From an uncultured Atopobiaceae bacterium (GTDB taxonomy: Bacteria > Actinomycetota > Coriobacteriia > Coriobacteriales > Atopobiaceae), in contig CALUJM010000001.1 in NCBI GenBank assembly GCA_944320975.1, forward strand, positions 124,001 to 188,000: 64,000 nt of DNA, in the 5' to 3' direction. The notes beneath the pieces are model-generated. The model ran no database searches, was not told where the DNA came from, and saw only the letters and a list, made by a program, of their open reading frames with translations. The position numbers and the translations under genes were made by a program. Below, in pieces: positions 1 to 64,000 of the stretch (the first letter of the stretch is position 1; every line of letters starts with the position of its first letter).

Positions 1-1657
<1,657 letters not shown>

Positions 1658-1793
1658 GCGCTCTTCCTCCTTCGAGGCCTCGGCGAGGCCTCTCATGCGT
1701 TTCTCAACTGGGACGAGACATAAATCGGCCCAGACGTTGCAATGATAGACCTTGTGAGGCGCTGAGAAGCCCTCTGAGGCGCACTTCACGAAT

Positions 1794-2330
1794 TCAGCTA
1801 TCTTGCGACGCCGACCTCTCCCACGTCGCTCTCATGGCGCGAGAAACGCTTGCCCTCAGCCTCTCCGGCACCTGATCGCTCATGCGCTCGATCTTCTCGG
1901 CGTCTGCCGGCGCGAGCGGCGCGGGCGCGGGCCCGACGGCGCGCTCCCTTATCGCCGTCCGCGCGGCGGGCCGGTTGGACGGGAGGAACGATATCTCCTC
2001 GAAGTGCAGGCCCACACGCTCCAGGCGCGCCTGGTAGACCTCGCGGTTGGCGTTGAAGTCGGTCGCGCGGGACCGCGAGTCCACGTAGACGACCAGCGTG
2101 GGCAGGCTCTGGCGCCCGGCGGGCTCGCGGACGAAGACTCCCGTGGTGTGCGCGCGCTCGATGTCCCCGTTCACGGCGTACCAGGCGCGCCCGACGCTCC
2201 ACGTGGAACGTGCCCGACCGCCCTCGTCCAGGGCCCCGATGACCGACGAGAAGACGTCTCCCACCGCGGCAGGGCTCTCCTCGCGCCGCCGCAGATCGCG
2301 CTCGAGCTCGCTTCTCGCCTCAGCGCCCAA
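1794..2330 (-). CDS. DUF721 (DciA-like) protein between recF and gyrB
   Basis: About 178 residues. The N-terminal half (SELERDLRRREESPAAVGDVFSS, then WSVGRAWYAVNGDIERAHTTGV and LVVYVDSRSRATDF) matches the DUF721/DciA layout. In actinobacteria this gene sits between recF and gyrB, and DciA relatives help load the replicative helicase DnaB. Start: TTG at 2330, overlapping the end of recF by 11 bases, with GGAGGTGG six bases upstream inside recF. The same frame is open further upstream to an ATG at 2420, but that lies well inside recF. The C-terminal third is Ala/Pro/Arg rich. The helicase-loading role is inferred from family and place. A parS-like palindrome lies within the gene. Confidence 0.8.
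   Translation of the reverse strand: MGAEARSELERDLRRREESPAAVGDVFSSVIGALDEGGRARSTWSVGRAWYAVNGDIERAHTTGVFVREPAGRQSLPTLVVYVDSRSRATDFNANREVYQARLERVGLHFEEISFLPSNRPAARTAIRERAVGPAPAPLAPADAEKIERMSDQVPERLRASVSRAMRATWERSASQDS
2196..2209. promoter_or_regulatory. parS-like site (one mismatch) inside the DUF721 gene
   Basis: GCTCCACGTGGAAC differs at one base from the GTTCCACGTGGAAC form seen at 10677. It lies about 5 kb leftward of the origin, within the distance where ParB loading sites cluster. Its reading-frame context could also explain it by chance. Confidence 0.45.
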
Positions 2331-3408
2331 AGCTGACCACCTCCGCGGCGTCGAGCAGATCTGCCGAGAAGTACCCGAGGTTGGTGGTGGTGACCACGGT
2401 CTGGATGCCCTCGTACACATACGACATGACGGCCCCGCGCCTCGCCTCGTCGAGCTCGCTCATCACGTCGTCGAGCAGCAGCAGCGGCTGCGAGCCCAAG
2501 ATCTCGCCCGCGAGCCCCACCTCGGCCATCTTGAGGGCCAGCGCGACGCTGCGCTGCTGCCCCTGGGACCCGAAGTGGCGCGCGTCGCGGCCCTCGATGA
2601 CAAACGACACGTCGTCGCGGTGCGGGCCCACGCAGGTCTGACGGCGGCGCAGGTCCTCGTCGCGGCCGAGGGCGAGCCGCTCGGCGAGAAGGTCGCGCAG
2701 CTCGTCCCGGGTGAGGTCTCCCAGGTCGTCGCCAAGAGAGCTCACATACGAGCACTCGAGCCGCTCGCCGCCGGAGACGCGCGCGTACACCTCGGAGACG
2801 CGCGGGGCCAGCCGAGCGAACATCCTCAGCCGGGCGTGCAGCAGCGTGGCGCCGCCCAAAGACACCGAGGCGTCCCAGGCGTCGAGCAGCCCCTCGTCCG
2901 GGAACTCCTCCTTGAGCAGGCGGTTTCTCTGCTCGATCGAGCGCTGGTAGGCGAGAAGGACGTTGGCGTAGCCGCGGTTCGCCTGGCGGCCGAAGTCGTC
3001 GAGCTCGTCTCGCCTCACCGACGCCCCGCGCTTCACCAGGGCGAGGTCGTCGGGCGAGAAGATCACCGACATCAGGGCCTCGGGCATGTCGGAGGCCTGG
3101 CAGCGCTTGCCGTTTCGGTAGAAGGACCTCCTGCCCGCGACGACGTCGAGCCGGGCATCGAGCACGCGGCCGTCGCCCTCGAGCCGCGCGGCGGCGCGGG
3201 CGGACTCGGCGCCGACGCGGACGAGCTGCGCGGGCGTCGGGCGCCTGAACGACTGGCCGGACGTGAGCAGCTGCAGGGCCTCGACGGTGTTGGTCTTGCC
3301 CGCGGCGTTGGGGCCGTGGAAGACCGTGACCTCGGGCGAGAGCTCCACGTCGAGCTCCTCGAAGCTGCGGAAGTCCCTGAGCGAGAGCTGGGTGACGATG
3401 AGGCCCAT
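2320..3408 (-). CDS. recF: DNA replication/repair protein RecF
   Basis: SMC-like ATPase of the RecFOR pathway, which loads RecA at gapped DNA. 362 residues, the usual family length. The start MGLIVTQLSLRDFRSFEEL is followed by Walker A GPNAAGKTN (about residues 32-40). Near the C-terminus come the signature GSQGQQRSVALALK and Walker B LLLLDDVMSELDEARR. The ATG at 3408 begins 8 bases after the dnaN stop, so the two are probably cotranscribed. Its 3' end carries the ribosome site and TTG start of the next gene. Confidence 0.97.
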   Translation of the reverse strand: MGLIVTQLSLRDFRSFEELDVELSPEVTVFHGPNAAGKTNTVEALQLLTSGQSFRRPTPAQLVRVGAESARAAARLEGDGRVLDARLDVVAGRRSFYRNGKRCQASDMPEALMSVIFSPDDLALVKRGASVRRDELDDFGRQANRGYANVLLAYQRSIEQRNRLLKEEFPDEGLLDAWDASVSLGGATLLHARLRMFARLAPRVSEVYARVSGGERLECSYVSSLGDDLGDLTRDELRDLLAERLALGRDEDLRRRQTCVGPHRDDVSFVIEGRDARHFGSQGQQRSVALALKMAEVGLAGEILGSQPLLLLDDVMSELDEARRGAVMSYVYEGIQTVVTTTNLGYFSADLLDAAEVVSFGR

Positions 3409-3415
3409 GGGTCCC

Positions 3416-4516
3416 CTACAGGCGCACCGGCATGAGGAGGTAGAGGTAGTTCACCTTGCCGTTGCACTTGAAGATGCCCGGCTGCGTGGGGCCCTGGAGC
3501 TCGAGGCGCATCTGCTTGCTCTCCGAGACGGCATTCACGCAGTCGAAGACGTAGTGGTAGTTGAGGGCGATGGCGAGGCTCTGCCCCTCGACGCCGCACG
3601 AGATCGTCTCGGAGGACTCGCCCTGCTCGGGGGAGCGCGCCGAGAGGCTCATGAGCCCGCCATCGGCGTCGATGTCGAAGCGCACGGAGGCGTTCTGAAG
3701 GGCGATGACCGAGACGCGCTTGAGGGCCGAGGAGAACGCCGCCACGTCGAGCTCCACGGCGGTCGCGCAGCTGGGCGGGAGCAGCTGCTTGTAGTCGGGG
3801 AAGTTGCCCTCTATGCGGCGGGAGACGAAGGTCGTGTTTCCGAAGCTGAACACGATCTGGTTCTCCGTGGTGCCGATGGAGACGACGTCGGTCATCGACG
3901 GCATCGTGAGGACGTCGTGGAAGACCGTGCCGGGCACGATGGCGCGGAAGGCCTCGCCCGCGGCGGCCTCGACGGAGGAGTCGCAGACCGCGAGGCGGAA
4001 GGAGTCGGTGGCAACGAGCCTGATCGTGTTGTCCTCGACGGTCAGCAGGATGCCCTGGAGGATGGGACGGGAGGTCTCCTTGGACGTCACGCGGTAGACC
4101 TTGTCCACCATACGGGAGAGCAGGTCGCTCGGCAGCTCGATGGTGCGGTCGGCCTCGACCTCGGGGAAGCCCGCCCAGTCGGCCGGGTTGAGCGTGTTCA
4201 GGCGGAAGGTGGACTTCTCGCACGAGATCGTCAGGGTGCGCCCCGACCCCTCGAAGGTGACCGCGGCGTCGGAGAGGTTCTTGACGATGTTGGTGAGCAC
4301 CTTGCCGGAGACCACGGCCTCGCCGGGCTCCTCGACGTTGGCGGGGATGAGGTGCCTGATCGAGATCGTGAGGTTGTTGGTCTGGAACTCGAGGGTGCCC
4401 TCGGCGGCGCGGACGTAGATGCCGGAGAGGATGGGGAGCGTGGAGTTTGCCCCCATGCCCTTGGCCACGACGGTGAGGGCCTTCATGAGGGAGGACTGGC
4501 TGACGGTGAACTTCAT
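3416..4516 (-). CDS. dnaN: DNA polymerase III beta sliding clamp
   Basis: Processivity clamp that encircles DNA and tethers polymerase III. 366 residues with the canonical N-terminus MKFTVSQSSLMKALTVVAKG. The three-repeat clamp fold ends in YNYHYVFDCVNA-like and YLLMPVRL sequences, the latter typical of a clamp C-terminus (…MPVRL). It follows dnaA across a 238-base gap with DnaA-box-like sequence and is tightly followed by recF, the standard origin-proximal order. Confidence 0.97.
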   Translation of the reverse strand: MKFTVSQSSLMKALTVVAKGMGANSTLPILSGIYVRAAEGTLEFQTNNLTISIRHLIPANVEEPGEAVVSGKVLTNIVKNLSDAAVTFEGSGRTLTISCEKSTFRLNTLNPADWAGFPEVEADRTIELPSDLLSRMVDKVYRVTSKETSRPILQGILLTVEDNTIRLVATDSFRLAVCDSSVEAAAGEAFRAIVPGTVFHDVLTMPSMTDVVSIGTTENQIVFSFGNTTFVSRRIEGNFPDYKQLLPPSCATAVELDVAAFSSALKRVSVIALQNASVRFDIDADGGLMSLSARSPEQGESSETISCGVEGQSLAIALNYHYVFDCVNAVSESKQMRLELQGPTQPGIFKCNGKVNYLYLLMPVRL

Positions 4517-4754
4517 CTGAGACCCCTTCTCTTATCTATAGATAGATACAAAAGGACAGTAGTAGTAATAGGGTGTGTCGATAAGAACAAAACTTCCTGA
4601 ATCCCCAGATGAAGGGGCTCGTGAGAAGGACGCGGAAGGTGCGCTCCCCATCATCTCGCTCAACCTCTCGGGGACTGTTGAAAACTTCTTCGACTTCTCC
4701 GGGCGACTTTTCTCCCTCTCTCGACAGCTCTTCTACAGGTTCTTCAGCAGGGCG
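4517..4754. other. dnaA-dnaN intergenic region with DnaA-box-like nonamers
   Basis: 238 bases without a gene. On the complement it holds TTATCGACA (4576-4584) and TTTTCAACA (4676-4684), each close to the TTATCCACA DnaA-box consensus. The segment 4530-4590 is AT-rich. This position is the classical actinobacterial oriC site, but only two nonamers are visible. A second candidate lies at 7391-7725, so the true unwinding site is unresolved. Confidence 0.5.
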
Positions 4755-6308
4755 CTACAGGTTGCCGGTGATCGACTCGCGCAGGGTCATGAGCCGGTCG
4801 TAGAACGCCTTGTCGTCACGCTTGGCCTCGTCGACCACGCTGATGCTGTGCATGATCGTGGCGTGGCTCCTGCCCCCGAAGTGCTTGCCGATGTCGGCGA
4901 GGGTCCTGTCGCAGAGCTCGCGCGAGAGCCAGATGGCGACGTGGCGCGCCTCCATGAGGCCCTTGTGGCGCTTGTTGCCCACGAGGCTCGTGTGGTCGAT
5001 GTCGTAGTACTTCTCGACGGCCTTCTGGACGTCCTCTATCGAGATGGTCCGCATGGAGGAGGGCCAGCACTCCTTCGCGATGCCCTCGATCTCGGCGCGG
5101 GCCATCTCCCCGCCGCGCGCCTCGGCCGCCGTGGCCGCGAACAGGCACCTCTGGCAGAAGCCCTCGATGACGCGGATGTTGGTGCCCGCGAGCTCGGCCA
5201 TGTAGCTCATGGCGTCGGGAGGGACGGTCCCGGAGAGCGCCGGAACGTTCTCCCGCTCGGCGTCCTCCCTCATCCGCTCGCAGAAGGCCTCGATCAGGCG
5301 GAGCTTGAGCTCGTAGCTGGGGACCTGGATGGGGGTCGTGAAGCCCGAGCTCAGACGGCTCGTCACGCGCTCGTCGAAGCCGTCTTTGCCCATGCCGAGC
5401 TGGGCCGGGGTGCGGTCGGCGGCGAGCACGATCTGCTTGCCGTTGCCGATGAGCTCGTTGAAGGTGTCGAAGAAGAACCCGAGCGTGCCGGCCTTTCCCG
5501 CCATCTTCTGTATGTCGTCGATGATGAGCACGTCGATGTCGGCGTAGTTCTGCCGCAGGACCGATGCTGCGGAGCGCTCGGAGTGGCGCATGGCCTCGGT
5601 GTAGTCGGTGATGAAGCTCGAGGCGTCGCGGTAGACGCACAGGCGCGAGGGGTCGTTGCGTGCGATGTAGTTCTGGATGGCGCGCAGGAGGTGCGTCTTG
5701 CCCAGACCGCTCTTGCCGTAGATGAACAGCGGGTTGTACGTGCTGTTCATGCCGTTTGCCACCTGCAGGGCCGCCTGATAGGCGATGTCGTTCTCGTCGC
5801 CGCGGACGAAGCGCTCGAAGGTGAGCTTGGACGTCGCGTCGGAGATCTCCTCGACGAGGGGGTTGCGCGCCCGCCTGCGCCGGTTCTCCTCCTCGCGCAC
5901 CCGCTCGGCCCGGCGCTCGTCCCAGGTGTCCTCCACGATGCTCCTGGGGGTCGAGAGCGGGGCGTCGCCGGTCTCGGCGTTCCACGCGGCGACCTCCTCA
6001 CGGGACATGCTCGACCGCGCGGGCGCCTGCTCGGCCCTCGACGGGGACGGCGAGAACGAGATCTCGAGCCTCATGGGCTCGAAGGCGGCCTGCGTGAGGC
6101 ACTCCTCGACGACCGCTGCGTTCTTGGAGACGGTCTTGAGCACGAGGCGCATCGGCGTGGTGATCTTCAGCACGCCGCCCTCCATGCTCACGGGCGTGCA
6201 GTTGCGCAGCATGGCCAGCACGGACTCCGGAAGGCCGCGCTGGTCGGAGAGAAGGTCGAGGGTGTCCTGCCAGAGGGCCTCGGCATCGGATTCGAGGGAG
6301 AGTTCCAT
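4755..6308 (-). CDS. dnaA: Chromosomal replication initiator DnaA
   Basis: Binds DnaA boxes and opens oriC. 517 residues. Domain I occupies about residues 1-85. An Arg/Glu-rich linker (about 88-150) is followed by an AAA+ domain with Walker A GKSGLGKT at 198-205 and Walker B LIIDDIQK near 261-268. The C-terminal DNA-binding domain carries the signature GGRSHATIMHSISVV. Start ATG at 6308. The upstream 60 bases contain a TATACT -10 box and two DnaA-box-like nonamers, so autoregulation is likely. Confidence 0.98.
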   Translation of the reverse strand: MELSLESDAEALWQDTLDLLSDQRGLPESVLAMLRNCTPVSMEGGVLKITTPMRLVLKTVSKNAAVVEECLTQAAFEPMRLEISFSPSPSRAEQAPARSSMSREEVAAWNAETGDAPLSTPRSIVEDTWDERRAERVREEENRRRRARNPLVEEISDATSKLTFERFVRGDENDIAYQAALQVANGMNSTYNPLFIYGKSGLGKTHLLRAIQNYIARNDPSRLCVYRDASSFITDYTEAMRHSERSAASVLRQNYADIDVLIIDDIQKMAGKAGTLGFFFDTFNELIGNGKQIVLAADRTPAQLGMGKDGFDERVTSRLSSGFTTPIQVPSYELKLRLIEAFCERMREDAERENVPALSGTVPPDAMSYMAELAGTNIRVIEGFCQRCLFAATAAEARGGEMARAEIEGIAKECWPSSMRTISIEDVQKAVEKYYDIDHTSLVGNKRHKGLMEARHVAIWLSRELCDRTLADIGKHFGGRSHATIMHSISVVDEAKRDDKAFYDRLMTLRESITGNL

Positions 6309-6326
6309 GGGCTCCGCATTCCACGT

Positions 6327-6367
6327 TGTTGAAAAACAGTGCCCACCAGTATAGCGATTGTTGATAA
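6327..6367 (-). promoter_or_regulatory. dnaA promoter with two DnaA-box-like sites
   Basis: On the complement, TATACT (6348-6353) sits about 40 bases before the dnaA ATG. TTATCAACA (6359-6367) lies immediately upstream of it and TTTTCAACA (6327-6335) downstream. Sites bracketing the -10 box fit repression of dnaA by its own product, as known in other bacteria. No good -35 is visible. Confidence 0.5.
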
Positions 6368-6397
6368 CTCAGCCCGCCCGTTCCGCGAGCGGCGCGG

Positions 6398-7390
6398 TCA
6401 GGCGCCGCCGAGGCTCCGGCCGAATTCGGTCAGCCGGTACTTCTGGCCGCGCTTGAGGGCGATTCCCTGGGCGGAGAGGGTCGAGAGGGTGCGGGACCAC
6501 GTCGCCGCGGACGATCCGAATGCCCTCACGAGGTCGGTGGGACCCGCCTCCCCGCGCTCGACGAGCAGGCCGAGCGCCTGGGTGCCGCGCTCGTCGAGGC
6601 GCACGGGCGGCTCGGGGGCCGGTCCCTGGGCGGGCATGGATGGTGCTCCCCACGCGGGCGCGCCCTGCGTCGGCACTGCCCCAACCTGCTGGTAGGGATA
6701 TGCCGGCTGGGCGTAGGGCTGCTGGTAGGAGGGCATGAACGGCTGCGGCTGTGGATTATATGCCACAGTCTGCTGCCACGGGGAGACGGCCGCCTGAGGC
6801 CATCCCCAGGCCGGGGGCGCCTGCGGCGCGAGGTCCCTCTCGGCCGGCTCCTCCTGCGCCCCGGTCACGGCCCGGGCGTCCTCGGCGGGGTGCATGGAGA
6901 TGGTGACGACGGTCCCTCCCGAGATGTTGTCCTCTATCTCGAGGCTCCCGCCATGGTCGACCATGTACTGCTGGGCGTAGGGCAGACCCGACCCCACCCC
7001 GCGGATGTAGTGGCGCATCTCCTCGGTCGCGGAGGTCGTCCCGTACTCGAGGGCGCGGGACTTCTCCTGGATACCGGGGCCCTGGTCGGAGAAGCGGATG
7101 GTGTCTCCCCCGTCGAGGATGGTGATCGTCGGGGCCTCGAAGTAGGCGTGGACGAAGTTCTCCACGATCTCCCTGATGACCATGAAGGGGATCGACCCGC
7201 CCTGCTCGCGGGAGAGGCGGCTGACGGCGGCGGTGATCTCCTCGAGGTATCCGCGGACGTCTGTGGGCTCGATCACGACGACCCTCGGGGCGGCGGACGT
7301 GTCGTCGTAGACGGCGATGCGCGCCGGCTTGGTCACCCTGAGGCCGTCTGCGCCCTCCCCCTCGACGAAGGGATAGAAGTCGCGGGCCAT
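6398..7390 (-). CDS. GHKL-type ATPase fused to a winged-helix domain, next to dnaA
   Basis: 330 residues. Residues about 40-170 form a histidine-kinase-like ATPase: N-box REIVENFVHAY at 73-83, G1 box DQGPGI at 102-107, G2 box GVGSGLPYAQQY at 131-142. There is no phospho-accepting histidine domain, which resembles anti-sigma/SpoIIAB-type ATPases. A Pro/Gln/Tyr-rich linker (about 170-265) follows. The C-terminal 65 residues (RGTQALGLLVERGEAGPTDL, then SRTLSTLSAQGIALKRG) look like a winged helix. It lies between dnaA and the likely origin. An origin- or stress-linked regulator is inferred; no function is known to me. Confidence 0.75.
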   Translation of the reverse strand: MARDFYPFVEGEGADGLRVTKPARIAVYDDTSAAPRVVVIEPTDVRGYLEEITAAVSRLSREQGGSIPFMVIREIVENFVHAYFEAPTITILDGGDTIRFSDQGPGIQEKSRALEYGTTSATEEMRHYIRGVGSGLPYAQQYMVDHGGSLEIEDNISGGTVVTISMHPAEDARAVTGAQEEPAERDLAPQAPPAWGWPQAAVSPWQQTVAYNPQPQPFMPSYQQPYAQPAYPYQQVGAVPTQGAPAWGAPSMPAQGPAPEPPVRLDERGTQALGLLVERGEAGPTDLVRAFGSSAATWSRTLSTLSAQGIALKRGQKYRLTEFGRSLGGA

Positions 7391-7725
7391 GTCCGCCCCC
7401 TTTCGACAATCCTTCTACGCATGTACAAAACTTTTCACTGAGAATTCGATGTTGACGAAAGTTTTCAACAACCGATAAAAACATGTCGAAAACTGGGACG
7501 AATCACGTGAAAGCTGTTGGAAAAGAATAGCATTACGGCGGCAACTTTCACGATTATGCAAAGTTGGATTCTTTTGGTTTCATCGTCGTTGGAAGATTCC
7601 CGTGGTTTTTCGTGGTCTTCCGTGAAGAATCTTGTGAGGATAAATTGACAGCTCAGGGGCAAGACCCTTACAATCTCTGAGCTTATTCAGAAGGATGTCT
7701 ATACCCACAACCGGGAGGAATAGCT
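7391..7725. other. Candidate oriC: AT-rich gap at the strand switch
   Basis: 335 bases separate the leftward ATPase gene from rightward rpmH, exactly where the two replichores diverge. They are clearly AT-richer than the flanks. The segment holds TTTTCAACA (7462-7470), TTTTCGACA on the complement (7484-7492) and a shorter TTTCGACA near 7401. The 3' part holds the rpmH promoter. With the dnaA-dnaN gap it could form a bipartite origin, as in Bacillus-type layouts. A weak parS-like GAATCACGTGAAAG lies near 7500. Confidence 0.55.
7645..7674 (+). promoter_or_regulatory. Promoter of the rpmH operon
   Basis: Perfect -35 TTGACA at 7645-7650, 18-base spacer, and TACAAT at 7669-7674. This is the clearest sigma-70-type promoter in the window, about 50 bases ahead of rpmH. 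Confidence 0.8.
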
Positions 7726-7860
7726 ATGAAGCGCACCTATCAGCCCAACAAGCGCAAGCGCGCCACCACCCACGGGTTCCGTGCCCGCATGGCCACCAAG
7801 GGCGGCCGCGCCGTCCTGGCCCGCCGTCGCGCCAAGGGCCGCAAGCGTCTCACCGTCTAG
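7726..7860 (+). CDS. rpmH: 50S ribosomal protein L34
   Basis: 44-residue, very basic ribosomal protein beginning [20 protein letters not shown] with the family core [20 protein letters not shown]. Ribosome site GGGAGGAA lies just upstream of ATG 7726. First gene of the rightward rpmH-rnpA-yidD-yidC-jag series; the short spacing to rnpA implies a shared transcript. Confidence 0.98.
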
Positions 7861-7869
7861 CAAACAGCG

Positions 7870-8190
7870 TTGAAGACCATCAAGTCCAAGAGAGATTTTG
7901 AGAGGGTCTTCTCACGCGGGAGGCGCTACAACGACAGTCTCCTGCGAATCAGAGTGGCTGGTCACGACGAGGGCGTCCCGGGAAGGGTCGCCTTCGTCGC
8001 TGCCAAGCGGCTTGGGAACGCCGTCTTCAGGAACAGGTGCAAGCGGGTCCTGCGTGAGGCCGCCCGCGCGTGCGCCCTTCCGAGGGACGGCTTCGACGTA
8101 ATTCTCTTCTCGACGTCTCGCACCCACGACAGCTCCCCGGAGCAGGTCGCGGAGGCGCTGAGGAGGCTCCTCGGCAGGGCGGGGGTCTAG
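7870..8190 (+). CDS. rnpA: Ribonuclease P protein component
   Basis: 106-residue protein partner of the RNase P RNA, which matures tRNA 5' ends. Start is TTG at 7870, giving MKTIKSKRDFERVFSRGRR. The conserved Arg-rich helix RLGNAVFRNRCKRVLREA is the family signature. The stop at 8190 abuts the GTG of yidD at 8191, so translation is probably coupled. No RNase P RNA gene is seen in this window. Confidence 0.95.
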   Translation: MKTIKSKRDFERVFSRGRRYNDSLLRIRVAGHDEGVPGRVAFVAAKRLGNAVFRNRCKRVLREAARACALPRDGFDVILFSTSRTHDSSPEQVAEALRRLLGRAGV

Positions 8191-8409
8191 GTGGCCGCTG
8201 GCGCCCATGCGGCGCTCGCGGCCATTCGCTTCTACCAGAGGCGGATCTCCCCTCTTTTCGGGGCGCGCTGCATCTACGTCCCCACCTGCTCGGAGTATGC
8301 CGCCCAGGCCATCGCCCGCCACGGGCTGTGCCGGGGAAGCTGGCTGGCCCTTCGCAGGATCTGCAGGTGTCACCCGCTGCACAGAGGTGGATATGATCCC
8401 GTCCCCTGA
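8191..8409 (+). CDS. yidD: Membrane protein insertion efficiency factor YidD
   Basis: 72 residues with nearly every conserved family position: [29 protein letters not shown] and a C-terminal [15 protein letters not shown]. The start is GTG directly after the rnpA stop. Family members are small inner-face membrane proteins that assist YidC-dependent insertion. The neighbour is yidC, 20 bases downstream. Confidence 0.95.
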
Positions 8410-8429
8410 CGGGGCGGAGCGGAGGAAGC

Positions 8430-9188
8430 ATGTGGGAATGGTTCATTGATTTTCTAACGCAGGTGCTCGCCGGCATCGAGGGCGTCGTCGGGGACTGGGG
8501 CCTGGCCGTCATCATCCTGACGGTCATCATCAGGCTCCTGCTCACGCCGCTCATGGCGCACTCGACCAAGTCGACCGCGCGCATGCAGGTGATGCAGCCC
8601 AAGCTCCAGGAGATCCAGGAGCGCTACGCCGACGACCCTGAGCGCCAGGCCGAGGAGCTCCGCAAGATGTACGCGGAGATGAAGTTCAACCCGCTGGGCG
8701 GCTGCCTGCCCATCTTCCTGCAGATGCCGGTCTTCTTCGGCCTGTTCACCGTCGCGCGCGAGGTTCCCGCCGACGCGTGCTTCTTCAGCATCCTGCCCTC
8801 CATCGCCCAGTCCGCCCAGTCCGTCCTCGACGCGAGCGGCATCCAGGCGGCGATTCCCTACATCCTGTTCGACGTCCTCTTCGGCGTCCTCACGTTCATC
8901 CCGATGATCATGAACGTCTCGACGCAGTCCGAGGCCCAGAAGAGCCAGACCATGATCATGGGCGGCGTCATGGCCCTCATGATGCTGTGGTTCGGCTGGG
9001 GCGTCCCCGCGGCTGTCCTGCTCTACTACGTGACCTCGTCGCTGTGGCAGGTCGTCCAGCAGAAGGTCATCACCCAGCGCGTCATGGAGAAGGCCAAGGC
9101 CGAGGCCGAGGCCGAGGCGGCCAACCGTCCGGTCGAGGTCGACGTGGTCCGCAAGGAGAAGAAGGCCCGTCCCCACAAGAAGAACTAA
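8430..9188 (+). CDS. yidC: Membrane protein insertase YidC/OxaA
   Basis: 252 residues, the short Gram-positive form without a large periplasmic domain. It has five hydrophobic stretches, the conserved Arg in VIIRLLLTPL, the cytoplasmic hairpin QPKLQEIQERYADDPERQAE, and FNPLGGCLPIFLQMPVFFGL. The C-terminal tail is Lys/Arg rich (KKARPHKKN), typical for ribosome docking. The protein lacks an obvious lipobox. It inserts membrane proteins alone or with SecYEG. Confidence 0.96.
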   Translation: MWEWFIDFLTQVLAGIEGVVGDWGLAVIILTVIIRLLLTPLMAHSTKSTARMQVMQPKLQEIQERYADDPERQAEELRKMYAEMKFNPLGGCLPIFLQMPVFFGLFTVAREVPADACFFSILPSIAQSAQSVLDASGIQAAIPYILFDVLFGVLTFIPMIMNVSTQSEAQKSQTMIMGGVMALMMLWFGWGVPAAVLLYYVTSSLWQVVQQKVITQRVMEKAKAEAEAEAANRPVEVDVVRKEKKARPHKKN

Positions 9189-9237
9189 ATTTAGTATTAT
9201 TAATATTTAATTCTACTTTATATAGTTGGAGGTTCAT

Positions 9238-9810
9238 ATGGAGGAAGAGATTATCGAGAACTCGGGGGCCGCGCCTGTCGAGAACGAGCCCCAGGACGAT
9301 TTCTCCTCCATTCGCGAGCACTACGAGGCCGGCGAGGCCCTGACTGACGACGAGATGGACGCTATCGCCGACCTCGCTGTCAGCTACCTCAAGGAGATTC
9401 TCGCGCTCTTCGGCGAGACGTCCTCCTCCATCGACGAGTACGACGGTCAGGAGGGCGAGCTCATCCTCGACGTCAACGGCGGCGACCTCGCCGTGCTCAT
9501 CGGCCGCCACGGCCGCACGCTCGACGCGCTCCAGATGGTGCTCACCTCCCTGCTCAGCAGCAGGATCAAGTTCTACTACCCCGTCGTCGTGGACATCGAG
9601 GGATACAAGAACCGCAGGAAGAAGAAGATTCAGGACCTGGCCCGCTCCTCCGCTGCCCGTGCCAAGAAGCGCCACGGCAAGGTGTCCCTCGCCCCGATGA
9701 ACGCCTACGAGCGCCGTCTCGTCCATCTCGCGCTCCTGGGAGACGAAGGGGTCGTGACCCACTCCGAGGGAGAGGACCCCGAGCGCCACGTGGTCATCAC
9801 CGCCGTCTAG
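9238..9810 (+). CDS. jag: Jag/KhpB-type RNA-binding protein (KH-R3H)
   Basis: 190 residues. An acidic N-terminus is followed by a KH domain around GGDLAVLIGRHGRTLDALQ and a C-terminal R3H domain with MNAYERRLVHLALLGD and EGEDPERHVVI. Start ATG 9238 is preceded by TTGGAGG. An in-frame TTG at 9226 is part of that ribosome site and is rejected. The 49-base gap upstream is strikingly AT-rich and may hold an internal promoter. Family members bind RNA and affect cell elongation; in this operon the gene normally follows yidC. Confidence 0.93.
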   Translation: MEEEIIENSGAAPVENEPQDDFSSIREHYEAGEALTDDEMDAIADLAVSYLKEILALFGETSSSIDEYDGQEGELILDVNGGDLAVLIGRHGRTLDALQMVLTSLLSSRIKFYYPVVVDIEGYKNRRKKKIQDLARSSAARAKKRHGKVSLAPMNAYERRLVHLALLGDEGVVTHSEGEDPERHVVITAV

Positions 9811-9840
9811 GGACAGGCGCCGCGACACATGGTATCGTCA

Positions 9841-9870
9841 AGGGAGGGCATGCGCTCTCCCTTTTTCTTT
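9841..9870 (+). terminator. Intrinsic terminator after jag
   Basis: Stem AGGGAG (9841-9846) pairs with CTCCCT (9857-9862) and runs into TTTTTCTTTT. It closes the rpmH-jag unit ahead of rsmG. Confidence 0.7.
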
Positions 9871-9912
9871 TGCCAATTTCTTTTGATGCGTGACTTTTTG
9901 TCAGGAGGGTCA

Positions 9913-10656
9913 ATGGAGTCGAGCGACCGCCTTGGTCTCGAGCAGTCCGTCATCGATCAGCTGTCTGCCTATGGCGTAGCCTGCTCGCCGCAACAGGCCC
10001 GTGTCCTGATTCGTCACCTCGAGCTGGTCATCGAGAAGAACAAGGTCGTGAACCTCACGAGGATCACGGACCCGGGAGAGGCTGTCTCCCTGCATGTCGT
10101 CGACTCCCTGCTCCCCCTTTCCTGTGACGACGTCGCGCTCAATCGCTCCTGCAAGTATCTCGACATGGGGACCGGCGCGGGCTTTCCCGGCATCCCCCTC
10201 GGCATCATGACGGGTGCACACGGCCTTCTCGTCGACTCGGTGAACAAGAAGGTCCAGGCCGTCGGTGAGTTTGCGCGCGCCCTGGGACTGAGCTCCCTTC
10301 ACGCGCGCCACGCCCGCATCGAAGAGCTCCCCGCTCAGATCGGTACCTCCCAGGACTATGTCTTCGCCCGAGCCGTCGCCCAGTCCAACGTCCTTATCGA
10401 GTACGCCACCCCGCTTCTCAAGAAAGGCGGCAGACTCGTCTTGGAGAAGGGACGCCCGAGCGACGACGAGCTCCGTGCCGCAGCGGCTGCGGCGAAGATC
10501 TGCGGCATGACGCAGGTTTCACGTGAAACGTTCGAGCTGCCCGGCAACCTCGGGCACAGGGAGATCATCATCTTCGAGCGGACGGGCAGCCCCTCCATCG
10601 CTCTCCCGAGAAAGACGGGAGAGGCTAAGCGGCGACCGCTCGGAGCAGAGGCCTGA
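9913..10656 (+). CDS. rsmG: 16S rRNA (guanine527-N7)-methyltransferase RsmG
   Basis: 247 residues. The SAM-binding motif LDMGTGAGFPGIPLGI sits near one third of the length, preceded by NLTRITDPGEAVSLHVVDSL, as in the GidB/RsmG family. Start ATG 9913 has AGGAGGG six bases upstream. The frame is open upstream to 9829 but crosses a terminator there. It lies next to parAB as in most bacteria. A perfect parS site lies inside its 3' half. Confidence 0.96.
   Translation: MESSDRLGLEQSVIDQLSAYGVACSPQQARVLIRHLELVIEKNKVVNLTRITDPGEAVSLHVVDSLLPLSCDDVALNRSCKYLDMGTGAGFPGIPLGIMTGAHGLLVDSVNKKVQAVGEFARALGLSSLHARHARIEELPAQIGTSQDYVFARAVAQSNVLIEYATPLLKKGGRLVLEKGRPSDDELRAAAAAAKICGMTQVSRETFELPGNLGHREIIIFERTGSPSIALPRKTGEAKRRPLGAEA
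10516..10529. promoter_or_regulatory. parS centromere site, perfect match
   Basis: GTTTCACGTGAAAC is the canonical ParB-loading palindrome, located within rsmG 1.05 kb before parB. ParB nucleates here and ParA then segregates origins. Confidence 0.93.
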
Positions 10657-10676
10657 GGTATCCGATACAGCTCGAG

Positions 10677-10690
10677 GTTCCACGTGGAAC
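10677..10690. promoter_or_regulatory. parS centromere site, GTTCC variant
   Basis: GTTCCACGTGGAAC is a perfect palindrome and a recognised parS form. It lies between rsmG and parA, about 40 bases upstream of the parA -10 box, so ParB binding could also tune parAB. Confidence 0.88.
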
Positions 10691-10730
10691 GCCGGCGGAG
10701 ATTTCCGGACCGGCGCGCAGAGCCCTCTAA

Positions 10731-10736
10731 TATAGT
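10731..10736 (+). promoter_or_regulatory. Probable -10 box of parAB
   Basis: TATAGT stands 33 bases before the ATG at 10770, at the centre of the rsmG-parA gap. No convincing -35 hexamer is visible. Confidence 0.45.
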
Positions 10737-10769
10737 GATGTAAAGAGAATGACGAGCAATTGGAGACTC

Positions 10770-11570
10770 ATGGACTACAAAGACGTAAAACGAGGTCTAC
10801 CACAACGCAGCAGCAAGGTCTTTGCCGTCATCAACCAGAAGGGCGGCGTCGGAAAGTCGACGACCGTCGTCAACCTCGCGGCATGTCTCGGTGAGGGAAA
10901 GAAGAAGGTCCTCGTCGTCGACTTCGACCCGCAGGGCAACGCGACGAGCGGCTTCGGCGTCGAGAAGGACGAGCTCGAGGCGGACATCTACGACGTCATC
11001 CTCCACGACGTACCCATCGAGGGACTCATCCAGCAGACCTGCGCCAAGAACGTCTTCATCGTCCCTGCGACGATTCAGCTCGCCACGGCAGAGATCGAGC
11101 TCGTCTCCTTGGAGCACCGCGAGTCGCTCCTCAAGGCGTGCGTCGAGAGGGTCCGGGATGATTTCGACTACGTGATCATCGACTGCCCACCCTCGCTGGG
11201 CCTCCTGACGATCAACGCCCTCGTGGCGGCGGACTCGATGATCATCCCCATCCAGTGCGAGTACTACGCGCTCGAGGGTGTGGCCAAATTGCTCGAGACC
11301 ATGCAGATGGTGAAAAGGCGCATGAACCCGGACCTCGAGATCTTCGGCGTGGTCATGACGATGTACGACAGCAGGACGACCCTCTCCAAGCAGGTCGTCG
11401 ACGAGGTGCAGGCGTACTTCGGCAAGAAGATGTTCAAGAGCATCATCCCGCGCAACGTGAAGCTCTCCGAGGCGCCGAGCCATGGTCTTCCGGTCTCGAT
11501 GTACGCGCGCGTGAGCAAGGGTTCGCTCGCCTACTCGAAGCTCGCGCGGGAGGTGGTCGCCCGTGGCTAA
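10770..11570 (+). CDS. parA: Chromosome partitioning ATPase ParA (Soj)
   Basis: Deviant Walker A ATPase KGGVGKSTTVVN, with DFDPQGNATSGFGV and VIIDCPPSLGLLTINAL. It moves ParB-parS complexes. ATG 10770 has GGAG just upstream; an in-frame ATG at 10749 is the alternative, adding seven residues but with a weaker ribosome site. About 266 residues from 10770. The stop overlaps the parB start by 8 bases. Confidence 0.96.
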   Translation: MDYKDVKRGLPQRSSKVFAVINQKGGVGKSTTVVNLAACLGEGKKKVLVVDFDPQGNATSGFGVEKDELEADIYDVILHDVPIEGLIQQTCAKNVFIVPATIQLATAEIELVSLEHRESLLKACVERVRDDFDYVIIDCPPSLGLLTINALVAADSMIIPIQCEYYALEGVAKLLETMQMVKRRMNPDLEIFGVVMTMYDSRTTLSKQVVDEVQAYFGKKMFKSIIPRNVKLSEAPSHGLPVSMYARVSKGSLAYSKLAREVVARG

Positions 11571-12429
11571 GAGAAGCGGACTGGGCAAGGGGCTCGGCCT
11601 GCTCGTGGGTGAGGCGGACGCCGAGACCGCCGGGATGCGCCCGGACTCCTCCCTGCCCATCAATAAGGTCAGGCCGAACAGGGGCCAGCCAAGGCGCGCC
11701 TTCAATGACGCCGAACTCGACGAGCTCGCCGACTCGATCAGGCAGAACGGCATCCTTCAGCCGCTCCTGGTGCGCAAGAAGGGCGACATCTACGAGATCG
11801 TCGCCGGCGAGCGCCGCTATCAGGCCGCCCGGCGCGCGGGCCTCTCCGAGGTGCCGGTCGTCATCAGGGAGATCTCGGACGACGACGTGTTCAAGCTCGC
11901 CCTCATCGAGAACCTGCAGCGCTCTGACCTCAGCCCCCTCGAGGAGGCGAGCGGCTACCGTCAGCTCATCAAGGAGAAGGGGCTCACGCAGGAGGAGCTC
12001 GCAAGGATTCTCTCCAAGTCGCGCTCCACGATCACCAACACGCTGAGGCTGCTCGACCTTCCGGAGGAGGTCCAGGACCTCCTCGAGGAAGGCCGCATCA
12101 GCGCCGGGCACGCCCGCGCCATCCTTGCGGTCCCGGGGGACGAGGGCAGGGTCGCCCTGGCGAGGAAGGTCGCGGACGAGCACCTCTCGGTGCGTCAGAC
12201 GGAGCGTCTCGCCTCGTCCTTCTCGGCCGGGAAGGATGAAGAGCCGCGGAGAAGGACGCCGCTCCCGCAGTCCTTCAAGCGGGCGGCGCGCCAGATGAGG
12301 CTCGCGCTCGACACAGACGTCAAGGTGAAGAACGTTCGTGGCAAGAACAAGATCGAGATCGAGTTCGCGTCCGAGGACGAGCTCGCCCGCATCGTCGACC
12401 TTCTTGCCGGACCGGGGACGTGGTCATAG
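11563..12429 (+). CDS. parB: Chromosome partitioning protein ParB (Spo0J)
   Basis: CTPase and DNA-binding protein that loads at parS. 288 residues, starting GTG 11563 with GGGAGGTGG upstream inside parA. It shows the N-terminal RSGLGKGLGLLV, the box NGILQPLLVRKKG, GERRYQAARRAGL (box II), and the HTH LTQEELARILSKSRSTITN. The C-terminal dimer region ends KNKIEIEFASEDELARIVDL. parS sites within 1 kb upstream support the assignment. Confidence 0.97.
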   Translation: MAKRSGLGKGLGLLVGEADAETAGMRPDSSLPINKVRPNRGQPRRAFNDAELDELADSIRQNGILQPLLVRKKGDIYEIVAGERRYQAARRAGLSEVPVVIREISDDDVFKLALIENLQRSDLSPLEEASGYRQLIKEKGLTQEELARILSKSRSTITNTLRLLDLPEEVQDLLEEGRISAGHARAILAVPGDEGRVALARKVADEHLSVRQTERLASSFSAGKDEEPRRRTPLPQSFKRAARQMRLALDTDVKVKNVRGKNKIEIEFASEDELARIVDLLAGPGTWS

Positions 12430-12672
12430 ATGAACAAGATCATGAGGAACATCGTGCTTCTCGGCATCGTCGCGGCATCAGGCGCGCTTCTCTATCGTTT
12501 CGGACTCAGCGACGAGGCCAGGCGCGGCGTCCGCGCGGCCGCGCGGAGCGTGAGGGACGCGTGCGACGTCATAACGGACCAGGTCAACGCCATGTATGGC
12601 CAAGAGGTCACCGAGGACGTGAGCGACCATCAAAACGACGTCCTGCGGCAGTGGGAGCATCTGGGGTTCTAA
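12430..12672 (+). CDS. Small membrane-anchored protein after parB, unknown function
   Basis: 80 residues with one hydrophobic segment (IVLLGIVAASGALLYRFGL, residues 8-26), then a charged tail rich in Arg, Asp and Val. The ATG follows the parB stop directly, so it is translated from the parAB message. A perfect hairpin follows 6 bases after its stop. I do not recognise the family. Position suggests an envelope link to partitioning, but that is only context. Confidence 0.65.
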   Translation: MNKIMRNIVLLGIVAASGALLYRFGLSDEARRGVRAAARSVRDACDVITDQVNAMYGQEVTEDVSDHQNDVLRQWEHLGF

Positions 12673-12678
12673 GCGAAA

Positions 12679-12700
12679 GGCCGGGTCTCAAGACCCGGCC
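12679..12700. terminator. Hairpin between the parB operon and rlmN
   Basis: A perfect 10-bp stem GGCCGGGTCT/AGACCCGGCC with a CA loop. On the complement it is followed by TTTCGCTT, so it best serves rlmN; on the plus strand the tail is not U-rich. Confidence 0.65.
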
Positions 12701-12738
12701 TCCATCATGTCAGATGACAGAACATGTGTTTGTGAGCA

Positions 12739-13812
12739 CTAGGACCGCGCGAGCCTCTGCTTGAGCTGGCCGCAGGCGGCGTCGATGTCGGAGCCGCGGG
12801 AGTTTCTCACCGTGGCCTCCACGCCGACCGCCGCGAGCCTGCGGACGAAGTCCTGGGCGCGCAGGTCGGTCGAGGGGCGCAGCTTGGAGCCCTCGACCTC
12901 GTTGAGCTGGATGAGGTTCACATGCGCGAGCGTGCCCTCGCAGAAGTCGCAGAGCGCCTGGAGCTCGCTTTCCGTGTCGTTGACGCCGCCGATGAGGGCG
13001 TATTCGTAGGTGGGCCTGCGGCCGGTCTTGGCCACATACTCTCCCATGACGTTGTAGAGGTTGATCAGGGAGTACTTGCGGACGCCGGGCATCAGGGTGT
13101 TTCTCGTCCTCTGGACGGCGGAGTGGAGCGAGATCGCGAGGGTGAACTGCTCGGGCTCGTTCGCGAAGCGCATGATCTGCGGAATGACGCCGCAGGTGGA
13201 GACCGTGAGGTGGCGCGCCCCGATGCCCGCGCCCTCGGGGTCGTTGAGGCGGCGCATCGCGGCGAGCGTGGCGTCGTAGTTCATGAAGGGCTCGCCCTGG
13301 CCCATGAAGACGACGCTGGTGACGCGCGCGTTGAAGTCGTCGCGGACATGCATGACCTGCTCGTAGATCTCCGAGGCGCTGAGCGAGCGGGTGAGGCCGG
13401 CGCCGCCCGTGGCGCAGAAGGCGCATCCCATGGCGCAGCCCGCCTGCGTGGAGACGCAGACGGAGAGCTTGCCCCTCGACGGCATGCCCACGCACTCCAC
13501 GCTCACGCCGTCCGGGAAGCGCAGCAGGTACTTCCTGCTGCCGTCGACGGACACCTGACGGGCGACCTCCTCGACGCCGCCGAGGGTCAGCCTCCCTGCG
13601 AGCTCGTCGCGCAGGGACTTGGGCAGGTTGGTCATCTCGTCGAAGGACTGGGCGTTCTTCGACCAGACCCAGTCCCAGACCTGCTTGGCGCGAAACGAGG
13701 GCTGGCCGAGGGAGGAGAGGAGCTCGGCGAGCTCCCCGCGCGTGAGCGAGTGGAGGTCCCTCATCTCGCCGTCCTGCTCGGGAGAGTGGTTCTTCTCGGT
13801 TCCTGATGGCAT
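12739..13812 (-). CDS. rlmN: 23S rRNA (A2503-C2)/tRNA (A37-C2)-methyltransferase RlmN
   Basis: Radical-SAM methylase of A2503 in 23S rRNA. It has the CxxxCxxC cluster CAMGCAFC, the upstream MPSRGKLSVCVSTQAG, GQGEPFMNYDA, and the C-terminal catalytic Cys in DIDAACGQL. The chosen start is ATG 13812, preceded by AGAGGGG, giving about 357 residues. The frame is open to an ATG at 13875 (378 residues), whose extra N-terminus looks unconserved. It is divergent from ddl. Confidence 0.94.
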   Translation of the reverse strand: MPSGTEKNHSPEQDGEMRDLHSLTRGELAELLSSLGQPSFRAKQVWDWVWSKNAQSFDEMTNLPKSLRDELAGRLTLGGVEEVARQVSVDGSRKYLLRFPDGVSVECVGMPSRGKLSVCVSTQAGCAMGCAFCATGGAGLTRSLSASEIYEQVMHVRDDFNARVTSVVFMGQGEPFMNYDATLAAMRRLNDPEGAGIGARHLTVSTCGVIPQIMRFANEPEQFTLAISLHSAVQRTRNTLMPGVRKYSLINLYNVMGEYVAKTGRRPTYEYALIGGVNDTESELQALCDFCEGTLAHVNLIQLNEVEGSKLRPSTDLRAQDFVRRLAAVGVEATVRNSRGSDIDAACGQLKQRLARS

Positions 13813-13916
13813 TTCTGGCCCCTCTGTTTGCGATGCGACGTCTAGAGTATGCTTCATAGGCGAGAAGCACGTCATTTCAGTCTAGCGTACGGGCGCGCCG
13901 CGCCGGAGGAGCTTTG

Positions 13917-14888
13917 ATGGACAGAGAAGAACTGCTGAAGAAGAAGGTCGTCGTCATCTGCGGTGGGTGGTCCGACGAGCGGGACATCTCGAAGGCGTCG
14001 GCGACCGAGTGCGCCCGCGCTCTCTCCGAGGCGGGGTTTGCGACCGTGGACCTCATCGACCTTGCCGACAGGGACTTCCTGTCCCGCCTGCTGAGCGGCG
14101 GCTATGACGTGGCCTTCGTTGCCATGCACGGCCGTTACGGCGAGGACGGGTGCATTCAGGGGCTGCTCGAGATCTTGCACATGCCCTACACCTTCTCGGG
14201 GGTCGCGGCGTCGGCGGCGGCCACGGAGAAGGAGGTCGCGAAGGCGGTCTACGCCTCCGCCGGCCTGCGCGCCCCGAAGGGCGTCGACGTGGCGGCGGGC
14301 ACGGTGCTCACCGAGGAGCAGGTGGACGCCCTGGTCGAGCACATCGGGCTGCCTCTTTTCGTGAAGCCCGCCGCCAACGGCTCGTCCTACGGCATCTCGC
14401 GCGTGACCGACCGCGCCGCCCTCAACGACGCCATCGCACTTGCCGGCGCCCAGGGCGGGCGCGTCCTGATCGAGGAGTGCGTCGAGGGCACCGAGATCAC
14501 GGTGCCGGTCCTGGGCAACGACGACCCGCGTGCGCTGCCTATCGTAGAGATTGTCACGAACGCCGAGTTCTACGACCTCAAGGTCAAGTACGAGCCCTCC
14601 TCGATGCACCACGTCATCCCCGCGCGCCTCGAGCCGGGCGTCTATGCCAAGGCCCAGGAGCTCGCCGTCCGAGCGCACCGAGCCCTCGGGTGCCGCGGCT
14701 GCTCGCGCAGCGACTTCATCGTGACCCCCGCCGGCGACCCGGTCATCCTGGAGACCAACACGATTCCCGGCATGACGGCCGAGAGCCTCCTTCCCGACTC
14801 CGCCCGCCACGGCGGGATCGAGTTCCCCGAGCTGTGCGCCACCTTCGTCGAGCTGGCGCTCGAGGCCGCGCCCAAGGCGGGCGAATGA
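13917..14888 (+). CDS. ddl: D-alanine--D-alanine ligase
   Basis: ATP-grasp enzyme joining two D-Ala for peptidoglycan. 323 residues. It shows CGGWSDERDISKASA, the loop HGRYGEDGCIQGLLE, the ATP-binding PLFVKPAANGSSYGIS, the metal site EGTEITVPV, and the C-terminal ETNTIPGMTAESLLP. ATG 13917 has GGAGGA six bases upstream; a TTG directly before it is less likely. The stop overlaps the next start as ATGA, so translation is coupled. Confidence 0.96.
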   Translation: MDREELLKKKVVVICGGWSDERDISKASATECARALSEAGFATVDLIDLADRDFLSRLLSGGYDVAFVAMHGRYGEDGCIQGLLEILHMPYTFSGVAASAAATEKEVAKAVYASAGLRAPKGVDVAAGTVLTEEQVDALVEHIGLPLFVKPAANGSSYGISRVTDRAALNDAIALAGAQGGRVLIEECVEGTEITVPVLGNDDPRALPIVEIVTNAEFYDLKVKYEPSSMHHVIPARLEPGVYAKAQELAVRAHRALGCRGCSRSDFIVTPAGDPVILETNTIPGMTAESLLPDSARHGGIEFPELCATFVELALEAAPKAGE

Positions 14889-17821
14889 CGCCCGCCGACG
14901 CGACCCTGCTCGCCGACCTCATCGCCCCGGGGACGCCGGAGGACGTCCGCGCGGCCTACCTGAGCCTCGCCGGGCGCGCGCGGGGTCGCGACTTCGGACC
15001 GCTCGAGGAGGACGTCATCGTCCTCGACACCGAGACGACCGGTCTCTCCTTCAAGGACTGCGACCTCATAGAGATCTCCGCGGCGCGGATGTCCGGACGC
15101 GAGGTCGTGGAGCGCTTCGAGACCTTCGTCCATCCCTGCGGGCCCATCCCGGAGGAGATCACGCGGCTCACGGGCATCACCAACCGCGATGTCATGGACG
15201 CCCCGAGCGCGCGCGAGGCCGTGGCGGCGCTCGCCGAGTTCGTGGGCGGGTCCCCCGTGCTCGCCCACAACGCCACCTTCGACCGCACCTTCATCGAGGC
15301 GGTCCCGGGCGGCGCGGGCGTCTCGGACACCTGGATAGACACGCTCTCGCTCTCTCGCATCGCGCTTCCGCGCCTCACGACGCATCGCCTCGCGGACATG
15401 GCAGCCGCCTTCGGGTGCGCCTCGGTCACGCACCGCGCCGGCGACGACGTGGACGCGCTCTGCGGACTGTGGCGCATCCTGCTGCTCGCCCTCTCCGACC
15501 TCCCCTCCGGGCTGCTCGCCCTTCTCGCCGACATGCACGGCGAGGTGAGCTGGCCCCTCAGGCCCGTCTTCACCCACCTGGCCTCCGAGCGCGACGCCGG
15601 CGGCCGGCCCTTCTCTCTCAAGGAGGTGCGCTCCTCTCTGGTGCGCCGCTCCGCGGGGGAGGCCCGCTGCGACGCGGCGGAGCTGGGGCAGCTCGCGGCC
15701 GCGCCCGACGAGGAGGTGAGGCGCGCTTTCGAGCACGGCGGGACCGTCTCCAAGATGTACGAGCGCATGGAGCGCCGGCCCGAGCAGCTCGCCATGGCGC
15801 TCGAGGTCAACGAGGCCCTCTCGACCTCGACGCATCGGGCCATCGAGGCGGGCACGGGCGTGGGCAAATCCGTCGCCTACCTGCTTCCCGAGGTGCTCTT
15901 CGCCAAGCGCAACAACGTGACGGTGGGAGTGGCAACCAAGACCAACGCCCTCACCGACCAGCTGGTCTCCCACGAGCTCCCGGCGCTCTCCGCCGCCGTC
16001 CCCGGCGGGGTGAGCTTCGTGAGCCTCAAGGGCTACGACCACTATCCGTGCCTGCACCGACTCGACCGCGCCGCGACCGACGAGCTCCCGCTGGCCGCCG
16101 TGCCCCACGACGGGCGCTCTGACAACGCGGTCGCCTGCGACATGCTCACTGCGATCGCGGTTACCTACGCCTTCGCGTGCCAGTCGCCCGACGGTGACCT
16201 CGACGCCCTCGGCATCCGCTGGCGCTACGTGCCGCGCGCGATGCTCACCACCACCCCCGGGGAGTGCCTGAGGGCGCATTGCCCCTACTTCCCCAACGAG
16301 TGCCCCCTGCACGGGGCGCGGCGCCGCGCGGCCTGCGCCGACGTGGTGGTGACGAACCACTCCCTGCTGCTGAGAAACGTCATGGCCGAGGGCAAGATCT
16401 TGCCGCCCGTCCGCCACTGGGTCGTCGACGAGGCGCACGGCTTCGAGGCCGAGGCCCGGCGGCAGTGGGCCGTGGAGGTGTCGGGCGACGAGGCCCGCGC
16501 CGCCTTCGAGCTCCTGGGCGGCACGACCACGGGCACCCTGCACAACCTCATGGTCCAGGCGATGTCCCTCGAGGGGTCCACGCTGGTCGTGGGCCTTCTC
16601 GCCAAGGCGTCGGCGACCCTCTCCCGGGCGTCCGTGGACGTGGCCGACCTCTTCGTGGCCGTTCACGACCTGGGCTCGGTCGCCCGCGGCGACGGAGGCT
16701 ACGACTCGGTCACGCTATGGCTCGGGGACGAGGTGCGCGGCACCGAGGAATGGGCCGAGGTGGCGGCAGCGGGCGAGCGCGCCGTGGAGTCGTGCTCGGA
16801 GGCGGTGCGCCAGCTCGCGGAGGCGGGCGAGGCGCTGGCGGGGGAGGCGCCCGCGCTCGCCGCCGACCTCGGCGAGTCGACGCGCTTCCTGCGCGACCTC
16901 GCCGCGGGCATCGAGCTCATCTGCGCCGGGACCGACCCCACCTATGTCTACTCCGCCCAGCTCACGCGCTCGAGGAGGCGCTCCTCGACCGAGCGGCTCG
17001 TCGCCGAGAAGCTCGACGTGGGCGCCGACCTCGCCACGAGGTGGCTCCCCGAGATGGAGAGCGTCGTCTTCACCTCGGCGACCATCGCGGTGGGGGACGA
17101 CTTCTCCCACTTCGACCATGCCGTGGGGCTCGACCTGCTCGGCGAGGGCTCGCACCGGGACGTCCGGCTCGACTCGAGCTTCGATTTCGACGCGCACATG
17201 TCCGTCGTGCTCGCGCGCGACCTCCCGGCGCCCAGCGACCGTTCGTACCTGCCCGCCCTCGAGGACCTGCTCTATGACGTGCACGTCTCCATGGGCGGCT
17301 CCGTGCTCACCCTGTTCACCAACAGGCGCGACATGGAGCGCGTGTACGAGGCGCTCCAGCCCAGGCTCGCCGCCGCGGGCCTCGATGTGGCCTGCCAGAC
17401 CCGCGGGGCCTCCCCGCGCCGCCTCCGGCAGCGCTTCATGGAGGAGCAGTCGCTGTCGCTCATGGCTCTGCGCTCCTTCTGGGAGGGATTCGACGCCACG
17501 GGGGACACCCTGCGCTGCGTCGTCATCCCCAAGCTGCCTTTCGCGAGCCCCAACGACCCGCTCGTGCGCGAGCGCGACCGTCGCGAGGACCGTGCCTGGT
17601 GGAAGTACTCGCTGCCGGATGCCGTCATCTCGGTCAAGCAGGCGGCGGGGCGCCTCATCCGCTCGTCGACGGATACGGGCGTGCTCGTCCTCGCCGACTC
17701 GCGCCTCGTCACCAAGGGCTACGGGCGCCTGTTCGTGAGCTCGCTCCCGTCGCGCAGCGTCACGAGGCTCGAGAGCGCCAACGTCGGGCGGTTCCTCTCC
17801 CTCTGGCGCGCCAGCCACTAG
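14885..17821 (+). CDS. dinG: DinG-type ATP-dependent helicase with N-terminal DEDDh exonuclease domain
   Basis: 978 residues. Residues about 35-210 are an epsilon-like exonuclease: VIVLDTETTGL, VLAHNATFDRTF and HRAGDDVDAL. The rest is an XPD/DinG-type helicase: Walker A AGTGVGKS, DEAH in WVVDEAHGFE, SATI motif VVFTSATIAVG, and VIVI-type VISVKQAAGRLIRSS. Four cysteines between motifs (YPCLHRL, GECLRAHCPYFPNECPLH) fit an Fe-S cluster. The domain order resembles Firmicute DinG. It repairs DNA or unwinds structured substrates. Its stop overlaps the stop of the opposite-strand WYL gene by 3 bases. Confidence 0.9.
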   Translation: MTPADATLLADLIAPGTPEDVRAAYLSLAGRARGRDFGPLEEDVIVLDTETTGLSFKDCDLIEISAARMSGREVVERFETFVHPCGPIPEEITRLTGITNRDVMDAPSAREAVAALAEFVGGSPVLAHNATFDRTFIEAVPGGAGVSDTWIDTLSLSRIALPRLTTHRLADMAAAFGCASVTHRAGDDVDALCGLWRILLLALSDLPSGLLALLADMHGEVSWPLRPVFTHLASERDAGGRPFSLKEVRSSLVRRSAGEARCDAAELGQLAAAPDEEVRRAFEHGGTVSKMYERMERRPEQLAMALEVNEALSTSTHRAIEAGTGVGKSVAYLLPEVLFAKRNNVTVGVATKTNALTDQLVSHELPALSAAVPGGVSFVSLKGYDHYPCLHRLDRAATDELPLAAVPHDGRSDNAVACDMLTAIAVTYAFACQSPDGDLDALGIRWRYVPRAMLTTTPGECLRAHCPYFPNECPLHGARRRAACADVVVTNHSLLLRNVMAEGKILPPVRHWVVDEAHGFEAEARRQWAVEVSGDEARAAFELLGGTTTGTLHNLMVQAMSLEGSTLVVGLLAKASATLSRASVDVADLFVAVHDLGSVARGDGGYDSVTLWLGDEVRGTEEWAEVAAAGERAVESCSEAVRQLAEAGEALAGEAPALAADLGESTRFLRDLAAGIELICAGTDPTYVYSAQLTRSRRRSSTERLVAEKLDVGADLATRWLPEMESVVFTSATIAVGDDFSHFDHAVGLDLLGEGSHRDVRLDSSFDFDAHMSVVLARDLPAPSDRSYLPALEDLLYDVHVSMGGSVLTLFTNRRDMERVYEALQPRLAAAGLDVACQTRGASPRRLRQRFMEEQSLSLMALRSFWEGFDATGDTLRCVVIPKLPFASPNDPLVRERDRREDRAWWKYSLPDAVISVKQAAGRLIRSSTDTGVLVLADSRLVTKGYGRLFVSSLPSRSVTRLESANVGRFLSLWRASH

Positions 17822-18756
17822 CTCCGGACGGCGCCCTGCTTCTGGAGCTGCTCGCGGGCGTAGTCCCTCGCGAGCGCGCTCACCTCGGGGTCGTCGCAGG
17901 TCACGGCTCCACCGCAGGCGGCGACCATGCGGGGGAGCCACATGCCGCCGTAGTAGGGGGTCTGCGCCGCGACCGCGCCGTCCTTCTCGGCATCCGTCAC
18001 GTGCAGGTCGTGCCAGGGCAGCGCCTCGAGAAGCGCCGGGTCCCGGAACGTGAGCGTCACGGTCCGCGCCTCACGGGCGACCCGGCGCGGCGGCTCGGGG
18101 TTGCGGGAGGGTCGCACGGCCTCGACGTGCTCCATGCGGTCGAGGCGAAACGTCCGCTCCTCGCGCCGGTCGAGGTCGTGGGCATCGAGGTACCAGACGT
18201 CGTCCTCGAAGCGCAGCCCCTCGGGCGCCACACGGCGGTCGCGGTGCGCGGACTCTCCCACCCGCGCGTACGAGAAGCGCAGCTCGTACCCTCTGAGCAG
18301 GGCGCGCGAGCAGGTCCTCAGCGCCGGACCTCCCCCGCGGCGCGGCCCGCCGAGTGCGCGGGCCACCGTCCCCACGTCGAGCGCGCCATCGGGCAGCGAC
18401 GGCCCGAGAGCCTCCCTCAAGGGGTCGTCCGCGGGCACGCCGATCCGGTCGAGGGCGGCGAGCAGGGCGGTCGTCTCGGCGCGGCTGAGGCGCAGCCGCG
18501 CGCCGCGCACCCCGGCCCCCGTGATGAGCGTCACCTCTCCGCGGCCGTCCTCGACGAGCGGGAGGCCGACGCCTCCCGAGGTCGTGGCCGTCGCCACGAG
18601 ATCGATGAGCTTCTCGGCCCGCTGCCTGCTCGTCCCGAGCCTGTGGGCCACCGCATCCGCCGTGAGGGCGTCTCCCGCCTCGCTCAGGCTGGACGCGAGC
18701 GCCACCAGCTCGCGCGCCTCGTCGATCGACCCCTTCCGACCCGCGTTACGAGGCAT
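17818..18756 (-). CDS. WYL-domain transcription regulator (PafC-like)
   Basis: 312 residues. An N-terminal helix-turn-helix-like part (LTADAVAHRLGTSRQRAEKL) is followed by a WYL domain (about residues 160-215), with LRFEDDVWYLDAHDLDRREER containing the WYL-equivalent WYLDAHD. It overlaps the upstream WYL gene by 11 bases, the tandem arrangement of actinobacterial PafB/PafC. Those proteins activate DNA-damage genes by sensing single-stranded DNA through WYL. The neighbouring DinG gene is consistent with that but converges on it. Confidence 0.82.
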   Translation of the reverse strand: MPRNAGRKGSIDEARELVALASSLSEAGDALTADAVAHRLGTSRQRAEKLIDLVATATTSGGVGLPLVEDGRGEVTLITGAGVRGARLRLSRAETTALLAALDRIGVPADDPLREALGPSLPDGALDVGTVARALGGPRRGGGPALRTCSRALLRGYELRFSYARVGESAHRDRRVAPEGLRFEDDVWYLDAHDLDRREERTFRLDRMEHVEAVRPSRNPEPPRRVAREARTVTLTFRDPALLEALPWHDLHVTDAEKDGAVAAQTPYYGGMWLPRMVAACGGAVTCDDPEVSALARDYAREQLQKQGAVRS

Positions 18757-19714
18757 CTCCGAGCACCTCCCCCAGCACCGCGCGCCACGCCTCCACGAGC
18801 GCGTCCGGTGAGACGGGGCGTATCCCCTGGGAGATGGCCCAGCGCGCGGCGGCGCCGAGGTCGCTGGCGCCGACCTCCCATGCGAGCGCGGCGCCCCTCC
18901 GCTCGAAGCGGCCCTGTCCGAGACAGGACTCCCGGAGGGCGTCCTCCCGTCCGCGGGGGACCTCGAAGGAGCAGCGCACCAGCTCGTCCCCCATCTGGAA
19001 CGGGAGGCGCCGCCAGTCCGTCACCGAGAAGTCGGCCGGCACCTCGTAACGCGTCGTCCCGTGCGGGGAGGCCTCGGCGATGCGGTCGACGCGGTAGGTG
19101 CGCACGCCGTCCTCGACGACCCTGCCGTCGGCCCCCACGCTCGCCGCGACGAGGTAGAGCCTCCCCCTGAGCCCGAAGACCCCGTACGGGGCCACGACCC
19201 TGCGCGACGCCCTCCCGCGCGCGTCGGTGTAGGAGAGCTCGAGCTCGCTCCGCGCCACCAGCGCATCCTTGATGGCGCCGAGCGCGCGGCCCTCCCGGCG
19301 GTCGGGGGACGCGGCGAAGGCGAGGCCGTCCGAGAAGGTGCGCGCGATCTTTGCGAGCGCGAGGCGCAGGTCGCTTGAGAAGGGAAACGCGGGGTCGTCG
19401 AGCAGGGCCTGACAGGACAGCTCGAGCACCGCGGCGTCCTGCGGCGAGAGCTCGACGCCCCGTGCGAAGGAGGCGTCCTCGTCGACCGCCCACAGCGCCT
19501 CGCCCCCCGAGCGCCCGCGCTCGGTAACGAGCAGCCCGCAGGCGGCGAGCACCTCGCGGTCGCGCGCGAAGGAGCGGCGGAAGCTGTCGGGCGAGAGCGA
19601 CGGGTAGAAGCACCGGGCGAGCTCGGAGGAGGGGATGGGCGCCCGCGCGTTCATGAACTCGAGTGCGAGCGAGCAGATCCTTCTCGCCCGCTCGTCGTCC
19701 TTCGTGACCTTCAT
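18746..19714 (-). CDS. WYL-domain transcription regulator (PafB-like)
   Basis: 322 residues. The N-terminal winged-helix (ELARCFYPSLSPDSFRRSFARDREV) is followed by a WYL domain with GVFGLRGRLYLVAASVGADG and YRVDRIAEAS. The start is ATG 19714 with GGAGGTG upstream; the open frame beyond is not coding-like. It is probably cotranscribed with the second WYL gene. An inverted repeat with a nearby -10 box lies between it and the divergent M28-like gene. Confidence 0.82.
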   Translation of the reverse strand: MKVTKDDERARRICSLALEFMNARAPIPSSELARCFYPSLSPDSFRRSFARDREVLAACGLLVTERGRSGGEALWAVDEDASFARGVELSPQDAAVLELSCQALLDDPAFPFSSDLRLALAKIARTFSDGLAFAASPDRREGRALGAIKDALVARSELELSYTDARGRASRRVVAPYGVFGLRGRLYLVAASVGADGRVVEDGVRTYRVDRIAEASPHGTTRYEVPADFSVTDWRRLPFQMGDELVRCSFEVPRGREDALRESCLGQGRFERRGAALAWEVGASDLGAAARWAISQGIRPVSPDALVEAWRAVLGEVLGDAS

Positions 19715-19776
19715 GCGGCCCGCACCTCCTCCCCCGGGCATCCCGCTTGCGTTGAAGCGGGGCACATCCGCGGCTT

Positions 19777-19808
19777 TCTTATCAGACGCCGAGGATAAGA
19801 CGTATACT
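19777..19808 (+). promoter_or_regulatory. Inverted-repeat operator and -10 box upstream of the M28-like gene
   Basis: TCTTATC (19777-19783) and GATAAGA (19794-19800) form a perfect 7-bp inverted repeat with a 10-base spacer. It ends two bases before TATACT (19803-19808). The site sits in the divergent gap with the WYL pair, so a WYL protein is a natural candidate binder (inference). Confidence 0.5.
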
Positions 19809-19867
19809 CTCTTAATTGTATGCACGTCTAGGAAAAGCTCGCGAGACTCTGCAGAAGGACGCTCAGT

Positions 19868-22621
19868 ATGGCAATGACACACGACTATCTCGACTACCTC
19901 AACCAGAGGGTCGGAATCGCCCCCGCCAACAGCCAGGAGGAGCTGCAGGCCGCCCAGACCATCGCCCACCTCATGAGCCTTCATGACGTCGAGCCCGAGA
20001 TCGAGGAGTTCGACGCCCCGTCTCTCTCCGGGCTCTTCCCGGCGATCCTGTCCATCCTCATGTTCCTCGGCGTCCTGTTCTCCGGCATCGGGGTGCTGGC
20101 GCTGACCATCGTGGGCTTCATCCTCGCGCTCATCCCGACGGTGCTCGCAGTGCTGAGGCTCTTTGGCCGCGCGCCGTCGCCCAGCTTCGGCCCCGCGGCC
20201 CGCAGCCAGAACGTCGTGGCCGTGCACCGCGCGACCGGCCCGATGGTCATGAAGGGCAACCGTCCCATCGTGATCGTGGCCCACTACGACACCCCGCGCG
20301 AGAGCTTCCTCTACTCGACGCCCATCGCACCCTACCTACCGCTCGTGGTCAAGGCGGCCAAGGTGTGCCGCTACGTCGTGGCCTTCTGCGCCTTCATCCA
20401 GATCCTGGGCTTCATCCCCGCCCCCGCGCGCCTGGTCTTCTGGCTCGTCGGGATCGTCGCGTCGCTGCCGTGCCTGCTGCTCGCCGCGGGCGACATCTAC
20501 GAGCGGGTCTCCCCGTGCACCCTGGGCGCCAACGACAACAAGACCGGCGTCGCCTCGCTGCTCGGCGTCATGGAGAACGTCCGCCCGAGCGGTCTGGTCC
20601 CCATCTCCCGCGAGCCCAAGCAGGCCGAGGACATCGAGGAGCCCGAGGACGACGAGGCCGTCGAGGAGCTTGACGAGCCCGCCGACTTCGAGGGCCAGGA
20701 CGAGACGGCTCCCTCCGAGCCCGTCATCGACGAGGCGCTCGTCGAGGAGATCCTCACGGGAAAGCGCCCGGTCGACGAGCTCGACGCGGTCGAGGAGCCG
20801 GCCGAGGCCACCGAGGCGGTCGAGGATGCGGACCTGCCCGAGCCCGAGGAGCCGACCCCGGCCGACGAGGACGTCGTGGTCGAGGAGATCGACGAGTTTG
20901 CCGAGCTCGACGAGGTTGTCGAGCCCGAGGAGCCCGTCGCGGCCGACGACGCCGACCTGACCGACGAGCTCGAGGCCGACACCGACCTCGCCGAGGTCGA
21001 GGACCTCGACGAGCCCGCCGCTGAGCCCGAGGCCGAGAAGGACCTCGAGCCCGAGCCCGCCGCTGAGCCCGATATCGACGAGCCCGAGCCCGCCGCGGAG
21101 CCCGACCTCGTGTCCGAGTCCGTTGCCGAGCAGGACGCCGCCGACGACCTCGACGAGCCCGAGCCCGTCGAGCCGCCCGCGCCCGCTCGCCCGTGCGTGG
21201 TCCCCATCGTCCGCCACGGGGCGGACGTCCTCCGCTCGCTCGAGATCCTTCCCGAGTCGTGCGAGGTCGACTATGTTGCCGCCGACGGCGGCGTGACCAC
21301 CTCGAGCAGCCCGGTCGCCGGGAAGTCCCTCTTCGACATCGACGACGACCTCGAGGAGCTCGACGAGCCCGCCTTCGACGAGCCCGAGGAGCCCTCCATC
21401 GAGGGGACTGTGCCGCTGCGCCCCCTCTCCGACGAGGACGTCGAGGCCACGAGGGAGAACCTGCTGTCCGGCGGGCGCTTCTCGCTCGTGATGGACGAGG
21501 ACGACGGCCACGGCGTCGGCCCCAAGGACTCCTCCGGCCTCACCGAGCTCACCGACGACGTCGACGTCCCCGCGCCCGACCAGCCGGCCCGCCGCCCCGC
21601 GGCGCCGGACGACCCGGAGTGGGGGACCTCCACCTACCGCCCGCAGCTCTCCAACGTGGCGCGCCGCGCCTCCCTCTTCGACCTCCCCGACCCGTTCGAG
21701 AACGAGGTCGACCCGCTCGGCGACCCCGACGCGACGCGCGTGACCCCCTCGAGGGGTCTCTTCGCCCGCCTCGGCCGCACGGGGCAGACCCCCGTCGTGC
21801 CCGAGTTTGCCCCCGAGGACGACGAGGCGGCTCCTGTTCAGGACGAGGTCGCTCCCGAGGTCTCCGACGAGGAGGTCTCCGCGCCCAAGCCCATCGAGAC
21901 GCTCTCCTCCGCCGTCGAGCGCCACAAGGGGACGTTCACGGGCCTGCTCGACCGCCTCAAGAATCTGTTCCCCGGCAAGGGCGCCGCGGACGACGACGCC
22001 GAGAACGATGAGCGCGAGGGCTGGCTCGGCGAGCCCGACGCGGAGGACGACGAGGACGACAAGGTCTGGCGCGGCGGCGCAGCCGCCCGCAACGGCCTCA
22101 GGTTCGTGGAGGAGGACGAGGTCGCCCCGACCGATGAGGAGCTCATGGAGGAGGTCTTCAGGCTCGGCGACGACGCGCTCATCTCGCACGACATCTGGTT
22201 CGTCGCTCTGGGCGGCTCCTCTCTCGACCACGCCGGCATGCGCGCCTTCCTGCAGCAGCACCGCAAGGAGATCCGAGGCAGCTTCGTCATCAACCTCAGC
22301 TGCGTAGGAGCCGGCGAGCTCAGCCTCCTCACCCACGAGGGCATCGAGGAGACGCGCCGCGCCGACCGTCGCCTCGGCCGCATCCTCAGCACCGTGGCCC
22401 GCGACGTCCACATCGAGCTCAACCAGGCGAATTACAACTGGACCTCGACTGATGCGCTGCCCGCCATGGCCTCGCGCCTGCGTGCAGTGACGCTGATGGG
22501 CATCGACGAGGCGGGCATGCCCGCGCTCGCCCGCACTGCCAACGACGTCCCGGAGAACGTGAGCGGCGAGCAGGCCACCCTGGTCACCGAGATCGTGACC
22601 GAGGCGATTCGCCGGGCGTAG
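19868..22621 (+). CDS. Membrane M28-peptidase-like protein split by a long acidic insert
   Basis: 917 residues. The N-terminal part has four hydrophobic segments (two at about 55-97, two at 168-208). It also has the M28-like metal motifs AHYDT (H139, D141) and GANDNKTGVA (D223). Residues about 250-760 are an acidic, Pro/Glu/Asp-repetitive and probably disordered stretch. The peptidase fold resumes at DIWFVALGG (775). The expected EE pair, Asp and final His are replaced (GGSS, NLSCVG near 811, TDA near 863). A catalytically degenerate protein or scaffold is therefore likely. Start ATG 19868 has AGAAGGA upstream. Confidence 0.7.
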   Translation: MAMTHDYLDYLNQRVGIAPANSQEELQAAQTIAHLMSLHDVEPEIEEFDAPSLSGLFPAILSILMFLGVLFSGIGVLALTIVGFILALIPTVLAVLRLFGRAPSPSFGPAARSQNVVAVHRATGPMVMKGNRPIVIVAHYDTPRESFLYSTPIAPYLPLVVKAAKVCRYVVAFCAFIQILGFIPAPARLVFWLVGIVASLPCLLLAAGDIYERVSPCTLGANDNKTGVASLLGVMENVRPSGLVPISREPKQAEDIEEPEDDEAVEELDEPADFEGQDETAPSEPVIDEALVEEILTGKRPVDELDAVEEPAEATEAVEDADLPEPEEPTPADEDVVVEEIDEFAELDEVVEPEEPVAADDADLTDELEADTDLAEVEDLDEPAAEPEAEKDLEPEPAAEPDIDEPEPAAEPDLVSESVAEQDAADDLDEPEPVEPPAPARPCVVPIVRHGADVLRSLEILPESCEVDYVAADGGVTTSSSPVAGKSLFDIDDDLEELDEPAFDEPEEPSIEGTVPLRPLSDEDVEATRENLLSGGRFSLVMDEDDGHGVGPKDSSGLTELTDDVDVPAPDQPARRPAAPDDPEWGTSTYRPQLSNVARRASLFDLPDPFENEVDPLGDPDATRVTPSRGLFARLGRTGQTPVVPEFAPEDDEAAPVQDEVAPEVSDEEVSAPKPIETLSSAVERHKGTFTGLLDRLKNLFPGKGAADDDAENDEREGWLGEPDAEDDEDDKVWRGGAAARNGLRFVEEDEVAPTDEELMEEVFRLGDDALISHDIWFVALGGSSLDHAGMRAFLQQHRKEIRGSFVINLSCVGAGELSLLTHEGIEETRRADRRLGRILSTVARDVHIELNQANYNWTSTDALPAMASRLRAVTLMGIDEAGMPALARTANDVPENVSGEQATLVTEIVTEAIRRA

Positions 22622-23033
22622 ACGAGAGGGCCCCGGGGGCGCGCTCACGGCCGCCCCGACTGGAGGAGCTGCGCCCTGCCGGCGTGACCGGCGGCGGGCG
22701 GCCTTCCCCCTCTCAGGGCGTCTCCGCCCAGGAGCCGCGCCCGCGGCCTTCTGCGCTTCTCGGCCGCCGCGTCGTTGGCCTGCTGTGACCACGTTCTTCT
22801 CGACATACACCGTCTCATGGGGCCTCCCGTTCTCGATGGGAGGCCCCACGTTACTCTGCGGCTCTTTCGCCCAGCGCCGCCCGAGCTTCATGCGCGCGTG
22901 CGCGCCGCTGCACCCGGGCTGCAACCGGCTTGCGCCCGGACGTGGGAGCGGCCCCTGGGTGCGGGGACGAGAAGTTCGCGCCTGCGGGGAGTCGGCCGAC
23001 CCTCCACAGAAGGCACATCATGTCAGGGCGCCA
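22622..23033. other. 412-base gap without a recognised gene
   Basis: Lies between two convergent genes. It contains one strong hairpin (22819-22847: GGGGCCTCCC/GGGAGGCCCC, 9-base loop) that could terminate or stabilise transcripts from either side, though no U-tract follows. A GTTCTTCTCG motif is at 22794. I saw no start with a good ribosome site and no tRNA or known RNA family. Confidence 0.6.
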
Positions 23034-23573
23034 TCAGGCACTTTTCGATCGGTCGAGCCCCAGGGCGCGCCGCACGGAGAGGCCGACGCTCACCCCGACG
23101 AACATCTTGACCAGATCTGGCCCCACGAAGGGAAGCACGGCCATGGCTGCCGCCGCCCGCGGCGACACGCCCATGACCCAGGAGAGCTGCGCGGTTCCCG
23201 CGGCGTAGGACGCCGTCAGCATTAGGAGCGCGCCGAGCGAGAATCGCGTCCGCTCGGGGATGCTCCTCAGGCCGCAGACGACGGCAGCCAGCGCGGTGCC
23301 AATAAGAAAGCCCCAGAGAAAGCCGCCCGTGGGCCCCAGGAGATGGGCGACGCCCCCGGAGAGACCCGAGAACACAGGCAGTCCGACGGCTCCGAGCAGC
23401 AGGTACAGCGCCACAGAGCAGACGGCGTCGCGTCCGCCGAGGACGACGGGAAGCAGCGCGAGCACCATGGTCTGGAGCGTGAAGGGCACCGGCCCGAAAG
23501 GCACGGTCACCATTGCCGAGACGGCCAGCAGGGCCGTGGACAGCCCCATGTGACAGGCTCGGGAAGATGTCAT
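23034..23573 (-). CDS. bioY: Biotin transporter BioY (ECF substrate-binding S component)
   Basis: 179 residues, almost entirely hydrophobic (about six segments). It has family motifs PFGPVPFTLQTMVLALLPVVLGGRD (around residues 25-50), YLLLGAVGLPVFSGLSGG and GPTGGFLWGF. BioY binds biotin in the membrane and works with an energy-coupling module, not encoded nearby. ATG 23573 has AAGGAG 9 bases upstream. The 120 bases before it carry repeated TAGAC/ATAG words of unknown meaning. Confidence 0.92.
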   Translation of the reverse strand: MTSSRACHMGLSTALLAVSAMVTVPFGPVPFTLQTMVLALLPVVLGGRDAVCSVALYLLLGAVGLPVFSGLSGGVAHLLGPTGGFLWGFLIGTALAAVVCGLRSIPERTRFSLGALLMLTASYAAGTAQLSWVMGVSPRAAAAMAVLPFVGPDLVKMFVGVSVGLSVRRALGLDRSKSA

Positions 23574-23801
23574 GTGCTCTCACTCCTTCCATTTGGGGAC
23601 CGCGCCGGCGCGAGCGCGGGACCCAAAGCATGCGTCTCCAGACCGGAGATACAGACCATTAGCCTATCTTCTAGTCTATTCGTCTATCATCCACCTTGTA
23701 TTTCCCAGGTTCAGAGAAGCTTGCAGGAGGCATGGGCTCGAGGAGCTCGTGCGCTTGGCGTGTACGCTCGCGGCGCCATCGTTCTTCTCAGCGGGCTGTG
23801 A

Positions 23802-23807
23802 TAGAAT
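23802..23807 (+). promoter_or_regulatory. -10 box of tRNA-Gly
   Basis: TAGAAT with an upstream TG (TGATAGAAT) ends 12 bases before the tRNA. The same TAGAAT hexamer precedes all four tRNAs in this window. Confidence 0.7.
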
Positions 23808-23819
23808 AAGCACTCGCAT

Positions 23820-23894
23820 GCGGGCATCGCCAAGTGGTAAGGCATCAGCTTCCCAAGCTGACATTCGCGGGTTCGAGTCCCGTTGCCCGCTCCA
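23820..23894 (+). tRNA. tRNA-Gly (CCC)
   Basis: Acceptor GCGGGCA pairs with TGCCCGC. Anticodon loop TTCCCAA gives CCC, T-arm is GCGGGTTCGAGTCCCGT, and CCA is encoded. A GGGCCCC/GGGGCCC hairpin follows at 23904-23921. Confidence 0.96.
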
Positions 23895-23903
23895 GAACTT
23901 TCA

Positions 23904-23921
23904 GGGCCCCGCAAGGGGCCC
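23904..23921 (+). terminator. Hairpin after tRNA-Gly
   Basis: Perfect 7-bp stem GGGCCCC/GGGGCCC with GCAA loop, followed by a short TTC. A weak U-tract, so some read-through into the aminopeptidase gene is possible. Confidence 0.55.
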
Positions 23922-23976
23922 TTCGCATGTGGGTAGAACTAAGGCGTCAGGCGCCGTCACCCCAGAAAGGAACAAC

Positions 23977-25257
23977 GTGGCCGCCCTTCCCATGACCGAC
24001 GAGGAGTGCCGTCTCGCAACCGAGGCGCTCTCCGACCAGATCGACCTCTACGCGGAGCTGCTCGTCAAGAAGGGCGTTGCTCTCCAGCCCGACCAGGAGC
24101 TCGTGCTGCAGGCGCCCGTGGAGTCGGCCGACTTCGCACGCCGCGTCGTGAGCGCTGCCTACCGCGCCGGCGCGGGGCACGTGACCGTCATCTGGCAGGA
24201 CGACGCGGTCAGCCGCCTCACCTACGAGAACTGCCCCGTCACCTTCTTCGAGTCGACGCCCTCCTGGCAGGTCGAGCAGCTCAACTCGCTTGCCGAGGCG
24301 GGAGCCGCGTTCCTGTTCCTCGAGGGACGCGACCCCTCGGCCCTCGAGGGCGTGGACCCCGCCAAGCTCGTCGCGGCCGCCAAGGCGCGCAACACCGACT
24401 GCCGCGCCTTCCGCGACGGCATGGACTTCGGGTACAACGCGTGGTGCATCGCCGGCGTTCCCGTGGCCGCCTGGGCCCGCAAGGTGTTCCCGGACGTCTC
24501 CTCAGCCGAGGCCCTCTACCGGCTCTGGGTCCTCATTCTCGAGGTCGCGCGCGCTGACGGGAAGGACCCGGAGAGCGCATGGGAGACGCACAACGCCTCG
24601 TTCGAGAAGACCAAGCGCTTCCTCAACTCCCATCACTTCGATGCGCTGCGCTACGAATCCGCCAACGGCACCAGCCTTACCGTGGGCCTGCCCGCCGCGC
24701 ACGTCTGGGACGGCGGCGCCGGGCGCACGCGCGACGGCGTGACCTTCTTCCCCAACATTCCCACCGAAGAGGTCTTCACCTCGCCGGACCGCCTGCGCGT
24801 GGACGGCGTGGTTCATGCCACCCTGCCGCTCGTGCTCTCCGGGCAGATGGTCCGCGACTTCTGGCTGCGCTTCGAGGACGGCCGCGTGGTCGACTTCGAC
24901 GCCGTGCAGGGCAAGGAGGTGCTGCGCCACATCGTCGAGACCGACGAGGGCTCGTGCCGTCTGGGCGAGGTCGCGCTCGTCTCCAAGAACACGCCCATCC
25001 GCCAGAGCGACACCCTCTTCTTCGACACGCTCTACGACGAGAACGCGAGCTGCCACCTCGCCCTGGGCATGGGTTTTCCCGAGTGTCTCGAGGGAGGCGC
25101 CAGCCTCAGCAAGGACGACCTGCTCGCCCGCGGCGTCAACCAGAGCAGCACCCACGTGGACTTCATGATCGGTGCCGACGACCTCAACATCCGCGGCATC
25201 TCAGCGGACGGGACCGAGACCGCGATCTTCGAGAACGGCCAGTGGGTCTGGGAGTAG
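23977..25257 (+). CDS. M29-family aminopeptidase (AmpS/PepS-like)
   Basis: 426 residues, the usual family length. It carries NIPTEEVFTSPD (first Glu ligand), GMGFPECLEGG and the His/Asp motif THVDFMIGADDLNIRGISADG typical of thermophilic-type dimetal aminopeptidases. GTG 23977 has AAAGGA five bases upstream; ATG 23992 is the alternative. It releases N-terminal residues from peptides in the cytoplasm. The gene lies between two tRNA genes, with no operon partner. Confidence 0.92.
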   Translation: MAALPMTDEECRLATEALSDQIDLYAELLVKKGVALQPDQELVLQAPVESADFARRVVSAAYRAGAGHVTVIWQDDAVSRLTYENCPVTFFESTPSWQVEQLNSLAEAGAAFLFLEGRDPSALEGVDPAKLVAAAKARNTDCRAFRDGMDFGYNAWCIAGVPVAAWARKVFPDVSSAEALYRLWVLILEVARADGKDPESAWETHNASFEKTKRFLNSHHFDALRYESANGTSLTVGLPAAHVWDGGAGRTRDGVTFFPNIPTEEVFTSPDRLRVDGVVHATLPLVLSGQMVRDFWLRFEDGRVVDFDAVQGKEVLRHIVETDEGSCRLGEVALVSKNTPIRQSDTLFFDTLYDENASCHLALGMGFPECLEGGASLSKDDLLARGVNQSSTHVDFMIGADDLNIRGISADGTETAIFENGQWVWE

Positions 25258-25270
25258 CGCCCGCACGTGG

Positions 25271-25276
25271 TAGAAT
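25271..25276 (+). promoter_or_regulatory. -10 box of tRNA-Lys
   Basis: TAGAAT preceded by TGG (extended -10 form), nine bases before the tRNA start. Confidence 0.7.
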
Positions 25277-25285
25277 CAAACATGC

Positions 25286-25361
25286 GCGCCGTTAGCTCAG
25301 CTGGTAGAGCAGGGGACTTTTAATCCCAAGGTCCAGGGTTCGAGACCCTGACGGCGCACCA
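25286..25361 (+). tRNA. tRNA-Lys (UUU)
   Basis: Acceptor GCGCCGT/ACGGCGC. Anticodon loop CTTTTAA gives TTT, T-arm CAGGGTTCGAGACCCTG, encoded CCA. Confidence 0.97.
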
Positions 25362-25376
25362 TCGCATACGGCTGGG

Positions 25377-25413
25377 GCCGGACGTCCTTCTCGACGCCCG
25401 GCTCTTTTTCTTT
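25377..25413 (+). terminator. Terminator after tRNA-Lys
   Basis: GCCGGACGTC pairs with GACGCCCGGC (one mismatch) across a CTTCTC-containing loop, followed by TCTTTTTCTTT. Confidence 0.8.
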
Positions 25414-25445
25414 ATCGACCACGTGTGCGACTACGTCGACCAAAC

Positions 25446-25590
25446 ATGGTTGATGAGCTCGTTGGGGACGGGCACGTGACACTCCACCGAGAACGCCACC
25501 GGCTGCAACGGCACCGCCATCGGCTTCATGCGCGTGGCCGAGCCCGTGCACTTCGCCGAGGGCGACCCGGAGAAGGACGCCCAGGCATAG
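25446..25590 (+). pseudogene. Remnant of a PTS EIIA gene
   Basis: Two fragments in different frames resemble a fructose/galactitol/ascorbate-type EIIA. The first, from ATG 25446, reads MVDELVGDGHVT. The second, after a frame change and loss of sequence, reads STENATGCNGTAIGFMRVAEPVHFAEGDPE and ends at TAG 25588. The phosphorylatable-His segment and most of the domain are absent. Its place immediately before EIIC and EIIB supports a decayed EIIA partner. If no other EIIA substitutes, this PTS may be non-functional. Confidence 0.65.
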
Positions 25591-25630
25591 CCCTGGCAGA
25601 CAGGTAGGTAGCACGTAAGGAAGGAGACCC

Positions 25631-26566
25631 ATGGACATCCTAATGGGAATCTGGACGTGGATTGCGAACAACATCCTCACGCAGCCCGCGTACTTCATCG
25701 GCGTGATCGTCGTGCTCGGTTACGCCCTCCTCAAGAAGCCGTGGTACGACATTCTGGCCGGCTTCATCAAGGCGGTCATCGGATACCAGATCCTGGCCGT
25801 CGGCTCGAGCGGACTGACCAACGCGTTCCGCCCTATCCTCGTGGGCCTGCAGGAGCGCTTCAACATGTCCGCCATGGTCATCGACCCCTACTTCGGCCAG
25901 AACGCCGTCCAGGCGGCCATGGAGGACACGAGCGCGTCTGCCCTCTCGTTCATCTCGGGCAAGTCCTTCTCGCTTGTCATGTTCCTGCTGCTCTTTGCGT
26001 TCATCCTCAACATCGTCCTCGTGGCGCTCAAGAAGTTCACCAAGTGCCGCGCTCTGTTCACCACCGGTCACGTCCAGGTGCAGCAGGCCTCCACGGCGTT
26101 CTTCCTGATCCTGTTCTGCTTCCCCGCCCTCAAGGAGCAGGACTGGGCCACGCTCGCCATCATGACGATCCTGCTCGGCAGCCCCGTCGTCGTCATGGCC
26201 GGCTTCGTGCCCCTGTTCTTCGACAACGCCACCATCGGCGTCTACGCCAACCACAAGGGCGGCCTGCGCGCCTGCATGCTCCTGCCCTTCCTCTCCGGCC
26301 TGCTCCAGGTCTTCGGCTCCGCGATCATCGCCGGCTGGGTCGGCATGGCGGCCTACGGCGGCTACCTCGGCATGTGGGACTGGGCCGTGGTCTGGCCGAT
26401 TATGACCGGCGTCATGAAGTTCCTGTCCTACGCGGGCCTCGCTATCGTGATCGTCGCCCTCATCGCCATCCCGCAGATCCAGTACCTGCGCCACAAGCAG
26501 ACCTGCTTCATGGAGGTCGAGGACTGGGAGAAGTGCAAGGAGATGCGCGCCAACGGCATCAAGTAG
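25631..26566 (+). CDS. PTS EIIC component, SgaT/UlaA (ascorbate-type) family
   Basis: 311 residues, mostly membrane helices. The start MDILMGIWTWIANNILTQPA and the stretch AGFIKAVIGYQILAVGSSG resemble the ascorbate-family EIIC, as do TTGHVQVQQAS and FDNATIGVYANHKGG. It is shorter than UlaA (about 460), lacking part of the second half. It forms the membrane channel for a phosphorylated sugar import step. AAGGAAGGAG lies before the ATG. The substrate is unknown; the downstream pentose genes favour an ascorbate- or pentitol-like compound. Confidence 0.8.
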   Translation: MDILMGIWTWIANNILTQPAYFIGVIVVLGYALLKKPWYDILAGFIKAVIGYQILAVGSSGLTNAFRPILVGLQERFNMSAMVIDPYFGQNAVQAAMEDTSASALSFISGKSFSLVMFLLLFAFILNIVLVALKKFTKCRALFTTGHVQVQQASTAFFLILFCFPALKEQDWATLAIMTILLGSPVVVMAGFVPLFFDNATIGVYANHKGGLRACMLLPFLSGLLQVFGSAIIAGWVGMAAYGGYLGMWDWAVVWPIMTGVMKFLSYAGLAIVIVALIAIPQIQYLRHKQTCFMEVEDWEKCKEMRANGIK

Positions 26567-26658
26567 CCCTCGCCTGACCTGAGCTCTGCCCGTACCACCC
26601 ACTCATACGTAAGCGGCCGGGGCGACCCCGCCCCGGCCCAAAAGAAAAGGAGAACACC

Positions 26659-26967
26659 ATGAACGCCAAGATCCTCGTCGCCTGCGCCAACGGAGCCGGT
26701 ACCTCCCTCATGATGAAGATGACCGCCGAGCGCGTCACCAAGAAGCTCGGCATGGGCGTCGCCGACATCCACCACTGCGCGCTCTCCGAGGGCGTCTCCT
26801 CCGCGCGCCAGTACGACATCGTCTTCGCGCCCCTGAACTTCAAGAACATGTACGACGAGGCCGAGAAGGCCGGCGTCACCGTCATCGGCCTGCGCAACGT
26901 CCTCTCCGACAAGGAGATGGAGGAGGCCCTCGTCTCCACCGGCGCCGCCGAGAAGTTCAAGGCCTAG
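26659..26967 (+). CDS. PTS EIIB component, SgaB-like
   Basis: 102 residues with the phospho-cysteine P-loop VACANGAGTSL (Cys near residue 10), the family hallmark. It passes phosphate from EIIA to the sugar in EIIC. AAAGGAG precedes the ATG. The 92-base gap from EIIC holds a GGCCGGGGC/GCCCCGGCC hairpin (26615-26638) that may set differential mRNA stability. Confidence 0.9.
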   Translation: MNAKILVACANGAGTSLMMKMTAERVTKKLGMGVADIHHCALSEGVSSARQYDIVFAPLNFKNMYDEAEKAGVTVIGLRNVLSDKEMEEALVSTGAAEKFKA

Positions 26968-26982
26968 GGGACGGCGAGACGC

Positions 26983-28035
26983 ATGCAGTACGCCAAGAAG
27001 GTCATCGCGAGCATGCCCAAGGCCTACGCCATCGGGATGTTCGAGGGGGCTGACGCCAAGAGCTTCGTCATCGGCGTCGAGAAGGACGGCCCCATCCGTC
27101 GCTTCGCCCTCGACGGCACGCCGATGGAGACCGTGACCGAGGGGCCCGGCGGCGTCATGACGATTGCCCAGGTCCCCGGACGTGACGACCAGCTGCTCGC
27201 GACCTGCGAGTTCTTCTCGCCCAACTACGGCTCCGACACCGCGCACATCGCCTGCTACACCCGCGCGGCGGACGGCTCCTGGAGCTCCACCAAGCTCTGC
27301 GACCTGCCCTACGTGCACCGCTTTGGCCTGCTCACCGGCGCCGACGGCCAGCTGTGGCTGATCGCCTGCACCATCAAGGGGGCCTGCCGGAAGATCAAGA
27401 ACGACTGGCTCACCCCCGGCGCGGTCTACGTGGCCGCCCTCGACGGCGCGCTCGAGGGGCACGACGCCGACCACCAGGTCGAGCTCACCGAGCTCTCCGG
27501 ATGCCAGCTGCAGAACCACGGCTTCTGGTGCGCGCCCGACCACAGCTACGCCCTCGTCTCCACAGCGGCCGGCGTCTTCCGCTACGTCCCGCCCGCGACG
27601 GCCGACGGCGACTGGTCCGTCAGCTGCCTGATCGTCCAGCCCACGAGCGACATCTGCGTGGCGGACTTCGACGGCGACGGGAAGGACGAGATCCTCACCC
27701 TCTCCGCCTTCCACGGGGACACCCTCTCCGTCTGGCACGAGGGCGAGACCGAGGACACCTACGTCAAGGTCTGGGAGGACCCCGAGAAGCGCGATTTCCT
27801 GCACGCCATCTGGTCCGGCGAGATCTATGGCGAGAAGTGCGCGGTCGTCGGCAACCGCAAGGCCGGGCGCGACCTCTTCCGCGTCCACTTTGCCGACGGC
27901 TCCTACCAGCTCGAGATGATCGACCACGACCAAGGGCCCGCGAACTGCTGGGTCTTCACCGACGGCGACGCCTGCCGCATCATCGCGGCCAACCGCGAGA
28001 CCGACGAGGTCGCGCTCTACGACGTCGCCAAGTAA
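26983..28035 (+). CDS. Unknown propeller-like protein in the PTS operon
   Basis: 350 residues without signal peptide or membrane segment. It has repeated beta-rich units with GLLTGADGQLWLIA, YALVSTAAGVFRYV and a calcium-type loop FDGDGKDEILTLS, similar to VCBS/FG-GAP repeats. It starts 15 bases after the EIIB stop, so it belongs to the operon. A beta-propeller binding or hydrolysing the imported compound is possible (inference). I do not recognise the family. Confidence 0.7.
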   Translation: MQYAKKVIASMPKAYAIGMFEGADAKSFVIGVEKDGPIRRFALDGTPMETVTEGPGGVMTIAQVPGRDDQLLATCEFFSPNYGSDTAHIACYTRAADGSWSSTKLCDLPYVHRFGLLTGADGQLWLIACTIKGACRKIKNDWLTPGAVYVAALDGALEGHDADHQVELTELSGCQLQNHGFWCAPDHSYALVSTAAGVFRYVPPATADGDWSVSCLIVQPTSDICVADFDGDGKDEILTLSAFHGDTLSVWHEGETEDTYVKVWEDPEKRDFLHAIWSGEIYGEKCAVVGNRKAGRDLFRVHFADGSYQLEMIDHDQGPANCWVFTDGDACRIIAANRETDEVALYDVAK

Positions 28036-28114
28036 GTCCCCTTGCGGCCGGCCCTGACCGGGGCCGGCCACCCAAGGGCTCACACGACCACATCCTCTAG
28101 ACAAGGAGGTTCAC

Positions 28115-28412
28115 ATGTCTGCAATCGACGAGGTCACCGTCGAGGGCATCAACAAGGGGGCGGGGCTTCTCGCCTACGTCGAGGCGCTCCCCGAGCGGCC
28201 CGCGCGCACCTTCGCCTTCGGCGACTCGGAGAACGACCTGCCGATGCTCGAGGCGGCAGACGTCGGCGTGGTCATGGCCAACGCGCGGCCGCACGTGATC
28301 GAGCGCGTTCGCGAGCTCGGCGGCCACGTGACGGCGGGCGTGCTCGACGACGGCGGGCGTGCTCGACGACGGCGTCGCCCGCGCCCTCGAACACTTCGGA
28401 CTGATTCAATAG
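28115..28412 (+). pseudogene. Truncated, frameshifted Cof-type HAD phosphatase
   Basis: Only the C-terminal part of a HAD phosphatase remains: EVTVEGINKGAGLLAYVE and AFGDSENDLPMLEAADVGVVM. Two exact copies of a 19-base unit (28333-28351 and 28352-28370) shift the frame. Removing one copy restores a normal ending VLDDGVARALEHFGLIQ and a stop at 28410-28412. As written, translation runs into the downstream hairpin to 28507. A good ribosome site (AAGGAGG) precedes the ATG, so the fragment may still be translated. Confidence 0.8.
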
Positions 28413-28484
28413 CGTGCAAAGGGGACAGGCACTTTTGCACGCTGGCACCACAAGCGTGCAAAAGTGCCTGTCCCCTTTGCACGC
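28412..28484. repeat. Long perfect intergenic hairpin with a GGGGACAG core
   Basis: 31-bp perfect arms (28412-28442 and 28454-28484) around an 11-base loop. Outer arms read GCGTGCAAAGGGGACAGGCA and its complement. It is related to the hairpin at 35108-35177, and more loosely to those at 47589 and 53420. Probably a REPIN-like dispersed element; it also separates the broken HAD gene from the next one. Confidence 0.85.
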
Positions 28485-28503
28485 CCAGAAAGGAGAGAAG
28501 CAC

Positions 28504-29214
28504 ATGATGCTCAAGGAGCTGCGCGAGAAGGTCTACGAGGCCAACATGGACCTTCCCAAGCACGGACTCGTTGTCTTCACCTGGGGTAACGCCTCCGAGC
28601 TCGACCGCGAGAAGGGCCTCTTCGTGATCAAGCCCTCCGGCGTGGACTACGATGACCTCTCCCCGGAGAACATGGTCGTCTGCGACCTGGACGGCAAGGT
28701 CGTCGAGGGCGAGCTCAACCCGTCCTCAGACACCGCCACCCACGCGGCGCTCTACCGCGCCTGGGGCAACGAGGTCGGCGGCGTCGTCCACACCCACTCC
28801 CGCTCCGCCTGCTCGTGGGCGCAGGCCGGCCGCGACATCCCCGCCTACGGCACCACGCACGCCGACTACTTCTACGGCCCCGTGCCCTGCATGCGCGGCC
28901 TGACCGAGGCCGAGATCGAGCGCGCCTACGAGCTCGAGACCGGAAACGTCATCGTGGAGGGCTTCGCCGCCCGCGGCATCGACCCGGTGGCGGTGCCGGC
29001 GACGCTCGTGCGCAACCACGGCCCCTTCACGTGGGGCAAGGACGCAGCCGCGGCGGTCTACCACGCCGTGGTTGTGGAGGAGGTCGCGCGCATGGCCATC
29101 GACACCGAGGCGCTCGCACCGCACTGCGGCCCGGCTCCCCAGTATCTTTTGGACAAGCATTACATGCGCAAGCACGGCCCTAACGCTTACTATGGACAGG
29201 GAGGGGCGCACTAA
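28504..29214 (+). CDS. L-ribulose-5-phosphate 4-epimerase-type class II aldolase/epimerase
   Basis: 236 residues of the AraD/UlaF/SgbE family: TWGNASELDREKGLFVIKPSG, NPSSDTATHAALYRA, VVHTHSRSACSWAQAG (zinc His residues) and YGTTHADYF. It converts L-ribulose-5-phosphate to D-xylulose-5-phosphate. It belongs with the PTS genes upstream and the transketolase and RpiB genes downstream. AGGAG precedes ATG 28504; a second ATG follows at 28507. The exact sugar (arabinose, ascorbate or other) cannot be read from sequence. Confidence 0.88.
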   Translation: MMLKELREKVYEANMDLPKHGLVVFTWGNASELDREKGLFVIKPSGVDYDDLSPENMVVCDLDGKVVEGELNPSSDTATHAALYRAWGNEVGGVVHTHSRSACSWAQAGRDIPAYGTTHADYFYGPVPCMRGLTEAEIERAYELETGNVIVEGFAARGIDPVAVPATLVRNHGPFTWGKDAAAAVYHAVVVEEVARMAIDTEALAPHCGPAPQYLLDKHYMRKHGPNAYYGQGGAH

Positions 29215-29283
29215 CGCGTTCTTCTCGGCTTTATTTGGACTGAGGGCGCAGACGCGCCAAGACATGAAAGAGAGGGGTTTGCC

Positions 29284-29967
29284 ATGAAGTTCTTCATCGA
29301 CACCGCCGACCTTGACGAGATCAAGGAAGCTCTCTCCTGGGGCTGCCTCGCCGGCGTCACCACCAACCCGAGCCTGTACGCCCGCACCGGCGGCAAGCTC
29401 GCTGACTTCGAGGACCACATGGTCAAGATCGCCGAGCTCTGCGCCGGGCTTCCCGTCTCCGCCGAGTCCCAGGCCAAGACCACCGAGGGCATGATCGAGG
29501 ACGGCCGCCGCCTCTCCGCGCTCGCGCCTAACATCGTGGTCAAGCTCCCGATCTGCGCCGAGGCCCTGGCAGCCACGCACCAGCTCGCCTCCGAGGGCGT
29601 CCGCATCAACATGACGCTGGTCTTCTCGGCCACGCAGGCCCTGCTCGCCGCCAACGCCGGCGCCCGCTACATCTCGCCCTTCGTCGGCCGCTTCGACGAC
29701 ATCGCCGAGGACGGCATCTCCCAGCTCGCCGACGTCGTCGCCTGCATCGGCAACTACGACTGGACCGGCAAGAACGTCGACGACCAGGTCGAGATCATCA
29801 CCGCCTCCGTCCGCACGCCCAACCACGTGACCCAGGCCGCCCTGCTCGGCGCCGACATCGCCACCGTGCCCTTCGGCGCGCTCAAGAAGTGCCTCAAGCA
29901 CCCGCTGACCGACCAGGGCATGGCCGCGTTCGACGCCGACTGGGCCAAGGTCGTCGCGGGTCAGTAG
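29284..29967 (+). CDS. Fructose-6-phosphate aldolase / transaldolase (TalC/FSA family)
   Basis: 227 residues, the short FSA-type form: MKFFIDTADLDEIKEALSWG, GVTTNPSLYA, and the Schiff-base Lys region VVKLPICAEALAA. Later motifs are NMTLVFSATQALLAA and the C-terminal HPLTDQGMAAF. It makes or cleaves fructose-6-phosphate or acts as transaldolase, linking pentose phosphates to glycolysis. GAGAGGGG precedes the ATG. Confidence 0.9.
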   Translation: MKFFIDTADLDEIKEALSWGCLAGVTTNPSLYARTGGKLADFEDHMVKIAELCAGLPVSAESQAKTTEGMIEDGRRLSALAPNIVVKLPICAEALAATHQLASEGVRINMTLVFSATQALLAANAGARYISPFVGRFDDIAEDGISQLADVVACIGNYDWTGKNVDDQVEIITASVRTPNHVTQAALLGADIATVPFGALKKCLKHPLTDQGMAAFDADWAKVVAGQ

Positions 29968-29980
29968 CCGACGCTGCGCC

Positions 29981-30072
29981 GCCGCCCGGCACCCCATCTC
30001 GCCGCTCATTCGTCGCTTGCGTACCGAGTACGCGTCGCTCCTCTTTCGCGACGACCTGGGGCGCCGGGCGGC
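29981..30072. repeat. Structured intergenic inverted repeat
   Basis: Outer arms of 15 bases (29981-29995 and 30058-30072) match except at one position. Nested inside are CGTCGC/GCGACG (30011-30016 with 30048-30053) and a perfect GCGTAC/GTACGC stem (30019-30033). It folds as a long multi-stem RNA between the aldolase and transketolase genes. It could be an attenuator or a mobile-repeat relic. Confidence 0.55.
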
Positions 30073-30138
30073 CGCTCGCTGGCGCATGTTCCACCTGTGA
30101 CTCATTTGACAAACTGTGAGAAACAAGAAGGAGGCAGA

Positions 30139-30969
30139 ATGACTGACACCGAGCTCAGGCGCGTTGCCAACGAGGTCCGCAAGGGCGTCATCGTGGGCAC
30201 GCACGCCGCCAAGTCGGGTCACCCCGGCGGGTCGCTGTCCGCCGCGGACCTGTTCACGTACCTGTACTTCGAGGAGATGAACGTCGACCCGGCCGACCCG
30301 CGCAAGGCCGACCGCGACCGCTTCGTCCTCTCCAAGGGCCACACGGCCCCCGGCCTCTACGCGGCCCTCGCCGAGCGCGGCTTCTTCCCCAAGGAGGACC
30401 TCGCGACCCTGCGCCACATCGGCAGCCACCTTCAGGGCCACCCCAATATGAACGACACTCCGGGCGTCGACATGTCCAGCGGCTCGCTCGGCCAGGGCAT
30501 CTCGGCCGCCGTGGGCATGGCGCTCGCCGCCAAGCACTGGGGCGACAGCTACCGCGTCTACACGCTGCTCGGCGACGGCGAGATCGAGGAGGGACAGGTC
30601 TGGGAGGCCGCGATGTTCGCCGGCAACCACGGCCTCGACAACCTCGTCGTGATCGTGGACCACAACGGCCTGCAGATCGACGGCACCATCGAGGAGGTCA
30701 ACTCCGCGATGCCCATCGCCGACAAGTTCCGCGCCTTCAAGTTCCACGTGATCGAGCTTGCCGACGGCAACGACATGGCGCAGATCCGCGCCGCCTTCGC
30801 CGAGGCGCGCGAGGTCAAGGGGCAGCCCGTGTGCATCGTCGCCGAGACCGTGAAGGGCAAGGGCGTCTCGTTCATGGAGAACCAGGTGGGCTGGCACGGC
30901 AAGGCCCCCAACGACGAGCAGTTCGAGCAGGCCATGGCCGAGCTCGAGGCCGCTGGGAAGGAGCTCTAA
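30139..30969 (+). CDS. tktA: Transketolase, N-terminal subunit
   Basis: 276 residues with thiamine-diphosphate binding motifs: SGHPGGSLSAADL, SKGHTAPGLYAAL, SSGSLGQGISAAVGMALAA, and GDGEIEEGQVWEAA followed by VDHNGLQIDG. It forms a two-subunit transketolase with the next gene. AAGGAGG precedes ATG 30139. Its stop overlaps the next start as TAATG. Confidence 0.95.
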   Translation: MTDTELRRVANEVRKGVIVGTHAAKSGHPGGSLSAADLFTYLYFEEMNVDPADPRKADRDRFVLSKGHTAPGLYAALAERGFFPKEDLATLRHIGSHLQGHPNMNDTPGVDMSSGSLGQGISAAVGMALAAKHWGDSYRVYTLLGDGEIEEGQVWEAAMFAGNHGLDNLVVIVDHNGLQIDGTIEEVNSAMPIADKFRAFKFHVIELADGNDMAQIRAAFAEAREVKGQPVCIVAETVKGKGVSFMENQVGWHGKAPNDEQFEQAMAELEAAGKEL

Positions 30970-31910
30970 TGGCTGACGTCAAGAAGGTCGCCACGCGCCA
31001 GAGCTACGGCGAGGCCCTCGTGGAGCTCGGCGCCGAGCACGACGACTTCGTCGTCTTCGACGCGGACCTCGCGGCCGCCACGCAGACCGGCAAGTTCAAG
31101 GCCGCCTACCCTGACCGCTTCTTCGACGCGGGCATCGCCGAGCAGAACCTGATGGGACTCGCCGCCGGCGTCGCCACCACCGGGCGCGTGGCCTTCGCGA
31201 GCACCTTCGCGATGTTCGCGGCCGGCCGCGCCTTCGAGCAGGTCCGCAACTCGATCGGCTACCCGCACCTCAACGTGAAGATCGGCGCCACGCACGCCGG
31301 CATCTCCGTGGGCGAGGACGGCGCCACCCACCAGTGCAACGAGGACATCGCCCTCATGCGCACCATCCCGGGCATGACGGTCATCGTTCCGGCCGACGAC
31401 GTGGAGGCCAAGGCCGCCGTGCGCGCCGCCTACGAGTACGACGGCCCCGTCTACATGCGCTTCGGCCGTCTGGCCGTGCCGGTGTTCAACGACCCCGAAA
31501 CCTACGAGTTCCAGCTGGGCAAGGGCGTCGTCCTGCGCGAGGGTACCGACGTGACCATCGTCGCGACCGGCCTCATGGTCGCCGAGGCGCTCGCCGCCGC
31601 CGACGAGTTCGCCGAGAAGGGCGTCTCCGCCGAGGTCATCAATATCCACACCATCAAGCCGCTGGACGAGGAGCTCGTCCGCGCGAGCGCGGCCAAGACC
31701 GGCCACGTGGTCACCGCCGAGGAGCACTCGGTCATCGGCGGCCTGGGCGACGCCGTGCTGGCGGCGCTGGCCGAGAGCCCCGTGCCGCTGCGCAAGCTCG
31801 GCGTGAACGACGTCTTCGGCGAGTCCGGTCCCGCCGTCGACCTGCTCCACAAGTACAACCTCGACGCCGCCGGCATCGTTGCCGCCGTCGAGGGCCTTCT
31901 CGCCAAGTAG
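30969..31910 (+). CDS. tktB: Transketolase, C-terminal subunit
   Basis: 313 residues with the pyrimidine-binding and C-terminal transketolase domains: VFDADLAAATQTGKF, FFDAGIAEQNLMGLAAG, TFAMFAAGRAFEQVRN, and GEDGATHQCNEDIALMR. The start overlaps the stop of the N-subunit, so coupled translation gives equal amounts. A very strong terminator follows. Confidence 0.95.
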   Translation: MADVKKVATRQSYGEALVELGAEHDDFVVFDADLAAATQTGKFKAAYPDRFFDAGIAEQNLMGLAAGVATTGRVAFASTFAMFAAGRAFEQVRNSIGYPHLNVKIGATHAGISVGEDGATHQCNEDIALMRTIPGMTVIVPADDVEAKAAVRAAYEYDGPVYMRFGRLAVPVFNDPETYEFQLGKGVVLREGTDVTIVATGLMVAEALAAADEFAEKGVSAEVINIHTIKPLDEELVRASAAKTGHVVTAEEHSVIGGLGDAVLAALAESPVPLRKLGVNDVFGESGPAVDLLHKYNLDAAGIVAAVEGLLAK

Positions 31911-31921
31911 CGTCATCGTTC

Positions 31922-31962
31922 GGCGCGCCCGGAGGCAGGCTCTTCCGGGCGCGCCCTTTTTT
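31922..31962 (+). terminator. Intrinsic terminator after transketolase
   Basis: Perfect 12-bp stem GGCGCGCCCGGA/TCCGGGCGCGCC followed by a run of six T. Confidence 0.92.
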
Positions 31963-31975
31963 CAGGGGGAAAGAA

Positions 31976-32437
31976 ATGCGTCTTGCCATCGGGAACGACC
32001 ACTCCGCGCTCGCCATCAAGGCCGAGGTCGTCGAGCACCTGCGCGACCGCGGCGTCGAGCTCGTCGACGTGGGGACCAACAGCGAGGAGAGCTTCGACTA
32101 CGCCATCAGCGGCTACCGCGTGGGGCGCCTCGTGGCCGACGGCGAGGTCGACGGCGGCGTGCTCATCTGCGGCACGGGCGTGGGCATCAGCCTCGCCGCC
32201 AACAAGGTGGACGGCGTGCGCGCCTGCGTGTGCTCCGAGCCCTACTCCGCAGAGCTCTCCAAGCGCCACAACAACGCCAACGTCATCTGCTTCGGCGCGC
32301 GCGTCATTGGCCCTGAGATGGCCAAGTGCATCGTGGACGCCTGGATGGACGCTGAGTTCGAGGGCGGACGCCACGCCCGCCGCGTGGGCCAGATCATGGA
32401 GATCCAGGACACGCAGCGCCTGGCCGCCGCGGAGTAG
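31976..32437 (+). CDS. rpiB: Ribose-5-phosphate isomerase B family protein
   Basis: 153 residues: MRLAIGNDHSALAIKAEV, DVGTNSEESFDYAISG, GGVLICGTGVGISLAANKV and RHNNANVICFGARVIG. These are the RpiB/LacAB motifs, with the active-site Cys in LICGTGVG. It interconverts ribose-5-phosphate and ribulose-5-phosphate. A terminator lies between it and transketolase, so it may have its own promoter or depend on read-through. Confidence 0.93.
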   Translation: MRLAIGNDHSALAIKAEVVEHLRDRGVELVDVGTNSEESFDYAISGYRVGRLVADGEVDGGVLICGTGVGISLAANKVDGVRACVCSEPYSAELSKRHNNANVICFGARVIGPEMAKCIVDAWMDAEFEGGRHARRVGQIMEIQDTQRLAAAE

Positions 32438-32454
32438 CGCGACAAAAGGCGGGG

Positions 32455-32505
32455 GCCGAGAAGGGCGGCGGGCCGAAGCGACCCCGTCGTCCTTCTCGGC
32501 TTTTT
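32455..32505 (+). terminator. Terminator after rpiB
   Basis: Perfect 10-bp stem GCCGAGAAGG (32455-32464) with CCTTCTCGGC (32491-32500), followed by TTTTT. Confidence 0.88.
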
Positions 32506-32603
32506 GGGCTCGTTGCTCGCGCGCTATCGAAAACGCCGCTGTGGCAGACGGCCGCGTGCCATGGTGCCCGATTCGATAGCGTGTTCCCAGGCTGACCCCG
32601 TGC

Positions 32604-33146
32604 TCACCACAGGCTCGCGACGGCCTCGGCGGCGTCGACGATGGCGCCCAGCACGGCCTCGCGGCCCTTCTCGTCCCCGCCCCGCGCGAAGCGGATGTAT
32701 GCCGCGTAGCTCCCGTGCACCTGATAGGCGAGAAGCGCGTTGAAGCGGTGATCGCCCGCGTACTCCGGCGCGGCCTCCAGCACGCGCGCCCGCAGCTCGC
32801 GCTCGACGCTCTCGACGAGCGCGTGCTCCTGCCCGAGCGAGAAGAGCGCGTCGACCTCTCCCGCATGCGAGACGAGCGCCTCGAGCAGCTCGCACGTGAA
32901 CTCGCGCGGGCTCTCGAGCAGCCGCCCCGCAGGCCCGAGCTCCTCGAGGATCTGTCGCACCACGCCCGCCTGAAGCTCGGCGGACAGGTCGTAGACGCTG
33001 TGGTAGTGCAGGTAGAACGTCGCCTTGCTGACCTCCGCCCGCTCGCAGAGCTCACGGACCGATACGCGCTCCAGGGGGAGCTCGCGGCGCATGCCGAGAA
33101 ACGCCTCGCGCAGCGCCCTTCTCGTCTTCCTCTTCCTGAGGTCCAT
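32604..33146 (-). CDS. TetR/AcrR-family regulator
   Basis: 180 residues. The N-terminal HTH VSVRELCERAEVSKATFYLHYHSV (about residues 28-51) fits the TetR family; the rest is a helical ligand/dimer domain. It is divergent from glgB. The shared 134-base gap has a perfect 7-bp-arm inverted repeat, a likely operator. Ligand unknown. Confidence 0.9.
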   Translation of the reverse strand: MDLRKRKTRRALREAFLGMRRELPLERVSVRELCERAEVSKATFYLHYHSVYDLSAELQAGVVRQILEELGPAGRLLESPREFTCELLEALVSHAGEVDALFSLGQEHALVESVERELRARVLEAAPEYAGDHRFNALLAYQVHGSYAAYIRFARGGDEKGREAVLGAIVDAAEAVASLW

Positions 33147-33236
33147 ATCCTTGTCTCCTTGCGCGAATCGTCCAGTAATTGACGCGGGCGGCCACCCGTA
33201 GATGGCATGTCCCCGATGCGGAATCTATATTGATTC

Positions 33237-33254
33237 TTGTCTAATAGTAGACAA
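33237..33254. promoter_or_regulatory. Putative TetR operator upstream of glgB
   Basis: TTGTCTAATAGTAGACAA has perfect 7-base arms and a 4-base centre. It lies 27 bases before the glgB ATG and about 90 bases from the TetR start, immediately after TTGATT (33230), so a bound repressor would block transcription. Confidence 0.6.
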
Positions 33255-33280
33255 CCGTACAGAAAAACGCAGGAGGGGCG

Positions 33281-35083
33281 ATGGGCACCTGGGACAACGT
33301 GGACCTCGACGCCTTCTATCGGGGCGAGAACTTCGACGCGTGGCGCTGGATGGGGGCGCGCCTCTCGGGCGATGGCGCCGACTTTCGCGTCCTCGCCCCC
33401 GCCGCTGCGGGCGCATCCGTCCTGCTCGACGGGCGCGAGGTCCCGATGCGGCGCTGCCTCAACGGCGCCTTTCTCGAGGCCCATGCTCCGGGCGTCCGGG
33501 AGGGGGACGCCTACGAGTACCGTATCCGCCGGCCGGACGGCTCGGTCTGCGACCACGCCGACCCCTACGCCTTTGCCGCCGAGCTTCGCCCGGCCCATCG
33601 GTCGGTCGTGCGCGGGCTCTGCTGCCACGACTGGAGCGACGGGGCGTGGATGGCGTCTCGCGCGGCCTGCCACGACCGGCCGCTCGCGATCTACGAGCTG
33701 CACGCCGGCTCATGGCGCAAACCGGGTTCCGAGCCGGACGCGTGGTACCGCTACGACGAGCTTGCCGAGCCGCTGATCGAGCACGTGCGCTCCCTGGGGT
33801 GCACGCACGTCGAGTTCCTGCCGCTGGCGGAGCACCCCTTCGACGGCAGCTGGGGCTACCAGGTGAGCGGACCGTTCGCCGTGACGAGTCGCTACGGTAC
33901 TCCGGAGCAGCTCATGGAGCTCGTTGACCGGCTGCACCAGGCCGGGATCGGCGCCATCCTCGACTTCGTCCCCGTTCACTTCGCCACCGACGGCTGGGCG
34001 CTCGCCGACTTTGACGGGACCCCGCTCTACGAGTACCCCAACGACGCCGTGGGCGTCTCCGAGTGGGGCAGCCACAACTTCATGCACTCGCGCGGCGAGG
34101 TGCGCAGCCTGCTCGCCTCCGCGGCCGACCTCTGGCTCGGCGCGTATCACTTCGACGGGCTGCGCATGGACGCCGTGAGCCGCATCGTCTACTGGCAGGG
34201 CGACGAGCGGCGCGGCGTCAACGGCATGGGCGTCGACTTCCTGCGCGCACTCAACCGGGGCCTGCACGAGCGGCACCCCGGCTGCATGCTCATAGCGGAG
34301 GACTCGAGCGGGTTTCCCGGCGTCACGCGCGCGCCCGAGGAGGGCGGCCTCGGGTTTGACTACAAGTGGGACCTGGGGTGGATGCACGACACCCTGTCGT
34401 ACTTCCAGGCGCCGCCCGAGGAGCGCCGGGGCGTCCCCGAGTGCCTCTCGTTCTCGATGATGTACTACGGGGCCGAGCGCTACCTGCTGCCCCTCAGCCA
34501 CGACGAGGTAGTGCACGGCAAGGCGACGATCGCCCAGAAGATGAACGGCGGCTATGAGGGGAAGTTCCCGCAGGCGCGCGCCCTCTACCTGTACATGACG
34601 GTCCATCCGGGCAAGACGCTCGACTTCATGGGCAACGAGTTCGCCCAGCTGCGCGAGTGGGACGAGAAACGCGAGCAGGACTGGTGCCTGCTCTCCTACC
34701 CGGTGCACGACGCGTTCCTGCGCTTTCGACGCGAGCTGGGGGAGGCCTACCGCGCGCATCCCGCGCTCTGGGAGCGCGACTATGAGCAGGACGGCTTTGC
34801 CTGGCTGGACTGCGACCAGCTCGAGCCGTGCTGCTGGGGCATCCTGCGGCGCGGGCGCGGGGAACGGGTGGCCGCGCTGCTCAACCTCGACGGCGAGCGC
34901 CACGAGTACGCGGTGCCGCTGCCGGGGGAGCTTGCTGACGCGCGGCCCGAGGTCCTTCTCGACACGGACTGGCGGCGCTACGCGGGAGCGACGCCCGACG
35001 GCGCCACGGCGTGCCGCGTCGAGGACGGATGCCTGGTGTGCGACCTGGCACCGCTCTCGGGCGTGCTCGTGCTTCTTGCGTAG
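33281..35083 (+). CDS. glgB: 1,4-alpha-glucan branching enzyme
   Basis: 600 residues, GH13 family: an N-terminal beta domain, then VEFLPLAEHPFDGSWGYQVS, the nucleophile region YHFDGLRMDAVSRI, the acid region LIAEDSSG, and LPLSHDEVVHGK. It makes alpha-1,6 branches in glycogen. ATG 33281 has AGGAGGGG upstream. No other glycogen gene is nearby. Possibly TetR-controlled. Confidence 0.93.
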   Translation: MGTWDNVDLDAFYRGENFDAWRWMGARLSGDGADFRVLAPAAAGASVLLDGREVPMRRCLNGAFLEAHAPGVREGDAYEYRIRRPDGSVCDHADPYAFAAELRPAHRSVVRGLCCHDWSDGAWMASRAACHDRPLAIYELHAGSWRKPGSEPDAWYRYDELAEPLIEHVRSLGCTHVEFLPLAEHPFDGSWGYQVSGPFAVTSRYGTPEQLMELVDRLHQAGIGAILDFVPVHFATDGWALADFDGTPLYEYPNDAVGVSEWGSHNFMHSRGEVRSLLASAADLWLGAYHFDGLRMDAVSRIVYWQGDERRGVNGMGVDFLRALNRGLHERHPGCMLIAEDSSGFPGVTRAPEEGGLGFDYKWDLGWMHDTLSYFQAPPEERRGVPECLSFSMMYYGAERYLLPLSHDEVVHGKATIAQKMNGGYEGKFPQARALYLYMTVHPGKTLDFMGNEFAQLREWDEKREQDWCLLSYPVHDAFLRFRRELGEAYRAHPALWERDYEQDGFAWLDCDQLEPCCWGILRRGRGERVAALLNLDGERHEYAVPLPGELADARPEVLLDTDWRRYAGATPDGATACRVEDGCLVCDLAPLSGVLVLLA

Positions 35084-35107
35084 GTGCGTGCCGCCGTGCC
35101 GTTTTTT

Positions 35108-35177
35108 GGCGTGCAAAGGGGACAGTCACTTTCGCACGGGAATGCCCGCGCGAAAGTGACTGTCCCCTTTGCACGCC
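35108..35177. repeat. Long intergenic hairpin with a GGGGACAG core, second copy
   Basis: 28-bp perfect arms (35108-35135 and 35150-35177), extended by four pairs after one mismatch. The outer 16 bases, GCGTGCAAAGGGGACA, equal those at 28412. It sits 24 bases after the glgB stop. Confidence 0.85.
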
Positions 35178-35242
35178 AGCGGCAAATGTTTCAACAATGA
35201 GTCGCTTCTCGCCAGAGGCCGCGCGGCCCTGCGAACAAGTCC

Positions 35243-35248
35243 TATAGT
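35243..35248 (+). promoter_or_regulatory. Probable -10 box of the argG leader
   Basis: TATAGT, followed by a perfect CGCGGGC/GCCCGCG stem-loop (35266-35284) in the presumed 5' leader and then the leader peptide start. No clear -35 is seen. Confidence 0.45.
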
Positions 35249-35314
35249 CAGCCACGTCAGACAGCCGCGGGCCAATAGCCCGCGCCCGCTCAACTACTGA
35301 GGAGGCCAACGTTG

Positions 35315-35413
35315 ATGAACGTTCACAGCGCGCACGCGTGCGCCGCCTCCTCCCAGCTCGCCCGACGCCAGATGCGACGAATCTCGCCCGCGATGTCGCG
35401 CGCGACGCTCTAG
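35315..35413 (+). CDS. Arginine-codon-rich leader peptide before argG
   Basis: A 32-codon reading frame with GAGGAGG upstream of ATG 35315, ending at TAG 35411. Its second half reads LARRQMRRISPAMSRATL: five Arg codons, among them three CGA, while neighbouring genes overwhelmingly use CGC. Downstream (35448-35465) GCCCCG/CGGGGC forms a hairpin followed by ATTCTTGT, just before argG. The arrangement fits ribosome-mediated attenuation of argG by arginyl-tRNA supply (inference). Confidence 0.55.
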   Translation: MNVHSAHACAASSQLARRQMRRISPAMSRATL

Positions 35414-35447
35414 CTTGACGGTTCTTCTCGACAGACCGAGCTCCTGC

Positions 35448-35473
35448 GCCCCGCGACGTCGGGGCATTCTTGT
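35448..35473 (+). terminator. Possible attenuator hairpin before argG
   Basis: GCCCCG and CGGGGC pair around CGACGT and are followed by ATTCTTGT. It is a weak intrinsic terminator alone, but its position between an Arg-rich leader peptide and argG is what attenuation needs. Confidence 0.4.
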
Positions 35474-35511
35474 GTAGACGCATCCAACACCCAGAAGCGA
35501 AAGGGAACATC

Positions 35512-36741
<1,230 letters not shown>

Positions 36742-36771
36742 GGCACCGGCGCCGACAACGTTGCGTGCTGT

Positions 36772-36806
36772 GGCCGGCCGAGGATGCCCTCGGCCGGCCC
36801 TTCTTT
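36772..36806 (+). terminator. Terminator after argG
   Basis: Perfect 12-bp stem GGCCGGCCGAGG/CCTCGGCCGGCC with an ATGC loop, then CTTCTTT. It directly precedes the left 130-bp repeat. Confidence 0.85.
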
Positions 36807-36807
36807 G

Positions 36808-36937
36808 CGCGCTCGGCGCGAGGTTTGGCGGGGTGCTCGGAAATTAGTTCGCATTGGGAACCTGAAAATGAGGGACTGCCGGGAAAAGCCCAGTTGACGC
36901 GGACGGGCGTCACTTCCAATGCGAACTAATTTCCGGG
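36808..36937. repeat. Left 130-bp direct repeat bounding the argG-argH island
   Basis: 127 of 130 bases match 43392-43521 in the same orientation. Positions 36838-36935 form a 98-base element whose ends are a perfect 20-base inverted repeat (CGGAAATTAGTTCGCATTGG and its complement). The extra 30 bases on the left are also shared. No target duplication is visible. A MITE- or REPIN-like element is likely. Confidence 0.92.
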
Positions 36938-37031
36938 GATGCCGGGAAGACCGTCCACGGAGCGCTCGATAAGGCCTGGGTGGAGAAGCGGCTACCATAG
37001 GGTAAAGCGTTATTTCCGGTCGGAGGTCCCC

Positions 37032-39575
37032 ATGAGCGGCGGTCGCTATATGGATCTTGCGCGCAAGCCCCTCTGGTATGTCGTGCTGGTGCTATCGCTC
37101 GGGCTTCCGCACCATACCTGGGCCCTCTCCGTTGCCGATTCTGAGCTCGCCCTGTCTGCATGCGGTCCCTATGCGCCAGCTACACTCCTTGGAGTTGTGT
37201 CGGGGGTTGCGGTAGCGGCTCGTCTTCGTGATTGTGCCAAACATGGGCGAGGTTCGGCGCCTCGGGTTTCGTCGGGCTTAGCAATTGCGGCGCTCATCTG
37301 TGGTTTCGCGCTTGCCGTCGAGTCCATATTGGGTCTGACGATGGGCAGCCACGGCGCCCTCTTCGCTCGGTTCCAGGGGGCGATTCCTGTTCTTTGCTTT
37401 GTTGCCTCGGGGACGGGGACGGAGGTCCTATTCGAGACGGAGATGTGCCCGCGCGGCTCTTTTGAGGCCGGCAAGCCTTCTTCTTTGAGACTGCTGATTG
37501 CTGCGGTCGCTTCGGGCGGCATTGCTCTGTTTTGGGGCTGGGCACTTGTGGACGGGTGGCTTCTTCCGGAAAGCCCCCGTGGGTTGCTGCTCGCGGCATC
37601 GCTGCTCGCGGCACTTTTGGCGTCCCTCTCGGTTACTCGGCTGGCGCGCTCCGGCCTTTCTTCGGTTTCTCTGCGGGAGATCTCCCGGTCGGCCGCCTTG
37701 GGCGTCATCTTTTCCTGCGTCGCATCTGAGTTCTACGGCCTGCGCTCAACGGCCTCATCCTGGCTGATCCGACTCGCCCCGCTCGTTGTGGTGTTTGTTT
37801 GCTGGGCGGCCGACCGCCACAGTCTGCGACGCTCGCAACGTGCCGCGTTGTCCATCTGCAGCGATGCTAACTTTGCCACTCCGCCATCGGGAGTCCCCTT
37901 TAACGACCTGCCTAATCGCGAGCGCGAGGCAATCGAAGGGGCTCTAGGGGGACTCACGTCGGCCCAGATTGCCGACCGTCTCGGAATCAAGCCGGCAACA
38001 GTCCGAAGCTATCTGCAGCGCGCGTACAGGAAGCTCGGCGTGACATCCCTCAGGGAGCTTCGCGGGGCCATGGGGATGGATGACGATGAGGACTCACCGT
38101 CGACTCAGGGACAAAAGGACGGTGTTCACATCCGTCCCGGCAACGCGCTCATCTGCCGCGTCAATGCGTGCGGGTGGTTACTCATGGTTGCCCTTCTCGC
38201 ACTTTCCCCGCGCGTGGGGGCGGGCGCGTGTCGTGAGGCGGCGGTGCTCGGCATCGGCGTGGGTTTGCTTGTGAGCGGGGTCGCACTTCCGGCTCCGAAG
38301 TGCCGCGCCGCGCTCGTGATCTCCGCGCCGATTCCGGCTATTCTTGTCGGCCTGGGGTTCGTCGGCCCGCTGCAGCTCGCCCTCTTTGAGCTGACCGGTG
38401 CTGACATTGGTGTTCCTGAGGCCAGCCTCCTGTTCTTATTTCCCGCATTTCTTGTTCTGGGCTTCATGCTTCCCAGGGCGCTTTCTCTGCTGGCGGGCGA
38501 TTCTCGGGGAACGGACGGCGGATGTCCCGCTCGGGTGGAGCCCCTTGTCGTATCCGCCCTATTCTTTATTGCGCGCACCTCTGACCAGGCCTGGGTGGCA
38601 GTTGTTGCGATCTTATGGCTTGTCACCCTGGCCTCGACCGTCTTTCTGGCTGTCCAAGCTGCCGATGGAGGGAAGGGCGCTTCGGTGCGCACTCTCTCCC
38701 GGGCTCCTCGTTGCGCTGATGATTCGCCGTCACCCTTGAGCGGTGCCGCCTTGTTTGCATTTGCGTTTGGGTGCAGCCGCATGGCGATAGGCTCGGACGG
38801 TGCCGCGCCGACCCTTGTCTCGGTAATGCTTTTCGTTGTATGCGCCGCATGCTGTCTTGTCGCCGCCGCCCCGCTTGGTTGGACGGACCTTGCCTACCTG
38901 TGCTCCTGTGCGTCCCTCTTTGGCCTGGGAATTCTTGTGTATCCGCTTGGGGTGTCGGCGCCTCGTGACCTTCTGCCCACTGCCCTCTGCGCTGCATCGG
39001 CGTTCCTGCTCCTTGCCGGAGCCAGGGGGCTGCCGAGGCGCGAGCCGGCCATATTGCCGAGGTCTAGCGCAGCACCAATCGGCTTGGGGCTTCTTTCCGG
39101 CCATGCCCTCTCTAAGTTCTATTGGATAGAGGAAGTCGTCACACAGGCGAATCCAACGGGCCAGATCGCCCTGCCATCCCCTGAGAGTCTTGCTCACGAC
39201 GCGGTGCCCTTCATTGTCTACGTTGCTGGCATTGCTGCGTGCGGGGTTCTGATTGCTTTAAAGGTTCGTGAGTCAAGCCCCGCTCGCAAGGCCCTTTTCC
39301 GGGAAGCCGGAGGCGAACAGCAGCTCGATTGCCTGCTCCGTCTTGGGCTCTCAGAAACCGAGGCTCGGGTTCTCGTCGAGATCACTCGTGGACTCAGCGG
39401 TCGGGAGATAGCCGAGAAGCTTTCGTATGCGATTGGAACTGTCAACGCGGCGCGATATCGTGGGTACCGTAAGTTGGGAATTAACAGCCGGCATGAGCTC
39501 ATCTCGATGGTTGGCGAGATGCGCCGTGGTTGCGATTTAGGGTCAGACGGTGGGGGCGGGAGCGATGGAGCATAG
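37032..39575 (+). CDS. Membrane regulator with two LuxR-type DNA-binding domains
   Basis: 847 residues built as two consecutive halves, each several membrane helices followed by a LuxR-type HTH. HTH1 is at about 292-350 (LPNREREAIEGALGGLTSAQ then RSYLQRAYRKLGV). HTH2 is at about 771-830 (LSETEARVLVEITRGLSGRE then YRGYRKLGINSRHEL). No receiver or ligand domain is seen. Single-HTH membrane LuxR proteins are common in Coriobacteriia; a double one is unusual. ATG 37032 has GGAGGT upstream; the frame is open back into the repeat. Base use is visibly less GC-biased than the flanks. It likely controls the following protease genes. Confidence 0.8.
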   Translation: MSGGRYMDLARKPLWYVVLVLSLGLPHHTWALSVADSELALSACGPYAPATLLGVVSGVAVAARLRDCAKHGRGSAPRVSSGLAIAALICGFALAVESILGLTMGSHGALFARFQGAIPVLCFVASGTGTEVLFETEMCPRGSFEAGKPSSLRLLIAAVASGGIALFWGWALVDGWLLPESPRGLLLAASLLAALLASLSVTRLARSGLSSVSLREISRSAALGVIFSCVASEFYGLRSTASSWLIRLAPLVVVFVCWAADRHSLRRSQRAALSICSDANFATPPSGVPFNDLPNREREAIEGALGGLTSAQIADRLGIKPATVRSYLQRAYRKLGVTSLRELRGAMGMDDDEDSPSTQGQKDGVHIRPGNALICRVNACGWLLMVALLALSPRVGAGACREAAVLGIGVGLLVSGVALPAPKCRAALVISAPIPAILVGLGFVGPLQLALFELTGADIGVPEASLLFLFPAFLVLGFMLPRALSLLAGDSRGTDGGCPARVEPLVVSALFFIARTSDQAWVAVVAILWLVTLASTVFLAVQAADGGKGASVRTLSRAPRCADDSPSPLSGAALFAFAFGCSRMAIGSDGAAPTLVSVMLFVVCAACCLVAAAPLGWTDLAYLCSCASLFGLGILVYPLGVSAPRDLLPTALCAASAFLLLAGARGLPRREPAILPRSSAAPIGLGLLSGHALSKFYWIEEVVTQANPTGQIALPSPESLAHDAVPFIVYVAGIAACGVLIALKVRESSPARKALFREAGGEQQLDCLLRLGLSETEARVLVEITRGLSGREIAEKLSYAIGTVNAARYRGYRKLGINSRHELISMVGEMRRGCDLGSDGGGGSDGA

Positions 39576-40473
39576 TGAAGAGAGGTCGCATCGGGGAGGG
39601 CGTCGTCATGCTCTGCTTGCCGTAACCCTTCTCGTCCTGGCTCTTGCAGGGACCTTTACGTTTGCAAGGCTCCTCCAGCACGATGATAAGGTCGCGGCTC
39701 AGGCGGCCGGTGAGGACGATGATATTGTCATCATCCGACGATCCTCGATAACCCCTCCTGCGTACTCGCTCGACGAGCTTGTTGAGCGGGCCGACCTTGT
39801 CGTCTCCAGCACGGCGCTCTCTCAGCACGATTCCGTTCTCATCGAGCCCGTTGACGGAGAAGAGGCACGCTTCTTCACCGATGTCGAGTTCAGGGTCGAT
39901 CACGTATACAACGACAAGCTTGATGCCGTCACCGATTCCGCTGGGAGCATAGTCGTCCGCAACGAGGGTGGGAATGGCGAGCATGTTGGAATGGTTGTGG
40001 AAGGCGTGCCTGAGTTCGAGCAGGGCGCTGGTTACCTCCTGTTCCTCTATCGCCTGTTTGATGGGACGCACTACAACGCTGCGGGAGACCATTGGTACGT
40101 TGTTGGTGCTGCGAGCGGCGCGTGGTCGGCGGACGATGACGGGACGTTTTGCTGTCCGTATGAGCTCCCCGAGGGAGGCTCCTTCGCCGATGCCGCCGAG
40201 CTCGAAAGCGTCGTCGAGCGCTTGAGAGACTCTGGGCGGCTTGCCCCCAATCCCGACAGAAGAGACGGGGCGAGCGCCAACCTTGATGAGATTGAGCGGG
40301 CCCACCGCGAGGGAAGGATTCCGGACGGGGTCTATCGAGAGCAGCTCGAGCTTGCGGAGCTCGAAGGGACTGAGTTTGCTCACGTCATGACACCCGAGGA
40401 GCAGGAGGCCTACGAGTTGGGGGCGCTTGGCTCAGCGGGCACGTTAGCGGGATCAGCGTCGAGTTCGAGCTAG
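39565..40473 (+). CDS. Membrane-anchored protein A, paralog of 41274-42167
   Basis: About 302 residues from ATG 39565; a GTG at 39550 is an alternative. The N-terminal membrane anchor LLAVTLLVLALAGTFTFARLL is followed by an extracellular domain with SLDELVERADLVVSSTAL, EARFFTDVEFRVDHVYND and GYLLFLYRLFDGTHYNAAGDHWYVVGAASGAW. The paralog after the protease shares this whole domain. The fold resembles a secreted domain often encoded beside matrixins in my recollection; its function is unknown to me. It overlaps the regulator gene by 11 bases. Confidence 0.7.
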   Translation: MEHSEERSHRGGRRHALLAVTLLVLALAGTFTFARLLQHDDKVAAQAAGEDDDIVIIRRSSITPPAYSLDELVERADLVVSSTALSQHDSVLIEPVDGEEARFFTDVEFRVDHVYNDKLDAVTDSAGSIVVRNEGGNGEHVGMVVEGVPEFEQGAGYLLFLYRLFDGTHYNAAGDHWYVVGAASGAWSADDDGTFCCPYELPEGGSFADAAELESVVERLRDSGRLAPNPDRRDGASANLDEIERAHREGRIPDGVYREQLELAELEGTEFAHVMTPEEQEAYELGALGSAGTLAGSASSSS

Positions 40474-40594
40474 GGCAAGGGCGTGCTCGAGGAGGCATGC
40501 GCGAGGACAGTCTGACAAACTGCATATTCACAGCTCAGAACAGATGCCTCTCACTTGCATAACAATCGCATAGCCGCTGATCGCAGACCTCTCC

Positions 40595-40646
40595 CCGCGG
40601 CGTGACTATGGTATGTCACGTCATGACGGGCGGTAATACGCCGCGG
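40595..40646. promoter_or_regulatory. Nested inverted repeats upstream of the protease gene
   Basis: Perfect 9-base arms CCGCGGCGT (40595-40603) and ACGCCGCGG (40638-40646) enclose a second perfect inverted repeat, CGTGAC-N8-GTCACG (40601-40620). They end 34 bases before the protease GTG. A candidate operator for the LuxR-type regulator or a structured leader. Confidence 0.5.
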
Positions 40647-40680
40647 CGCTGAATTAACTGGTCTACTCGAGGAGGAGATT

Positions 40681-41259
40681 GTGAAGAGTAGGGTTAGGAA
40701 CGCCGTGCTGGTTGCAGCGGTCTATGCGTTGCTGTCGCTCGTCTTTGTTCCTCAGGCGTATGGGTATACACTCACCGGCCAGCATATCGGTGCCGACTTA
40801 TGGTACCGCCCCTATGTAGAGTTTACTGCTGAGTCAAGAGAGGGAATGCGTCAGGCGATGTCCACGTGGAACAAGTATCTGCCAGTTGGGCAGCGGGCTT
40901 GCTTCGACAACACCAGTCATTACCTGACGTCATATCCTCAGAACGATGGGCTGTGCAGGATATATAAGACCCATCTGGGCGACTTCAACTATGTGGCTCA
41001 GAACACTTGGTGGTATAACCCCGCGACTGGGGCAACGTCTTCGTCTGATATCGATATCAACGCTAACTACTCTTGGGCGAACGGGGCTGCGCCGGGGCGC
41101 TATGACGTACAGACAATTGTTCTGCACGAAATTGGACATTCCGTAGGACTTGATCACTCGGGCAATTCTAACGCTGTTATGTATGCCTATGCGTATACGA
41201 ATACAACCAAGAGGTCCCTTCACTCCGACGATATCAATGGTGTCCAGTCAATCTATTAG
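40681..41259 (+). CDS. Secreted matrixin-type zinc metalloprotease
   Basis: 192 residues. A signal peptide covers residues about 1-28 (VLVAAVYALLSLVFVPQAYG). The zinc motif HEIGHSVGLDH at 149-159 has the metzincin spacing HExxHxxGxxH, and the Met-turn is at M167 (NAVMYAY). MSTWNKY near 60 resembles the start of matrixin catalytic domains. No propeptide or cell-wall anchor is evident, so it is small and exported. GTG 40681 has GGAGGAG upstream. It lies between two paralogous anchored proteins. Codon and base use are markedly less GC-rich. Confidence 0.9.
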   Translation: MKSRVRNAVLVAAVYALLSLVFVPQAYGYTLTGQHIGADLWYRPYVEFTAESREGMRQAMSTWNKYLPVGQRACFDNTSHYLTSYPQNDGLCRIYKTHLGDFNYVAQNTWWYNPATGATSSSDIDINANYSWANGAAPGRYDVQTIVLHEIGHSVGLDHSGNSNAVMYAYAYTNTTKRSLHSDDINGVQSIY

Positions 41260-41273
41260 GAAGGGAGATGCTC

Positions 41274-42167
41274 ATGGATCCTAAGGCTAAAAGGCACGCT
41301 GTTGCGGGAGTTGTATGCGGCGTATGTCTCGCTTTGATTGGCGTGGTGGCGTATTGGGCCTCCGCTGGCAATCAGCTGGGCGAGGGGCGAGAGCTTGTCG
41401 GCGATGATTCTGCACCCCTACTCGTTCAGCACGTGTCGGCCGTGCTTCCAGCGTTCTCCGCTGAAGAGCTTGTCGAAAAGTCCGACCTGATCGTCGTGGG
41501 TACCGTGGGAGCGGCATCTGATGCATTCCTCGTTGACCCAGTCGACGAGAGCATGGAGCCGCGATTCTTTACGGACACGAGCGTTCATGTTGATCGGGTC
41601 CTTCTCGGCGACCCAGACTACTCCGGGGAGGTGGATGATGCCATCGCGGTTCGCACCGAAGGGGGCACGGGCGAGCTCATTCAGACGGTCAATGACGGAA
41701 CCCCGAAATTCGAGTCCGGTGACCGATACCTCCTGTTCCTCTGTCAGCTGCAGGACGGGACCTACTACAACACGGAGGGAGACCACTACTACATCATCGG
41801 GGTGAGCACGGGTGCCTGGCCTGAGTCGAGCGGCGGGTCGGACACGTTTGATAGCCCGTGCTGGCAGGCCGAGGGCTCGCAGGACATCTCCATAGACGCG
41901 CTTGAGGACATCATCGCGGCGAAGCCGGCCTCGCTTGGTTCCGAAGGGGATTCGACAAGGCATACCGGCGTGAACGCACGGCTTGATGAGATTGAGTCGG
42001 ACTTCGAGCGGGGCATTATCACCCAGCAGGAGTACGAGTACTGGCTTGACCTCGCGGAACAAGAAGCAACCTCGTACGCGCGCATCTTGACGGAGGACGA
42101 GCAGGCAGCGTACGAGCGGGAGGTCGTTGAGGGGAATCTCGGCGAGTCGGTGAGATCGGGAAGCTAG
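41274..42167 (+). CDS. Membrane-anchored protein B, paralog of 39565-40473
   Basis: About 297 residues. An N-terminal membrane segment VAGVVCGVCLALIGVVAYWA is followed by the shared domain: FSAEELVEKSDLIVVGTVG, EPRFFTDTSVHVDRVLLGD, DRYLLFLCQLQDGTYYNTEG and YYIIGVSTGAW. The C-terminal coiled acidic part (LDEIESDFERGIITQQEYEY) also matches its partner. ATG 41274 has GGGAG six bases upstream. It starts 15 bases after the protease stop, so both are cotranscribed. Inhibitor, substrate or sensor for the protease are all possible. Confidence 0.7.
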   Translation: MDPKAKRHAVAGVVCGVCLALIGVVAYWASAGNQLGEGRELVGDDSAPLLVQHVSAVLPAFSAEELVEKSDLIVVGTVGAASDAFLVDPVDESMEPRFFTDTSVHVDRVLLGDPDYSGEVDDAIAVRTEGGTGELIQTVNDGTPKFESGDRYLLFLCQLQDGTYYNTEGDHYYIIGVSTGAWPESSGGSDTFDSPCWQAEGSQDISIDALEDIIAAKPASLGSEGDSTRHTGVNARLDEIESDFERGIITQQEYEYWLDLAEQEATSYARILTEDEQAAYEREVVEGNLGESVRSGS

Positions 42168-42216
42168 GAACCGGCCCTTTTCTCGGGGCGTCGGGCAACC
42201 GTTCGGGAGGCGCATC

Positions 42217-43431
42217 GTGGACAACCAAAAGTGCGAGCAATGTCACGATGCTCCTCTCGGAGGTTATCGGTCAGCCGCGCATAATCAACACGTGGACGGG
42301 CGGATGTTGCTTATGCGGGGAGTGGCGGCGGTTGCGGTCTGTGTTGGCCACGTCAGCCCTATGGAGCTCTCGGGGCCATATGGTTTGTTGCCGCCCTACA
42401 GCTATCAGGTGGCAGCGTTCGTATTCGTATCCGGTTACTTCTATCGAGCGGACAGCGAGCGTCACCCCATTCGGTATGTCGCCCATAGGGCAAGAAGGCT
42501 GCTTCTTCCCCTGCTTGCCGTCAACGCCGTCTATGGCATCATCTGGTGCATCCTGAAAGCGGCGTTCGGGTTCTCCGGCGGAGAGGGGCTCACCGGCCGG
42601 TCAATTCTCATCGATCCACTGGTCTCGGGTAACGGGTTTGTCATCAACGCTTCGATGTGGTTTGTCGCCCCGCTGTTCTTTGCAGAGATCATTTCAATGA
42701 CTCTGCGTGCTCTTGTTCGCCGGCTCGCCCGTCGCCAAACGGACGTGCTGCTATGCCTGGCGTCATTTGTGGCCGGGGGCTATGTTGTCTCGGTCGGTGG
42801 TGATGTGGGTCTCGACCCTGGCGTTGAGCTTGCTCTATGCCGCCTCATCTTCTTTTTGCCGTGGTTCAATCTGGGACAGCTCTACAAGACGTTTCTTGAG
42901 AAGCATGATGTCCTTCCGAATTCCACGGTTATGCTCGGAGCGCTTCTGGGGCAGCTGGCGGTGACGTTCGTGGCGGGTGAGCCCGTCGTGTACAACGTCG
43001 CGTGGTGCCGATTCTATCATGGACCCGCGCTCACCTACATAACTACCCTCCTCTCCCTCGCATTTGTTTTGCGGCTCTGCAGAATCTGCGGCTCACTTCT
43101 GGAAGGATTGCCGCTTATGCGGACGATTGGGGCGAACTCGTTTAGCGTCATGTGCCACCATCAGGCGGGCTACCTTCTCCTCACTGCAATCGTTGTGGCG
43201 ACACGTCTCGTGCTCGGCGTGCCGGCTAAGTTTGACTTTGCTGGCCTGCTTGCGCATCCGACCACCTCCTTTGTGATGCTGGATGAGCTTCCTCAGTTCG
43301 CTCTCGTGTACGTCATGGTCGGAGTCGCGTTCTCGCTCGCCATACATGCCGTTTGGCGGCGCCTTGAGGGCGGGCTGCGCAGCTGTTTGACCGCGCTCGG
43401 CGCGGGGTTTGGCGGGGTGCTCGGAAATTAG
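42217..43431 (+). CDS. Membrane acyltransferase 3 family protein
   Basis: 404 residues with about ten membrane helices: MLLMRGVAAVAVCVGHVSPM (catalytic-type His), AAFVFVSGYFYR, and NASMWFVAPLFFAEI, as in OafA/WecH-like acyltransferases. It would acylate a cell-surface glycan. GTG 42217 has GGGAGG upstream. The last 13 codons and the stop lie inside the right 130-bp repeat, so the C-terminus was supplied or altered by that element. Confidence 0.8.
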   Translation: MDNQKCEQCHDAPLGGYRSAAHNQHVDGRMLLMRGVAAVAVCVGHVSPMELSGPYGLLPPYSYQVAAFVFVSGYFYRADSERHPIRYVAHRARRLLLPLLAVNAVYGIIWCILKAAFGFSGGEGLTGRSILIDPLVSGNGFVINASMWFVAPLFFAEIISMTLRALVRRLARRQTDVLLCLASFVAGGYVVSVGGDVGLDPGVELALCRLIFFLPWFNLGQLYKTFLEKHDVLPNSTVMLGALLGQLAVTFVAGEPVVYNVAWCRFYHGPALTYITTLLSLAFVLRLCRICGSLLEGLPLMRTIGANSFSVMCHHQAGYLLLTAIVVATRLVLGVPAKFDFAGLLAHPTTSFVMLDELPQFALVYVMVGVAFSLAIHAVWRRLEGGLRSCLTALGAGFGGVLGN

Positions 43432-43521
43432 TTCGCATTGGGAACCTGAAAAAGAGGGACTGCCGAGAAAAGCCCAGTTGACGCGGACGGGCGTCACTTC
43501 CAATGCGAACTAATTTCCGGG
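43392..43521. repeat. Right 130-bp direct repeat bounding the island
   Basis: Same orientation and 127/130 identical to 36808-36937. Its 98-base core (43422-43519) has the same perfect 20-base inverted ends. It contributes the end of the acyltransferase gene. Confidence 0.92.
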
Positions 43522-43526
43522 ACCCC

Positions 43527-44627
43527 TCAGTAGTCCCCGAGCGACCGCCCGCCCGTCCAGGGGTAAAGCGACCAGATGAGCTGCTGCCTCTTTGCCGAGA
43601 GCCGCTTATCGAGCGCGCGGCGCACGCGAGCGCCCTCCTCGCCACTGCGCCCGGTGAGCCGCTCCGCCGCGAGGACCGCCTCGAGGATAACCGTGTCGAG
43701 CCCTCCGTATTCCATGAGGTCCTCTGCCACGACGGGCATGACGATGCGCCCGCCTGCAAGCAGCTCTCGATTGCGCCGCAGGTCATCGACGTACTTCTCC
43801 CGTACTTCCGCGAGCGCCGCCTTGATTTCTCCCGCGCTTTGAGTCTCCACCGGAATCGAGCCGAGGTCGAGGTGCCCGCGGCCGTCGTAGTTGAAGCCCA
43901 CGGGCAGATTCGCCAGCCCGATGTCGGGCACGCGCGACCCCCTCACGCCTCTCCGCTTGAGCTCGCCCGGCGTGTTCTCCCTTTCGTTGAGGACGAGTTC
44001 CCCGATGCCGTATCCGCCCTCATTCTGGGGCCGAACGAGCAGCAGCGCCACGATCGCCTCCATCGCGGACCACGCGTCGTCGCGAACGCGCTCGATTGCT
44101 CGCCATGCCGCGCCAAGCCCGCGAATGCCGGTGCATCTCGACAGGTAATCCTTGATTTTCTGAACGCTGGTAAGGGGGCTTAGCCCGTGGGTGACCCCTC
44201 CCGTGCGCGGGTTTGCGGGATCCCGCGAGAAGGTCCCGCAGAGCTCGTAGCCCACAAGCTCGAGCGCCGCCGGGTCCATGACGGACGCAAGCTCGAGGAA
44301 CAGCAGCTCGGGGCAGGGAATCGTGAACTCGCTCGAGACGCGTGCGAACGACCCTGCTGGCAGTCCGTCTCCGTAGACGGTCATGCGGAAGAAGCGCGCC
44401 CGCGAGCGCGACCCGGGATCTGGGACAGCGACTTCGATGGGCCTCTGCGCGTCGGGTCGTCCGGAGCGTCCAAGTTGCTGGTAGGGAATGATCCTTGTGC
44501 TCCACCGCAGCTGGGGCCAAGGGTCCGGCGAGGGGACGCCGCAAGGTTCATGATCGAGGGGCTCGCCGGTCGATCGCAGCCACCTTAAAAGAGCCAAGGC
44601 AGTTAATCTGTTAACGCATAGATGCAA
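43527..44627 (-). CDS. Coriobacterial protein with VSR/DUF559-like C-terminal part
   Basis: 366 residues. The middle has CPELLFLELASVMDPAALEL and VGYELCGTFSRDP. The C-terminal half has DAWSAMEAIVALLLV, then PDIGLANLPVGFNYDGRGHLD, whose spacing recalls the restriction-like DUF559/VSR fold (SP-E-LL...DL...VEYDG). Catalytic residues are not certain. Start is TTG 44627 with GAGGAAG six bases upstream. It faces the island and argH from the opposite strand. Nuclease or toxin-antitoxin-like roles are guesses. Confidence 0.6.
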   Translation of the reverse strand: MHLCVNRLTALALLRWLRSTGEPLDHEPCGVPSPDPWPQLRWSTRIIPYQQLGRSGRPDAQRPIEVAVPDPGSRSRARFFRMTVYGDGLPAGSFARVSSEFTIPCPELLFLELASVMDPAALELVGYELCGTFSRDPANPRTGGVTHGLSPLTSVQKIKDYLSRCTGIRGLGAAWRAIERVRDDAWSAMEAIVALLLVRPQNEGGYGIGELVLNERENTPGELKRRGVRGSRVPDIGLANLPVGFNYDGRGHLDLGSIPVETQSAGEIKAALAEVREKYVDDLRRNRELLAGGRIVMPVVAEDLMEYGGLDTVILEAVLAAERLTGRSGEEGARVRRALDKRLSAKRQQLIWSLYPWTGGRSLGDY

Positions 44628-44799
44628 CGATAGCTTCCTCAGATGAAATCAATTAATGTAAAGGCATTCTAATATATATTCAACAAAATCAATCTATAAA
44701 ACTAAGAAATTTTGCTATCCAGCAAAGTTTGCGAACTCCTTACGGACGCAAACCTCCTTTGGTAAGCTAGACGCGGCAAAACACGAGGAAGGAGCCGGC
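44628..44799. other. AT-rich divergent gap before argH
   Basis: 172 bases, far more AT-rich than anything nearby. It contains a weak ArgR-box-like palindrome (44666-44683, ATTCTAATATATATTCAA on the plus strand) and a GTTTGC/GCAAAC inverted repeat (about 44727-44753). GAGGAAGGAG precedes argH. Regulation by ArgR is possible but unproven; no argR gene is in the window. Confidence 0.4.
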
Positions 44800-46191
44800 A
44801 TGGCGCTGTGGGGCGGTAGGTTCGAGAAGGGCGTGGACGCGTTCACGCAGGAGTTCGGCGCGAGCCTCGAGGTCGACAAGGCAATGGCCGCCCAGGACAT
44901 CGCGGGCAGCCGCGCCCATGCGCGCATGCTCGCCGAGCAGGGCATCATCTCCGCCGACGACCAGGTCGCCATCGACGAGGGCCTCGAGCGCATCGCCGGC
45001 CAGATCGCGGACGGCACCTTCGTCTGGGACGTCAACGACGAGGACGTCCACATGGCCGTCGAGGGCGCCCTCACGCGCGACATCGGCACCCCCGGCGCGC
45101 GCCTGCACACCGGCCGCTCCCGCAACGACCAGGTCGCCACCGACATCCGCCTGCTCGCCAAGGACCTCTGCGACCACCTGATCGCCGGCAACGTGGCGCT
45201 GCGCCGCGTCCTGCTCGACGCTGCCGAGAAGAACCTCGACGTCGTGATGCCCGGCTACACGCACCTCCAGCACGCCCAGCCGGTGCTTCTCTCCCACCAC
45301 CTGCTCGCGTACTTCTGGATGTTCGTGCGCGACCATACGCGCCTGGTCGCGGCACGTACGGCCGCCGACGCCAACCCGCTCGGCGCCGCGGCGCTCGCCG
45401 GCACGACCTACCCGCTCGACCGCGCCCGCACCACGGAGCTCCTGGGCTTCTCGCGCACGATCCCCAACTCGCTCGATGCCGTCTCCGACCGCGATTACCT
45501 GCTCGATCTTGAGTACGCCTGTGCCGTCTCCATGATGCACCTCTCGCGTCTCTGCGAGGAGATCGTGCTGTGGAGCTCCACCGAGTTCGGCTTCATCACG
45601 CTCTCCGACGCCTACTCCACCGGCTCCTCGATCATGCCGCAGAAGAAGAACCCGGACTTCGCCGAGCTCACGCGCGGCAAGACCGGACGCGTCTACGGCG
45701 ACCTGATGGCGCTGCTCACTACCATGAAGTCGCTGCCGCTCGCCTACAACAAGGACCTCCAGGAGTGCAAGGAGGGCCCGCTCGACGCCGCGCGCACGCT
45801 CTCCGACTGCATGGAGATCGCTGCCGGCATGATCGAGACCATGACGGTGAACGCCGACGTCATGCTGGCGCAGGCGGGCACGGGCTTCTCGGCCGCCACG
45901 GACGTGGCCGACTACCTGGCCAAGAAGGGGATGCCCTTCCGCGAGGCGCACCGCGTGGTGGGCGAGCTCGTGCTCTACTGCGAGAAGAACGGGAAGGGCC
46001 TCGAGGACCTCACGGCGGAGGAGTTTTCCGCCGCGAGCCCCCTCTTCGGGGCGGATATCGCCCGCGACCTCGACCCGGCGGGCATCGCCAACGCCCGCGT
46101 GACCTACGGCGGAACCGGCCGCGATGCAGTTGTCGTGCAGCTCGGGGAGGCGCGCACCGCGCTCGAGAAGGACGAGGGCGCCCTGCGGTAG
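44800..46191 (+). CDS. argH: Argininosuccinate lyase
   Basis: 463 residues: MALWGGRFEKGVDAFTQEFG, the signature GSSIMPQKKNPD, and TYPLDRARTTELLGF. It splits argininosuccinate to arginine and fumarate. ATG 44800 has GAAGGAG upstream. The stop TAG is part of a TAGAAT box that likely drives purB. Confidence 0.97.
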   Translation: MALWGGRFEKGVDAFTQEFGASLEVDKAMAAQDIAGSRAHARMLAEQGIISADDQVAIDEGLERIAGQIADGTFVWDVNDEDVHMAVEGALTRDIGTPGARLHTGRSRNDQVATDIRLLAKDLCDHLIAGNVALRRVLLDAAEKNLDVVMPGYTHLQHAQPVLLSHHLLAYFWMFVRDHTRLVAARTAADANPLGAAALAGTTYPLDRARTTELLGFSRTIPNSLDAVSDRDYLLDLEYACAVSMMHLSRLCEEIVLWSSTEFGFITLSDAYSTGSSIMPQKKNPDFAELTRGKTGRVYGDLMALLTTMKSLPLAYNKDLQECKEGPLDAARTLSDCMEIAAGMIETMTVNADVMLAQAGTGFSAATDVADYLAKKGMPFREAHRVVGELVLYCEKNGKGLEDLTAEEFSAASPLFGADIARDLDPAGIANARVTYGGTGRDAVVVQLGEARTALEKDEGALR

Positions 46192-46194
46192 AAT
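46189..46194 (+). promoter_or_regulatory. Possible -10 box of purB
   Basis: TAGAAT overlaps the argH stop codon and lies 37 bases before the purB ATG. It is the same hexamer that precedes each tRNA in this window. Confidence 0.45.
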
Positions 46195-46231
46195 CGAGGG
46201 GCACGCAACGCTACCGCCGAGGAGGCCCCGC

Positions 46232-47578
46232 ATGATCGATCGCTACACCCGTCCGGAGATGGGACACATCTTCTCGCTCGAGAACAAGTACCGCATCTGG
46301 CAGGAGATCGAGGTCCTGGCCTGCGAGGCGCACGCCGAGATGGGCAAGGTCGGCATCACGCGCGAGGAGGCCGCCTGGATCCGCGAGCACGCTGACTTCA
46401 ACAAGGACGAGGTAGACGCCATCGAGGCCGTGACCAACCACGACGTCATCGCCTTCCTCACCAACATGGGCGAGTACATCGATCGCGACGTGCCCGAGGG
46501 CGAGCCCAAGCCGTCCCGCTGGGTCCACTTCGGCATGACCTCCTCCGACCTCGGCGACACGGCCCTCTGCTACCAGCTCGTCCAGGCCACCGACATCCTC
46601 ATCGAGGACTGCAAGAAGCTCGGCGAGATCTGCAAGCGCCGTGCCTTCGAGGAGCGCGACACCCTCTGCGTGGGCCGCACCCACGGCATCCACGCCGAGC
46701 CCATGACCTTTGGCATGAAGTTCGGCAGCTGGGCCTGGGAGCTTAAGCGCGACTACGACCGCCTCAAGGACGCTCGCGCCAACGTGGCCTTCGGCGCCAT
46801 CTCCGGCGCTGTGGGCACCTACTCCTCCATCGACCCGTTTGTCGAGGAGTACGTCTGCGAGCACCTGGGCCTGGTCCACGACCCGCTCTCCACTCAGGTC
46901 ATCTCGCGCGACCACCACGCCTACCTCGCCGGCGTCCTGGCGACCACCGCCGCCACCTGCGAGCGCATCGCCACCGAGATCCGCAACCTCCAGAAGACCG
47001 ACACCCTCGAGGCCGAGGAGCCGTTCCGCAAGGGCCAGAAGGGCAGCTCGGCGATGCCGCACAAGCGCAACCCCATCACCGTGGAGAAGGTCTGCGGCCT
47101 TTCCCGCGTGGTGAAGGCCAACGCGCAGGTGGCCTTTGACAACGTGGCTCTCTGGCACGAGCGCGACATCTCCCACAGCTCCGCCGAGCGCGTTGCGCAG
47201 GCCGACAGCTTCATCGCCCTCGACCACATGTTCCAGTGCCTCACCCGCATCGTGGACGGCCTGATCCTCTATCCGGCGCAGATGCTCGCCAACCTCAACA
47301 AGACGCGCGGGCTGATCTTCTCGTCCAAGGTGCTGCTCGCCCTCGTCGAGACCGGCATCACGCGCGAGGAGGCCTACGCCATCGTGCAGGAGAACGCCAT
47401 GGCCACCTGGCGCGAGGTGCAGCAGTGCGCCAGCGGCACCACGTTCCGCGAGAAGCTCGAGGCGGACCCGCGCTGCACCGTGCCGGCAGAGGAGCTCGAC
47501 GCCATCTTCGACCCGCGCGCCTTCCTCACGCGCGCCGGCGTGGTCTTCGACCGCCTGGAGCAGCTGAACTTCGACTAA
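46232..47578 (+). CDS. purB: Adenylosuccinate lyase
   Basis: 448 residues with the fumarase/aspartase signature GSSAMPHKRNP and an N-terminal MIDRYTRPEMGHIFSLENKY. It acts twice in purine synthesis, on SAICAR and adenylosuccinate. GAGGAGG precedes ATG 46232. A homologous-fold lyase, argH, lies just upstream but is not a duplicate. A long hairpin repeat follows. Confidence 0.97.
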   Translation: MIDRYTRPEMGHIFSLENKYRIWQEIEVLACEAHAEMGKVGITREEAAWIREHADFNKDEVDAIEAVTNHDVIAFLTNMGEYIDRDVPEGEPKPSRWVHFGMTSSDLGDTALCYQLVQATDILIEDCKKLGEICKRRAFEERDTLCVGRTHGIHAEPMTFGMKFGSWAWELKRDYDRLKDARANVAFGAISGAVGTYSSIDPFVEEYVCEHLGLVHDPLSTQVISRDHHAYLAGVLATTAATCERIATEIRNLQKTDTLEAEEPFRKGQKGSSAMPHKRNPITVEKVCGLSRVVKANAQVAFDNVALWHERDISHSSAERVAQADSFIALDHMFQCLTRIVDGLILYPAQMLANLNKTRGLIFSSKVLLALVETGITREEAYAIVQENAMATWREVQQCASGTTFREKLEADPRCTVPAEELDAIFDPRAFLTRAGVVFDRLEQLNFD

Positions 47579-47588
47579 CGCTGAAAGT

Positions 47589-47661
47589 GATTCAATTGGG
47601 GGCAGACCCCTTTTGAATCATGGAACCGATGGTTCAAAAGGGGTCTGCCCCCAATTGAATC
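47589..47661. repeat. Long intergenic hairpin with a GATTCAATTGGGG core
   Basis: 29-bp perfect arms (47589-47617 and 47633-47661), extendable across one mismatch. The arms start GATTCAATTGGGGGCAGACC. The GATTC(A/G)ATTGGGG start is shared with 53420. It separates purB from the TSCPD gene. Confidence 0.85.
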
Positions 47662-47676
47662 GCTAAGGAGAAGAAC

Positions 47677-47943
47677 GTGCACTTTGACTACACCCCGCGC
47701 GGCGTCTGCTCGCGCGCCATCCACATCGACCTCGCCGACGACGGCAAGACCATCGAGCAGGTCTCCTTCGAGGGCGGCTGCAACGGCAACCTCAAGGCCG
47801 TGAGCAAGCTCGTCGCCGGCCACGAGGTCGACGAGATCGTCGGCATCCTCGCGGGCAACACCTGCGGCCCCCGCCCAACCTCCTGTGCCGACCAGCTCTC
47901 CCGTGCGCTCGTAGAGGCGGCCGCCGCCGCGCAGCAGGCGTAG
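47677..47943 (+). CDS. TSCPD-domain protein (TIGR03905-like)
   Basis: 88 residues: HFDYTPRGVCSRAIHIDL, FEGGCNGNLKAVSKLVAG, LAGNTCGPRPTSCADQLSRAL. It contains the TSCPD-type Cys motif (TSCADQL) that also ends some ribonucleotide reductases. Start GTG 47677 with AAGGAG upstream. Exact role is unknown; the conserved cysteines suggest metal or redox function. Confidence 0.85.
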   Translation: MHFDYTPRGVCSRAIHIDLADDGKTIEQVSFEGGCNGNLKAVSKLVAGHEVDEIVGILAGNTCGPRPTSCADQLSRALVEAAAAAQQA

Positions 47944-47944
47944 C

Positions 47945-49147
47945 GTGCGCGCTCCCAAGCTGACAAGGCGCTCCCTGTTCAAGACCGCCGCGGCGGGCAC
48001 GGCGCTCGCGGCGGCGGTGAGCATCCTTCCGGGTTGCACCCACGGTCCCGACGAGATCGACGCCGACCCCACGGTCGTGGACGAGGACTCGGCGGAGAGC
48101 GTGCTCGAGGCGTTCTCCGCCGCCGACTCCCCCCTCGTCGAGGAGAGCAGCTGGACGCTTCCGCTGGGCAACGTCCTGCGCCCTTGCGAGGGGACGTGGG
48201 CGCCCGTGATCACGGCGGGCTCCTCGGCCACCCCCATGGTCAAGGCCTCGGCGCTCTCGCTCTCCTCCGGTACCCTCGTAGAGGTCGTCCCGGCCCCGCT
48301 CGGGGCGGCTTCGACCACGGTCATCTACGACGTCCGCTGCTCGGACGAGGTCTACGCCTGGGTCGAGCTCGACACCGTCACGCACGCGTGGGCGCTCTAT
48401 GCCGCGGGCTTTGCCGACGGCCAGCTCTCGGGCGACACCAAGATGCTGTGGGAGGGGACGTCCGACTACGACCCGGCCCCCTTCGCGGTGTCCGGCTCGC
48501 GGGTGATCTGGCAGGTCCAGCCCTCCACGAGCGGCTCCCGCACCACGGAGCACTCGCTGTGCTACGTCTGGCGCGAGGGCGATTCCGACGCGAAGTCCGT
48601 CGTCGAGTCCCCCGGCCGCTTCGCCACGGCGCCCACGGTCAGCGCGGGCGTGGCCGTCCTCACCCCGCGCGTCCATGACGACGAGGGCATCTTCTACGGG
48701 GCGACCGCCTACTCGCTCTCCGACGACCTGAGGACCAAGCTGGACCAGCTCGTCCTGCCCGCGAGCGTCCGCCCGTTCCGCGCGACGCGCGTCGGCGATC
48801 GCTTTCTCGTTTCGGTTGAGGCGAGCTACAGCTCGGGCGGCCTGCTCGGGAAGATGGGCACCTACATCGGATCGACCTCCGCGGGCTTCTACAAGCTCGA
48901 CCGCGAGCCCTCCGAGTGCGGCTGCGGGAAGGGTGACGTCTACATCATCAAGAGCAATGCCTCCTACCTGGTGATCGACCTTGCAAGCAGGACCTATTCC
49001 TCGCTCGTCGCGACGGACCGCTCCGTGGACTACGGTGAGTTCCCCGCCCGCGCGGGCGAGTGCGACCAGTTCGTGACCTTCTCGACCGTCAAGGACGAGA
49101 ACACCGGATACCCCGCTTCCGTCACCGTGCGCACCTTCCGCCTGTAA
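47945..49147 (+). CDS. Tat-exported lipoprotein, propeller-like, unknown function
   Basis: 400 residues. Twin-arginine signal TRRSLFKTAAAGTALAA followed by the lipobox LPGC (Cys near residue 31) predicts Tat export and lipid anchoring. The rest is beta-rich with repeats such as FAVSGSRVIWQVQPS and GVAVLTPRVHDDEGIFYGA, a propeller-like pattern. GTG 47945 starts one base after the TSCPD stop. It lies 88 bases before a two-component system, perhaps linked as an envelope sensor (context only). Confidence 0.75.
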   Translation: MRAPKLTRRSLFKTAAAGTALAAAVSILPGCTHGPDEIDADPTVVDEDSAESVLEAFSAADSPLVEESSWTLPLGNVLRPCEGTWAPVITAGSSATPMVKASALSLSSGTLVEVVPAPLGAASTTVIYDVRCSDEVYAWVELDTVTHAWALYAAGFADGQLSGDTKMLWEGTSDYDPAPFAVSGSRVIWQVQPSTSGSRTTEHSLCYVWREGDSDAKSVVESPGRFATAPTVSAGVAVLTPRVHDDEGIFYGATAYSLSDDLRTKLDQLVLPASVRPFRATRVGDRFLVSVEASYSSGGLLGKMGTYIGSTSAGFYKLDREPSECGCGKGDVYIIKSNASYLVIDLASRTYSSLVATDRSVDYGEFPARAGECDQFVTFSTVKDENTGYPASVTVRTFRL

Positions 49148-49174
49148 GAGGGAATCGTCCGGCGCGCCGTGGGG

Positions 49175-49180
49175 TACACT
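49175..49180 (+). promoter_or_regulatory. Possible -10 box of the two-component system
   Basis: TACACT in the gap after the lipoprotein gene, 55 bases before the response-regulator ATG. Confidence 0.35.
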
Positions 49181-49235
49181 AGATATGCTTACGGCCGAAT
49201 CCCCGGCGACGCTAAGAGGCAACAGGGAGGCCACC

Positions 49236-49958
49236 ATGGCTTCAGACGAGAAGAAGATCCTGCTGGTTGAGGACGAGAAGGCGATCAGGGACGCTGTCGC
49301 CGCCTATCTCGAGCGCGAGAACTACATCGTGCGCGGGGTCGGCGACGGGCAGAGCGCCGTCGAGGAGTTCGAGAAGCACACCTTCGACCTCGTCATCCTC
49401 GATCTCATGCTCCCCAAGCTCTCCGGCGAGCGCGTGTGCCGCGCCATCCGCGAGACCTCCAACGTGCCGATCATCATGCTCACGGCAAAGGGCGAGGTCG
49501 AGGACCGCATCATCGGCCTCGAGCTCGGCGCCGACGACTACCTCATCAAGCCCTTCTCGCCGCGCGAGCTCGTCGCCCGCGTGCGCGCGCTGCTCCGCCG
49601 CGCCCACACCGAGGCCGAGCCCCAGCTCGAGGTCCTGGACTTCGACGACCTCGTCATCGACATCTCCGGCCACAAGGTTCTCGTGGAGGGCCGCGAGGTC
49701 GACCTCACGGCGTCCGAGTTCAAGCTGCTCACGACGCTCGCCCGCTACCCGGGCCGCGTCTACACCCGCATGGAGCTGGTCGAGAAGGTCCTCGGCTACG
49801 ACTTCGAGGGCTATGAGCGCACGATCGACTCCCACGTGAAGAACCTCCGCGCCAAGCTGGGCGACGACCCGCGCAACCCGCGCTGGCTCTACACCGTCCA
49901 CGGCGTCGGGTACCGCTTCGAGGCTCCCGAGAAGGCGACCGACCAGGCCGCGCGCTAG
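49236..49958 (+). CDS. OmpR/PhoB-family response regulator
   Basis: 240 residues. The receiver domain has VEDE near residue 10, phospho-Asp in VILDLMLPKL, and Lys in LIKPFSPREL. The winged helix has ASEFKLLTTLARYPG and TIDSHVKNLRAKLGDDPRNP. ATG 49236 has CAGGGAGG upstream; an earlier start at 49185 is less likely. Paired with the kinase nine bases downstream. Confidence 0.95.
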   Translation: MASDEKKILLVEDEKAIRDAVAAYLERENYIVRGVGDGQSAVEEFEKHTFDLVILDLMLPKLSGERVCRAIRETSNVPIIMLTAKGEVEDRIIGLELGADDYLIKPFSPRELVARVRALLRRAHTEAEPQLEVLDFDDLVIDISGHKVLVEGREVDLTASEFKLLTTLARYPGRVYTRMELVEKVLGYDFEGYERTIDSHVKNLRAKLGDDPRNPRWLYTVHGVGYRFEAPEKATDQAAR

Positions 49959-49967
49959 GCGGGCGGC

Positions 49968-51485
49968 ATGTCGGCGCGCTTTGCCACGGGAAACGCCGAT
50001 GGCGCGGACGAGGGGGCCCTGAAGGGACGCTCCTCCCGCAGCTCATGGAACACGATAAAGCCCTCTCCCAAGCGCGGGCGCCCCTATGCGACGAGCCTCA
50101 CCCTCGCGTTTGCCCTCACCGCGGTGATGACCGCCGTGGTGCTGGTGCTCGTGCTCGCCGTGGTGTGGGAGCGCCAGTTCATGGCGTACACCCGTCAGAA
50201 CATGCAGGCGATCGCGGACTCGACCTCCGCGACCATCTCCCAGGTCTACCAGCAGACCGGCGAGATTGACGCCGGCGTCGCCGCGGAGGCCGCCTCGGCC
50301 GCGTCGAGCCTGTCGCCGGACATCGTGGTCCAGGTGACGGACTCCGAGGGCCGCGTCCTCTACGACGACACCTGGTCGAACCCCAGGAGCCAGTCCCGGC
50401 GCACGTCCGCGTCGGTGGTCCCCACGGCGCAGGGCGCGATGGTGAACTCGGCGATCGTGGGCTCGAACGGCGAGAACGTGGGCGCTGTCCGCCTCTGGGC
50501 GCTGGGCTCCGACGCGCTGCTCACCAAGAGCGACGCGTCGTTCCGCTCCAACTCCTACGGCGCCATCGCCACCGCGGCGGCCATCGCCACCATCCTGGCA
50601 TGCGTCATCGGCTACTTCGTCTCGCGCGGCATGGCCCGGCCGATCCAGCGCATCACGTCGACCGCCAAGCAGATCAGAAACGGCGACCTCACGGCGCGCA
50701 CCGGCGTGACCGGCCCCGACGAGATCGGCCAGCTCGGTGAGACCTTCGACGACATGGCGAGCACGATCGAGCGCGACATCAAGCTCGAGCACCGCCTCAC
50801 CGGCGACGTCGCCCACGAGCTCAGGACCCCGCTCATGGCCATGCAGGCGACGGTGGAGGCGATGCAGGACGGCGTGCTGCCGGCCGACGACGAGCACTTC
50901 GAGGTCGTCGCCTCCGAGGTGCGGCGCCTCTCCCGCCTCATCGACGCGATGCTCAAGCTCTCGCGCCTCGAGAACGGCTCCACGGAGTTCAACTGCGAGC
51001 GCACCGACGTGGCGCGCCTCGTCAAGGGCCTGGTCTCCTCTCAGCACCAGCTCTTCCACGAGAAGGGCCTGCACCTGCGCTTCGTCGACGAGACCCCGCA
51101 CGGCGGAGAGCTCTATGCAGACGTCGACCCCGACCTGCTGCGCGAGGCCATCGTCAACCTGATGAGCAACGCCATGCGCTATACCAACCCGGACGGCTGG
51201 GTGAAGGTGTCGCTAAAGCAGGACCGCTCCGACATCCTCATCTCGGTGCAGGACACCGGCATCGGCATCGCCAAGGAGGACATACCGCAGACCTTCGCGC
51301 GCTTCTGGCGCTCAGACGTGAGCCGCGAGCGCGTTTCCGGCGGCCTGGGCGTGGGCCTGGCCATCACCAAGGAGATCGTCGACCGTCACAACGGCACGAT
51401 CCTCGTCGAGTCCGAGCTCGGCAAGGGCACCACCTTCACGCTGCGCATCCCCCAGCGCCAGTCTCGCAAGCCGCAGGACAAGTAA
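49968..51485 (+). CDS. Sensor histidine kinase
   Basis: 505 residues. Two membrane helices (about 45-65 and 200-222) flank an extracellular domain. Then come HAMP (RPIQRITSTAKQIRNGDLTA), the H-box GDVAHELRTPLMAMQ, N-box NLMSNAMRYT, and G boxes DTGIGI and GGLGVGLAI. It phosphorylates the adjacent regulator. Stimulus unknown. A large inverted repeat follows. Confidence 0.95.
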   Translation: MSARFATGNADGADEGALKGRSSRSSWNTIKPSPKRGRPYATSLTLAFALTAVMTAVVLVLVLAVVWERQFMAYTRQNMQAIADSTSATISQVYQQTGEIDAGVAAEAASAASSLSPDIVVQVTDSEGRVLYDDTWSNPRSQSRRTSASVVPTAQGAMVNSAIVGSNGENVGAVRLWALGSDALLTKSDASFRSNSYGAIATAAAIATILACVIGYFVSRGMARPIQRITSTAKQIRNGDLTARTGVTGPDEIGQLGETFDDMASTIERDIKLEHRLTGDVAHELRTPLMAMQATVEAMQDGVLPADDEHFEVVASEVRRLSRLIDAMLKLSRLENGSTEFNCERTDVARLVKGLVSSQHQLFHEKGLHLRFVDETPHGGELYADVDPDLLREAIVNLMSNAMRYTNPDGWVKVSLKQDRSDILISVQDTGIGIAKEDIPQTFARFWRSDVSRERVSGGLGVGLAITKEIVDRHNGTILVESELGKGTTFTLRIPQRQSRKPQDK

Positions 51486-51495
51486 CCGCACGGGT

Positions 51496-51597
51496 GCCCG
51501 CGGCCGTCGGCCCGAGGTTCTTCTCGCCGTGCTCAAACAGCTTGCTGCGCAAGAACTGCGCGCGGCAGAGAAGAACGTCGGGCCGACGACCGCGGGC
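51496..51597. repeat. Large inverted repeat, likely terminator region
   Basis: Arms of about 30 bases (from 51496 inward and 51597 inward) pair with two mismatches. Each arm holds CGTCGGCCCGA and GTTCTTCTC. No U-tract is seen, but it should fold strongly between the kinase and purC. Confidence 0.7.
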
Positions 51598-51682
51598 GGG
51601 GTGCCGTTGCGATTGCGCTGCGCGCGAGAACATGGCAGATGGGTTCGATGCTTGCCGGCTTTATGGGGCGCGCGGGTAACGG

Positions 51683-51688
51683 TATACT
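51683..51688 (+). promoter_or_regulatory. Possible -10 box of purC
   Basis: TATACT 36 bases before the purC ATG; no good -35. Confidence 0.5.
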
Positions 51689-51724
51689 GAGAGGTTGAGT
51701 GAAACGGCGTCGAAGGGAAACGAC

Positions 51725-52606
51725 ATGGCCGAGATGGAGCTTCGTCCGGACTCTCACGGCAAGGTCCGCGACATCTACGACTGCGGGGACAGCCTGCTCA
51801 TGGTTGCGTCCGACCGCATCAGCGCCTACGACTTCATCCTTCCGGATGAGATCCCCCACAAGGGCGAGATCCTCACGCGCATCTCCGCGTTCTGGTTCGA
51901 GCGCTTCGCGGACCTCATTCCCAACCACATGATCAGCTGCGACGTGGCCGACCTGCCCGAGGAGTTCAAGCAGTACGCCGACTACCTCGCCGGCCGCTCC
52001 ATGCTCGTGAAGAAGGCCCAGACCGTGCCCATCGAGTGCATCGTGCGAGGCTACCTCACCGGCTCCGGCAAGAAGACCTACGACGAGGACGGTACCGTCT
52101 GCGGCATCAAGCTGCCCGACGGCCTGACCGAGGCCTCCAAGCTCCCCGAGCCCATCTTCACCCCCTCCACCAAGGCCGAGCTGGGCGACCACGACGAGAA
52201 CATCTCCTTCGAGCGCTGCTGCGAGATCGTGGGCGCCGACGTCGCCGAGCAGCTGCGCGACGCGTCCCTGGCCATCTACAAGGCCGCGGCCGACTACGCC
52301 GCCGAGCAGGGCATCATCATCGCCGACACCAAGTTCGAGTTTGGCTTCATCGACGGCAAGCTCACGCTGATCGACGAGTGCCTCACGCCCGATTCCAGCC
52401 GCTTCTGGCCGGCTGACTCCTACGAGGAGGGCAAGGTCCAGCCGAGCTACGACAAGCAGTATGTCCGCGACTGGCTGCGCGCCAACTGGGACATGACCGG
52501 CGAGCCGCCGCGCATCCCCGCGGAGGTCATCGAGGGTACCTCGAAGCGCTATCAGGAGGCGTTCCAGATCATCACCGGCACCGAGTTCGCGCCCGCCCGG
52601 GCATAA
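51725..52606 (+). CDS. purC: Phosphoribosylaminoimidazole-succinocarboxamide synthase (SAICAR synthase)
   Basis: 293 residues: DSHGKVRDIYDCGDSLLMVA, SDRISAYDFILPDEIPHKG, KFEFGFIDGKLTLIDECLTP and DKQYVRDWL. It adds aspartate in purine synthesis, the step before purB. ATG 51725 has GAAGGGAAA upstream. Confidence 0.96.
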   Translation: MAEMELRPDSHGKVRDIYDCGDSLLMVASDRISAYDFILPDEIPHKGEILTRISAFWFERFADLIPNHMISCDVADLPEEFKQYADYLAGRSMLVKKAQTVPIECIVRGYLTGSGKKTYDEDGTVCGIKLPDGLTEASKLPEPIFTPSTKAELGDHDENISFERCCEIVGADVAEQLRDASLAIYKAAADYAAEQGIIIADTKFEFGFIDGKLTLIDECLTPDSSRFWPADSYEEGKVQPSYDKQYVRDWLRANWDMTGEPPRIPAEVIEGTSKRYQEAFQIITGTEFAPARA

Positions 52607-52614
52607 GGAGATCC

Positions 52615-53247
52615 ATGTCACTGCGAGACACCATTGAGGGCGCCCGTCGCGAGGCGGAGGGCAACGCCGTCGGCCGACCCAAGAAGGAAGCCGAGAACAT
52701 GGCCTCGGGCGAGGAGGAGAAGAAGGGCTTCTCGCGCAGCTCTGCGGCAAAGGCCAAGCCTACCCGCGAGGCGGCCGCGTCCGTTCGCGTGGCGTCCAAG
52801 CCCAAGCAGACGGGGGCGGTCGGCGGCCCTGCCGAGACCAAGGAGGAGAAGCGCGAGCGCAAGCGCCGCGAGCGCGAGGAGCAGGACTTCCGCAACCGCG
52901 CCTATGACATCATCCTGCGGAGCAACCCCGCCTACAAGCGCACCGAGCGCGTCTTCTGGATCATCCTCGGCGCCGGCCTGGCGCTCGCCGTCATCTCGCT
53001 CGTGTGCGTCTACCTGTTCGGGCAGAGCCCGGACATGACCACGTGGCAGGGCGTCCTCTCCGTTGTCTCTCTGATCGCGGCTTACGGCTTCATGATCGCC
53101 AGCTTCATCTACGACTGGATGAAGCGTCGCCCCTACCGCAAGGAGACCGAGGGCCGCGTGCGCGGGCTCTCTGACAAGAAGCTCCTCGAGCTGCTCGAGA
53201 AGGCTCGTGCCGACGAGGTCTCCAAGAAGGAGGACAAGAAGAAGTAG
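52615..53247 (+). CDS. Two-helix membrane protein with a charged N-terminus, unknown
   Basis: 210 residues. The first 110 are charged and Ala/Lys/Glu-rich and probably disordered. Then come two membrane helices (VFWIILGAGLALAVISLVCVYLF and VLSVVSLIAAYGFMIASFIYD at about 113-165) and a basic tail. It starts 9 bases after purC, so is probably cotranscribed. I do not recognise the family. Confidence 0.7.
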   Translation: MSLRDTIEGARREAEGNAVGRPKKEAENMASGEEEKKGFSRSSAAKAKPTREAAASVRVASKPKQTGAVGGPAETKEEKRERKRREREEQDFRNRAYDIILRSNPAYKRTERVFWIILGAGLALAVISLVCVYLFGQSPDMTTWQGVLSVVSLIAAYGFMIASFIYDWMKRRPYRKETEGRVRGLSDKKLLELLEKARADEVSKKEDKKK

Positions 53248-53267
53248 GCACGTCTTGCGCGGGGTGC

Positions 53268-53273
53268 TAGAAT
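53268..53273 (+). promoter_or_regulatory. -10 box of tRNA-Arg
   Basis: TAGAAT with preceding TGC, ten bases before the tRNA. Confidence 0.7.
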
Positions 53274-53283
53274 AGCGTTCCAT

Positions 53284-53359
53284 GCCTTCGTAGCTCAGGG
53301 GATAGAGCACCGCTCTCCTAAAGCGGGTGTCGGCCGTTCGAATCGGCCCGGGGGCACCA
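53284..53359 (+). tRNA. tRNA-Arg (CCU)
   Basis: Acceptor GCCTTCG with CGGGGGC (two G-T pairs). Anticodon loop CTCCTAA gives CCT, encoded CCA. Confidence 0.96.
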
Positions 53360-53367
53360 GGGAAATC

Positions 53368-53406
53368 GCAGGTTGGGGTTGGCAAGCTGCCCCGACCTGC
53401 TTTTTT
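53368..53406 (+). terminator. Terminator after tRNA-Arg
   Basis: GCAGGT/ACCTGC and GGGG/CCCC stem with one mismatch, followed by six T. Confidence 0.88.
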
Positions 53407-53419
53407 GTCGGGCGGTCTC

Positions 53420-53514
53420 GTGATTCGATTGGGGACTGTCCCCAATCGAATCACCCATATAGGCCGGGCCCGGCGCCGTCGAGTGGCGCCGGGCCCGGCC
53501 TATATGGGTGATTC
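53420..53514. repeat. Two overlapping perfect hairpins
   Basis: Hairpin one: 16-bp perfect arms (53420-53435, 53439-53454), GTGATTCGATTGGGGA. Hairpin two: 30-bp perfect arms (53448-53477, 53485-53514) with a 7-base loop, arms including AGGCCGGGCCCGGCGCC. They share GAATCAC, so they cannot both form fully. It sits between tRNA-Arg and the pknB 3' end. Confidence 0.88.
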
Positions 53515-53549
53515 TCTTTACTAGAACCCGAGATAGACACCAGTCCCGA

Positions 53550-55595
53550 TCACGGTGTCGCGGTCTGGCCGGTGTCGGTCTCCGTTCCGGTGCCCTCTCC
53601 GGTCTCTGTTCCGGTCCCGGTGCCCGTGCCGGTCCCGGTGCCCGTGCCGGTCCCGGTGCCCGTTCCGCTGCCGCCACCCGGCTCCTGATAGTAGGGCTGC
53701 GTGGTGAGCGTGATGGTGGCGCCGTAGGGGGCGGAGCTCCACACGGACTGGTCGACGACCTGGCCGCTTCCGGTGCTGCCGGACGCCGGCTGCACCACGA
53801 AGCCGAGGTTGGTGAGGCGCGTGTAGGCGTCGCTGTAGTCCCAGCCCACGACCGAGGGGACGGTCACGGTCTGGACGGGCTCCTCGCCGAGCGAGACGTA
53901 GACGGTCACCTCGTGGCCCTCCTCGACGGTGGTGCCCGGCGTCGGGTCGGTGCGGATGACGGTGCCCTCCGGGTCGGAGGAGCTGTGGGCGTAGTCCCAC
54001 TTGACCGTGAGCCCGGCCTCGACAAGCGCCGCCTCGGCGGCGTCGGAGCTCTGGCCGGCGACGTCGGGGACCTCGATGGGGGCCGCGCCCGAGGAGATGT
54101 GGAAGGTGATGGTGCTGTTGCGGTCGATCATCTGGCCGGCGGGGGTGTCCTGGGCGCAGACCTTGCCGGCCTCGACGTCGCTCTCCTGGTCGTCGCCGCG
54201 ACGCCCCTTGAGGCCGTACTCCTCGCAGCGCTTCTCGGCCTCCTCCTGCGTGAGGCCGGAGAGGTTGGGGACCTCGACCTGCTCCACGGGGCTCTCGCCG
54301 TTGGAGACGCGGATGTTGATCTCTGAGCCCTCCTCGGCCATCTGGGTGGCGGTGGGGTTCTGGTCGAAGACGACGCCCTTCTCGTACTCGCTGGAGAAGC
54401 CGGGGCTGACGTCGCCGACCTCGAAGCCCTCCTCGCGAATGATCTCGAGGGCCTCGTCCTGCGTCTTGCCGATGAGGTTGGGGACCTGCTTGAGCGCCGC
54501 CCGCGACCCGAGCGCGGAGAACACGACGAACGCGGCCGCGCAGATGGCGACAAGGGCGCCGATCACGCCGAGGACCACGTTGCGGCGGTGCCTGCGCTGG
54601 CGAGCCTCCTCTTCCTCGGCCGCCTGCTCGGTGGCGCTCTGGCCGCGGTAGCGGTTGGTCCGCTCGACGCGTGGCAGCGAGGCGGTCCCGCTGGTCACGG
54701 GCTTGACGCCTGCGCCCCGCTCGATCTTGCTGGTGGTCTGGGCGGTGAGCATGGCGGTGGCGCTGTTGACGGACTGCATGCGCCCGGCCAGGTAGTCCCT
54801 CAGCGTGCGGTAGAGCTCGTCGGCGGTCTGGAAGCGGGCCGCAGGGTTCTTCTGCATGCACTTGAGGATGATCGACTCGAGGGAGGGGTCGACGGCGGGG
54901 TTGAGCTGGCTGGGCGGCTTGGGCTGCTCGTTGACCTGCTTGAGGGCGACGGAGATGGCGTCGTCGCCCTGGAAGGGGACCTGGCCGGTGGCGGCCTCGT
55001 ACATGACGATGCCCAGCGAGTAGATGTCGGTGGTGGGGCCGAGCTCCTTGCCCTGGGTCTGCTCGGGTGAGACATAGTGGGCGGTGCCGAGGACCGAGTT
55101 GTCCTGCGTGAGATGGCTGTTCTTGGCGCGGGCGATGCCGAAGTCCATCACTTTGACGTTGCCGTCGGGCTGAACCATGATGTTCTGCGGCTTGATGTCG
55201 CGGTGGATGATGTCGTGCTTGTGCGCGACGGAGAGCGCCTGGGCGATCTGGGAGCCGATCTGCGCGACCTTCTTGCAGTCGAGCGCGCCGTGCTTGCGGA
55301 TACCGCTCTTGAGGTCGGTGCCGCGCAGGTACTCCATGACGATGTAGTAGGTGTCGGCGTCCTTGCCCCAGTCGTAGACCGAGACGATGTAGGGGCTCTG
55401 CAGCGCGGCCGCCGCCTGGGCCTCCTGCTTGAAGCGCGCGGCGAAGGAGGGGTCGGCCGCGTACTGGGGCAGCATCGTCTTGATGGCGACGGTGCGGCCG
55501 AGAACCTCGTCCAGGCCGCGGTACACCGTGGCCATCCCGCCCGTGCCTATCTTGTCCTGTACCTGATAGCGTCCGCCGAGAATCGTCCCTGGCAT
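53550..55595 (-). CDS. pknB: PASTA-domain Ser/Thr kinase (PknB/Stk1-like)
   Basis: 681 residues. Kinase domain 1-265 with GTGGMATVY, VAIK39, HRDIKPQN (131-138) and DFG. A basic linker is followed by one membrane helix (about 345-365) and four extracellular PASTA repeats (PNLIGKTQDEALEIIREEG, PNLSGLTQEEAEKRCEEYG, PDVAGQSSDAAEAALVEAG, PSVVGWDYSDAYTRLTNLG). A Gly-Thr repeat tail ends the protein. It senses muropeptides and controls division. Last gene of the leftward cell-wall cluster. Confidence 0.96.
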   Translation of the reverse strand: MPGTILGGRYQVQDKIGTGGMATVYRGLDEVLGRTVAIKTMLPQYAADPSFAARFKQEAQAAAALQSPYIVSVYDWGKDADTYYIVMEYLRGTDLKSGIRKHGALDCKKVAQIGSQIAQALSVAHKHDIIHRDIKPQNIMVQPDGNVKVMDFGIARAKNSHLTQDNSVLGTAHYVSPEQTQGKELGPTTDIYSLGIVMYEAATGQVPFQGDDAISVALKQVNEQPKPPSQLNPAVDPSLESIILKCMQKNPAARFQTADELYRTLRDYLAGRMQSVNSATAMLTAQTTSKIERGAGVKPVTSGTASLPRVERTNRYRGQSATEQAAEEEEARQRRHRRNVVLGVIGALVAICAAAFVVFSALGSRAALKQVPNLIGKTQDEALEIIREEGFEVGDVSPGFSSEYEKGVVFDQNPTATQMAEEGSEINIRVSNGESPVEQVEVPNLSGLTQEEAEKRCEEYGLKGRRGDDQESDVEAGKVCAQDTPAGQMIDRNSTITFHISSGAAPIEVPDVAGQSSDAAEAALVEAGLTVKWDYAHSSSDPEGTVIRTDPTPGTTVEEGHEVTVYVSLGEEPVQTVTVPSVVGWDYSDAYTRLTNLGFVVQPASGSTGSGQVVDQSVWSSAPYGATITLTTQPYYQEPGGGSGTGTGTGTGTGTGTGTGTGTETGEGTGTETDTGQTATP

Positions 55596-55698
55596 GCTCT
55601 CTCCTATCCCGCTCGCGGCCGCCGCCGCGCTTTGATCGATCGTTCGTCAGCTCCCGAAGTGCCCGCTTGGTCTCGTTAGGTCTTCTCGCTCAGCCCCT

Positions 55699-58659
55699 TC
55701 AGGTGCCGGCGCCGGACGACTGGACCTCGAGCGCCCGCGCGAGCACCTCGCCCGCCAGCCCGGCGGCGAAGCCCTCGACGTCGACACCCTGTCCCTCGAC
55801 GCAGACCGAGATGACCAGCGTCGGGTTGTCGTACGGCGCGAAGCCGATGAAGAACGAGTTGATGTTGCCGTTTTCCACCTGGGCGGTGCCGGTCTTGCCG
55901 GCAACCTGGACCCCGGCCACCTGCGCATTGGTGCCGGTGCCGTGGTCGACGACGCCCGCCATGGCCTCCTTGAGCTTCTCGGCGGTCTCGCCGGAGATGG
56001 CCTGCCCGAGGGAGCGCGGCGTCGTGGTGGAGGTGATCACGCCCTCGGGGGAGAGCACGTGGTCGACGACGTAGGGGTCCATGACGATGCCGCCGTTGGC
56101 CACGGCCTGCGCCACGACGGCGTTCTGCATGACCGTGACCTGGGGGCCGGCCGGGCTCTCGTGCTGCCCGACGGGCTGGCCGCAGGCGGCCCACGCGGTC
56201 TCCCACTCGGTCATCTCGGAGGGGTCGGGCATGAGCGATGCCACGGTCGTGAAGTCCTGGCCGATGTTGCGGCCGTAGCCGAAGGCGTCGGCGTAGCTCA
56301 CGAGGCGCTCGGGTCCCACCTCGACGCCCAGCTGGCCGAAGACCGTGTTCGACGAGAGCGCGAGCGCCTCCTTGAGGGTGGGCTCGCCGTAGTCGTTGTA
56401 GCCGTAGTTGGAGACCTCGCCGCCGCCGATCTCGAGCGAGGAGCTCGCGTCGTAGACGTCGTCGAGGGTCGCGGTGCCGGAGTCGAGCGCCGCCGCCAGG
56501 GTCACGACCTTGAAGGACGAGCCGGGCGAGTAGAGCGCCTGCGTGGTGCGGTCGAGCAGCTCGCCCTGGGAGCCGTTGGCGATGACGGAGTCGAGCTGGT
56601 CTACGGTGTAGGTGGGGCTCGATGCCTTGGCGAGCACGGCGCCGGTCTTGGGGTCGAGCACGACGATCGCGCCGGTGTAGCCCGACAGAGCCTCCTCGGC
56701 GGCGCGCTGGATCTGCGAGTTGATCGTGAGCGCGACCGTGGAGCCGGACTGCTGGACCCCGGCGAGCGAGTAGAGGGCGCTGCGCCAGTCCGAGTAGTCG
56801 GCGTGGCCCGTGAGGGTCTCGTTCATCGTGGCCTCGATGCCGGAGCTGCCGTACTGCGTGGAGACGTAGCCCACCGTGTGCCGGGCGAGCGAGCCCTGCG
56901 GATAGCTGCGCAGGTAGCTCCCGTCCGGCTGCTGGACGCTCTCGGCCAGGGTGACGCCATCGGAGGTGATGATCGCGCCGCGCTGGACGTAGGCGCTCTT
57001 CGCGATCGTGTGGTTGTTGTTGGGGAGGTCCTGGACGCGCTGCGCGTCGATCTCCTGGACGTAGGTGAGGTTGGCGATCAGCACGGCGAAGAGCACCGAG
57101 AAGACCGTGATGAGGCTCGTGAGGCGCTTGCCCAGGGCCACGCGGCCCAGGACGCCGGACTCGGCCGTCTGCAGGTTGAAGCTGCCGCGCGCGTGGGCGC
57201 CGTGAACGACCTCGCCTGCCTGGGCGGCCCCGGCAGCGGCGAGCGAGAGCATGGCGTCCGCGCCGCTCCTCTCGCCGGTGAGGCCGCTCTCCATTTGGGC
57301 CTCGCGCCCGGTGCCCTCGTCGCCTGCGCGCAGCAGCAGGCCCACGATGATGAAGCAGGCGAGCAGCGAGGTGCCGCCCTGGCTCACGAAGGGCAGGGTC
57401 ACGCCGGTGAGCGGGAGGAGCTTGGTGACGCCGCCCACGATGAGGAAGGCCTGGAACACGAGGGCGCTCGTGAGGCCCACGGCGGCGAAGGCGGAGGTGT
57501 CGGACTTGGCCCTCGCCGCGGTGGCGAACCCGCGCACGCCCAGAAGCAGGTAGAGCATCAGCACGCCCGAGGCGCCGATCAGGCCCATCTCCTCGCCGAT
57601 GGCGGAGAAGATGAAGTCGCTCGAGACGACGGGGATGAGGGTCGCCATGCCCTTGCCGATGCCGGTGCCGACGAGGCCGCCGTCGGCGAGGGAGTAGAGC
57701 GACTGCACGATCTGATATCCGCCGCCCGAGGCGTCCGACCATGGGTCGAGCCAGATGTTGATGCGCGTCTGGACGTGGCCGAAGAGCTGGTAGCAGGCCA
57801 CACCGGCGACGGCGAGCAGCAGGATGCTCACAACAACGTAGCTCGCGCGGCCGGTAGCCACGTAGAGCATGATGACGAAGAAGGTGAAGAACAGCAGGGC
57901 GCTGCCGAGGTCGGTCTCAAACACCACGACGAGCAGGCTGATGCCCCACATGACCAGCAGCGGGAGCAGCATGCGGGGCTGGGGCAGCCGGATGGGCCCG
58001 AAGCTGCGCATGGACACGGAGAGCGCCTCGCGGTTGGCGGCGAGGTAGAAGGCGAGGAAGAGCACCAGCGCGATCTTGGCGAACTCGCCGGGCTGGAAGC
58101 CGAAGCTGCCGATGTAGACCCAGAGCTTCGAGCCGTAGCGCTCCGTGCCCACGAGCATGGGCAGGACGAGAAGGACCACGCCCGCGACGCCGAGCGTGTA
58201 CTTGTAGCTGGCGAGGCGGTCGAGGTTTCTCACGACGGCGAGCACGGCCACCATCACGCCCACGGAGAGAAACAGCCATACGACCTGGCTCGCCGCGGCG
58301 TCGGGTGCGAGCCGCGTGAGGAAGGTGATGCCGATGCCCGAGAGGGCGAATACCACGGGCAGGATGGCGGGGTCGGCCCCGGGCGCCAGGAAGCGGATGG
58401 CCACGTGGGCCGCCGCGAAGGCGCCGAGAAGCCCGAGCGGGACGCCGAGCGTCTGGATGCCGAGCGGCATGTTCGACGTCACGACGTACATCGCGTAGAG
58501 CAAGATGATGGGGACGGCCGCGAGCAGGAGCAGGAAGAGCTCGGTGTTCCTGCGGGAGAGCCCGCGCGCCTCGCGCGGGGCGGGGGCGGCGACGGACGCC
58601 ATGGCCTCGGCGGCCGCGCGGCTCTGCGCGCCGGCGTAGCGGCTTCTTCTCAGGCCCAT
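55699..58659 (-). CDS. RodA/FtsW (SEDS) - class B penicillin-binding protein fusion
   Basis: 986 residues. The first about 450 are a SEDS glycosyltransferase: [45 protein letters not shown] and [20 protein letters not shown] linker leads to a second membrane helix ([18 protein letters not shown]) and a transpeptidase with SSFK (714-717), SSN (769-771) and KTG (922-924). In Mycobacterium rodA and pbpA are separate adjacent genes in the same cluster. Here one chain holds both glycan polymerase and crosslinker. No frameshift or internal stop is needed, so the fusion is real in this sequence. Confidence 0.93.
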
Positions 58660-58660
58660 G

Positions 58661-59917
58661 CTACTCTCCCCCTTCCGCTTCCGCGTCGTCCGGCTGCCGG
58701 GCGCCCTCGTCGGGGGCGCCCTCGGAGTCGACCTCCTGCGCGATCTGGGCCGCGCGCTCCTGCTCCTGGTAGATCTGGTCGTGATAGGACTCGATGGTCT
58801 CGAGCGCGGCCTGCTCGTTCTGCACGCGGATGCCGTCCTCGAGCTGGTCCTGGACCGACGCGGGCAGGTCGGTGATCGATACGGCGCTCGTGCCCACCAG
58901 CTCGCTCAGCGGGATGCCGAAGACGTCCCCCTTTATGCCGCGGTAGATGGCGACGGTGCCGTTGTCGATCCCGAGGTACCATTCGCCCCGGATGAAAGCG
59001 AAGCTCACGAGCACGACCGCGGCGAGAACCGCGGCGATGACCCCGGAGACGCCCGCCGCGCGATGGAGCAGGCGCCGCCGGGCGGCGTCGGCGAGGCCGT
59101 CGTTGAGGACGTCGACCACGACGACGGTCACGTTGTCGGAGCCGCCCGCGGTGAGCGCGGCGGCGACGAGGTTGTCGGCCGCCTGCTGAGGCGTCGCGCT
59201 CGAGACGGCGACCGTCTCCATCTCGCTGTCGGAGATCATGCTCGACAGGCCGTCGGAGCACAAGATGATGCGGTCTCCGTCGTTGACCTCGAGCGAGAAG
59301 TGGTCCGCGTACATGTCCGGGTCGGAGCCCAGGGCGCGGGTGATGATGGAGCGCGAAGGGTGCATGCGCGCCTCGTCGGCGGTTATCTGGCCGGAGTCGA
59401 CGAGCTCCTCCACGTAGGAGTGGTCGTGCGTGATGCGCACGAGCGTGCCGTGATGCAGCACGTAGACGCGCGAGTCGCCCACGTGCGCCACGGCCATCCG
59501 GTTCTTCTCGATGAGCACGGCGGATGCGGTGCAGCCCATGCCGGGCTTTCCGACCCCCTCCTCGGCCGCGCGCATGACCTCGAGGTTGGCCGCCTCGACG
59601 GCGGCGCCGAGAAGGACGTCGTCGGCGGTCCCCGGGGCGCGCTCGCCGATGGTCTCGACGGCGATCGAGCTCGCGATCTCGCCCGCGGCGTGGCCGCCCA
59701 TGCCGTCCGAGACGACGAACAGCGGCGCGCGCAGGAGGAAGGAGTCCTCGTTGTGGCCGCGCACCAGACCCACGTCGCTTCTCGAGCCCCACGAGATGAA
59801 CTCGTTGGAGCCCGAGACGGCGTCCGCGCCGGCGCGGCCCTCGACGGGCATCTCGGCGCGGCCGGGCGCGTTGGCGGGCTCCTGCGGGGCCGTCGGCTGC
59901 AGCTCCTCGGTCGTCAT
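58661..59917 (-). CDS. pstP: PP2C-type Ser/Thr phosphatase (PstP/Stp)
   Basis: 418 residues. PP2C metal motifs: [43 protein letters not shown] and [11 protein letters not shown]. One membrane helix (about 285-305) precedes an extracellular tail. It reverses phosphorylation by PknB. It ends one base before the RodA-PbpA start, and its own start overlaps fhaB by 4 bases. Confidence 0.95.
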
Positions 59918-60327
59918 CCGCGCGTCACCCGCATGATGGTATCGCCCACCTGGACTTCGTCATCCTCCCTCAGCGTGACGGGCTGGTCGATGGGATGCCC
60001 GTTGACGAGGGTTCCGTTGGTGGACCCGAGGTCCTCGAGCACGAGGGCGGGGCCCTGGAGGGTGAAGCGTGCGTGCGTGGACGAGACATAGGGCTCGTCG
60101 ATGACGATGTCGGACGAGGGCGAGCGGCCCACGACCACGGGGCCGAGGATGTCGACGTGCAGGCCTCGCAGGGAGCGCGCGCCCTTCTCGACGTCGACCG
60201 CCCAAATCGCCGCGTCGCGGCGCTGGCCGCGCACAAGGCCCACGCCGGTCCTCATGACGGCGAAGAGGAAGACGTACAGGACGACGACGAGGAGGATCCG
60301 CCCGGCAAACAGAACGAGGTCGATCAT
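59914..60327 (-). CDS. fhaB: FHA-domain protein FhaB with membrane anchor
   Basis: 137 residues. An N-terminal membrane helix (FAGRILLVVVLYVFLFAVM) is followed by an FHA domain with VGRSPSSDIVIDEPYVSSTHA and LGSTNGTLVNG. FHA binds phosphothreonine, probably in PknB or the SEDS/PBP protein. Overlaps both neighbours by 4 bases. Confidence 0.93.
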   Translation of the reverse strand: MIDLVLFAGRILLVVVLYVFLFAVMRTGVGLVRGQRRDAAIWAVDVEKGARSLRGLHVDILGPVVVGRSPSSDIVIDEPYVSSTHARFTLQGPALVLEDLGSTNGTLVNGHPIDQPVTLREDDEVQVGDTIMRVTRG

Positions 60328-61415
60328 CGGCGGTTCTCCCTGAACTCGAGGTTCACGAGGCCGAGGGTGATCAGATCACCGTCCTGGAGCGGGCAGGAGG
60401 TCACGTCGACGTCGTTGACGAGCGTGCCGTTGGTGGAGTTGAGGTCGGTGATGCGCCAGCCGTTCTCGTCGTGGGTGAGCTCGGCGTGGCGGCGGGACAC
60501 GTTGGGGTCGCGCAGGACGACGCTGGCGGCGGACCGCTCGCGCCCGATGATGGCCGAGGGCGCCTCGGCGGTGAAGGTGCGGCCGGTCTGGCGGTCGATG
60601 AGCAGGCAGGACGCCTCGTCGCGCGCCTGGGCCTCGGAGACGGAGCCCGCGGGGGCGGCCTCGCTCATGACGCGGCGCATGTCCACGAGGGGAACGCTCT
60701 TGCGCTGGGTCTGCGGCACGGGGGCGGCAGCGGGCTGAGCCGGGGCGACGAGGCCGGAGTCGGCCAGCGGGATGGGCATCGGCGTGGACTCCGAGACGGA
60801 GGCGACCTGAGCGGGGTCGGCGACATCGAACTCGGGGGGCATGACCTCGAGGCCCGCGTCGACGGAGGGGACCTGCGAGCGCCGGGGCGTCGGTGCAGCG
60901 AAGGCGTCCTGCTCCTCGGCGCGACGGCGCGGCGCGGGCTTGGACGCGGGGGCGGCCGGACGGCGGCTGACCTGCGCCGCGGCCCCGCCGGCGGAAGAGT
61001 TGCCGGCCAGGAACGCACGCTCCTCGTCGCGCAGGCGGTTCAGGGTGCGGGCGTCGACGTTCTCGGCGAAGACCGCGAACTTGCCGGACCTGAGGGAGGG
61101 GTCGACCATGAAGCGCACGAGGGGGCTGCCCACGAACGAATAGCCCTTCTTCTGCGCCTGGGACGACACGAAGTCGGCGACCTCGTAGGTGATCTGCTCG
61201 TAGAGCGGGCGCATCAGCGAGTCGTCGGTCGCGGAGACGAGCACGGTGTAGAGGCCCGGCGCGGTGTCCACGCCGTCGATCTCGTACGTCTCGTTCTCCA
61301 TCTCGCGCGCGGCTCGCTTCGCGAGCTTTTTGAACGAGAAGGGCTCGGCGTATCCCTGCGGCGCCGCCCCGAACACGGAGCTGATGCGTCCCTCGAAATC
61401 GCTAAGGAAGCTCAT
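60324..61415 (-). CDS. fhaA: FhaA-like protein (DUF3662 + FHA)
   Basis: 363 residues. The N-terminal DUF3662 part (FLSDFEGRISSVFG, then YTVLVSATDDSLMRPLYEQI) is followed by a Pro/Ala-rich linker and a C-terminal FHA domain (IIGRERSAASVVLRDPNVSRRHAEL, LNSTNGTLVNDV). FhaA localises cell-wall enzymes in mycobacteria. Cotranscribed with fhaB. Confidence 0.93.
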   Translation of the reverse strand: MSFLSDFEGRISSVFGAAPQGYAEPFSFKKLAKRAAREMENETYEIDGVDTAPGLYTVLVSATDDSLMRPLYEQITYEVADFVSSQAQKKGYSFVGSPLVRFMVDPSLRSGKFAVFAENVDARTLNRLRDEERAFLAGNSSAGGAAAQVSRRPAAPASKPAPRRRAEEQDAFAAPTPRRSQVPSVDAGLEVMPPEFDVADPAQVASVSESTPMPIPLADSGLVAPAQPAAAPVPQTQRKSVPLVDMRRVMSEAAPAGSVSEAQARDEASCLLIDRQTGRTFTAEAPSAIIGRERSAASVVLRDPNVSRRHAELTHDENGWRITDLNSTNGTLVNDVDVTSCPLQDGDLITLGLVNLEFRENRR

Positions 61416-61418
61416 CGG

Positions 61419-63164
61419 TTATTCATCGCCTTCCTGGTCCTCGAAGAGCGGGCCTCTCAGGACAGTCGCTGTGCACAGAAGCACGAATAAGAGTACCGCA
61501 ACGACCACGTACCCCCCGTCGGGAGTGCCCCATATACCGCCATTCTCCATGCCGGCGGCGAGGGAGGCCGAGGCGAGCAGGCACGCGAGGCCGAGTGCCT
61601 GGCCGCAGATCCCCGCCGCCACCGAGCCGCGCAGCGCGACGGCCGACGAGACGAGCGCGCAGGTCGCGGAGCCCGCCGCGAGCACCCAGAAGGAGGGCTG
61701 CGACCACGTTTGGGCGAGCGCCCCGGCTACCGCCGCCGCCGAGAACCCCGCCGCCGCCGCGATGTGGAAGAGGCTCCCAAAGAGAAGGCCGACCGCCCCC
61801 GTGAGCGCGGCGGGCAGCGGGTCGAGCGCGTAGCCCGCGAGCGCGGAGCCCGCCTGGGGCGACGGGAGGCAGCACGGGAGCAGCAGCGCGGCGCTGCCGA
61901 GATGGTCCGTCCGCCCGGCGAGCGCCCACCATGCGACGAGGGAGGCCCCGCACGCGGCGGCGAGCGGGAACGACGCCGAGGAGGGCTCCGTGGTCGCGAG
62001 CGCGCAGACGAGCGCTCCGCCGGCAAGCACCGAGCCCAGGGGCGGCCAGAGCGCCGTCGCGCCGGCGCAGGCGAGCGATGCTATGGCGATGAGCTGGTCG
62101 GTCGCGCCGGGAAGCGAGGGGATGACGAGGCGCAGGGCGGCAAACGCGAGCAGCGCCGTCGCGCCTCGGACGAAGGCCCGGGGAAGCCAGGGGTGCCCCA
62201 GCGCGAGCTCGACGGGCCCGGGCAGCGCCTCGGTCCCCGGCTCGTCGCTCTCGGCCTGCTCCACGAGCTCGCGCAGGGAGGCGGCGCCCTGCACCGGGCT
62301 GCCCAGGCACGCGGCGAGGTCGTCCGCGAACTCGAGCGCATCCGGCGTCCTTCCCGCGGGCTCGGGGGAGAGCGCCGCGAGCAGCGCCTGTCCCGCGTCG
62401 GGGTCGAGCGAGGGGCAGGACCTGACGAGCGGGCGCGCCGCGCCGCGGCGGATCTTCTCGAGGGACGCAGCAGCCGACGGGGCCGCGAAGGGGCTCTCGC
62501 CCGTGAGGGCCTGGCAGGCCACGACCGCGAGGGAGAAGACGTCGGTGCGCTCGTCGACGAGCATGCCCTCGATCTGCTCGGGCGGCATGTAGCCCACGGT
62601 GCCGCCCCGCGCGTCGCCGTATCCCGCGGCGGAGGAGAGCGTCGCCATGCCAAAGTCCGCCAGCTTCACGGTGCCCTGGCGGTCGATGAGGATGTTGGTG
62701 GGCTTGATGTCGAGGTGCAGGACGCGGTTCTCGTGCGCGTAGGCGAGGGCCCGCGCGACGGACTCCACGAGGTGCGCGCACTCCTCGGGCGTCAGGCGGC
62801 CGCCCTCGACGCGCGCGAGCAGCTCGGCGAGGTTGAGGCCGTCGACGAACTCCATGACGAGGTAGGCGAAGGCGCCGTCCGCCTCGAAGTCGAGCACGGT
62901 GACGATGTTGGGGTGGCTGAGCATGCAGGCGGTGCGCGCCTCGGCGAGCGCCTCCTCGGCGGTGGTCCCGGTCTCCGCGAGAAGCGGCATGCGCTTGATG
63001 GCCACGCGTCGCTGGAGGCGCTGGTCCCAGCAGGTGCAGACCGTGCCGAAGCCGCCGGTCCCGCGCCGCGCGAGCACGCGGTACCTGCCGAGAAGCACCT
63101 CTTCTGATGGCGGGACGCGGCCCTGGCCGGCGCCAGCGCCCGCCGCGGACGGCGTGTCGCTCAC
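61419..63164 (-). CDS. Ser/Thr protein kinase with polytopic membrane domain
   Basis: 581 residues. Kinase domain (27-290) with RRGTGGFGTV, VAIK57, HLDIKPTN (150-157, Leu replacing the usual Arg) and DFG170-172. A second half has about ten membrane segments. It heads the cell-wall operon where mycobacterial pknA lies, but its membrane portion differs. GTG 63164 has GGAGGAG upstream and a TAGAAT promoter. Confidence 0.88.
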   Translation of the reverse strand: MSDTPSAAGAGAGQGRVPPSEEVLLGRYRVLARRGTGGFGTVCTCWDQRLQRRVAIKRMPLLAETGTTAEEALAEARTACMLSHPNIVTVLDFEADGAFAYLVMEFVDGLNLAELLARVEGGRLTPEECAHLVESVARALAYAHENRVLHLDIKPTNILIDRQGTVKLADFGMATLSSAAGYGDARGGTVGYMPPEQIEGMLVDERTDVFSLAVVACQALTGESPFAAPSAAASLEKIRRGAARPLVRSCPSLDPDAGQALLAALSPEPAGRTPDALEFADDLAACLGSPVQGAASLRELVEQAESDEPGTEALPGPVELALGHPWLPRAFVRGATALLAFAALRLVIPSLPGATDQLIAIASLACAGATALWPPLGSVLAGGALVCALATTEPSSASFPLAAACGASLVAWWALAGRTDHLGSAALLLPCCLPSPQAGSALAGYALDPLPAALTGAVGLLFGSLFHIAAAAGFSAAAVAGALAQTWSQPSFWVLAAGSATCALVSSAVALRGSVAAGICGQALGLACLLASASLAAGMENGGIWGTPDGGYVVVAVLLFVLLCTATVLRGPLFEDQEGDE

Positions 63165-63205
63165 GGCTCCTCCTTCGATTTAGCTGCATGTGGCCGTGTG
63201 GGGCC

Positions 63206-63211
63206 ATTCTA
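63206..63211 (-). promoter_or_regulatory. -10 box of the kinase/cell-wall operon
   Basis: TAGAAT on the complement, 41 bases before the GTG. It faces away from tRNA-Leu. Confidence 0.6.
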
Positions 63212-63247
63212 CCCCGAAAAACCTCTTGGCAGCCGGCGAGGCATGCG

Positions 63248-63253
63248 CTAGAA
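63248..63253 (+). promoter_or_regulatory. -10 box of tRNA-Leu
   Basis: TAGAAT 11 bases before the tRNA. Confidence 0.65.
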
Positions 63254-63264
63254 TGGCCCATGCA

Positions 63265-63351
63265 CGCGGGCGTGGCGGAATTGGCAGACGCGTACGGTTC
63301 AGGTCCGTATGGGGGCAACTCCATGAAGGTTCAAGTCCTTTCGCCCGCACC
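63265..63351 (+). tRNA. tRNA-Leu (CAG)
   Basis: 87 bases with long variable arm. Acceptor GCGGGCG/CGCCCGC, anticodon loop TTCAGGT gives CAG, encoded CCA. Confidence 0.96.
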
Positions 63352-63362
63352 ATGAATGAGAG

Positions 63363-63388
63363 GGCCCCGGCTTCGGTCGGGGCCTTTT
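63363..63388 (+). terminator. Terminator after tRNA-Leu
   Basis: GGCCCCG/CGGGGCC stem around CTTCGGT-like loop, followed by TTTT. Confidence 0.8.
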
Positions 63389-63439
63389 GCTGTCGCGGGC
63401 CCTGCGGCCCCGCGTTCTTATCGGCCCCCGCGCACTCTG

Positions 63440-63632
63440 CCCCGCGCACTCGGCCCCCACGCACTTCTCGTCATCCGCAAAGAAGCGGCCCGCACTCAAA
63501 GGCGCGGGCCATCGAGTGCGGGCATGTTGGCGCCAACATCGTATCGAGTGCGGGCTCTGTCCCTGCGTTTTCCCTCGAGTGCAGGCGAGAAGTGCGGTCC
63601 GCCCCGCACTCGTGAGTGCGGGCGAGAAGTGC
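63440..63632. repeat. Cluster of short GAGTGCGGGC repeats
   Basis: The decamer or close variants occur at least seven times in both orientations (for example near 63515, 63551, 63612, and inverted near 63491 and 63602), several followed by GAGAAGTGCGG. A perfect 16-base palindrome ATGTTGGCGCCAACAT lies at 63525-63540. No gene is seen here. Confidence 0.6.
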
Positions 63633-63635
63633 GGG

Positions 63636-63824
63636 CTACGACTCGTCGTCGCCGAAGAGGTCCCAGTCGCCCTCGGTCTTCTCGTGGTTGAAGTAGCGCT
63701 GCTTGGTCTTGCGCTCCATGAGGAAGGAAACGAGCAGGCAGATCACGATGCCGCCGAGCAGCAGGCAGACGACCCCCATCCGGTCGTTGAAGAGCCACGT
63801 GAAGAAGTCGCTGATTGCCTGCAT
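63636..63824 (-). CDS. Small membrane protein
   Basis: 62 residues from ATG 63824, preceded by AGGAGG. One helix (MGVVCLLLGGIVICLLVSFLM) is followed by a charged tail KTKQRYFNHEKTEGDWDLFG. The open frame upstream to 63917 crosses the serS promoter and is rejected. Function unknown. Confidence 0.7.
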   Translation of the reverse strand: MQAISDFFTWLFNDRMGVVCLLLGGIVICLLVSFLMERKTKQRYFNHEKTEGDWDLFGDDES

Positions 63825-63859
63825 GTGTCGCCTCCTGGGAACGCTTCGTTTCATCCGCA

Positions 63860-63873
63860 CAAGTATATACTTG
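63860..63873 (+). promoter_or_regulatory. Palindromic promoter element before serS
   Basis: CAAGTATATACTTG is a perfect palindrome containing a TATACT -10 box (63866-63871), 55 bases upstream of serS. It could serve both directions. Confidence 0.5.
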
Positions 63874-63926
63874 GAGGGCCGCGCGCAGGCGCCGGCACCA
63901 GCAAGCGACAAGAGCAAGGAGCCAGC

Positions 63927-64000
63927 ATGCTCGACATCAAGTTCGTCCGCGAGAACCCCGACCTCGTCGACAAGTCCTGCGAGTCCCGCCAGAACGCCCA
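63927..64000 (+). CDS. serS: Serine--tRNA ligase (5' end only)
   Basis: MLDIKFVRENPDLVDKSCES is the canonical SerRS N-terminal coiled-coil start. ATG 63927 has AAGGAGCC upstream; the gene runs past the window end. Confidence 0.92.
   Translation, partial: MLDIKFVRENPDLVDKSCESRQNA

Follow-up and report, generated by a model that had tools for sequence, protein, structure and literature searches.

Within the 64,000-nucleotide stretch of an uncultured Atopobiaceae genome analysed here (the window), two 130-bp direct repeats on the plus strand, 98% identical to each other (36808-36937, which includes a palindromic element, and 43392-43521), enclose a 6.6-kb cassette comprising an ORF for a LuxR-type regulator, tim1, mtz, tim2 and an acyltransferase gene. 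The sister genome G009 has an empty site at this place, where one copy of the repeat directly joins the two flanks (L095 9537-9661): window positions 35241-36938 and 43399-47560 match L095 11265-9537 and 9661-5491, respectively. The G+C content of the cassette is 0.52-0.62 as compared to 0.67 for the window, and Tim paralogs are absent from the examined genomes of the same genus and family. Given the repeats, the empty sister site, the deviant G+C and this absence from relatives, the cassette was probably gained as a unit, although its loss from the sister by recombination between the repeats would leave an identical picture. The cassette carries no recombinase, and an Rfam scan of 35-46 kb returned no family. 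Both genomes contain several further, shorter and partial matches to the palindromic element of the repeat (GGAAATTAGTTCGCATTGG...CCAATGCGAACTAATTTCC).

The outermost genes, both on the plus strand, are considered passengers. At the right end lies a gene for a membrane protein of the acyltransferase 3 family (42217-43431; PF01757, 1.1e-19). The left one (36939-39575) is an ORF of 878 aa with two copies of the LuxR HTH (PF00196, 4.9e-23, two stretches), one in each half and related to each other; the ORF looks like the product of a tandem duplication and fusion of a membrane LuxR regulator. Each HTH is preceded by a hydrophobic multi-segment region. The ORF is a possible local regulator. It was also considered as a conserved partner of the neighbouring genes and rejected: tblastn found no relative at any of the other Tim/Mtz loci retrieved, and its place as an intrinsic part of the system, as proposed in an earlier note on this DNA, is not supported.

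The matrixin and its two neighbours

Between these passengers lie the three ORFs of the earlier note, all at the coordinates given. The central one, mtz (40681-41259, plus strand), starts with a GTG codon at 40681 and encodes 192 aa. Its product has a signal peptide ending near AYG28, the zinc motif HEIGHSVGLDH at residues 149-159, the Met-turn at M167 and a PF00413 match of 8e-18, above the gathering cut-off; these are the features of a secreted metzincin, as had been proposed. It is the single PF00413 match in the 2.32-Mb assembly. The mature protein of about 164 aa amounts to a bare catalytic domain, with neither a prodomain nor a cysteine switch. The best structural match of its AlphaFold model (pLDDT 71.9) is karilysin, followed by MMPs, and the potempin A-karilysin structure 8b2q is also among the fold matches. 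Judged by motif, PF00413 and fold match, the mtz product is an M10 matrixin.

On either side lie tim1 (39565-40473, plus strand, 302 aa) and tim2 (41268-42167, plus strand). Their products share 37% identity over 276 aa (E 1e-52) and do have one domain in common, as the earlier note had stated. Scans with Pfam and NCBIfam of both paralogs and 11 relatives matched no family. Both proteins begin with a hydrophobic N-terminal segment, and the part of the earlier claim concerning an N-terminal membrane anchor is sound to this extent. The anchors look transmembrane, a type assigned by eye; in Tim2, however, the sequence ASA/G (32-35) could instead be a signal-peptidase site. The only cysteines of Tim1 are at 196-197, with none near the start of the domain.

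Cotranscription of these genes, also part of the earlier proposal, is plausible: the regulator ORF overlaps the start of tim1 at its 3' end, only 8 bp separate mtz from tim2, and no terminator-like site was found on the plus strand between the genes. The gap of 207 bp between tim1 and mtz, however, makes a separate promoter possible. A recent local duplication as the origin of the two Tims is not supported: tim2 groups, if weakly (85/84), with a Tim from another family (L072), and tim1 branches apart.

Predicted fold of the Tim domain

Several searches with the Tim domain brought little. Single-protein tblastn yielded no useful match among plasmids and phages, a scan of viral contigs gave no match, PDB sequence searches gave chance-level matches only, a scan of the genome contigs with profile A3 returned only two already known loci, and a fold search of viral models found nothing below 1e-3. 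An alignment of 22 family members, tim1 among them (profile A4), provided the input for an AlphaFold2 model of Tim2 with a mean pLDDT of 84.5. The top 20 Foldseek matches of this model are NtA, TIMPs and one other NTR domain, with agrin NtA and TIMP-2/TIMP-1 in the lead. VIA-align likewise gives Z scores of 9.9-10.9 for agrin NtA and 8.4-9.3 for the best N-TIMP-1, -2 and -3 chains, followed by the NTR domains of complement C3/C4/C5 with Z about 7. Residues 58-221 of the model superpose on residues 1-125 of N-TIMP, i.e., on the whole N-TIMP domain. Since NtA, TIMP and NTR domains rank at the top of these searches, the Tim domain is predicted to adopt an NTR-type OB fold over its entire length. 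It is followed in the model by three C-terminal helices (235-247, 253-268 and 276-297); this helical region, also attributed to Tim1, is found in the members from Coriobacteriales and missing from compact members of other classes.

The locus would thus resemble the animal MMP-TIMP systems (N-TIMP/NTR, PF00965/PF01759) in combining a matrixin with a TIMP-fold partner, matched over the whole N-TIMP domain at Z about 9. The parts that TIMPs insert into the MMP cleft are the first segment of the domain and the loop following the third strand; the N-terminal Cys-X-Cys of a TIMP proper chelates the zinc. In contrast, neither Cys-X-Cys nor the conserved disulfides are present in Tim1, Tim2 or their relatives in the 22-member alignment, and the N-terminus of the Tims would be tethered. 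Sequence similarity to TIMPs is undetectable (Pfam TIMP/NTR models do not match Tim sequences up to E 1, nor do the PDB sequence searches reveal it). With the cysteines missing and no such similarity, the domain is called TIMP-like rather than TIMP. TIMPs are natural inhibitors of the human collagen-cutting enzymes to which the matrixin is related; inhibition of the latter by the Tims is inferred. Among the best conserved residues are R129 (21/22), G132 (19/22) and G133 (21/22), which sit where the loop after the third strand begins; their conservation fits a role in binding but may equally be structural. The Tim segment aligned to TIMP residues 1-5 is only moderately conserved.

The matrixin-Tim gene pair in other genomes

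The Tim domain was sought independently of matrixins, and found in other Actinomycetota, in 396 genomes of the phylum, 397 of the order and 36 of another class, and the matrixin profile A5 was then run over all Tim stretches retrieved. At 19 other distinct contig loci, the Tim gene has directly on its 5' side a matrixin gene of the same strand, which in some cases has decayed; in two of these (G411:C112 and G117:C19) it is only a short remnant (E 6e-3). The order is reversed in one locus (L053/L105, G384:C39), in which Tim lies 5' of a large, roughly 876-residue reading frame that contains the matrixin. At another 13 Tim loci, no matrixin lies within the sequence read, a stretch of only about 1.5 kb in some cases, and two (G661 and G749:C88) were excluded from the count since their Tim gene is incomplete. 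The recurrent association of this domain with matrixins, on which the earlier note had made its proposal hinge, is thus present at 20 of the 33 usable Tim loci, against a chance expectation of about 0.01 neighbours of this kind (a figure based on a rough count of 200 or so matrixin matches in the 396 genomes). Along 22 long Tim loci (289 kb), matches to the matrixin profile are confined to the genes adjoining Tim. When the phylum's matrixin loci are taken as the starting point, a Tim gene is next to 9 of the 29 best ones. The pair keeps its order and strand in several families and in at least two classes. This recurrence argues against chance pairing. Of all loci seen, the window alone has its matrixin flanked by a Tim on either side.

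At four loci, the protease has decayed while the adjacent Tim is intact: L080 4256-4954, L024 6041-6628, L023 9780-10433 and L020 10449-11054, with the damaged zinc motifs HQVGHTVGLAN, EEVGHAIGLAH, HESGHTLRLDR and a stop codon at the position of the catalytic Glu, respectively. As the loci come largely from draft or metagenome assemblies, some of the broken genes may reflect errors of assembly. Two tandem Tim genes of the lipoprotein type are found at L075 6140-7990, with no matrixin within the stretch read.

The only experimentally described pair of this kind is that of Listeria (LMRG_00713/00714), which consists of the secreted metzincin Mtz and the TIMP-like lipoprotein Tim (PMC8235301). 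Mtz removes about 50 N-terminal residues of Tim, which is found in the medium, and their co-expression sensitises cells to lysins and penicillin; Tim cleavage, which needs the catalytic Glu, and all lysis phenotypes require catalytically active Mtz (PMC8235301). Similar pairs were noticed by the same authors in Bacillus, Brevibacillus, Lysinibacillus and Clostridium (PMC8235301). Profile A4 matches the Listeria phage Tim (L084:907-1578) at E 6.1e-7, whereas the best value among 2000 shuffled versions of this sequence is 0.042, both E-values being for a small database that consists of the sequence and these shuffled versions; hhalign of the Tim profile gives a probability of 84%, and P0002 matches the phage Mtz at 1e-3. 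The mtz-tim order in Listeria is that of mtz and tim2 here, adjoining and on the same strand. With the profile match and gene order in agreement, sequence comparison places the window locus among Mtz-Tim modules of the Listeria kind, with two Tim genes. The earlier idea of a self-contained surface protease system therefore holds in substance, but not with the LuxR-type regulator as an intrinsic part. Its guess that the flanking proteins are inhibitors, substrates, receptors or presenters is likewise strengthened, both by the predicted TIMP/NTR fold and by homology to the Listeria Tim, an experimentally shown substrate (PMC8235301).

Both modules have a secreted metzincin lacking a prodomain, followed by a TIMP-like surface protein, and both reside on mobile or foreign DNA. 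In contrast to Listeria, the matrixin here is also preceded by a Tim, 37% identical to the one that follows, the anchors look transmembrane whereas the Listeria Tim has a lipobox, the Tims carry a C-terminal helical extension, and a LuxR-type ORF takes the place of the XRE/phage switch. New features are thus the two Tims flanking one protease, the apparently transmembrane anchors, the helical extension and the repeat-bounded cassette.

Possible roles of the Tim proteins

The reading that we favour, with moderate confidence, is that the Tims hold and restrain the matrixin at the surface of their own cell and may be shed when it cuts their stalks. The enzyme would be secreted already active, and a matrixin devoid of a prodomain needs another brake, which suggests a role in self-protection. 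Each Tim would be tethered outside the membrane by its N-terminus, presenting the TIMP-fold domain, and would dock on the active-site cleft via the TIMP edge, i.e., the segment at the domain start and the loop after the third strand. Enzyme passing the membrane would be captured in this way and the cell's own surface spared from cutting. By analogy with the Listeria Mtz, the matrixin may also cut the Tim stalk and free Tim or a Tim-enzyme complex, and the two diverged Tims would probably confer two affinities or fates. A comparable arrangement is known from Tannerella forsythia, where potempins are lipoprotein inhibitors encoded beside the KLIKK proteases, including the matrixin karilysin (PMC7296668). 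There too, a surface lipoprotein gene adjoins that of the protease inhibited (PotA-karilysin, 8b2q), and the matrixin of the window finds its best structural match in karilysin; however, the phylum is another one and each protease has a single potempin, encoded upstream. Although PotA is absent from the ranked sequence and fold matches of Tim, such a ranked list does not exclude likeness. Potempins of the PotA type are also OB folds.

Against docking and inhibition stand the tethered N-terminus, the missing TIMP cysteines and disulfides, the moderate conservation of the segment aligned to TIMP residues 1-5, the 13 Tim loci without a matrixin and the broken active sites of several partner matrixins; moreover, the Listeria Tim acts as a substrate and effector (PMC8235301). 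This last point leads to a possible, though distinctly tentative, alternative in which Tim is mainly a substrate: the matrixin would cut the stalk and the freed TIMP-like domain act on the cell wall or on neighbours, the two Tims being two effectors. The Tims here are homologous to the Listeria Tim, for which this was modelled and whose cleavage and lysis phenotypes need active Mtz, and some occur without a matrixin. However, the Listeria Tim is a lipoprotein of phage-linked loci, lysis genes are absent here, an enzyme-binding module is the simplest reading of a TIMP fold next to a matrixin, and some partner matrixins have lost catalytic residues next to an intact Tim.

More doubtful is a cleavage-licensed inhibitor, in which a stalk cut just before the position of TIMP residue 1 would yield a zinc-chelating N-terminus, so that the output of the protease makes its own inhibitor and Tim1 and Tim2 set two thresholds. 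The argument for it is that a free N-terminus at this position would exist only after the cut; cleavage of the Listeria Tim maps to residues 49-55 (PMC8235301), close to the start of its domain. It is unlikely that Tim serves as a surface receptor displaying the active, unblocked matrixin for the degradation of host or dietary proteins: an anchor, a predicted binding domain and, in Coriobacteriales, the helical extension would suit this role, but the fold resembles inhibitor and NTR modules, and we know of no matrixin presenter with an NTR/TIMP-type fold. Least probable of all is that the Tims are unrelated NTR/OB-fold surface proteins travelling with matrixins in cassettes without any contact, as the matrixin-less loci and the varied functions of NTR domains (agrin, complement, PCOLCE) might suggest, since order and strand are kept across families and classes and in Listeria, where Mtz does cleave Tim.

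A partnership known by experiment from Listeria only is thus extended to Actinomycetota, including gut-type Coriobacteriales, and the Tim family now has a profile of its sequences and a fold predicted with confidence. The locus offers a natural system of one protease and two Tims, in which the roles of inhibitor, substrate and presenter can be separated. It also bears on whether pairs of matrixin and TIMP-fold regulator predate the animals or have more than one origin.
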